DNA of 33,996 nucleotides from Verrucomicrobia bacterium LW23 (lineage in GTDB: Bacteria; Verrucomicrobiota; Verrucomicrobiia; Methylacidiphilales; UBA1321): assembly GCA_003054695.1 (NCBI GenBank), contig QAZA01000013.1, forward strand, positions 1 through 33,996, in the 5' to 3' direction. The position numbers were made by a program, and so were the translations under genes. A model generated the notes under the pieces. The model saw nothing but the letters and a program-made list of their open reading frames with translations, had not been told where the DNA came from and did not search any database. Below, one piece after another: positions 1 through 33,996 of the stretch (within the stretch, counting starts at the first letter, position 1; each line of letters starts with the position of its first letter).

Positions 1-2
1 TC

Positions 3-47
3 CTCTCCTTCGTCCTCATCGCAGCTTCCATGCTCTGGCTCAAGTGA
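3..47 (+). CDS. C-terminal tail of an unidentified membrane protein (partial)
   Basis: The first bases read in frame as LSFVLIAASMLWLK and then TGA at 45-47. This looks like the last hydrophobic helix of a membrane protein whose body lies outside the window. It converges on the minus-strand MauE-like gene ending at 183. The identity cannot be judged from 14 residues, and a chance open frame is possible. Confidence 0.35.
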   Translation, partial: LSFVLIAASMLWLK

Positions 48-182
48 ATGTCGACAGCCTCTAAAGTCAAAAATCATTTTCTTGGAGGGAACATTGCAAT
101 GCCATCCGTCCTCTGCAGAAGTCTTTTTCACGTGGCAACCTGATGAATGAGCTCCTAACAAAACACTATTGGCGTAGCCTAG

Positions 183-677
183 CTATTCCCGAGGCTGGGC
201 ACCCCTTATACCAATGGCTTGGATGTAGCATAGGCTGGACACCACAAGAATCAGCACATCTCGCGCCAGCGTAACCCAGGGAGAGGTCGCCGCTCCTCCG
301 CCAAAGCAGCCGCAATCAATCTGGATTCCACGAAAGAGACCCTGGGAAATGGCAAGCGCAAAAGCGATGGCCAGCAGCAGGATGCCGAACGCCGGGTACC
401 GTGGCTGGATGCCGAGGATGAGCCATGCGCCAAGGAGCATCTCAAGCGGCGGCAGTACCAATGCGGAAAGGCCGATGAGCGGTGCAGGTAGGAGCTGGTA
501 CGTGGCAATGCTGTCGCCGAAAGCGAAGGGATCGTGAATTTTGATCCAGCCAGCGTAGACGAAGACGGTGCCGATGGTGACGCGGAGGCCGAAGAGAATC
601 CACGGCCAGGCTTTACCGTGGGTGAGGCGCAGAAGCGGCGAGGCGGCGCCGAGAGAGGTGTGGGAGGCAGAGTTCAT
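183..677 (-). CDS. MauE/DoxX-family membrane protein
   Basis: A 164-aa protein with four predicted membrane helices (about 27-45, 64-88, 95-113 and 135-153). The first helix is followed by GWIKIHDP, typical of DoxX/MauE proteins, and a GIQIDCGCFGGG loop around residues 118-128 carries two cysteines (C122, C124). MauE was named for maturation of methylamine dehydrogenase, but most homologues sit next to thioredoxin- or rhodanese-like proteins and are thought to act in periplasmic thiol or disulfide handling. The start lies 4 bp after the stop of the rhodanese gene, so the two are almost certainly co-transcribed and probably functionally linked. No mau genes are present, so the methylamine role is not supported. 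It is the last gene of the minus-strand envelope cluster. Confidence 0.8.
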   Translation of the reverse strand: MNSASHTSLGAASPLLRLTHGKAWPWILFGLRVTIGTVFVYAGWIKIHDPFAFGDSIATYQLLPAPLIGLSALVLPPLEMLLGAWLILGIQPRYPAFGILLLAIAFALAISQGLFRGIQIDCGCFGGGAATSPWVTLARDVLILVVSSLCYIQAIGIRGAQPRE

Positions 678-681
678 TGCG

Positions 682-1356
682 CTATTGTTTCTCCTCGGGA
701 AAGCGGGCGTTGGTCCACTCCGCCCAGCCGCCGTGGAAGATGGCGATGTTGGTGTAGCCCAGCTTGCGTAAGGCTTTCTCTACCAACGCGCTGTCTTCGC
801 AGCTGGAGCTGGCGCAGTAGAGGACGAGCGGGCGGGTTTTGGGCTGAAGGATCGTCTGGAGTTTGGGGTAGTAGATGTCGAATTCGTCGCGCGGCAGGGC
901 GAGGGCGCCGGGGACGTGGCCGAGGCGGTGGAAGATTTCGGGCCGGGCGTCCAGCACAAGGATTTGCTTTTGCTCCACGATGCGGCGGAACTCGGCGAGG
1001 CCGAGGCTGCCGGGGAGCTCGGGTTGCTCGGCCGTGTTGGCGCTGGTGGCGGCAGGCGCGCCGGGATCGGACGCGACGTGCGCGACGGCCTGGTTCAGGC
1101 GATCGGCCTTGCTCTGGTAAATCCACGGTGCGGGGCGGTCGCGAAACTGGTTGATCAGAATGCCGATGCACAGCGCCGCCGTCGCCACGCAGGCGAAGAC
1201 GGTGAGGTCAAGCGCCAGCACTCGTGCGAGGCGATTCGCCGTCCAGGCGGGGCGGGCTTTGGCGCTTGCTGCGCCGGCGGTTGACGCAGTCGCGGGGGCG
1301 CCGGCAAGCGCTTCGGCGGATTCCGAGGCGTCGGAGGAAATAGTGGGGGGGTGCAT
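682..1356 (-). CDS. Membrane-anchored rhodanese-like protein
   Basis: A 224-aa protein with an Ala/Ser-rich N-terminal stretch, one membrane helix (about 46-70) and a rhodanese domain (about 117-224). The domain shows LDARPEIFHRLGHVPGA, then VLYCASSSCEDSA with the likely catalytic Cys at 181, and closes with GGWAEW. This family carries sulfane sulfur on the active-site cysteine. The residues after the Cys (ASSSCED) differ from the classical CxxGxR loop, so the substrate is uncertain. A second Cys at 186 could form a disulfide. The frame is open further upstream, but those codons overlap the previous gene. The ATG at 1356 begins the recognisable protein and lies 65 bp after that gene's stop. 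A domain facing the periplasm would fit a thiol partnership with MauE, but topology is inferred. Confidence 0.8.
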   Translation of the reverse strand: MHPPTISSDASESAEALAGAPATASTAGAASAKARPAWTANRLARVLALDLTVFACVATAALCIGILINQFRDRPAPWIYQSKADRLNQAVAHVASDPGAPAATSANTAEQPELPGSLGLAEFRRIVEQKQILVLDARPEIFHRLGHVPGALALPRDEFDIYYPKLQTILQPKTRPLVLYCASSSCEDSALVEKALRKLGYTNIAIFHGGWAEWTNARFPEEKQ

Positions 1357-1421
1357 TGCGGTGGGGCGGTGCGTGGTGCGATGATTTGGCGTTTGCCTGC
1401 AGCCGCCGCGGCGGCTGGCGT

Positions 1422-2855
1422 TTACTGCGGCTGGCTGGCCAGCAGTTTCTCCGGCCAGACGGGGATGAAGTCGCCGACGCCGGGCAGGCGCTGGACGGGG
1501 GCCTGGCCGGCCCAGGCCATGGCGGCGGGGGATTGCGAGAACTCGCCGACGAGGATGCGCAGGCGGGCGCTTTGCTCGGGCGCGAGGGTGAGCTCCTGCG
1601 GGAAGAGGCCGGGGTTGACCCAGACGACTTCCTTCGCGCCGGCCATCAGTCGCGCGGCGTCCTGCGGGTTGGCAATCTTGCCGCACACAATGAGGCGCTT
1701 GCCGGTGAGATCCGGCAACGCAGCGGGCGTGGAGGCGAAGCCGATGGCTGGGGTGGCGGGCTTTGCCGGGCTGGACGCCGGCGCGGGCGCCGCCAGGTAG
1801 CTGCGCAGCGTGCGTCCGTAGCGCGAGCCCAGGACCTTGGAGTCGACCAGCACCCAGGTCGTCGGCTCTCCGTTGCCCACCACAATCACCTGCTCGCGCT
1901 TGTGGATCTCCGTGCCGCCGGCCGCCAGGGCAAAGGCCAGCGCCACCACGCTGGCGGCCGCGGCGGGAGGCAGCAGCCAGATGCGGAGGTCCGGCCAGTC
2001 GCGCATGAGGACGCGGCTCAATAGCGCGGCGGCGAGGAGAACGCCCGGCGCCATCCACAGCCACGGCTCCTCCGCTACGGAGCTGAACCACGCCGCAACG
2101 CAAAAGCAGCTGACGACGCCGAGCGGAACGGCGAGCCATTGCTGCCCCCGGGAAGCCGTAACCTCCACGGGGTCAGCACTTTCTGCGACTTCAGCGCCTC
2201 CGCTCTCGCCCTTGCGCGCCGCCGCCACGGCCGACGGCCAGCACACCACAAATGCGGCGGTCCACGCCGTCACATAAAGCAGGCGCAGCGGCCAGCCGAA
2301 CTCCACCAGCCACGTAAGGTGGCTGTTGACGAGAGTGCGGTACTCCTCATTCTTCTCCAGCGGCTGGTACCACTGCATAAACGCGGCGCCGGAGTTGCCG
2401 ATGCCCCAGCCGCCGGGCGCGTCCACCATCATGGCGGGCACGGACTTCCAGATGGAGAGGCGGTTGGTGATGGAGCGGTCTTCCTTCGCCACTCCAAGGC
2501 CATAGCGGGAATGCGCGTCCATGTAGATGGAAGTGCCGACCATGACCCATACGGCTATCACCACTGCGCCAATCCTCACCCAGCCCCACGGCCGCGGCGC
2601 GAACCACACCAGCGGCACAAGCCCGGCAAACAGCGCAATCAGCCCGCCTCGCGAGTACGTGTGGATGAGGCAAACGCCCAGCCCTGTAAAGAGCGTAAGC
2701 GCTACCCAAAAGCCCCAGCGCCGGGCGCCCAGGCGGTTGAAGTATGCCAGCGCCCAGACCGCAATCATCAGCGTGGCAATAAGCGCGGCTGTTTTGTTGG
2801 GGTTGCCAAGGCCCCAGTCCATCCGCCACACGCCGTTGTAGAAGAAATCCTGCAT
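1422..2855 (-). CDS. O-antigen ligase/Wzy-like membrane protein with C-terminal soluble domain
   Basis: A 477-aa protein. The N-terminal part has several membrane helices (near 20-36, 47-62, 68-84, 92-106), then an extracytoplasmic loop TNRLSIWKSVPAMM...GWGIGNSG...NSHLTWLVEFGWPLRLLYV. That pattern of R-x-x-x-W, a Gly-rich segment and a polar residue before L is the hallmark of the Wzy_C/WaaL glycan ligase and polymerase superfamily. Two further helix blocks follow (about 245-300). The last 150 residues are soluble (VWVNPGLFPQE, IPVWPEKL) and recall an alpha/beta fold without an obvious nucleophile Ser. The protein is shorter than typical ligases, which have 10-12 helices, and seems to lack the first half. 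It starts 62 bp after the hydrolase gene. Attachment or polymerisation of a surface glycan is likely from the family; the substrate is unknown. Confidence 0.65.
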   Translation of the reverse strand: MQDFFYNGVWRMDWGLGNPNKTAALIATLMIAVWALAYFNRLGARRWGFWVALTLFTGLGVCLIHTYSRGGLIALFAGLVPLVWFAPRPWGWVRIGAVVIAVWVMVGTSIYMDAHSRYGLGVAKEDRSITNRLSIWKSVPAMMVDAPGGWGIGNSGAAFMQWYQPLEKNEEYRTLVNSHLTWLVEFGWPLRLLYVTAWTAAFVVCWPSAVAAARKGESGGAEVAESADPVEVTASRGQQWLAVPLGVVSCFCVAAWFSSVAEEPWLWMAPGVLLAAALLSRVLMRDWPDLRIWLLPPAAAASVVALAFALAAGGTEIHKREQVIVVGNGEPTTWVLVDSKVLGSRYGRTLRSYLAAPAPASSPAKPATPAIGFASTPAALPDLTGKRLIVCGKIANPQDAARLMAGAKEVVWVNPGLFPQELTLAPEQSARLRILVGEFSQSPAAMAWAGQAPVQRLPGVGDFIPVWPEKLLASQPQ

Positions 2856-2917
2856 AAGTAGTTGCTATGATCGCATTTCAATAGCCGTGCCAGCCGCGAC
2901 AGGCTCTTTCCTAAGGC

Positions 2918-4510
2918 TTAGTACCCCTTCTCCTTCCAGATATCCGCCAGCTCCTTGGTAGGCAGCATGACGCGGAAGCCCCCCGGCACCATCCCCACGT
3001 CCTTGAAGGGGAACATCTCCTGATTCACGATATCCCCCACAAACAGGGGCGTGACAAAAGCCGGCAGCCACGGCTGCAACTGCAGCTGCTGCGCCGGCAC
3101 ACCCGGCATGTCCGGTCGCGGGGCCGCTGTCGTCGTCGCGGGGGCAGTACCCGGCGCGGGGCCAAGCCTTGCGTAAGGATCGCTCAGCTTTGCGTCAAAA
3201 GCCTGACGCTGAGGTAGTTGTGTAAGCGCATATTTAAAGAAGGCAAATCCCAGCGCGCTGGACTTGGGGTGACCCTGGTGGCCGAGCCCTATAATTGCCT
3301 TATAGATAATGGGATAGCCCATCTCCTTGCACTGCATAAAGAATTTCTTCGAGCGCTCGTAGCCCGATTCCCGCTCGCCCGTCGTCAGGCACCACAACAC
3401 CCGCGCGCCCTCGGGCGTCGGCTTATCAAAACTGCTGGGGATGTGTACGTTAACTGCCAAAAAATACTCCGGCTTGCGCAGCGCCAGCCGCGCCGCAAAC
3501 TGTGCGGAGCCCGACACGCCCCATAGCAACATGTTGCGATTGGGGAACCCATACTTGGCGGACAGCTGCTCCATGCCTCGCGCCCACGCGTTGGCCACGT
3601 CGTCAAAGGACTCATCCATCTCCCGCGTGATCTCCCTGGACTGCTCGTCCCAATTCTTCGAGGGATCCCACAAGCCGCGGCGCGCGCCCCAGGCCAGGAT
3701 CAGTAAGTCGTTCTGCTGCGCAAACTTAAGCAGGCCGTCCATCTCCGGCTGCGAGTCCAGCCCCTGCAGGCGGCGCTTCAGCTCCGCCGTGTTGTTGGCC
3801 AGCAGACACAGCGCCATCACGCCCTTGGCCTTGCTCGCATCGGTCATCCCCACCGGCGGGCGCAAAAAGAGGGTGAGCTGCGGCGCCTTCTCGTTGCCCG
3901 TCTTGACGACCAGCTCCACCACCGGGTCCATCGCCGGCTTGCGTGTAACCGCCTGGCCCATCAGGTTGTTCACATATTCCTTCTCCGGGTACTGCAGGGT
4001 TGCGGGCACACTACCGGAGGGGAAAAGGCGCGCGGTGCCGCCCTGCTTATCGCCAAAAACCACCAGCACGCGCCAGTCCTTCCCCTTCAGCGCCTCCGGT
4101 ATGGCAAAGAAAACTTGCTCGGTTTTGCCCTTCTCCAGCAGCGGCGGAATGCTCACCTTGCCACCCTTGCTGCCGCGATCGCTCAGGCACGGCTTCTCCG
4201 CCGTGGCCAGCAGCGTCTCGGTCGCGTCGTAAAAGTACGCTTTGGCGTAGAGTGTGTTGGCCCGCGTCGCCTCCTTCACCTCCAGCTTTGCCTCAATGCA
4301 TGGGATAAAAGGGTACTCCTTCTCGCTCCGCCCGTCGCGGGTCTTCACTATCGTCTCCTTCACCGCATAGGCCCCATCACGCGGCTGGCTGGTGTGCCGG
4401 CGCACCTCGCGAATGGTAAAAAAATCGGCTGCGCACGCCGCAGACGTGGCCAGGACTACTGCGGCAACAACAAGCAGGTACATCCCGATGATTGAGGTGA
4501 GTCGATTCAT
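2918..4510 (-). CDS. Secreted alpha/beta-hydrolase-like protein
   Basis: A 530-aa protein with a clear signal peptide (positive MNR start, hydrophobic core about 7-24, Ala-rich cleavage region near 24-28). The N-terminal half is beta-rich and has no motif I recognise. The second half looks like an esterase or dienelactone-hydrolase type alpha/beta fold. It has MLLWGVSGSAQFAARLAL, a GxSxS nucleophile elbow around residues 332-336, then VLWCLTTGERESGYERS, and a late GLGHQGHP segment that could give the catalytic His. The last 90 residues are Pro/Ala/Thr-rich followed by a short conserved-looking tail. It is flanked 46 bp upstream by the ABC transporter gene and 62 bp downstream by the ligase-like gene, pointing to an envelope role. 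A specific substrate cannot be given. Confidence 0.65.
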   Translation of the reverse strand: MNRLTSIIGMYLLVVAAVVLATSAACAADFFTIREVRRHTSQPRDGAYAVKETIVKTRDGRSEKEYPFIPCIEAKLEVKEATRANTLYAKAYFYDATETLLATAEKPCLSDRGSKGGKVSIPPLLEKGKTEQVFFAIPEALKGKDWRVLVVFGDKQGGTARLFPSGSVPATLQYPEKEYVNNLMGQAVTRKPAMDPVVELVVKTGNEKAPQLTLFLRPPVGMTDASKAKGVMALCLLANNTAELKRRLQGLDSQPEMDGLLKFAQQNDLLILAWGARRGLWDPSKNWDEQSREITREMDESFDDVANAWARGMEQLSAKYGFPNRNMLLWGVSGSAQFAARLALRKPEYFLAVNVHIPSSFDKPTPEGARVLWCLTTGERESGYERSKKFFMQCKEMGYPIIYKAIIGLGHQGHPKSSALGFAFFKYALTQLPQRQAFDAKLSDPYARLGPAPGTAPATTTAAPRPDMPGVPAQQLQLQPWLPAFVTPLFVGDIVNQEMFPFKDVGMVPGGFRVMLPTKELADIWKEKGY

Positions 4511-4556
4511 CGTGGTAAGTGGTTGATTTGATTAGGGTTGGAGAGAGAAATCGGGC

Positions 4557-6431
4557 CTAGCTCACGCGAGTGCGCCCCACACACCACCACGCCAGGCAGA
4601 GCGATACAAGTACATGCAGGCCAAGAACATAGAGGCATGCATCATAGGGCGCGATGTAGATGTCGCGGCTTTGTTTGACGATGTCGTAGTGGCGGGTGAA
4701 CTCGAAGGTTTTGAGGTAGCCGCTCCAGCCCCAGTAGGCGGCGATGAAGGGGCGGCAACCGAACGCGAGCCAGTCCGGCAGCGACAGGGCGGCGCCGGAG
4801 AGGGGCATCTGGAAGCCCACCAGGTAGATGGCGAGCAGGGAGGCCCTCTCGGGCGACGCGGATGCGGACGATATGGCGAGACATGTCGCGCTCATGGCCA
4901 GTGTTGTGGCAAACAGGATGCAAAACTGATCCAGCAAGCCGCCTGGAAAGCCGCAAATAGTTTTGACGAACCACGCCATCCAGAAGGCCTGGACAACGCA
5001 TAAGAAGCTGAGCTGCAGGAACTTGGTGCTGACGTATGCGAAAGGCGAGAGGCCTGCGCGCAACTCTTTGGCCAGCACGTCGCGCTCCTTCGCAATCTCC
5101 CGTGCGCCGTTGTTGGCGCCGATGAGCGTGAGCAGTACCACCTGAAACATCGCCAGGCCGGAGACGAGGGCGGATGCCTTGAAGGACTCCTTCAGGTACA
5201 GCAACTGCTCCGCAAGTGTCTGCACCACATTGGTTTGCAGGGACAGGTTGAGCTGGCGCACCTGAGGCAGTCCCTCCAGCGCAAACACGGCGACGAGCGC
5301 CGGAAATGTTACAATGAGAATGAGATGCAGCCAAATCTGCGTGCGATCGCGCAGGAAGAGGCGCGCCTGCCGCAGGAGCAGCGTCCAGAACTGGAAGAAA
5401 CCGCCCGGCGGGCGCGCGGTTTTGAGGGGCTGCGGAGTGACCGGCGTCTCCGGCACGTGCTCAAGCGCGGGGAACTCGACCTCGCGCGTCTGGTACAGGC
5501 CGAAGAGCTCGGTGATGGAACTAACCTCATGCGCCGCAAGCATTTCCGCCAGCGGCGCCATCTGGACCTGGCGGCCTTTGTGCAGGAGCAGGATATTGTC
5601 GCAATACTCCAGGTGATACGTGGCGTGCGTCACAAGCACAACGGTTTTGCCGTGCTTGTGCGCTAACTCCCTCAGCCACAACATCATCTCCATGTCGGAG
5701 TAGATGTCCAGGCCGCTCGTCAGCTCGTCGAGAAGCAGAAACGCCGGGTCGCCGATCAGCTCCTCCGCCAGCGCCATGCGACGCATCTGCCCGCCCGACA
5801 ACGTCTTATAGGGTTGATTCAGCAACGGACCCAGCCGCGCCAACTCGATAATGTGCTCCGCCCACTGCTCCTTAACGGCGGCGGGGACACTGCCCGGCAG
5901 GCGCAAAGCCACCACATTGCGCAGGTTCTCCTCCACGGTAAGGTCGGCATGGAATGCGCCGAACTGCGGGAGGTAGCCGACGGCCAGCGGGTAGTCGTGC
6001 TTCAGGCGCTCGATCGGGTGCCCCGCAAAGAGCACGCGCCCGGTAGTGGGCGGCACCAGGCCGGCCAGCGTCTTGATCAGCGTGCTTTTGCCGCAGCCGG
6101 AGGCGCCGACGATGGCGACAAAGCTGGCCTTGGGGATATCAAGCTGGATCCCCTGCAGCAGCGCCCGCGCCCGCCGACCGGTGCCTGCGACGACGGAAAG
6201 GTTGGAGATGAGGATGCCAGATCCGGGGGCGGCAGCTGCTGCCTTCGACACAGGGTCCGAGGACTCCGCCGCCTCCGGCGCAAGTTCTTGTTGTGCAGAT
6301 ACATCCGTAGGCTGCTCAAGGGCTTCGCCATCTTCAGTAGAATCAGATGTAACAGCAACTTCTGAATCACCCAGCGGCTCCTGGCTTTCTCGCTCCGTAA
6401 ACCGCTGGTTTTCAGATAGTTCCGTCTTCAT
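4557..6431 (-). CDS. ABC transporter, fused ATPase and ABC-2 membrane domain (ABCG-like half transporter)
   Basis: A 624-aa protein with the ATPase first and the membrane domain second, the order used by ABCG/White-type half transporters. The first 70 residues are an acidic, low-complexity extension. The ATPase has Walker A GASGCGKST (109-117), a Q-loop near 155, signature LSGGQ (211-215), Walker B FLLLDE (231-236) with the D-loop SGLD, and an H-loop at LVTHATYH. A linker (about 320-355) leads to an ABC-2 membrane domain with six predicted helices between about 370 and 620 and the motif AKERDVLAKELRAGLSPFAY typical of ABCG proteins. It should act as a homodimeric exporter. It starts 14 bp after the stop of the exported helical protein, so the two are one transcription unit. 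The cargo is unknown. Confidence 0.85.
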   Translation of the reverse strand: MKTELSENQRFTERESQEPLGDSEVAVTSDSTEDGEALEQPTDVSAQQELAPEAAESSDPVSKAAAAAPGSGILISNLSVVAGTGRRARALLQGIQLDIPKASFVAIVGASGCGKSTLIKTLAGLVPPTTGRVLFAGHPIERLKHDYPLAVGYLPQFGAFHADLTVEENLRNVVALRLPGSVPAAVKEQWAEHIIELARLGPLLNQPYKTLSGGQMRRMALAEELIGDPAFLLLDELTSGLDIYSDMEMMLWLRELAHKHGKTVVLVTHATYHLEYCDNILLLHKGRQVQMAPLAEMLAAHEVSSITELFGLYQTREVEFPALEHVPETPVTPQPLKTARPPGGFFQFWTLLLRQARLFLRDRTQIWLHLILIVTFPALVAVFALEGLPQVRQLNLSLQTNVVQTLAEQLLYLKESFKASALVSGLAMFQVVLLTLIGANNGAREIAKERDVLAKELRAGLSPFAYVSTKFLQLSFLCVVQAFWMAWFVKTICGFPGGLLDQFCILFATTLAMSATCLAISSASASPERASLLAIYLVGFQMPLSGAALSLPDWLAFGCRPFIAAYWGWSGYLKTFEFTRHYDIVKQSRDIYIAPYDACLYVLGLHVLVSLCLAWWCVGRTRVS

Positions 6432-6445
6432 CAGGAATCTCGGAA

Positions 6446-8449
6446 TCAGTTAATCTTATCCAGAATCTGCTTCGAAATGCGCGTTACCGCCTGGTTGGCA
6501 ATCTGGCTGCCCGGGTACTGGCGCTGCGCAATGGCGAACCACGTCAGGCTGTAGCCCAGGTCCTGCCGTGCCTCGGCGTCCTTGGCCTTGTTGATGGCCG
6601 CGACAAACTCCGCCGCCTTGCCGGAAAGTTCGCCGCGCATGGCGTTCAGTTTCAAGTCGTTAGGCAGCGCTGCGACGGCCAGCTCAATGGTCTCCCACGC
6701 ACCAAAAATGTCGCCCGCGTTACGCATGGCATTCGCCTTTTCCGTCGCGGTTTCGGCGATTTTCACCTTCTCCAGCGCGGCCTTCAGCTGCTCCTGGCGC
6801 TTGAGATCGTCCTTCATTGCCGGGGCAAAGTTCAGCTGCTTCTCAAAAATGCCGCGGTAGTTGTCCTCCTTAACCAGGCGATCAAACTCCACAAGCGATT
6901 GATTCTGAACATCCTGCGTATCAAAGAAGGTGAGCGCCTTGTCCTTGAGGTCCGGATTGCCCGGCCACGCCTCGGCTGCGGCCTGAAACTCCGCCATCGC
7001 GGTCTTTGTGTCGCCGGCCTGCGCGGCCAGTTTGGCCTTGCCCAGGCGCAGCTGGCTCTCCAGCTTGACGGCGCGGACGATGGCGAGCGGCTTCGTCGCA
7101 TCATAGTCGGGCGCAACGGTTTTCATCTCTTTCAGCAGATCCTCAAGCCCCGCAAAATCGCGCGCTTCTATCAGATTTTGCATGCGCGTGAGGCTTTTGA
7201 GGAAGCCCTCCACGCGCCGCTTCTCCGCGCGCGGCAGCGCCAGAATGGCCGGGTGAAACTCGCTGCGCAGGAAGGCCTCCTGCAGCCGCTCGGTCGCCGC
7301 CACCACATCGTTCTCGGCCAGGTTGGTGCGGAACGCATCGACGGAGCCCTGCACCTCGCGGCTGATTTCCAGCGACGCGTTGACCTGCTGCGCCATCGCC
7401 ACCGGGTAGTCGCCCTCGCGGAAGATGCGGCGCCAGAACTCGGCGGCAATCAGCACGTGGCGATAACGCCCGCTCTGGTAGAGCGTGCTGATGTACTCCG
7501 AAAAGTCCGCCTTAGAGCTCTCCACCAGCTTCTGCATTTTCAGATCGTTAAGCTTGATGTTCGCCTTGGCCTCCAGAGAGCGCAGGTAGTCCTCGGTCAT
7601 CTCCAGCTTGCCCATCAGCGTATCCACCGACGGCACGGAAGGCGCGCCGCCGCCGCCACCCGGGTTGCTCTCCGGCGCGGGCGGCACACCGCCGTTGGGC
7701 GAGTTGCGGTTGTTGCGGCTGCTGTCGCGGCCGGAGATTTGCGTGCGGCGCGTGTACTGCAGCTCCTTCTCGCGGATGCTCTCCGACTTGAAATCGGCGC
7801 TACGAATGGAGCGCTCGGCTTCCTCGCGGTACTTTTTGTTTTCCTGCGTAATCTGGTCGCGCGTCTTGTCGACGTTCCACACCGCCTCCACGCGGTTAGC
7901 CAGCTCCCAGCTCACGCCCGCGTCCGCATAATCATAGGCGGCGAGCCGGCGCAGGTGATTCCACGCCCGGTACTCCTCCCTGGTGCGCAGGAGCTCCAGC
8001 ACCGTCGCCAGATCCGCCGCGTAAGCCTTCAGGTATTCCGCCGGTACCTCAGCGCTACTCAGAAACCTCTCAAAGCGCGAGCGGGACTGCGGATCCGAAA
8101 TATGCTTCACGCCCAGCGCGTCCATCGCAATCGCCTTGTCCTTGCCGCGATTGTTCGCGTCCTGCAACTCCTTCACCGCGCTGCCCTCGCCACCTTTGCG
8201 GTTGTAGAGGTAATCGAGCGCCGCCGAGGTGCCGGTGCTTTCCGTGCCACCACCGCCCGAGGCAGGCTGAGCGCCTGGATTACCCGACGGCGCGGGTGCA
8301 GGTGCGGGCGCGGACGTGCCTGCCGGGGCCGAGGCCTCGCCCGGAGCGGACTGCGCCAGAGCTTGCGGAGCCCAGGGTAGAGCTACAGTGTGCGCAGCGA
8401 TTGCCGCCGCTGCCACAACGGGGAACGTGTTAGGGAGTAAAGTCTTCAT
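6446..8449 (-). CDS. Large exported alpha-helical protein, unknown function
   Basis: A 667-aa protein beginning at the ATG at 8449. AGGTG lies seven bases upstream of that ATG, whereas the next in-frame start upstream is a TTG at 8467 without a convincing binding site. The N-terminus looks like a signal peptide (MKTLLPN then a hydrophobic core and an ALAQ cleavage-like site), followed by an Ala/Pro/Gly-rich linker (to about 70). The rest is almost wholly charged amphipathic helix with TPR-like periodicity in the C-terminal 250 residues (for example AEFQAAAEAWPGNPDLKDKALTFF written in shorter pieces: AEFQAAAEAWPGN, DLKDKALTFF). An acidic/basic coiled segment lies near 200-240, and a Pro/Gly linker near 255-275 splits it in two. 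I do not recognise the family. Its place between a small membrane protein and an ABC exporter suggests a periplasmic scaffold. Confidence 0.7.
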   Translation of the reverse strand: MKTLLPNTFPVVAAAAIAAHTVALPWAPQALAQSAPGEASAPAGTSAPAPAPAPSGNPGAQPASGGGGTESTGTSAALDYLYNRKGGEGSAVKELQDANNRGKDKAIAMDALGVKHISDPQSRSRFERFLSSAEVPAEYLKAYAADLATVLELLRTREEYRAWNHLRRLAAYDYADAGVSWELANRVEAVWNVDKTRDQITQENKKYREEAERSIRSADFKSESIREKELQYTRRTQISGRDSSRNNRNSPNGGVPPAPESNPGGGGGAPSVPSVDTLMGKLEMTEDYLRSLEAKANIKLNDLKMQKLVESSKADFSEYISTLYQSGRYRHVLIAAEFWRRIFREGDYPVAMAQQVNASLEISREVQGSVDAFRTNLAENDVVAATERLQEAFLRSEFHPAILALPRAEKRRVEGFLKSLTRMQNLIEARDFAGLEDLLKEMKTVAPDYDATKPLAIVRAVKLESQLRLGKAKLAAQAGDTKTAMAEFQAAAEAWPGNPDLKDKALTFFDTQDVQNQSLVEFDRLVKEDNYRGIFEKQLNFAPAMKDDLKRQEQLKAALEKVKIAETATEKANAMRNAGDIFGAWETIELAVAALPNDLKLNAMRGELSGKAAEFVAAINKAKDAEARQDLGYSLTWFAIAQRQYPGSQIANQAVTRISKQILDKIN

Positions 8450-8474
8450 GATCAGGCACCTATGCAAATAAAGG

Positions 8475-8954
8475 TTAGTTTTTGCGGCAGGAGTTCGCGT
8501 AAATCAGCCCGCCTTCCTTCACTTCCAGCTCCGCCATGTAGCTCTGGCCCTTCGTAAAATAGATCCCATTGGCCACCCCCGCCGGCACCATCACTGCCAC
8601 CGGCCGCGAGTCCTCGGACATCGAAAACAGCATCAGCCGCCCCACCCCTTCCTTCCACCCCAAGTCCGCCTCCACCCGCAGCTCCCCCTTAAACTTGGAG
8701 CCCGCCAACGCGCGCGGCGTATCCAGGTACTTGGACACAGGGAATGCCTCCAGCGTCCGGTAAGGATCACTCAGATACCTGCTGAGAAACACCCCGCCAA
8801 CCGCGCCCGCTCCCAGCAGGATCAAAATTACTGCACTCCACAGAACAATGGCACCCCCAGAACTCTTCCTCGGTACCTCCGATACCTCGCTGTACGCAAA
8901 AGGCGATACCACTTTGCCGGATGTGTGCTCGTCAATGGAATGCGGTTGCTGCAT
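8475..8954 (-). CDS. Small single-pass membrane protein, unknown function
   Basis: A 159-aa protein with a cytoplasmic N-terminal tail of about 33 residues, one strong membrane helix (about 35-58, IVLWSAVILILLGAGAVGGVF) and an extracytoplasmic part of about 100 residues that looks beta-rich (ELRVEADLGWKEGVGRLMLF, PVAVMVPAGVANGIYF, YMAELEVKEGGLIYANSC). One Cys sits five residues from the end. It is the first gene of the minus-strand cluster and lies 25 bp before the large exported protein, suggesting a partner of that protein. No family is recognised. Confidence 0.65.
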   Translation of the reverse strand: MQQPHSIDEHTSGKVVSPFAYSEVSEVPRKSSGGAIVLWSAVILILLGAGAVGGVFLSRYLSDPYRTLEAFPVSKYLDTPRALAGSKFKGELRVEADLGWKEGVGRLMLFSMSEDSRPVAVMVPAGVANGIYFTKGQSYMAELEVKEGGLIYANSCRKN

Positions 8955-9380
8955 GGTCGCAAATCATGGATACGACAACTTCAATGCGCAAGCCTACATT
9001 TCAGAAACCCTGAGCAACCTCACCCCTCGACAATGCCTTGAATCGTCCGCTACATTCTCTCCAGGCATCATCAGGATCTCCCCGAGTTGGAACGAATTTT
9101 GACCGCCGATAGTATGAATCAAGATCTCCGCCCCAAGGTGCGGGGTATTGTAGACAGAGCAGCTCGAAGAGTCGATCCGCAGAACTGAACAGATCGCCAG
9201 AAGCAGCGGGGAATCTGACCCTCAGCGATTTAAGGACCTGCACATAGGTACTTTCTGATCATTGCGTGGCAACAAGGGCTTCCTGGGAGGTGTGCCCGAA
9301 ACACCGAAACATCCGCTGCAAAACCCTGCGGGTTCGACCGACTTCCGGTGGCAGCGGTTTTTGTTCTTTATAGCAGACGC
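8955..9380. other. Intergenic stretch without a supported gene
   Basis: This stretch separates the envelope cluster from the phage-like genes and must contain the promoter for the 8954-183 cluster, but no convincing -35/-10 pair is visible. An 80-codon open frame on the minus strand (9001-9243) has no recognisable domain, no good ribosome site and an unremarkable composition, so I do not call it. The right half around 9290-9370 shows short GC-rich stems of no clear function. Confidence 0.5.
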
Positions 9381-9381
9381 C

Positions 9382-9424
9382 AAAAAGGCCTGTGAGAGGG
9401 AACGCTTGGTATCCTCTCACAGGC
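9382..9424 (-). terminator. Intrinsic terminator of the phage-like gene pair
   Basis: A perfect 12-bp stem, GCCTGTGAGAGG at 9388-9399 pairing with CCTCTCACAGGC at 9413-9424, with a 13-nt loop. Read on the minus strand, the stem is followed at once by CCTTTTTGG. It lies 36 bp after the stop codon of the gene at 9460-9756, as expected for a rho-independent terminator. Confidence 0.85.
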
Positions 9425-9459
9425 TGAGGCGCCGCATATTCAGATCGCGATTTTTACTA

Positions 9460-9756
9460 CTACAGCCTCTTCGCCTCCGCAGACATCGGAGGCATGCGGA
9501 GACGCATTTCCGCAGTGTTTGCCTCGACCGCGCGGGCCAGCATTTCCACAGAGCCCGCCATCTTCTGAGCTGCTTGCGCCTGCTCAACAAAGGCGGCGAG
9601 GAGCTTTTGGTTTTGGGCCTGTAAGTCGGTATAGACGAGGTACAGACCCACCAGTGTGACCGCGAGGAAAGCCGCTGTCGGGCCGTAGCGATCGAAAATG
9701 CGGGTGATGATTTCGGGGAGCATGGTGGTGGAGGAGGGGGTAGAAGTTTCGTTCAT
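9460..9756 (-). CDS. Small membrane protein with C-terminal coiled coil (phage-associated type)
   Basis: A 98-aa protein with a polar N-terminus, one membrane helix (about 26-44, PTAAFLAVTLVGLYLVYTDL) and a heptad-rich tail (about 47-85, QNQKLLAAFVEQAQ, SVEMLARAVEANTAEMRLRM). Small proteins of this shape are common at the end of phage tail-fibre or lysis cassettes, where some act as holins or spanin-like helpers. That role is inferred from position only. It starts 37 bp after the end of the tail-fibre pseudogene and is closed by the terminator at 9382-9424. It is intact although the fibre gene is broken. Confidence 0.55.
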   Translation of the reverse strand: MNETSTPSSTTMLPEIITRIFDRYGPTAAFLAVTLVGLYLVYTDLQAQNQKLLAAFVEQAQAAQKMAGSVEMLARAVEANTAEMRLRMPPMSAEAKRL

Positions 9757-9792
9757 GCTTTGCAGTACGTGTCAACTCTGCTACACCTGTAC

Positions 9793-11050
9793 TTATTGTT
9801 TTGCCATGACGCTCAGGCCGCCGATGCCGGCAAGACCGGCGACGGCCCAGGTGATATTGCCGGAGTCATAGACGCCGCCGGATTGCATGAGGCACACGCG
9901 GATCAGGCCGACACCTGGCGGCTTTTGCCGGAGCGTGGCGGTGAGATTACAGAATTGTGCGGTGTTGGGCGCGTAGGTGAGCGAGGCGCCGAGGTTGGAT
10001 GTCGCCAATGCGGGGCCGGAACCCGTGTCGAAGCAGATGCCCAGGTCAGCACACTGCCTGGTCGCAGGCAACGATAACTTTGACGCGGTAGCGGAGATGG
10101 GATCGATGGCGAGGCCGACCATCATCTGCACGTAGTTTTCCTCCAGCACGGGGGAGCTGCCATAGATTTGCCAGCCGCCTTAGTAGGTTCCCGTCAGGCT
10201 TTCCGGCGCCGCTTTGAGTGGCTTGTTGACACGATTGTACATGGACCAGATGAGGCGAAGTCCGCTTAAATCAAAGGTGTAGCTCGTGGAATCAGAATCG
10301 ATTGCGTAGATGGAGCCGACATAGCGATGGGTTGGCGTGCCCGCCTTGATGATGACCCCGTCCAGCGTGGCTAGCGCAACAGCTCGCGTGTTGGGAGTGC
10401 TCGCGGCACGCCATCAAGTTTGGCTTTATCCTCTCCGCTCATCAGTCCGGACGGACCGGAAGCAACAGCGTTTGCGATGACGTCCGCGCCGCCGGATGCG
10501 TGCTCGGCGGCGTGCGAAATGCTGGCCTTACCGGCAAGGGAAGCAGTGAGCCCGGCGACTTCGCCCTGGCTATGCGTGTGCGAGGGCCTCTGCTTTTCCT
10601 CCAAGATCCGCGACCAGTCCGGTAACCTCGGACTGCGAATGCGTGTGCGCCGCAGGCGGAAAAGCCGTGGGCTTGTCCTCTATACCTTCCCAGGCGGTCG
10701 TACCGGCCGGACCTTGGTCCCCGGTATCGCCTTTGTCGCCTTTCGGGCCCATTTCGCCCTGGGGGCCGGCAGGTCCCACTGGCCCCGCACTTCAAGATCC
10801 GTCGCCGCGATACCAGGTGGCATCGCCGGGTTCTCCTCCGGCCGAGGCGTCCAGCATTTCCGGAGTAATGGATGGGATACGCGCCGAGCCCAGCACGCCG
10901 GAGGTAATGTCCATGGCACCGTGCAAATGCGGGGCCGGCGGGTAATTCGATGGCTTTCCGGTATGCGATGACCAGGTCACCGCCGCCAGGGCTGACGCGG
11001 CAAAATCGGTGATGGTGGCCACCAGTTGTGATCCGGTGTGGTTGGCCCGG
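9793..11050 (-). pseudogene. Phage-type tail-fibre gene with collagen-like repeats, multiply disrupted and 5'-truncated
   Basis: Translation of the minus strand from 11050 gives fibre-type sequence ([41 protein letters not shown]). A collagen-like Gly-X-Y run follows (GPAGPQGEMGPKGDKGDTGD), then HTHSQSEVTGL and HTHSQGEVAGL repeats, then SGLMSGEDKAKLDGV. A terminal domain contains RYVGSIYAIDS and LIWSMYNRVNKPL, a signature I associate with phage fibre tips. The frame is broken by TGA at 10792-10794, by a frameshift near 10570-10605 that is compensated by a second near 10375-10400, and by TAA at 10180-10182. The 5' end is cut where an IS fragment begins at 11051. A functional product is very unlikely. 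It indicates an old prophage or phage-derived particle locus whose remainder is absent here. Confidence 0.75.
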
Positions 11051-11483
11051 CTCGCCTTTTTAGTTTATGTCACACACTCTGCATTGCTTCGCCAGATCGC
11101 CTATTTGAAAGCTGAGAATGAGATTCTGCGCTCCCGGTTGAAAACCATCCAGACCACGCCGGCTGAACGCTCGGTCCTCGTGCGCCTCGGCGCGCCACTG
11201 GGAAGCTCGATCCGGGAAGTCCTCGGCATTGTCCACTACAAGACGTTTCTGCACTGGGTTCGGAAAGAACGAGGTGGAACAAATATCGAAACTGCCCCTC
11301 GTAAGCCCGGACGCCCTTCCATCTGTCCGGACGTTACCGCCCTGATTTTGCGCATGGCAAAGGAAAGCGCGTGGGGCTATGCCCGGATCGCAGGCGAACT
11401 CAAAAAACTCGGCATCATTGTGGCCAACAATACCATAAAGAAGATCTTGATAGTGAATGGTTTCCATCCCTCGCCGTGGAGAG
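11051..11483 (+). pseudogene. Truncated copy of an integrase-type IS transposase (copy 1)
   Basis: From CTCGCC at 11051 the sequence is clearly homologous to the IS at 15634-16059, both in DNA and in the protein ([57 protein letters not shown] written here as [15 protein letters not shown]). Only the N-terminal helix-turn-helix half survives. Similarity ends around 11483 at NGFHPSP, just before the transposon end at 11489, so the catalytic rve domain is missing. The 5' side also lacks the leader present in copy 2. The two copies differ at many bases, so they are old relatives rather than a recent duplication. It interrupts the tail-fibre gene. Confidence 0.8.
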
Positions 11484-11488
11484 TGCGC

Positions 11489-11549
11489 TGTTATTTCCCA
11501 CAAACCGATCGTAGGAAGTAGTGATTTTGGAACGGGAATGGGATCGTAG
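11489..11549 (+). repeat. Transposon left end with two TCGTAG sites
   Basis: The terminal TGTTA is at 11489-11493, and TCGTAG occurs at 11509-11514 and 11544-11549, 35 bp apart in the same orientation. The first is at exactly the same distance from the tip as the outermost site of the right end, which is why this is taken as the element end. The remaining stretch to the first gene (11550-11744) is purine-rich and shows no further copy. Confidence 0.7.
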
Positions 11550-11744
11550 GGAGTTTGTGGGGAGGGGGTCTGAAAGAGGGAATCTTGGGCGAAGGGGCAA
11601 GGCCGGGGGGAAGAAGGGGATTTGGCCTGGAATGGGGGAACGGAGCGAAGCGGAGTGAGCCCATGGAGGGCCAAATCCGCGCCGGAGGCCTCCCGTGCGG
11701 AGGCGAGGATGGACGGGGGTGGTCCTTCACGTAAGGCTTGGAGG

Positions 11745-12449
11745 ATGAACTTGCCTTTTGCGGGTGGTGCGTCGATTTCGTATGTGGCGGATGCTGAGGG
11801 GTTTGCGCGGTATTGGCCGGGGCTTAAGCAGGTGACTTGTCCGCATTGCCGGGTGGCGGGGTATCTCAATCGGCATGGGTATTTGCGTGGGTATGATGTT
11901 GAGGCGCAGGTGGTTGCGGAGGCGGGCGGCGACTTGGCTTCGGCGCGAATGGTGCGGGGGTGGCGGGTGTTTTGCAGCAATCGACGGCGCCGCGCGGGGT
12001 GTGGGCGGACGCATCCGGTGTTGCGCGCGGGGGTGTTGTGGGGGCGTGTGGCGACGGCGCTGTTGCTCTGGAAGTTCTTGCTGCAGATGCTCTTACAGGC
12101 CGGGACCGGCGCCGGCCGAGCTGCCAGCAAGGCGCCGTGTGTCGCCACGGCGTGGCGGCTCGCGTGCTGCAACCACGTTGTGCCTCCTTTAAGCGGGGCG
12201 TGCGGCTGCCGGTTGTGGCGCGTGTGGCGCTGGGCGCAGCCGTGGATTCGGTCGTGCCTGTGCCGCCGTGGGACTTCGCCGCCAGTCTCGGGCGGGGGCG
12301 GGAGCGGGAACGGGCAGAGGGATCCGCTTATCGGCGCGATTGAGGACCTGCGACAAGTCTTTGCGGGGCAGGATGTTGGCTCGGATCCGAGCTTCAATCC
12401 CATTGCTGCCTTTCAGCTCCGGTTTCAGCGCCCGTTCTTTCCACAATAG
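11745..12449 (+). CDS. Zinc-ribbon accessory protein of the transposon
   Basis: A protein of about 234 aa. Near the N-terminus it has VTCPHCRVAGYLNRHGYLRGY, a CxxC zinc-ribbon half, followed by MVRGWRVFCSNRRRR then GCGRTHPVL, which supplies the second pair of cysteines. The pattern of 'CPHC, NRHGYLRGY, CSNR-RR-GCGRT' recurs in small proteins I associate with transposase genes in Verrucomicrobia and relatives. The C-terminal end DPLIGAIEDLR...NPIAAFQLRFQRPF also looks conserved. The middle (about 120-185) is unusually Cys/Trp/Arg-rich and may hide compensating frameshifts. The frame is open from 11622; the ATG at 11745 is the first that begins recognisable sequence, although GGAGG abuts it with no spacer, so the start is uncertain. 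It probably helps the transposase recognise DNA; this is inferred from position. Confidence 0.6.
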   Translation: MNLPFAGGASISYVADAEGFARYWPGLKQVTCPHCRVAGYLNRHGYLRGYDVEAQVVAEAGGDLASARMVRGWRVFCSNRRRRAGCGRTHPVLRAGVLWGRVATALLLWKFLLQMLLQAGTGAGRAASKAPCVATAWRLACCNHVVPPLSGACGCRLWRVWRWAQPWIRSCLCRRGTSPPVSGGGGSGNGQRDPLIGAIEDLRQVFAGQDVGSDPSFNPIAAFQLRFQRPFFPQ

Positions 12450-12542
12450 GAGCGTAGCGCACCGGGCCCAGATTGGCCGCGCAGGGCGGCAACACATCCG
12501 TTCTGTTGCAGCTACAACGGGTTGCGTGCCAGCTTTCCGGCG

Positions 12543-13906
12543 ATGAAAAATCCATCTCCCTATCTGAAAATGCATGTGCTCGGCGCGATTGACGCGGCTC
12601 CCGGCAGGAGCGAGCGTGAGCGGATCCGGCATGTCGCGGCGTTGCCTTTTGTTGACGAGGAAGGCAACACGCGACACTTTACCTGGCGAACTATTGAGAC
12701 CTGGTTGGTACGCTATCGAAAGCATGGTATCACGGTCGTGCACAACAAGATACGCAAGGATAAAGGCACCTCCAGGCGAGTGACGCCGGAGGCTGTCCTG
12801 GAAGCCGTGCAGGCGGCGCTGCCCGCGTTTCATAACAAAAAGTTTACTATTGCGTCCCTCTATCGCCATTGCATCGAGCGCGGGCTGCTTCAACGTAACC
12901 TGATCGCTCCCAACACGTTCCGCCGTATTGTGGAGCGGTGCGACATGCTCAAGGATGACGTCGAAACGGAATCGAAACAGCGCCGGGCTTTCTCCAAACA
13001 GTACGCCAACCAGATGTGGCAGGCCGACACGATGTTCGGGCCGTATCTCAAGACCGACACAACTCCTTTATCCACAGGGAGTTCACGCTCGTCTTCGTCG
13101 ACATCCCGCACTCGCGCAAAGAAGCCCGCGCAGCAGGCCAAACTCATCGCGTTTCTCGATGACGCTTCGCGCGTCGTTGTCCATGGCGAGTTTTTCCTCC
13201 AGGAAAACGGCGATACGCTCATTCGTGCTCTCAAAAGCGCGCTCTACAAGCGGGGCGTCCCGGAAGTGCTCTATGTTGACAATGGCTCTATCTATAGTTC
13301 AAAGGAGATAACACTCATCTGCGCCCGCCTGGGCACCATCCTCTCCCACACGCCCGTGCGCGACGGCGCCGCCAAGGGAAAGGTAGAACGCTTTTTTCGC
13401 CATGTGCGTGAATCCTTCTTGACGCGGGCTTTAGATCTCTCCTCGCTGGAAGTCCTTAACAGACAGTTTATTGCGTGGCTTGAGGACGAGTACAACGCCA
13501 ACAGGGTCCAGCGTCACGCTGGTCTGCCATCGGCATGCGCCCCATCGATCGCTTCGGGATCGACCTCCCGCGCATCCGTTTCCTGCCGCCCGGCGAGATG
13601 AACGACGAACTCTTCTACATGGAAGAAGAACGCCACGTCAAAGCCGATAACACCTTCTCGCTCAAGAGTATCCGATTCGAGGCCCCCGTCGATTGCGCCA
13701 ACCGCACCATCCAGGTCAGGTACGATCGTGGCCTCGCCTCCAGTAAACACCTTAAAACAGCCGCTGTTTACTTGAAGGGAACACGCCTGGGCAACGCCCG
13801 CCTGCTCAATACCGTCGCCAACGACCGCCCGCCCCTCGGCGCGCCTTCCTCTCAGCCGGCAACCACCCCGGTCGCGGCAGCCCAGGTCAAAGTCAACATC
13901 AGATAA
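12543..13906 (+). pseudogene. TniA/MuA-like DDE transposase, one frameshift near 13525-13535
   Basis: The first frame (12543-13601) gives an N-terminal helix-turn-helix region (TWRTIETWLVRYRKHG), then an rve-type catalytic core with MWQADTMFG, VLYVDNGS and AAKGKVERFFRHVRESF. The second D and the E are separated by exactly 35 residues, the D35E spacing of this superfamily. After YNANRVQRH the sequence becomes nonsense, and the expected continuation (IGMRPIDRFGIDLPRIRFLP, then the small beta-barrel region of Mu-type transposases ending VKVNIR) resumes in another frame to 13906. One inserted base, or two deleted, near 13530 would restore a protein of about 454 aa. The ATG at 12543 is preferred over a TTG at 12522. 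It lies 93 bp after the zinc-ribbon gene and 53 bp before the ATPase gene. Confidence 0.8.
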
Positions 13907-13959
13907 CACGGGCGCGCCTGCCTTAACAGGCTGCCTTATCCTTTTCCTTCCTTTCCATC

Positions 13960-14769
13960 ATGATCCGCTCCTACTTCGGCCTCGCGCTGCAACCCTTTCA
14001 TGCCGAGACACTTACCCTGCTCGAGCATCAGCAGGCCATCTTCGACACGCTGCTCGTCCACTGCCAGCAGGGCGGCCTTTGCCTCCTTCTCGGACAACCC
14101 GGCACTGGCAAATCCACCCTCAAACAGGCGCTTCAACAGCATGATAGTCAACGACTTATCACACCCTGTATCGGCCGCACGCTGCACACCTACCGCAACA
14201 CCCTGCGCATCCTCTGCCAGGCCTTCGCGCTCGATTTCGACGGCAACGACATCAAATGCGAAAAGCGCCTCATCGAAGAAGCGTTCAGGCTCAACCACTT
14301 AGGCAAATCCATCGCGCCCATCATCGACGACGCCCACCTGCTGGACATGACCACCCTGCGCAAACTGCGCCTGCTTTTCGAGGAATTTCCCAAAAACCAC
14401 AACCTCATCCTCATCGGCCAACCCGCCCTTCTCACTGCCATCACGCTGACCGTCAACGAGGATATCCGCTCCCGCGTGACCTATTCCGTCGTCGTCCCGC
14501 GCCTCAACCCCGACCAGATCCGCTCCTTCATCCTCGCCGAACTCGATCGTATCTCCTTGCCCCACAACACCTTCTCCGACGAGGCGCTCAATCTCATCGC
14601 CCGCTCGTCCGAAGGCGTCCTGCGCCGCACCCGCAACCTCTGCCTCTCCTGCCTGCTCGAAGCCGTCCGCGACCGCACCAAACACGTCGACCTCAAACAA
14701 GTCAACAAAGTGTTGCTTCAACCCCACTGGCGCCACGAACACGACGTCGACCCCGCCGCACCCCATTGA
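13960..14769 (+). CDS. ExeA/TniB-like AAA ATPase of the transposon
   Basis: A 269-aa protein opening with YFGLALQPFHAET, the ExeA-family start. Walker A GQPGTGKST follows at about residues 47-55, then Walker B APIIDDAHLLD (about 121-131) and a sensor-type IGQPAL segment. A C-terminal helical region (FSDEALNLIARSSEGVLRRTRNLC) contains arginines fit for an arginine finger. In Mu, Tn7 and Tn5053 elements the cognate ATPase (MuB, TnsC, TniB) selects the target DNA and activates the transposase, and the same job is inferred here from its place directly after the DDE gene. It is intact, unlike the transposase. The synonymous-codon style (C-ending) is like that of the transposase second half. Confidence 0.85.
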   Translation: MIRSYFGLALQPFHAETLTLLEHQQAIFDTLLVHCQQGGLCLLLGQPGTGKSTLKQALQQHDSQRLITPCIGRTLHTYRNTLRILCQAFALDFDGNDIKCEKRLIEEAFRLNHLGKSIAPIIDDAHLLDMTTLRKLRLLFEEFPKNHNLILIGQPALLTAITLTVNEDIRSRVTYSVVVPRLNPDQIRSFILAELDRISLPHNTFSDEALNLIARSSEGVLRRTRNLCLSCLLEAVRDRTKHVDLKQVNKVLLQPHWRHEHDVDPAAPH

Positions 14770-14800
14770 GCCCCACCTGAACCCCACCACACCGGAGTCG

Positions 14801-15071
14801 TCGTAGCGACCGGAAGGGAGGGACATGCCGTGTCCCTCCCGCTTTCATTCAATACTCCTACCGCCCATGACCATTACTGTCGTAGCGGAAAAGCGACGAT
14901 AACGCCTCCTGCCGCTCCGGTCGTAGCAAAAACCACTGATACGCATCCCGGTTATCAACTCAAAACCTACGACACTTCAGGAAATTAAATACGATGAGAG
15001 CTCGGCAATTTCTCCAAAATCCTACGAGCAGAATTTGGAATTCCGCTACGACCAGAAAGTGGCCCGTAACA
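14801..15071 (-). repeat. Transposon right end with six TCGTAG sites in two opposed groups
   Basis: TCGTAG occurs on the plus strand at 14801-14806, 14880-14885 and 14921-14926, and on the minus strand at 14967-14972, 15022-15027 and 15046-15051. The outermost three point inward from the tip like the left-end sites, and the inner three have the reverse orientation. The base after the core is G or C in every case. The tip is at 15071. About 0.2 copies of a given hexamer on either strand would be expected by chance in this length, so the cluster is not random. Confidence 0.7.
14816..14840 (+). terminator. Stem-loop after the transposon ATPase gene
   Basis: GGGAGGGACA at 14816-14825 pairs perfectly with TGTCCCTCCC at 14831-14840 around a 5-nt loop, 47 bp after the ATPase stop codon. 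It is followed by GCTTTCATTC, a weak T-rich tract. It is a likely transcription terminator for the transposition genes, although it sits within the end-repeat region. Confidence 0.6.
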
Positions 15072-15490
15072 TTTACCCCATCTGAGCTACGTAACACACG
15101 ATGGTTTAGCCCCTGCACTACACCGGCGGTACTCGTATCCGTGTGCCCCCATTTTTGAGAGGGGCAACCGACCGCGCGCCCTTTTGGCCAGAGCCTGTCA
15201 ATGTCCTTTGGCTCCCCAACGATGACGGTGCTTGCTCGCAGTTCACATGTGTTAGACATACCATCAGCCTTGCCCTCGACCCACCCGACATTGGCGGATC
15301 GCAAGCCTCACCTCACGGCAGGCCCACCGTCCGAAAGGACGAAGTTACTTTGTCGCAACAGCTTCCCACAAGGTCGTTGCCAACCCCGCAAGTGTCGCCA
15401 GGCTACTGCGGACGGAACCGCAGGTTCTTTCGTCGTACTCATCCTTATGTGTATTTCGTCAAACAATTACGCAGCTCGTTAGGGTCGCAC
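15072..15490 (-). mobile_element. Probable group II intron 5' fragment, truncated by the transposon end
   Basis: Read on the minus strand from 15490, the sequence begins GTGCGACCC, which fits the GUGYG 5' consensus of group II introns. It continues with short stems expected of domain I (CTGCGG/CCGCAG around a TTCCGT loop; CGTCC-TTTC-GGACG). It also contains GTCGAGGGCAAGGCTGATG and ATGGGGGCACA, stretches I associate with bacterial group II introns. Neither strand codes convincingly. The sequence stops at 15071/15072 where the transposon tip lies, so the reverse-transcriptase gene and catalytic domains V and VI are absent. The identification rests on remembered consensus rather than a computed structure. 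Confidence 0.5.
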
Positions 15491-15606
15491 CAAAAACCTT
15501 CTTCCTCCGTTGCGCTCCTCTGAAACTGCTTTTTTGAAGCAATCCGGTTGGAGCAATTAAATCCTACCAAAATCCGCCAGTTTTAGCCATCCTGATCAGC
15601 CCCTTT

Positions 15607-16682
15607 ATGTCGTTATTCGCCCGCAATCCATTGCTCGCATTTTTAGTTTATGTCACACATTCTGCACTGCTTCGGCAGATCGCCTATTTGAAAGCTGAGA
15701 ATGAGATCTTGAGGTCCCGGTTGCCGAAAACCATTCAGACCACACCGGCTGAACGCTCGGTCCTTGTGTGCCTTGGAGCACCGTTGGGCAGCTCGATCCG
15801 AGAAGTCCTCGGCATAGTGCACTATAAGACGTTCCTGCAATGGGTTCGGAAAGAACGAGATGGAACGAATGTAAAGGCAATGCCTCGCAAACCTGGCCGG
15901 CCCACTATTCCCCCGGATGTCACCGCCCTGATTCTGCGCATGGCAAAGGAAAACGCCTGGGGCTATGCCCGGATCGCAGGCGAACTCAACAAGCTCGGGA
16001 TCCAAGTGGCCAACAATACGATCAAGAAGGTGTTGATTGTCAATGGTTTCCATCCATCTCCATACAGAACGAAGGGAGACTGGGATAGATTCATTCGCCT
16101 TCATGTGGAGACATTATGGGCGACCGATTTCTTTACCAAAGACATCTGGACTGCAGGAGGTAAAGTCACTTTCTACGTGCTTTTCTTCATCCACGTAGGT
16201 TCCAGGCGAGTCCACATCTCGGGAGTGACCTGCAATCCGACCGGCCCTTGGGTCGAGCAGCAAGCGCGAAATCTTGTGATGGATTTGCAGGATCGCGGTG
16301 AGAAGGTCAGCTATCTTCTGCGCGACGGAGACACCAAATTCACTCAGGCGTTTGACGAGATATTCAAGAGCGAAGGGATCAAAGTTAAAAGCTTCCGCGA
16401 GAGTCTCCCAACCTCAATGCCTTCGCGGAGCGGTTCGTTCAGACCATCAAAAATGAATGCTTGAGACATTTCGTGGTGTTTGGGCAGAAGCACCTGGAGT
16501 TTCTGTTGAGAGAATTCGCGTCCTACTACAACACCGTCCGACCGCACCAGGGGATCGCGAACCGGACCATCGGAAACATCATTCCGTTTCCAACCCAAGC
16601 CGCGCCGCCCCGGCCGGAAGACATCCAATGTGAATCCAAACTGGGCGGATTGCTGCGCCATTATTCGCGAAAAGCGGCATAA
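15607..16682 (+). pseudogene. IS transposase with integrase (rve) core, frameshifted near 16397-16410
   Basis: The first frame (15607-16464) contains the N-terminal helix-turn-helix ([45 protein letters not shown] minus the first residue as [15 protein letters not shown]) and the integrase core with LWATDFFTKDIWT, VLFFIHVGSRRVHISGV and LLRDGDTKF. At ESL the frame breaks. In the next frame SPNLNAFAERFVQTIKNE follows directly and supplies the catalytic Glu. The protein ends with the family-typical tail LGGLLRHYSRKAA before the stop at 16682. With the shift corrected it would be about 358 aa with a complete DDE triad. There is no obvious slippery heptamer at the break, so a mutation is more likely than programmed frameshifting. 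Confidence 0.8.
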
Positions 16683-16705
16683 AAGTGGAACGATTCTGGA
16701 GGTTT

Positions 16706-16729
16706 TGAGCGTTTTGTTAGGCGCTCAAC
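16706..16729. repeat. Short stem-loop at the right side of the IS
   Basis: TTGAGCG at 16706-16712 pairs with CGCTCAA at 16723-16729 around a 10-nt loop, 24 bp after the transposase stop. It may be part of the IS end or a weak terminator. It lacks a clean T-tract. Confidence 0.35.
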
Positions 16730-16899
16730 ATCAACGACTTCCAAGGGTTATTATTTTTTGCATAGGACGGGTCGATATCGATGCGCCGCTCCGGCCGGTT
16801 GTTGTCCACACGCCAGGCGGCGTCGTGATGCCCGGTGAGATACAGAAATGTGTTGAGGTGAAGTTGCCGCTTTGCGGTGCCGAAGTTGCTTGTGCTCAT
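16717..16899 (-). pseudogene. 5' stump of an FMN-dependent (LLM-class) monooxygenase gene
   Basis: From the ATG at 16899 the minus strand encodes about 43 residues that look like the start of the NtaA/SnaA/DszA branch of luciferase-like monooxygenases: RQLHLNTFLYLTGHHDAAWR with the characteristic GHH-AAWR, then RPERRIDID. After that the sequence (SYAKNNNPWKSLMLSA) no longer resembles the family and runs into the IS end. Full members have about 430-450 residues, so about nine tenths of the gene is missing. It follows the SsuABC-like transporter genes on the same strand, the usual position for the enzyme that attacks the imported compound. The assignment rests on a short segment. Confidence 0.55.
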
Positions 16900-17352
16900 G
16901 GCTTTGAATACGTTGGATCTCAGGAAAACATCAGGTTGCTCTCGTACAGATTTGACTCACGCCGCCAGCGCCGGCGGCACCGTAAGGGGAAGTGTGACGG
17001 ACCGGACGCGAGCAACGGGTGGGGAAGCGTTGACGGAGACTCAGAACCGGACCGGACTACAGGGCGGTAAAGTGGCAAGTAAGCCCATGCACACTATAGA
17101 TGCGCGCCTGCAGCGTCCCGGCAGCGGGTGCCGAAGGGCAATGACAATAGTGGTTCGAGGGCATTGTGCGGTTACTTCCCATTGGGGAAGTGACTTTGGG
17201 AATGCAGAAATGATTATATATAATCTCGATAGAGTCAACATGTTTTATCGCGTTTTCTCAGGATTCTTATGTTTACATATTATTGCTGAAAAACCTTGCC
17301 TGGTGGAACTTATCCGGCAGATCCGCAGATCCCCTGAAGTGGCGATACGCCC
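16900..17352. other. Intergenic region before the monooxygenase stump, with two palindromes
   Basis: There is no supported gene in these 453 bp. The left 250 bp are GC-rich and the right 150 bp notably AT-rich. ACTTCCC-ATTG-GGGAAGT-like symmetry lies at about 17174-17191, and a perfect 14-bp palindrome lies at 17212-17225. The AT-rich part could hold a promoter for the monooxygenase gene, transcribed leftward. Confidence 0.4.
17212..17225. promoter_or_regulatory. Perfect AT-rich palindrome GATTATATATAATC, possible operator
   Basis: A 14-bp perfect inverted repeat in the AT-rich segment between the ATPase gene and the monooxygenase stump. It could be a regulator site or simply part of a promoter's AT-rich core. 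No regulator gene is nearby. Confidence 0.3.
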
Positions 17353-18291
17353 CTATCCACGCAAATGCCCGAAACACGTGCGCTTGAGCGACAAAAACTC
17401 CGCCGTGGTGACCGCCTCCGCCGTGCGCGGGCGCGGCAGGGTGACGGGGAGCTCCCCGGTGATTCGTCCGGGGCGCGGAGAGACCAGGATGACGCGGTCC
17501 GCCAGGAAGATGGCCTCGTCAATATCGTGCGTCACGAAAACGACTGTCGTGCGGAACTCGCGCCATAGTTCGAGGAGAAGCTCCTGCATCAACAGCCGGC
17601 ACTGTGCGTCGAGAGCGCTGAACGGCTCGTCCATCAGCAGCAGGCGCGGCCGGTTGACGAGCACGCGCGCCAGGCTTACACGCTGCTGCATGCCGCCGCT
17701 GAGCTGCGCGGGGTAATGCCGCGCAAACTCCGCAAGCCCTACGCGCTGAAGGATCTCCGCCGTCACCGCCTGGCGCTCGGGGCGTCCGACTCCCCGCATC
17801 TTGAGGCCGAACTCCACGTTGCCGGCCACGGTCTTCCAGGGAAACAGATTGTGGTATTGAAAGACGACGCCGCGGTCCGAGCCCGGCCGCGTCACCCGCT
17901 GGCCGTCGACAAAGAGGCTGCCCTCGCTCGGCGCGGTAAATCCCGCAAGGGCGCCGATCAGCGTCGATTTTCCGCAACCGGAAGGGCCCAGAATGCTGAC
18001 AAACTCCCCCGCGCGAATGCTGAGATTAATCCCCCGCACCGCCTGCACCGCCGCCGCTCCGCTGCCAAAGCGGATGCCGACTTCGCGGAACTCGACGGAT
18101 CCGCTCAGCGGCGGAGCGTCCGCGGAAGAGTCGTCGGAAACCGAGGGGGACCCCGCTGTGGCAGCGGCGCCTGGGCCGGTAATGTAACCCAGCGATGGCG
18201 CAACGATACGCGGCTCCGCGATCGCCCCGTGCGCTGCGGCAAGATTCGGAGCAAAACCATGTGTGGCGGATGCGGGAGCGGAGGTGCTCAT
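17353..18291 (-). CDS. SsuB/TauB-like ABC transporter ATPase
   Basis: A 312-aa protein starting at the ATG at 18291. This start overlaps the permease stop as ATGA, implying coupled translation; longer open frame upstream lies within the permease gene. After an Ala/Pro-rich extension of about 63 residues come Walker A GPSGCGKST (102-110), Q-loop VVFQYHNLFPW (142-152), signature LSGGMQQR (197-204), Walker B LLLMDEPFSALD (217-228) and H-loop VFVTHD (251-256). The pattern is that of the nitrate/sulfonate/taurine importer family (SsuB, TauB, NrtD). It energises uptake with the adjacent permease and binding protein. The N-terminal extension is unusual for the family. Confidence 0.88.
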   Translation of the reverse strand: MSTSAPASATHGFAPNLAAAHGAIAEPRIVAPSLGYITGPGAAATAGSPSVSDDSSADAPPLSGSVEFREVGIRFGSGAAAVQAVRGINLSIRAGEFVSILGPSGCGKSTLIGALAGFTAPSEGSLFVDGQRVTRPGSDRGVVFQYHNLFPWKTVAGNVEFGLKMRGVGRPERQAVTAEILQRVGLAEFARHYPAQLSGGMQQRVSLARVLVNRPRLLLMDEPFSALDAQCRLLMQELLLELWREFRTTVVFVTHDIDEAIFLADRVILVSPRPGRITGELPVTLPRPRTAEAVTTAEFLSLKRTCFGHLRG

Positions 18292-19235
18292 ACGGAGTTT
18301 CCTCCTGGTCGATACCAGGGCATGGCCCAGACTCCCACCCAGCGGATGGCCGCGCTGCACGCCATGCCAAGGACGCCGATGATGATCATGCCCAGGACAA
18401 TGTCCGGGTAGTTTTGAAGCGTGTAGGACTCCCATGTGTAGTAGCCGATGCCGAACTGCCCGGAGATCATCTCGGCCGTCACCAGCGAGAACCAGGCGGT
18501 GCCCATGCCGATGCTCAGCCCGGTGACTATCGACGGCAGTGAGCCGGGGAGAATTACCTCCGCAAACACGCTGTACGGCCCGGCGCCCAGCGTCAGCGAG
18601 GCGTCAATAAGGCGTCTGTCCAGGCTCTCCACACCGTGGATTGTGCTGATGAGAATGGGGAAAAACGCGCCGACAAAAGTGATAAAGATCATGCTCTGCT
18701 CGCCGGAGGCAAACATGAGGATGGCGAGCGGAATCCACGCTACCGCCGGGATGGGCCGCAGCACCTCCATCGGCGGCAGCAGCGTCCAGCGCCCCAGCTG
18801 AAACCGCCCGATGATCATGCCCAGCGGAATGGCCAGCAACGCCGCCAGCCCAAACCCGGCAAAGATGCGGAAAAAACTGTTGCCGACATGAGAGATGAAC
18901 TTGGGGGACTCGGCCAGGTGCGCGAACGCCACCGCCACCTTGCTCGGCGCCGGCACGTTCTCAAAGCGCAGAAACCCAAAGCTCATGCGATTGCGCGACA
19001 ACATCTCCCAGAGAACAAGGCAAACCGCGAGCGAAACCGCCGTGCACGCCACAGGCGCGATCCATCGCTGGGCAATGCCCCACGCGCGGGCGAGCGCGCC
19101 GCCCCCGCCCCCGCCTCCGCCGCCGCCGCCGCCGCTCTTGAGCGGGTGAGGGCCGGGCGCCTGCGAAGCCGGAGCCATGGTGGCGGCAGGCGGCTGCAAT
19201 GCCGCGGATTGATCGGGAGGAGGAAGTGCGGTCAT
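18288..19235 (-). CDS. SsuC/TauC-like ABC transporter permease with poly-glycine N-terminal tail
   Basis: A 315-aa protein. The first 50 residues are Pro/Ala-rich and include twelve consecutive glycines (35-46). After a first helix (about 57-75) comes the BPD_transp_1 domain with about five further helices, and the EAA-type cytoplasmic loop ASLTLGAGPYSVFAEVILPG that docks the ATPase. The mix of FVGAFFPILISTIHGV and GTAWFSLVTAEM is typical of SsuC/TauC/NrtB permeases. It forms the channel for the compound delivered by the binding protein encoded 145 bp upstream. The GC-rich Gly tract is a simple-sequence repeat prone to length change. Members usually lack such a tail. Confidence 0.88.
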   Translation of the reverse strand: MTALPPPDQSAALQPPAATMAPASQAPGPHPLKSGGGGGGGGGGGGALARAWGIAQRWIAPVACTAVSLAVCLVLWEMLSRNRMSFGFLRFENVPAPSKVAVAFAHLAESPKFISHVGNSFFRIFAGFGLAALLAIPLGMIIGRFQLGRWTLLPPMEVLRPIPAVAWIPLAILMFASGEQSMIFITFVGAFFPILISTIHGVESLDRRLIDASLTLGAGPYSVFAEVILPGSLPSIVTGLSIGMGTAWFSLVTAEMISGQFGIGYYTWESYTLQNYPDIVLGMIIIGVLGMACSAAIRWVGVWAMPWYRPGGNSV

Positions 19236-19339
19236 GCTCGCTTGTGAGGGCCTGAATCGTTCCGGCTCAGGAGTTCGTCTTCACGCGTTCAATTTCTGCT
19301 CAGGAAATGACGAGGTGTTTGATCGTCGCTCCGCTCTCT

Positions 19340-19367
19340 GTGTTCGTGCGGGTTGGTGCACGAACAC
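19340..19367 (-). promoter_or_regulatory. Intercistronic stem-loop between binding-protein and permease genes
   Basis: GTGTTCGTGC at 19340-19349 pairs perfectly with GCACGAACAC at 19358-19367 around an 8-nt loop, 13 bp after the binding-protein stop at 19381. There is no T-tract on the minus strand, so it is more likely an mRNA-stabilising or partial-attenuation hairpin that lets the binding protein be made in excess, as in other ABC operons. Confidence 0.6.
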
Positions 19368-19380
19368 GGAGGGACGAGGA

Positions 19381-20814
19381 TTACTTCGCCGCCACGACCG
19401 GCTTTACGGATTGCAGGGCAGCGTCAAACTCCAGGACGGAGCCGCCGTTGTCGGCGCTCCACTTTTCGGCCGATTCCTTCAGCAGAAACGCCGAGAGTTT
19501 GCCATCTTTTGCGACGTACCAGACTTTGTCGGCGAAGAGTTTGTTGCCCGTGGCGCGGTCGTGCACAAAGGTGACGCGCACGGTCTGTCCCGCCCCTTGC
19601 AGCTGGCGCAGCGCGGAAAATGCGGCCTCCGGCGTGCTGTAGAGGCGCACTTTCGACTCGCCCTTTACCCAAAGTTGGCCGGCCAGCGTGGGATCGGACA
19701 CGGGCTTGCCGGTGTCCAAGGCATTGCCGGCAAAGGGCACCGCGGCGTAATCCTTAAGGCGGGTGTCGTAGTCGTAGCCGAACTCCTTGGCCGCCTGGCG
19801 GATAAAGCGATCGTCCACGAAGGTGGCCAGGTCGACCTCCTTCTCAATCTTCTTGAGTACCTTGAGCGACTCCTGGGCCTTGGCGATGGCCGCGCGGACC
19901 TCCGGCTTGAGGGTGTAGTCCCGCGTCTGGATGCCGCCCGGGCCGTGGAACGCGTAGTAGACCTCGGGATCGATGCCGGTCCAGCCGGCCAGTTTTTCCG
20001 AGAGCTCCTCGGGCTGCTCGCGCAGCAGGCGGTCGGCCTCCAGAGTGGCCTTAAGGTACGCGACGACGATCTCCGGATACTTCTCGGCGAAATCCGAGCG
20101 CACCTGAACGCCGTGCGTTGTGGGCAGGCCGGTGGAGCTTCCGTCAAATATCTTGCGCGCAAAACCGCGGAACGGAAACAGCTCGCCGAAGGGGACAAAG
20201 TTGGCGTGCGCGTCAATCTGCTTCGACTTCAGCGCGCTGCCGCCCACTTCGGGCGTTTGCGTCACAATCGTCACGTCCTTGTTCGGATCCAGCCCGACGC
20301 TGAGGAGCGCCTGGATGAGCATGGAGTGCGCGGTGGACCCAAACGGTACGGAAATCTTCGCGCCCTTGAGCTCCTTGAGGGACTGCACGGTCGAATCCTT
20401 CGGCACCAGAATCGCATTGCCCGCGCCCTTTGCGCCCAGCGAAAGCGACGCAATGTATATCGAGCGCACTTCCCCGCCGGAGTTCTGAAACGCCGTGGCT
20501 CCGAGGATGGACGGGAAGTCGGCCATCTGCACGATATCGAGCTTGTTGGAGAGATACAGGCTGTTAAGCTGGGCGCCGGTAGGCTGGTTCTGCCACTGGA
20601 TGTCGTAGGTCACATCCTTGTACTTGCCGTCGCGCGGCAGATGTTTTTCCAGCAGCTTGAGCTCGCGAACGAGCGGTCCGCCCGTCGCGCAGTTGATGGT
20701 GGTGTCCTGCGTGCCAATAGCAACGCGGATGACTTCGCCGGCGTGGGCTGAGCTGAATGTGAGAACGAGCGCCGATACTGCGCCCGCAAGGAGAGTGCGG
20801 AGACTGATTTTCAT
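19381..20814 (-). CDS. SsuA/NMT1-like periplasmic binding protein with C-terminal NosL-like extension
   Basis: A 477-aa protein with a Sec signal peptide (MKISLRTLLAGAVSALVLTFSSAHAG). The body (about 26-380) is a type II periplasmic binding fold of the nitrate/sulfonate/taurine class, with DIVQMADFPSILGA, KGAKISVPFGSTAHSML and an ITRDYTLKPEVRAAIA-like late segment (seen as TRDYTLKPEVRAAIA). Usual members have 310-350 residues. Here about 95 more residues (383-477) follow: LFADKVWYVAKDGKLSAFL, then KESAEKWSADNGGSVLEFDAAL. The pattern 'AF, KESAE, GG, FD' recalls NosL-type small domains that bind copper in other systems. No Met/Cys metal motif is obvious, so that resemblance is tentative. It is first of the transporter genes and lies 62 bp after the HEAT gene. 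Confidence 0.85.
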   Translation of the reverse strand: MKISLRTLLAGAVSALVLTFSSAHAGEVIRVAIGTQDTTINCATGGPLVRELKLLEKHLPRDGKYKDVTYDIQWQNQPTGAQLNSLYLSNKLDIVQMADFPSILGATAFQNSGGEVRSIYIASLSLGAKGAGNAILVPKDSTVQSLKELKGAKISVPFGSTAHSMLIQALLSVGLDPNKDVTIVTQTPEVGGSALKSKQIDAHANFVPFGELFPFRGFARKIFDGSSTGLPTTHGVQVRSDFAEKYPEIVVAYLKATLEADRLLREQPEELSEKLAGWTGIDPEVYYAFHGPGGIQTRDYTLKPEVRAAIAKAQESLKVLKKIEKEVDLATFVDDRFIRQAAKEFGYDYDTRLKDYAAVPFAGNALDTGKPVSDPTLAGQLWVKGESKVRLYSTPEAAFSALRQLQGAGQTVRVTFVHDRATGNKLFADKVWYVAKDGKLSAFLLKESAEKWSADNGGSVLEFDAALQSVKPVVAAK

Positions 20815-20876
20815 GGGATGTTGGAGGAAGAGTATGGAGAAGAGACCGCAGAGACCTGAGGGAGGAATTACAGCGC

Positions 20877-21815
20877 CTAAATCGCCGGACCAATCTGCTC
20901 CAGCGCGCGCGCGGCGGCTTTGCGGACGCCGGTGTCGACGTCCGCCGTCAGGGCTTTCAGAACGTCACTACATCGGTCGTCGCCAATAGCACCCAGGGCC
21001 GTGGCGGCGGCGATGCGGACATCCGCCACCGGATGCCGCGCGAGCGGGACAATGCGGTCCGCCACCGGCGCGCGGATTTTGCCGAGGCTCAGCGCGGCCT
21101 CGCGCGCCACCTGCCAGTACTCGTCGTTGAGCGCGCCGGTGAGTAGCCAAATGGTGCCGTTGCCGGGGAAGCGCCCGAGGGCCACCGCGGACTCGCGTCG
21201 CACCTGCCAGTCGCTGTCCGCCAGCGCGCCGCGCAGGTCCTGCACGGTGGTATCCGCGGGGAAAAACGCCACGGCGCCGACGGCGATGCGCCGCACGTCG
21301 CTGTCGGCGTCTTTCAGCGCGGCGCGCAATTGCGGCAGCGTGGCGGCATCGCGATAATGCGCGAGCGTGATGACCGCTTCGCGCCGCACGCCGCTGTCGG
21401 GGTCGCGCAGAGCCTCGCCGATGGCCGGCAGCGCCGCCGCGGGACGCAGCTCGCGCAAAGCCACCAGCACCGCCACGCGCGACGCCGCCTCCGCGTGCAC
21501 CAGCCCGGCGGTGAGGTACGGCGCGGCGTCCCGGGTGCGAAACTCCCGCAACGCAGAGGCTGCTGCCAGGGCAACCTCGGCTGTCGGATCCGATGCCAGG
21601 CTGATGAGGGCGGGCAGCGCCTCCGTATCGCCCAGCTCCTCGGCGGCGGCGATGGCGAGGCGGCGCACGGCCGTGTCGTCGTCGCGCAGCAGCGGCAGAA
21701 TCGCCGCGACCGGAATCTCGTCGAAATACTCGTCGAGCTCCGTAAGCGCCACGCGGCGCACCGCCACGTCGGGGTGGCCCAGGCGCTCGACAATGGAGCT
21801 GGTTTCAATGCTCAT
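20877..21815 (-). CDS. HEAT-repeat (PBS-lyase type) protein
   Basis: A 312-aa protein made almost entirely of about ten helical repeats of roughly 31 residues with the consensus 'D.D..VRR.A..ALG.....ALP.L...L'. Examples are DDDTAVRRLAIAAAEELGD, DPDSGVRREAVITLAHYRD and DADSDVRRIAVGAVAFFP. There is no signal peptide, so it is cytoplasmic. Such proteins serve as docking surfaces or, next to phycobilin-type lyases, as chaperones for cofactor attachment. Lying between the ferredoxin gene (22 bp) and the binding-protein gene (62 bp), it is most likely an assembly or interaction partner of the flavoprotein/ferredoxin pair. That is inferred from position only. Confidence 0.85.
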   Translation of the reverse strand: MSIETSSIVERLGHPDVAVRRVALTELDEYFDEIPVAAILPLLRDDDTAVRRLAIAAAEELGDTEALPALISLASDPTAEVALAAASALREFRTRDAAPYLTAGLVHAEAASRVAVLVALRELRPAAALPAIGEALRDPDSGVRREAVITLAHYRDAATLPQLRAALKDADSDVRRIAVGAVAFFPADTTVQDLRGALADSDWQVRRESAVALGRFPGNGTIWLLTGALNDEYWQVAREAALSLGKIRAPVADRIVPLARHPVADVRIAAATALGAIGDDRCSDVLKALTADVDTGVRKAAARALEQIGPAI

Positions 21816-21837
21816 AACTTCAGCAAAAAGTTCAAGT

Positions 21838-22185
21838 TCAGCGGATTAAGTAGGGGATTTTGACCGTGATAGCGTTTGTCGGGCAGTCCACCTCGCAGGC
21901 CAGGCAGTACCAGCATTCATCAAACTTCATGTGCGATTTTCCGATCGTCGGATCAATAGCCAGGCAGTCCACCGGGCACGACTCGACGCAGATGTGGCAG
22001 CCGGTGATACACTTCGACGCGTCGACGACCACCGGTACGTCAAAGACGCGCGTGGTTTGGCGGTTGGGCGTTTCGCGCGCGACAAACGCGGCTTCCTTTT
22101 CTGAGGAGAACTTGAGTTGTCCGGCGACTTTTGCCGGGTGTGCGGGCGCAGGCGAGGGCTGTTGTGGAGACGAAGTGTGGCTCAT
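21838..22185 (-). CDS. AprB-like 2x[4Fe-4S] ferredoxin subunit
   Basis: A 115-aa protein. After about 45 polar residues come two cluster motifs: KCITGCHICVESCPVDCLAI (a C-x3-C-x2-C-x3-CP arrangement) and CWYCLACEVDCPTNAI (C-x2-C-x2-C-x3-CP). The second motif with its leading CW and short basic C-terminal tail resembles the beta subunit of adenylylsulfate reductase (AprB), which passes electrons to or from the FAD subunit. It lies 45 bp after the flavoprotein gene, as aprB lies beside aprA, but it is shorter than AprB (about 150 aa). It is probably cytoplasmic. Confidence 0.85.
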   Translation of the reverse strand: MSHTSSPQQPSPAPAHPAKVAGQLKFSSEKEAAFVARETPNRQTTRVFDVPVVVDASKCITGCHICVESCPVDCLAIDPTIGKSHMKFDECWYCLACEVDCPTNAITVKIPYLIR

Positions 22186-22230
22186 GGCAGAAGATAGTGA
22201 AAAGTGATCAATACAAGAGAGTGCATAGAC

Positions 22231-24120
22231 TTAGGCGCGCGATTCGCGCTGATCAGCGGACGAAGTCGATGCGCCCGCCACAGAAGCCAGCTCGTGATCG
22301 AGCCCACCCAGCCACGGCTTCGCACCGTTTTTCCCATGGCCGTGAGCGGGCGAAGCGGCTTGCGCCTGCGCGTGAGGCACGGCGGCAGTGAGAACCCGGC
22401 GCGAGTCCCCCTCCGCAATGCGAAGCTCCTGGTAACTCCGCTTGTCGTCCGCCTCCAGCGGCACCACGTAGGGCTCCACAGGGCGGCGGAAGAGCGACAT
22501 CCGGCCGGTGACGGGATCCTTGCGCAGGTTGACGTGCACGAACCAGGTGGCGTCGTCCTTATCGGGATAATCCTGCCGGTAATGGTAAAGGCCCCAGCGG
22601 CTTTCCGTGCGGTACAGCGAGGCGCGCGCGGCCATCTCGGCGCAGTCGCGGATAAAGCCGCACTCCGCGGCGCGCATAAGCTCGTGCGGATTTGTCGCGC
22701 CGATCTGCTCCAGATCTTCATGCGCGCGCTCAAAGAATTCCAGCCCGCGCTCCATCCGGAATGCAGCTTTCGGCGGCTGCAGGTAATCGTTGACGTGGCG
22801 CCGCAACTTGTACTCGACGAGATGCGGCTGGAGCCCGCCCTCGCGCTGCGCGGGAGCCAGCACGCGGCGCCGCTCGGCTTCGACCTGGCCGTCGTCCACG
22901 GGCGCAAGTTCCTTGTTCAAAATATACTCAGCGGCGGATGCGGCGCTGATTTTTCCGTAGGTAAAAGCGCCAAGCATGTAGCCGTGCGGCACGCTGGCCA
23001 TGTCGCCGGCGGCGTAAAGGCCGGGCACGGTCGTCTCGCCGCGTTCATTTGTCCATACGCCCGACGCGCTGTGGCCGCTGCACAGGCCGATTTCCGAGAC
23101 AGCCATCTCCACCATTCGCTCGCCGTAGTGGACGTCGCGTCCGGCGTGAAAACGGCCACGGCTGGGGCGCTCGGTGGTGTGCAGAATCTGCTCAATCTCC
23201 GTGATGGTTTCCGGAGCAAGGTGATTCATCTTGAGATAGACAGGGCCGTTCGGTCCGGTGAGCTCATTGTAGAATTCCCACATCATCTGGCCGCTCCAGT
23301 AATCGGAGAGCATAAAGCGGCTTCCGCGCGCGTTGACGGTGTGGCCGCCAAACGGCCCGCTCACATATGCGCACGCCGGCCCGTTGTAGTCCTTGATCAG
23401 CGGGTTGATCTGAAAGCACTCGATATTGGTAAGCTCCGCGCCCGCGTGGTACGCCATGGAGTAGCCGTCGCCGGCGTTGCTGGGATTCTCGTAGGTGCCC
23501 ATCAGGTAGCCGGAGGCGGGCAGCCCGAGCCTTCCGGCCGCGCCGCAGCAGAGAATCACCGCCCTGGCACGAATCACCGCAAATTCCCCGGTGCGCACAT
23601 TAAAGCCCAGCACGCCCGCCGCGCGTCCCTCGTGCATAAGCACCCGCGTGGCCATGATACGATTCTCCACCTTGACGCCCGTGCGCCGCATCGTGCGCGT
23701 CAGAATCTTTTTGATGTCGTAGCCTTCGGGCATCGGCAGCACGTAGCTGCCTTTGTGATGCACTTTCTTGACGTCGTAGTCGCCAGTCGCTGTGCGCTGA
23801 AACTTTACTCCCCATGACTCGAGCTCCTGGATCATGCCATAACTTTGCGTGGCGTAGGCGAGGATGGCGCGCTGGTTAACAATGCCGTCGTTGGCCGTGG
23901 TGATTTCGCGCACGTACTGCTCGGGCGTGGCGTGGCCGGGGATCACCGCATTGTTGACGCCGTCCATCCCGAGCGCGATGGCGCCGCTGCGTTTGACGTT
24001 GGCTTTCTCCAGCACCAGCACGCGTCCGCCTGGCAGCGCTTCCTTCGCTTTGATGCCAGCGACGCACCCGGCCGTGCCGCCGCCGATGACAAGGATGTCC
24101 GTTTCAAGAAAGTGGCTCAT
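22231..24120 (-). CDS. AprA/fumarate-reductase-like FAD oxidoreductase
   Basis: A 629-aa protein with an N-terminal Rossmann fold (TDILVIGGGTAGCVAGIKA, GxGxxG-type glycines at 13-18) and the segment LEKANVKRSGAIALGMDGVN, very close to the 'RSGAVAQGL..IN' stretch of adenylylsulfate reductase alpha. Later landmarks are VILCCGAAGRLGLPASG, AGDGYSMAYHAGAEL, and a second FAD segment TTVPGLYAAGDMASVPHGYMLGAF. A helical C-terminal domain (ESRWGLYHYRQDYP) is typical of the SdhA/FrdA/AprA superfamily. The last 60 residues are an Ala/His-rich tail. True AprA works on AMP and sulfite with a menaquinone partner. Here no sat or qmo genes are seen, while transport genes follow, so a related reaction on an organosulfur compound is suspected. 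It is the first gene of the operon. Confidence 0.85.
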   Translation of the reverse strand: MSHFLETDILVIGGGTAGCVAGIKAKEALPGGRVLVLEKANVKRSGAIALGMDGVNNAVIPGHATPEQYVREITTANDGIVNQRAILAYATQSYGMIQELESWGVKFQRTATGDYDVKKVHHKGSYVLPMPEGYDIKKILTRTMRRTGVKVENRIMATRVLMHEGRAAGVLGFNVRTGEFAVIRARAVILCCGAAGRLGLPASGYLMGTYENPSNAGDGYSMAYHAGAELTNIECFQINPLIKDYNGPACAYVSGPFGGHTVNARGSRFMLSDYWSGQMMWEFYNELTGPNGPVYLKMNHLAPETITEIEQILHTTERPSRGRFHAGRDVHYGERMVEMAVSEIGLCSGHSASGVWTNERGETTVPGLYAAGDMASVPHGYMLGAFTYGKISAASAAEYILNKELAPVDDGQVEAERRRVLAPAQREGGLQPHLVEYKLRRHVNDYLQPPKAAFRMERGLEFFERAHEDLEQIGATNPHELMRAAECGFIRDCAEMAARASLYRTESRWGLYHYRQDYPDKDDATWFVHVNLRKDPVTGRMSLFRRPVEPYVVPLEADDKRSYQELRIAEGDSRRVLTAAVPHAQAQAASPAHGHGKNGAKPWLGGLDHELASVAGASTSSADQRESRA

Positions 24121-24371
24121 AATCCAGTAGTTCTATAGGATTTATCGTAATCTGGCGGCATTGCAAGCTTTCTGAACAACAATTTTGCCCCCCAAGGGGA
24201 CGGAGGCGCGCCGATCGGCGTTCATGTCGACGAGACAACGGCCAAAGCCATTGCCGACTGGCACGACTGGGTTGCGCAAGGGGCGGAAGCTCTGAGGCTG
24301 CCTTTCGGGCAACTGGCCCGGTTTCGATTGGCCACTATACGTTTGCCGCGGATTTATGGTAGCGTGGCGAG
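24121..24371. other. Divergent intergenic region
   Basis: These 251 bp separate the leftward flavoprotein operon from the rightward SNF2 gene and should hold both promoters. AT-rich sequence at 24121-24180 precedes the flavoprotein start. No clean sigma-70 pair or operator stands out. A short plus-strand frame (around 24215-24388) is open but unsupported. Confidence 0.4.
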
Positions 24372-27059
24372 GTGCATAAATCCAGAATAGCGGACGGCGC
24401 TCTTGCTGATGCGGTAAACACTGAGGGCGCAAAGTCTTATGAGCTTACGCCGGAAGGGTTTCTGCTATGCCATCGCACGGAGGGGCGGCGGGGGAGTGTC
24501 GGGGCGGTTGAGGATGCGGCGGCGCTTATTGAGCTGGGCGGGCACTCGCTGCGCGCGGGGGCGGACGCGTCGGAGCTTTTCTGGAAGTCCGTGGCGGATT
24601 CGTATATACGCGCCCTGTGCCATGTGCCGGAGGGCGCCCGGTTTGCCGATTTGCCCGCGCCGGAAGCGGCGGTGCTTGCCGAGTGGACGCTGACCGTGCC
24701 GCCGATGCGGGGCGCGGAGTATGTGTCACCGGCGATGCTGCGGGAGCTGTGGGCCCGACTGAATGCGTGGACGGGCGCGCGGGTGGCCGAGGCCGGCGGC
24801 GTGGCAGAATTTTTGCGCAAGCATGCGCCGGTGTGGTCAAGGGTTGGCCGGGTGACGCTGCATGTGGCGGAGAACAAGGAGGATCCGGACTATCCGTTTG
24901 CGTTCATGGCTTCCTACTCCTCCGGCGTAACGCGCACGGGGCGCGTGATGCAGGTGCCGCTGGGCACCGCGCTTCGGGAGTACAGTGGCGCGCGCAACAA
25001 GGCCGCCCTGCCTCGGCTGCTGACGCCGCTGCACACGGCGGCGCGCACGTGCCCGGCTGTGGCCTCCCTGGTGGAGTCGGGAGATATCTATCATCCTCTG
25101 GCCTGGTCGCCCCCGGAGGCGTTTGAGTTCCTCAAAAGCATTCCCGCCCTGGAGGAGGCCGGGCTGCTGGTGCGGCTGCCCAACTGGTGGCGCCGGCAGG
25201 GGCCGCGGCCCAAAGTTACCGCAACGGTGGGCAAGAAGAAGGATGGCGGCGTGGGCCTGGACGCGATGCTCGACTTTAAGCTGGAGGTGGAAGTGGAGGG
25301 CGAGCGGCTCTCGCGAGAGGAGGTGGAGGCGCTGCTGAAGGGCGAGGACGGGCTGGATCTTTTTCGCGGCCAGTGGATCGAGGTGAATCGCGAGCAGCTG
25401 CAGCAGGCGCTGAGCCACTGGAAGGCGATCGATCAGGACGGCAGCATCCCCTTCCTGGAGGGCATGCGCCTGCTGGCCGGCGCGCCGCCCGATCTGAAAG
25501 ACGGCGGTGGCGAATCCCCCGAGGCCGCCGGCTGGGCCTTTGCCCGCGCCGACGCCGGGCTGGAGGAGATGCTGCGCTCCCTGCAGTCCCCCGACGCCGC
25601 GCCGGCGCCCCGCACCCTTCGCGCCACGCTGCGTCATTACCAGGAGCGCGGGCTGGGCTGGCTGTGTTTTTGTACGCGCGCGGGCCTTGGCGCTTGCCTG
25701 GCGGATGACATGGGCCTGGGCAAAACCGTGCAGGTTATCTCCGCGCTGTTGCTGAAGAAGGAGCAGATGCCGGAGTCGCGGCCGAGCATCCTCATTGTGC
25801 CCGCATCACTTATCGGCAACTGGAAGCGCGAGATTGCCCGCTTTGCGCCCGACTTGCGCGTGCATGTCGCCCATCGCTCCGAGGGCAAGACGGCGGAGAA
25901 GGCGGATGCGGAGAGGCTGGCGCGCACGGACGTGGTCATCACCACGTACGGCATGCTGGCTCGGGCGGACTGGCCCGCCGCCACGCGCTGGGGCTGGGTT
26001 ATCCTGGACGAAGCCCAGGCCATCAAAAACCACGGCTCCGGCCAAAGCAAAAACGTCCGTAAACTCAAGACCGACGCACGCATCGCGATGACCGGCACCC
26101 CCGTGGAGAACCACCTGGGCGACCTGTGGTCGCTCTTCGATTTTCTCCACCCGGGCCTGCTGGGCACCATCGGCCAGTTCCGCGCTTTCGTCAAGAAGCT
26201 GACCACTGACACGGGCGCCAACTACGCCCCGCTGCGCCGCCTCGTCGCACCGTATATCCTGCGGCGACTCAAAACGGACAAGTCGATCATTACCGACCTA
26301 CCGGATAAGACCGAAGTGAAAGTCTTTTGCGGGCTGGCACCCTCGCAGGCACGCCTCCACCAGCAAACGGTCTCGGCTCTCTCGGCGGAGCTTCTGAGCG
26401 CCGAGGGAATCGGGCGCCGCGGTACAGTGCTCAAATACCTGATGCGCTTCAAGCAGCTGTGCAACCATCCGGACCAGGTGACCGGTGCCGGCGTGTACGA
26501 TCCCGCGCAAAGCGGCAAGTTCATGCGCCTGACCGCACTGTGCGAGGAGATCGCCTCTCGCGGCGAGAAGGTTCTTGTCTTCACGCAATTCCACGAGATG
26601 ACCGAGCCGGTAGCCGCGTGCCCCACCAGCGTCTTCGGTCGCGGGGGCCTGGTTCTGCACGGCGACACGCAGATCAAGAAAAGGCAATCCATGGTGGAGC
26701 AATTCCAGCGGCCCGACGGACCGCCCTTCTTCGTGCTCTCCCTCAAAGCCGGCGGCACCGGCCTTACGCTCACCAACGCCTCGCACGTCATCCACTTCGA
26801 CCGCTGGTGGAACCCCGCCGTGGAGAATCAGGCGACCGACCGCGCCTACCGTATAGGGCAGAAGCGCAACGTTCTGGTGCACAAGTTCGTCACCACCGGC
26901 ACGCTGGAGGAGAAGATTGACGCCCTGATCACCAGCAAACAGGACACCGCCGACGCCATCCTCACCGGCGGCGCCGAAACATCACTGACCGAAATGAGTA
27001 ACGCCGAACTCCTCGACTTTATACGCCTCGACATCACCCGAGCGGAGGCCGCACAATGA
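24372..27059 (+). CDS. SNF2-family DNA-dependent ATPase/helicase-like protein
   Basis: An 895-aa protein. The N-terminal 400 residues form the bacterial SNF2-associated region (SREEVEALLKGEDGLDLFRGQWIEVN in pieces: EALLKGEDGLDLFRGQWIEV). The ATPase core has LADDMGLGKT (Walker A, near 443-452), DEAQAIKN (motif II, near 546), TGTPVENHLGDLWSLF (motif III), and in the second lobe LSLKAGGTGLTLTNASHVIH and QATDRAYRIGQ (motifs V and VI). Family members translocate on duplex DNA to move proteins; they do not unwind it. The start used is a GTG at 24372 with a weak site; no good ATG alternative exists nearby. The stop overlaps the next start as ATGA, so the SWIM protein is a near-certain partner. A DNA-repair, transcription or defence role is possible. 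Confidence 0.9.
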   Translation: MHKSRIADGALADAVNTEGAKSYELTPEGFLLCHRTEGRRGSVGAVEDAAALIELGGHSLRAGADASELFWKSVADSYIRALCHVPEGARFADLPAPEAAVLAEWTLTVPPMRGAEYVSPAMLRELWARLNAWTGARVAEAGGVAEFLRKHAPVWSRVGRVTLHVAENKEDPDYPFAFMASYSSGVTRTGRVMQVPLGTALREYSGARNKAALPRLLTPLHTAARTCPAVASLVESGDIYHPLAWSPPEAFEFLKSIPALEEAGLLVRLPNWWRRQGPRPKVTATVGKKKDGGVGLDAMLDFKLEVEVEGERLSREEVEALLKGEDGLDLFRGQWIEVNREQLQQALSHWKAIDQDGSIPFLEGMRLLAGAPPDLKDGGGESPEAAGWAFARADAGLEEMLRSLQSPDAAPAPRTLRATLRHYQERGLGWLCFCTRAGLGACLADDMGLGKTVQVISALLLKKEQMPESRPSILIVPASLIGNWKREIARFAPDLRVHVAHRSEGKTAEKADAERLARTDVVITTYGMLARADWPAATRWGWVILDEAQAIKNHGSGQSKNVRKLKTDARIAMTGTPVENHLGDLWSLFDFLHPGLLGTIGQFRAFVKKLTTDTGANYAPLRRLVAPYILRRLKTDKSIITDLPDKTEVKVFCGLAPSQARLHQQTVSALSAELLSAEGIGRRGTVLKYLMRFKQLCNHPDQVTGAGVYDPAQSGKFMRLTALCEEIASRGEKVLVFTQFHEMTEPVAACPTSVFGRGGLVLHGDTQIKKRQSMVEQFQRPDGPPFFVLSLKAGGTGLTLTNASHVIHFDRWWNPAVENQATDRAYRIGQKRNVLVHKFVTTGTLEEKIDALITSKQDTADAILTGGAETSLTEMSNAELLDFIRLDITRAEAAQ

Positions 27060-28198
27060 GCTGGGGCTACTATCCACAAAGCCTCTCCGTAGGCGAGCGC
27101 CGCGCCCTGGCGGAAAAGCAGGCCGCAAAGATGGCCAAGGCCGGGCGCACACTAGAGCCCGTGGGCAACGTGTCGCAGCGCGGCAACATCGCCACCAGCT
27201 TTTGGGGGCAATCCTGGTGCAAGCACCTGGAGTCCTTCAGCGACTACGCGAGCCGCCTGCCGCGCGGCCGCAGCTACGTCCGCAACGGAAGCGTCATCCA
27301 CCTGAGGATTGAGCCCGGCACCATCAGCGCCATGGTGCAGGGGTCGCAACTGTACGAGGCCACGATCCGCGTCGAGCCACTGCCCCGGTCCAAATGGAAG
27401 TGCATTCAGGACAGATGCCGCGGCCGCATCGGCTCGCTTATCGAGCTGCTTCACGGCAAAATCTCCGGCGAAATCATGGGCGTCGTCGCCAACAAAACCG
27501 ACGGCCTCTTTCCATCCCCGGGCGAGATCAAATTCAACTGCAACTGCCCGGACTGGGTCGACATGTGCAAACACATCGCCGCCGTCCTCTACGGCGTCGG
27601 CGTCCGCCTCGACACCCAGCCCGAACTGCTCTTCAAACTGCGCGGCGCGGATCACAACGAGCTCATCTCCGCCGGCGACGCTGCCGACGCCATCGCCCGG
27701 CCTGGAGCAGGCGGGCCAACCGCGAACCCCGCCGGTGTCGCGGCCCGCCGTCGCTTCACCCCAACCTCACTTAACCAGATCTTCGGCATCGATCTGGAAG
27801 CACTTGAGCCCCAGGGCGAAGCGCCGCTACCGACGACGGAGCAATCGGCTGCCACTGCACCCGCCACAACGACAACCACAGCCCCGGCCCCGGTTCCCAA
27901 AGCGGGAACAGCAGGCACCGGACCGGCAAAACTCAACCCGAAATCCGCTGCCGCCCCGCTCCCGGCCGCACCAGCGGATCCCGCTCCGCTCCCGGCACCA
28001 CCCCGCCGGGGCCGGCCCAGGAAAATCGACACAGCTCGAGAGAAAAAATTTCTGAGCATGCGCAACCCGCTTGATCCCGAACACCGCATCCTCACTCCGC
28101 GGCAACAAGAGTTTCTCCTCTACATTCAGCACTATATCGTGCTGAACCGTCGCTCCCCCTCCGAAGCCGAAATGCAACGCTCCCCATGCACACCCTAA
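27056..28198 (+). CDS. SWIM zinc-finger protein with AT-hook and truncated LexA-like end
   Basis: A 380-aa protein overlapping the SNF2 stop by four bases. The first 210 residues are the SWIM domain partner seen beside bacterial SNF2 genes: FWGQSWCKHLES, GRSYVRNGSVIHLRI, and the zinc motif CNCPDWVDMCKH (162-173; CxC...CxH). A Pro/Ala/Thr-rich linker (about 270-315) follows. Then comes an AT-hook RRGRPRK (317-323), and LTPRQQEFLLYIQHYIVLNR (from about 347) that resembles helix 1 of a LexA-type winged helix ('LTxRQxxxLxxIxxY'). The protein stops eight residues after the next helix begins (SPSEAEMQR), so the DNA-binding fold is incomplete. The last residues SPCTP look like out-of-frame tail after a lesion. 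DNA or nucleoprotein binding for the ATPase is likely. Confidence 0.85.
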   Translation: MSWGYYPQSLSVGERRALAEKQAAKMAKAGRTLEPVGNVSQRGNIATSFWGQSWCKHLESFSDYASRLPRGRSYVRNGSVIHLRIEPGTISAMVQGSQLYEATIRVEPLPRSKWKCIQDRCRGRIGSLIELLHGKISGEIMGVVANKTDGLFPSPGEIKFNCNCPDWVDMCKHIAAVLYGVGVRLDTQPELLFKLRGADHNELISAGDAADAIARPGAGGPTANPAGVAARRRFTPTSLNQIFGIDLEALEPQGEAPLPTTEQSAATAPATTTTTAPAPVPKAGTAGTGPAKLNPKSAAAPLPAAPADPAPLPAPPRRGRPRKIDTAREKKFLSMRNPLDPEHRILTPRQQEFLLYIQHYIVLNRRSPSEAEMQRSPCTP

Positions 28199-28702
28199 AA
28201 CAAAATAGAAAGAGAGAGTCGGGAGTTTGTAAGTGTTTGAGGCTGAGAGAGTAATCAAATCTGTTCGAAAATCGAACAACCACTTGCCCCTGGTTTTGCG
28301 GGTTCGAAACGCCGGTTAGTTAAGAGAGGTATAGATTTTCGCCCTCTACCGTCATCCCCAAATTCTATCTCCCTTTGGGAGTACATTCGTGAAGTTTACC
28401 GTTTGCATCCAAGTCAAACTCGACTTAAGACTACATTGACATAGCAAAGACAGTCGCAATCATCACCGAATTCGAACTGTACGTTGAGAGTGAAATAACC
28501 TCCTACAACGTACTTGGTTAACCGGGACAGCGGTACGAGGTGGGCTAGCCGTTTGATTGTTCAGTTTGATGTAGGGGAGCTTTACATTCCATTGGGATTG
28601 GTCGTTCGTACCCGAGAAGCTGTTTCTTTGCGCTTATCCATCTTCTGGCACTTCTGGTGCTATGGTTGGCCTGTCGAGTTCACTTATAGGACGCCGTGAA
28701 GT
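28199..28702. other. Intergenic region without a supported gene
   Basis: This 504-bp stretch lies between two convergent units and is lower in GC than the SNF2 operon. It has a 17-bp palindrome at 28262-28278 and an 11-bp direct repeat AGTTCACTTAT at 28677-28687 and 28700-28710. A 61-codon plus-strand frame (28514-28699) has no recognisable feature and is not called. Confidence 0.45.
28262..28278. repeat. 17-bp palindrome TGTTCGAAAATCGAACA
   Basis: Seven-base arms, TGTTCGA and TCGAACA, flank AAA. It lies 64 bp after the SWIM gene stop. The half-site TGTTC/GAACA resembles that of the reported verrucomicrobial LexA box, but here the arms are seven bases apart instead of four, so it is not a match. 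It could be a weak bidirectional terminator or an operator. Confidence 0.35.
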
Positions 28703-29008
28703 TCACTTATCCTCTGGCTTCGCGAATATTAACGTCCATTGGCCGTTGCTGTTTCGCCTTAGCGATTCGAGCTGAATGGTTGATTTTGTGTTATAAGTAA
28801 ATAAATATCTTCCAGTATCTCGCCTGTATACCAGAACATCACTGGTAGAAAGATTTCCACGTCTCCCCACAGAATCCCCCCAATCGCTGGGCACATCAAG
28901 CTCTATGTAGTACGCAAAGAATATATAGTGCAACATCAGCAAGGCTGTTGGTGTCATGAAGAGCATGAGCATAAGTGAAAGGCAACTTACATTTTTCTGT
29001 GCACTCAT
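28703..29008 (-). CDS. Small membrane-anchored protein, putative RHS immunity protein 2
   Basis: A 101-aa protein with an N-terminal hydrophobic helix (about 8-33) and a short beta-rich outer domain. Its WGDSVGRRGNLSTSDVLVYR and LRRNSNGQWTLIF match WDASVGRRYHFLTDDVIVYS and FYNPETRRWTVIF of the gene just upstream, so the two are tandem paralogues. Its ATG overlaps the upstream stop (29005-29008), implying coupled translation. Immunity genes often stand directly after an RHS toxin gene and are often duplicated; that role is inferred from position. The base composition is AT-rich compared with the rest of the window. Confidence 0.65.
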   Translation of the reverse strand: MSAQKNVSCLSLMLMLFMTPTALLMLHYIFFAYYIELDVPSDWGDSVGRRGNLSTSDVLVYRRDTGRYLFTYNTKSTIQLESLRRNSNGQWTLIFAKPEDK

Positions 29009-29340
29009 TTCAGCATTATATTGGTATTCACAGCGCTGCGATCAGGCGGTCCAAAAATCACTGTCCATCTACGCGTTTCTGGGTTGTAGAAGATGGACTC
29101 CGGGCTTTGCCTTTCAATGTCATAATGAAGGAATGCGCTCCCACCATCTTTACTGTAAACTATCACATCGTCCGTCAAAAAATGATACCGCCGACCAACA
29201 GAAGCATCCCATCCAGGAGGAGTAAACATTTCACGGTAGCTGGTAACGGTCCATAAAAAAAATGCGATTGAACACAATAACAGCACGAATAGTGTTATAT
29301 TTATAATACGGATTGAAAAGCTGCTTTGCGTCATCGCCAT
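29005..29340 (-). CDS. Small membrane-anchored protein, putative RHS immunity protein 1
   Basis: A 111-aa protein beginning 24 bp after the RHS stop. One strong helix (about 10-30, IRIINITLFVLLLCSIAFFLW) is followed by a compact outer domain (SVGRRYHFLTDDVIVYSKDGGSAF in shorter pieces: SVGRRYHFLTDDVIVYS, GSAFLHYDIE). It is paralogous to the next gene. Placement after a polymorphic RHS protein with a variable tail suggests an immunity protein that acts outside the cytoplasm, or at the membrane, against the C-terminal domain. No known immunity family is recognised. Confidence 0.65.
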   Translation of the reverse strand: MAMTQSSFSIRIINITLFVLLLCSIAFFLWTVTSYREMFTPPGWDASVGRRYHFLTDDVIVYSKDGGSAFLHYDIERQSPESIFYNPETRRWTVIFGPPDRSAVNTNIMLK

Positions 29341-29364
29341 AGTTAGTGGAATAGATTCTTCTAG

Positions 29365-32300
29365 TTATGCATCAGGTCGTGCGTCGCCGATATAGAGTAA
29401 AAAGAGCGTTTTGCAACGAATCTCACAGCTATCATATACTGCATCCCATCTACGATCTGCCATTAGGGATTGCAACATCCCATAGAAATTTGCAGCCATA
29501 TCGACTACTCCATCAGATGCCTCACTCCAGACATTTTGATTGCGGCTGTAAACTACATAAATATCCTTCACTTCTTTAAGAACGCTAAAGATAAAGGCGA
29601 TAGCAACTTGTCCTTGCATGCTTACCGACGCGCAATTGGTAAAGCAGTGCCTCATTTTGTCCATCTTACGTTCATCATAAGGAATACTACTACTAAATCT
29701 ACGGTCCGCCTCTTCTTTAAGATGTTCGTGCAACATATACTGACCTGATGCATATATTGCCGTTAGAGTCCCTGCTCCCAATTGTACAGCCATTCCTATG
29801 GGAGTAACCCTGCTCAAATACTCCCTGATCCCATGTCCAGTTGGATCAACATAATTAATGGGATTGTTAAAACAGTACCGATTAAGAATGTAGTCCCCAG
29901 CCTTAAAGCCCATAGGATCTTCTGAGATGAATGTCCCTAGAGCTGGATCATAATACCTAGCCCTATAATAGTAGAGTCCTGTGTCATCGTCAAGTTCACG
30001 TCCGGTAAATGCCAGTGAATCAGTGCCGGAACCCACGTATTCCCTGGAACCGAAGCTGGAGTATTCGCTGCGACTGAGCAAAGTGGTTCCGTCGCGGGAG
30101 GCCATGGAGCGTACGGTCCCCAGGCGGTCGCTCAGGTACCAGGCGACTTCCGTCTGGCTGCTGTTGTTGGAAGAACGCTGTCTGGCGAGCCATTGGTCAT
30201 AACCTTCTCCGTGAAGAAAACGGGTTACCTCGCCTGCGGGAGCAATCTCCTTCCAGATGTGTACGCCGTTGTAGAGATACTTGGTTGTCTGGCCCTGGAC
30301 CGTTTTGGCAATACGTCGATCCAGCGGATCGTAGAGGTAGTAAGATGCGCGTTGAGTGACCCCATCGGATGAGACGGAAAGCGCGGAGAGCAGGCGATTT
30401 CGATGATCGTAATCATAGACCATGCTTTCGCCTGTGCTGATGTTACGCTTTACAGTCAGATTGCCTTCTGCATCGTACGTGTACGTATAAGTAGAGTCTG
30501 TGAGTATCTGATTGTTTACTCCTACGGAATAGGTTGTTGTTGAATTTCCCTTGCTTGAAGAGGTTCGATTGCCTGAAGAATCGTAGGCAAACGTTTCCGA
30601 TGCCTGGGTCTGAAACCGCTTTGATCCACTGATCACCTGCCCGTTATTATCATAAGCGTAAGTCGTGGTGTCTCCCCGGGATGTTTCGGACGCCAGACGT
30701 TCTGTTGCATCGTAGGTATACTGGAAGTCTTCTAACACTTCGGCGCTATTGCTATGCGTAATGCGTGCAACGCGGCGATAGGGAGCAGCTTTTGTAGCGG
30801 ACAGGGAGCCTGCGCTTCCATTTGCACCAGGCCCAAGTAAATCCCGACCGGGGAATTGCGCCTGCCCCATCCGTGCCAAAAATTCCTCAATAAAGGAGGA
30901 TGCCTTTTGTGGCTGTCCATATTCGATAGCCGTATTCATGGCCAGTTGGGTTCCCTGTACGTCAGTAAATCGAGTGATTTGAGTCAAGTCCCCCACGGAA
31001 TTACGTGTAAAATCGATGCGGGCCGGCAGAAAAGCTCCTGAGCCCGTCCACACCAGCCGCTTTAGCTGAAGTCGTTCATCGAAGTATCGTGAGACACTGA
31101 CCCCGTCACCATCCACAGCAGTGAGCACGCGCGCTGCTTCATCGTGATTGAACTGGAGCACGAATGGCGAGGGGATAAAGTCTTCATCGTAGGTAGCGGA
31201 CTGCTGTACGATTCGGCTACGGCTATCATACTGATAGCCTAAAGTGGTGAAATCATCAGAGACGGATTCTCTGTTCCCTAGTGCATCGTAGGTGAAGGAA
31301 ATGGTTTTTACGATTTCTTCCGAGCCTGGAGACAGCCACACCTCCTTGATTCGGCGGTTCATCGTATCATAAGTGAACTTGCGCACTCTGCCCAAGCGAT
31401 CCGTGATTGAAGTCAGGTTGGAGGCAGCATCGAAAGTACAAGTCGTGACTCGGTTAAACGCATCTTTTTGAGCTGTAAGCTGGTTGATAGAGTTGTACTG
31501 AAAGGTTGTACGGTTGCCGTTGGGATCAATAAGAGCAGTCCGTCTGCCGCTAATATCATATTCAAACTTGATCTCCGTTGAGTCAGGTTGCTTGATCTTC
31601 TCAAGAGCGCTATCTGCACGATAGTACTTGGACGTCACGCGTCCCAAAGGGTCGGTGGTAGTTATGTGCCGACCTAGTTTGTCCCAGGCGAATGACGTTA
31701 TAGTACCGTTGGGATCAGTTCTCTTAATCAGGCTGCCTCTTAGATCGAACTCGTAATAGGTAACCTGGCCCGCAGCATCCGTAGCGGAAGAAAGCTCTCC
31801 TCGATCGTTGTAGCTGTAGGTTGAAGTCTGCCCCAAACCATCTGTCTTGCGTAAAAGCTTTCCAGAGGGATCTGTCTCCAGTGTCTGTACCGAGCCTGTG
31901 GGGTCCTGGGCGGAAGCAATCTTTCCGAACATATCGTACGTTATTCGGAAGGTCCCGTTATCCGGCATGGTGATCACCGACGGCCTGCTTGCAATAACAC
32001 CGGATTCATCGGAGGCTGCATACTCCATCCGGATAACGTGATTCAGGCTATTGGTGATAGAGGTAGGCCTTGCAAATTCATCTGACGCAAAGGTCGTTCG
32101 CTTACCTTCAGGATCGACAGTTGAGGTAATATTCCCCTGCGCATCAAACGTATTTCGTATGGTATTCCCAAGAGCATCCGTTCTGCTGACAGGCAGATTG
32201 TTCTGATCGTAGACCATTGATGTGATATTTCCGCGAGCATCGGTATTGGTAAGCTGGTTTCCACGTGAGTCGTACGTAAAAGTCCGACTGCAACCGCACG

Positions 32301-33996
32301 GGGGTGTAACTGTCAACGGATTGTTGTTGGAATCGAAGGTGGACGCCGAGATCGCGCCGACGGGGTTAATGTTGACAAGCAGGTTTCCACGTTCATCGTA
32401 GGTATTAATAGTCACACCTCCAAGAGGATCCGTTTGGGTCTCCGTACGATTAGCCTCATCGTAAACGATTCCCGTGATATTACCCATGGCGTCAGAAACT
32501 GTACTGAGGCGTCCCTGTCCGTCGTAGTTGGTTATGGATATGGGGTTGCCTAGTGGATCCAGAATCTGATTAAGGTAGTGAGCTGGAGTTTCAAAATAGC
32601 CAAAGCTGGTGTATCTGCCGGCCTGGTCGGTGACGCGGTCGAGCTCTCCAGCGGCGTTATAGGTGTAGTGAATGATGCCACCCTGCGGGTCGGTGATGGA
32701 GGTGATGCGGCCGGAGGCGTCGCGTTGGAATTTGACTTCGGCGCCGGTGGTGGTGCGGATGCCGGTGGCGGAGAAGGTGAGGACGTTGCCGTTGCGGTTG
32801 GTAATGGTTTCCAGGCCGCGGAACTGGTTGTAGCGGTATTTGGTGCCGTCTTTGGTGGTGAGGGTGTAGGTATCTGGGTTGTAGATGAGGTTGAAGAGGT
32901 AGCCGGTGACGGAGCCGTCGGGGTTGAGGGTGAGGGCGGCTTCGCCGGTGTCGAGTTTTTCGTAGACGCCTGGGTCGGGTTGCCAGTATGGGAAGTAGAC
33001 GTCGCCGAAGAGGGCGGAGCTGGGGTAGATTTTGGGTTGGAAGGTGAAGCCGATGCGGCGGCCGTCGGGGGCAAGGAGGGTGACGCGGGTGCCGTAGCGG
33101 AATGTCTTGCGGTACGCATAGCTGGTGCCGGCGGCTTCGTAGGGGTCGACGGGGACGCTTTCGGTGATGCGGGCGTTTTGGAGGGCTAGGCTCCAGCCGT
33201 AGCCGAAGTCGCCTTTGCGGCCGGCTTCGAGGCTGTCGTAGACGCGGGTGACGGTGATGGGGATGCCGGCGACGGGGATGGTGAGGTCCGTTACGGGCAG
33301 CAGCACGCGGCCGAGTTTGAGGTTGCCGGTGACTTCGATGACATAGCCGCTGGTGCGGATGTTGCCGCTGACGTCGCCGCCGGTGAGGCGCAGGTAGTAG
33401 CTGCCGTTGGCCAGGACGGTGGGGTCGATGCGGCCGAGGTGGCCGCTGACGTTGGCGGTGCCCTGGGCGATGAGTTTGAAGGCGGGGTTTTCCTCCGTAA
33501 GATTTTGCGTGTTAACAAGATCCATCGGCGCCATCTCGAGCTTCCAGTACTCCAGCCCGTCGTCGGTAACCGTGCCGCTGATGTCGGTGGCGGTGGTGAT
33601 GATGCCGTTGACGGCTTCGAGCGGGGCGGAGTCGATGGTGACGGTGGGGAACGACTGGTCCGCCGGGTTAGTGACGCGGATGGTCTGGGTGGCGGTGCCG
33701 ATGTTGCCGGAGCGATCGCGCGCTGTGGCGACGACGGGGATGAAGCCGGAGCGGGCCACGTTGAGGTAGGCGATGCCGCTGCCGTTGAGCGCGACGGGTG
33801 TGCCGTCGACGGTGACGATCAGGTCGGCCAGCGCGTCGTTGTCGGTGGCGAAGGCTTGCAGGCCGAGCTCGTCGCCCAGCTTGAGCACAGTATCCGTCAC
33901 GGTGAGGCTGACGACGGGGAGCGTCGTATCCGTTTCCGTAACAAGGGTATACGTCTGCTCGATCTCGCCTCCGCGGCCGTCGCTTACGGCCACGGT
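29365..33996 (-). CDS. RHS/YD-repeat protein with variable C-terminal domain (5' end outside window)
   Basis: More than 1540 aa, open to the window edge, so the N-terminus and any signal are not seen. The first 200 residues visible are Ig/cadherin-like beta domains (TVDGTPVALNGSGIAYLNV, VARDRSGNIGTATQTIRV-type). A conserved RHS entry domain follows (GRVLLPVTDLTIPVAGIPIT, FGYGWSLALQNARI), then dozens of YD repeats (for example TYDSRGNQLTNTDARGNITS). The RHS core ends with the typical YRARYYDPALGTFISEDPMG and NPINYVDPTG. The 154 residues after that (nt 29365 to about 29829) form a variable tail with HCFTNCASVS, KEVKDIY and DMAANFYG and a late Cys-x3-Cys. Such tails are usually toxins or effector-like domains released from the RHS shell. 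The tail fold is not one I can name with certainty. GC content falls sharply left of about 32,630. Confidence 0.85.
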   Translation of the reverse strand, partial: TVAVSDGRGGEIEQTYTLVTETDTTLPVVSLTVTDTVLKLGDELGLQAFATDNDALADLIVTVDGTPVALNGSGIAYLNVARSGFIPVVATARDRSGNIGTATQTIRVTNPADQSFPTVTIDSAPLEAVNGIITTATDISGTVTDDGLEYWKLEMAPMDLVNTQNLTEENPAFKLIAQGTANVSGHLGRIDPTVLANGSYYLRLTGGDVSGNIRTSGYVIEVTGNLKLGRVLLPVTDLTIPVAGIPITVTRVYDSLEAGRKGDFGYGWSLALQNARITESVPVDPYEAAGTSYAYRKTFRYGTRVTLLAPDGRRIGFTFQPKIYPSSALFGDVYFPYWQPDPGVYEKLDTGEAALTLNPDGSVTGYLFNLIYNPDTYTLTTKDGTKYRYNQFRGLETITNRNGNVLTFSATGIRTTTGAEVKFQRDASGRITSITDPQGGIIHYTYNAAGELDRVTDQAGRYTSFGYFETPAHYLNQILDPLGNPISITNYDGQGRLSTVSDAMGNITGIVYDEANRTETQTDPLGGVTINTYDERGNLLVNINPVGAISASTFDSNNNPLTVTPPCGCSRTFTYDSRGNQLTNTDARGNITSMVYDQNNLPVSRTDALGNTIRNTFDAQGNITSTVDPEGKRTTFASDEFARPTSITNSLNHVIRMEYAASDESGVIASRPSVITMPDNGTFRITYDMFGKIASAQDPTGSVQTLETDPSGKLLRKTDGLGQTSTYSYNDRGELSSATDAAGQVTYYEFDLRGSLIKRTDPNGTITSFAWDKLGRHITTTDPLGRVTSKYYRADSALEKIKQPDSTEIKFEYDISGRRTALIDPNGNRTTFQYNSINQLTAQKDAFNRVTTCTFDAASNLTSITDRLGRVRKFTYDTMNRRIKEVWLSPGSEEIVKTISFTYDALGNRESVSDDFTTLGYQYDSRSRIVQQSATYDEDFIPSPFVLQFNHDEAARVLTAVDGDGVSVSRYFDERLQLKRLVWTGSGAFLPARIDFTRNSVGDLTQITRFTDVQGTQLAMNTAIEYGQPQKASSFIEEFLARMGQAQFPGRDLLGPGANGSAGSLSATKAAPYRRVARITHSNSAEVLEDFQYTYDATERLASETSRGDTTTYAYDNNGQVISGSKRFQTQASETFAYDSSGNRTSSSKGNSTTTYSVGVNNQILTDSTYTYTYDAEGNLTVKRNISTGESMVYDYDHRNRLLSALSVSSDGVTQRASYYLYDPLDRRIAKTVQGQTTKYLYNGVHIWKEIAPAGEVTRFLHGEGYDQWLARQRSSNNSSQTEVAWYLSDRLGTVRSMASRDGTTLLSRSEYSSFGSREYVGSGTDSLAFTGRELDDDTGLYYYRARYYDPALGTFISEDPMGFKAGDYILNRYCFNNPINYVDPTGHGIREYLSRVTPIGMAVQLGAGTLTAIYASGQYMLHEHLKEEADRRFSSSIPYDERKMDKMRHCFTNCASVSMQGQVAIAFIFSVLKEVKDIYVVYSRNQNVWSEASDGVVDMAANFYGMLQSLMADRRWDAVYDSCEIRCKTLFLLYIGDARPDA

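Follow-up and report, generated by a model that had tools for sequence, protein, structure and literature searches.

An old, probably immobile copy of a compact transposon family with zinc-ribbon, DDE transposase and AAA ATPase genes in Verrucomicrobia bacterium LW23

In the stretch of 33,996 nucleotides analysed here (the window), it is highly likely that positions 11489-15071 represent an old, probably immobile member of a compact transposon family of the DDE-plus-AAA kind. Judging from sequence comparison, the family is a genuine mobile one, as argued by its conserved zinc-ribbon gene, its recurring tips and a 5-bp target duplication in Undibacterium. The original prediction was of a complete transposon of the Mu/Tn7/Tn5053 type, and completeness is the part that fails. 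Both ends are present (Table 1), but the element is functionally not complete: its transposase is frameshifted, the fourth gene of its relatives is missing, and it has no target duplication.

Table 1. Features of the element and its surroundings in the window.
Feature	Position	Strand	Remarks
Left flank, IS481/IS3-like transposase fragment cut by the left end	11009..11488	+	84% identical copy elsewhere
Left end, tip TGTTATTTCCCACAAACCGATCGTAG and second TCGTAG at 11544	11489..11549	+	Motif positions 21 and 56 match relatives
Zinc-ribbon plus helical (HTH-like) protein gene	11745..12449	+	Relatives' profile E 3e-61
Transposase, N-terminal and catalytic part	12543..13601	+	Profile positions 1-301, E 2e-163; rve domain
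Transposase, C-terminal part, other frame	13484..13906	+	Profile positions 298-401, E 4e-42
AAA+ (ExeA/MuB-like) ATPase gene, intact	13960..14769	+	AAA_22 4.5e-13; family profile E 2e-146
Right end, tip TGTTACGGGCCACTTTCTGGTCGTAG	14801..15071	-	Motifs 21, 45, 78 and 100 from tip
Large YD-repeat/Rhs gene, runs off contig end	29365-33993	-	Holds many TCGTAG outside the element

Structure of the window element

As predicted, the exact pattern TGTTA-N15-TCGTAG delimits the element: it occurs at only two sites in the whole window, 11489 (+) and 15071 (-), in inverted orientation, and CCAC occupies tip positions 10-13 at both ends. The eight TCGTAG motifs ascribed to the ends are also there, two at the left (11509, 11544) and six at the right (14801, 14880, 14921, 14967, 15022, 15046); the right-end motifs nearer the tip are followed, farther inside, by three in reverse orientation. 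Over the whole window TCGTAG is found 29 times against 8.9 expected, and 11 of the plus-strand hits fall in the YD-repeat gene at 30-33 kb, in which Tyr-Asp codons give the hexamer on the complementary strand. With a tip model built from relatives only and a score range set by 20 shuffles, the right tip scores 30.4 against 16.8 for the best shuffle. The left tip scores 14.2, inside the shuffle range, and is therefore degenerate when taken alone; its second motif stands at position 56, and at 55/56 in relatives.

Between the tips lie the three predicted genes, for a zinc-ribbon protein, a D35E transposase and an AAA ATPase, all recognized by family profiles. The catalytic residues (D161, D224 and E260 of relatives) are present, with exactly 35 residues separating the second D from the E. 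The two transposase frames overlap at 13484-13601, and the first departs from the profile near 13525. A programmed frameshift was rejected as first choice, since aligned relatives read the transposase in a single frame and no slippery site is evident. Because the frameshift detaches the C-terminal domain, the window copy would be mobile only with transposase supplied in trans. The zinc-ribbon frame is intact with in-frame insertions, and its reading frame could start at 11622. The fourth gene of relatives is absent, and no further gene stands between the tips, hence no resolvase gene is seen there.

At the junctions of the window copy we sought a target duplication and found none, the flanks reading TGCGC (left) and TTTAC (right). 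None is visible because the IS481/IS3-like gene stops at 11488 and does not resume right of 15071. A second copy of that flanking gene lies at 15607-16464, with 84% identity to the left-flank fragment over 15633-16055.

Relatives, their ends and their targets

A scan of 84,980 species genomes yielded 22 relatives with 50-66% transposase identity and the same gene order. They come from Verrucomicrobiota, Lentisphaerota, Planctomycetota, Nitrospirota, Myxococcota, Spirochaetota and others, mostly as metagenome bins, so that some taxon labels may be wrong. Within Verrucomicrobiota a match at E 1e-80 turned up in only 6 of 388 genomes; the family is therefore broad but sparse. In the tree, the window copy groups with Nitrospirota and Lentisphaerota copies (99/96), which implies horizontal movement. 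An IMG/VR scan by ATPase profile and the phage records gave no relatives. Complete copies measure 3.3-3.9 kb from tip to tip and carry no cargo. The zinc-ribbon gene is kept in all 22 close relatives and in the Undibacterium plasmid element, and the ATPase gene in 21, the contig of the remaining one ending before it. To these three genes relatives add just a ~95-aa gene (12 of 22), which resembles a CHC2/DnaG zinc finger in a few members, or another short ORF; no TnsA was seen. At one locus (L023, 588-1310) the zinc-ribbon gene lies on the strand opposite the transposase, and in an Undibacterium copy (L071, 4765-6825) transposase and ATPase are fused into a single 686-aa reading frame.

Tips like those of the window recur in most copies with located ends. 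Among 27 tips of relatives, T1, G2, T3 and C22 are invariant and A25 is kept in 26; most were first located by a pattern derived from the window, and C10 and T16, kept in 25 of 27, lie outside that pattern. The Undibacterium pUKW01 copies provide an independent test, their tips having been located by copy-versus-copy comparison without a pattern: these copies are 99.9-100% identical, and their boundaries coincide exactly with TGTAA-N15-CCGTAC and TGTTG-N15-TCGTAC. Counted from the left tip of relatives, motifs fall at 21 and 55/56; counted from the right tip, they fall at 21, 44/45, 78 and 100/110. The ends thus recur as expected, but no convincing tip could be located in several relatives. 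The repeats are candidate transposase sites, multiple at both ends as in the DDE-AAA superfamily, and the end architecture resembles that reported for Tn7-like elements (PMC8649781).

The anticipated 5-bp target duplication is seen in the pUKW01 self-insertion, where one copy lies inside another and GCGAA is duplicated, but is absent at the window copy and in most single-copy relatives. A copy in Candidatus Didemnitutus (L034) has TTGAAC on both sides and sits in a non-Rhs gene. On pUKW01 (86-94 kb) a full copy inside another is followed by another right-end fragment, and the nested array comes straight after genes for an Rhs-type toxin and an immunity-like protein. In Rhodopirellula (L086, C19:1-8000), nested and inverted fragments of the same family lie within the element's own ATPase gene. 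From such arrangements, self-insertion may be common in the family.

The zinc-ribbon protein and its sister elements

The zinc-ribbon protein has the conserved pattern C..C..H..RG.R..C...GCG. A structural model made from a relative (pLDDT 90) shows a zinc ribbon plus helices that match HTH domains weakly. Foldseek searches with the model against the PDB and viral models gave no match at E 0.001 or better. VIA-align found an NrdR-like zinc ribbon (Z 4.6) and a LuxR-type HTH (Z 5), both too weak to name a family, and no Pfam, NCBIfam or PDB family fits. Since it combines a zinc ribbon with an HTH-like part, the protein is most likely a DNA-binding accessory factor, a role suggested by predicted fold and gene order alone.

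A distant homolog is DUF6431 (hhalign 96%). In Cupriavidus and Geobacillus plasmids a DUF6431 gene stands ahead of a DDE transposase and an AAA ATPase, and in Acidithiobacillus ahead of a DDE transposase; in Pandoraea and Rhodococcus, unnamed proteins occupy its position. The order zinc ribbon-DDE-ATPase is, by sequence, not unique to our clade, with sisters in Proteobacteria, Firmicutes and others. The sister elements (for example Cupriavidus pBB2, Acidithiobacillus mpAca1.1, Geobacillus pGS18) share gene order and a homologous zinc ribbon with the family, but have only ~30% transposase identity and the inner motif TTTGAG/TCAG instead of TCGTAG. Their tips, where found, read TGTTAC or TGTAAA, some having TGTTACGTCCC or TGTAAATTA tips with other inner motifs. 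In Verrucomicrobiota genomes, DUF6431 hits showed no tie to such elements.

Association with Rhs loci

Rhs toxin genes are used by bacteria against each other. At 9 of the 20 loci with usable flanks (L021, L031, L035, L036, L039, L040, L043, L071 and L087) the element or its remnant sits inside or next to an Rhs/YD gene, at most 1.5 kb from it, and at all nine that gene is on the strand opposite the element genes. L043 is a fragment of the window's family (64% identity). Most of the Rhs-candidate ORFs tested match Pfam RHS_repeat. Counted by flank, Rhs is present in 10 of 29 against 20 of 557 background tiles from the host genomes. Most of the background tiles with Rhs belong to a single giant gene of the Undibacterium plasmid, which lies close to one of the nested element copies. 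The Fisher p-value of 2.7e-7 is a guide only, because the test is post hoc, paired flanks are not independent, and L043 and L087 are remnants. The association of the family with Rhs is nevertheless statistically strong. The window copy does not fit this pattern: 14 kb separate it from its nearest Rhs gene (29365-33993), which has the same relative orientation.

The genome of LW23 itself holds remnants at such loci. On three small contigs (C35, C6 and C43; loci L007, L008 and L009) a right end like that of the window, with 80-84% identity, lies in the same order of parts: Rhs core, the last ~50 ATPase codons with the right end, an immunity-like gene with a toxin tip, then Hint and Rhs core. The junction is common to all three and falls at a short stretch that is nearly identical in Rhs and ATPase (CCTGCGGCG / CCTGCGCCG). 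Identity is 98-99% for the Rhs core pieces, against 77-81% for the adjoining transposon ends. These contigs look like an orphan Rhs cassette array, each cassette being bordered downstream by what appears to be an old right end. On C6 the right tip is doubled. An isolated left-end fragment (L010, G000:C1:93592-93674) is 78% identical, with no other element part matched beside it.

We see about an even chance that the Rhs link reflects survival rather than targeting, in that Rhs loci are long, dispensable and prone to recombination, so that insertions persist there but are tolerated only when they run convergently with Rhs transcription. Mobile elements are known to disrupt orphan arrays of the related CDI systems (PMC3150448), and both the copy with a clear target duplication, in a non-Rhs gene, and the window copy, which is not adjacent to Rhs, are consistent with this explanation. 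Against it, the sister elements, in the copies seen, and other DDE loci scanned in the same way have no Rhs neighbours (L043 being counted in the family), and in five cassettes (C35, C43, C6, pUKW01 and L040) right tips lie ~10-54 bp beyond immunity-like genes. The alternative, that the family homes in on Rhs loci and always with one orientation, is more tentative. It proposes that RTCGTAG, as the core of the transposase site, mimics in reverse complement the Tyr-Asp codons that recur throughout Rhs genes, and that the right end, placed by the immunity gene, becomes a shared downstream border of exchangeable toxin-immunity cassettes. RTCGTAG occurs at 0.9-2.5 per kb on the matching strand in 7 of 8 Rhs pieces, against a background of 0.12 per kb, and almost never on their other strand, a bias that arises because RTCGTAG is the reverse complement of C-TAC-GAY.

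Discussion

The assignment to the Mu/Tn7/Tn5053 type is borne out by the transposase profile, which matches TnsB (7svw, E 9e-10) and IstA of the IS21-type IS5376 (E 1e-7) in the PDB. Among family transposases, rve is found in 14 of 14 and Mu-transpos_C in 6 of 14. By sequence, the family would work like Mu and Tn5053, with a TnsB-like transposase and a MuB-like ATPase; no TniQ was found. Tn5053/Tn402 (TniA-TniB-TniQ-TniR) shares the TnsB-type transposase, the AAA partner, the apparent lack of TnsA, TG...CA ends with arrays of ~20-bp sites and the 5-bp duplication. The family differs in having different tips, no cargo and apparently no room for a resolvase, and in carrying a zinc-ribbon/HTH protein in place of TniQ together with a MuB-like ATPase. 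Bacteriophage Mu (MuA-MuB) likewise has a DDE transposase, a MuB-like ATPase that hands over target DNA, as it probably does in the family, and a 5-bp duplication. Unlike Mu, the family has three to four genes, no phage genes and different ends.

TniQ is a zinc-binding, DNA-binding target selector. This likeness, together with the TnsB-like transposase and 5-bp duplication shared with Tn7/Tn5053, would fit an element of that family whose zinc-ribbon gene is a diverged TniQ. We consider this improbable: Pfam TniQ matches none of 19 members, hhalign to R751 TniQ gives 0.3%, and the family ATPase is closer to MuB (92%) than to R751 TniB (6%). Least credible is the view that this is simply an insertion sequence of the IS481 or IS21 family whose neighbouring genes are bystanders, for although the best NCBIfam match of the transposase is IS481 (NF033577) and a sister transposase is annotated as such, the score of 141.5 bits is under the IS481 cut-off of 224 and also under that of IS21, TnsB is a better PDB match than IstA, and zinc-ribbon and ATPase genes are constant partners across several phyla, both inside the ends. 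The part lost to the frameshift falls outside the IS481 model's match. That the family is unnamed, as first suggested, is plausible when judged against Pfam, NCBIfam, the PDB and the literature, where we found nothing specific on the gene set; its gene order, however, is shared with the DUF6431 sisters.

For a DDE-plus-AAA family of this kind, we propose the course known from Mu and Tn5053: transposase bound to the TCGTAG-type repeats would bring the two ends together and link them to target DNA that the ATPase presents. The zinc-ribbon/HTH protein may replace TniQ as a DNA-binding target or assembly factor. Transposition is probably replicative, as there seems to be no space for a gene encoding TnsA or a resolvase; this mode would account for the nested copies as well as for the lack of target duplications. 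Replicative events within one molecule would leave single copies without duplications.

Databases annotate this family just as separate pieces: an IS481-like transposase, an ATP-binding protein and a hypothetical or DUF6431 protein. It is now defined by its tips, gene set and target duplication, and suggests that a machine of the Mu/Tn7 type uses an accessory DNA-binding protein other than TniQ. Should the Rhs link be causal, the family would provide a concrete agent, and a testable recognition rule, for the bordering and rearranging of Rhs toxin-immunity cassettes.
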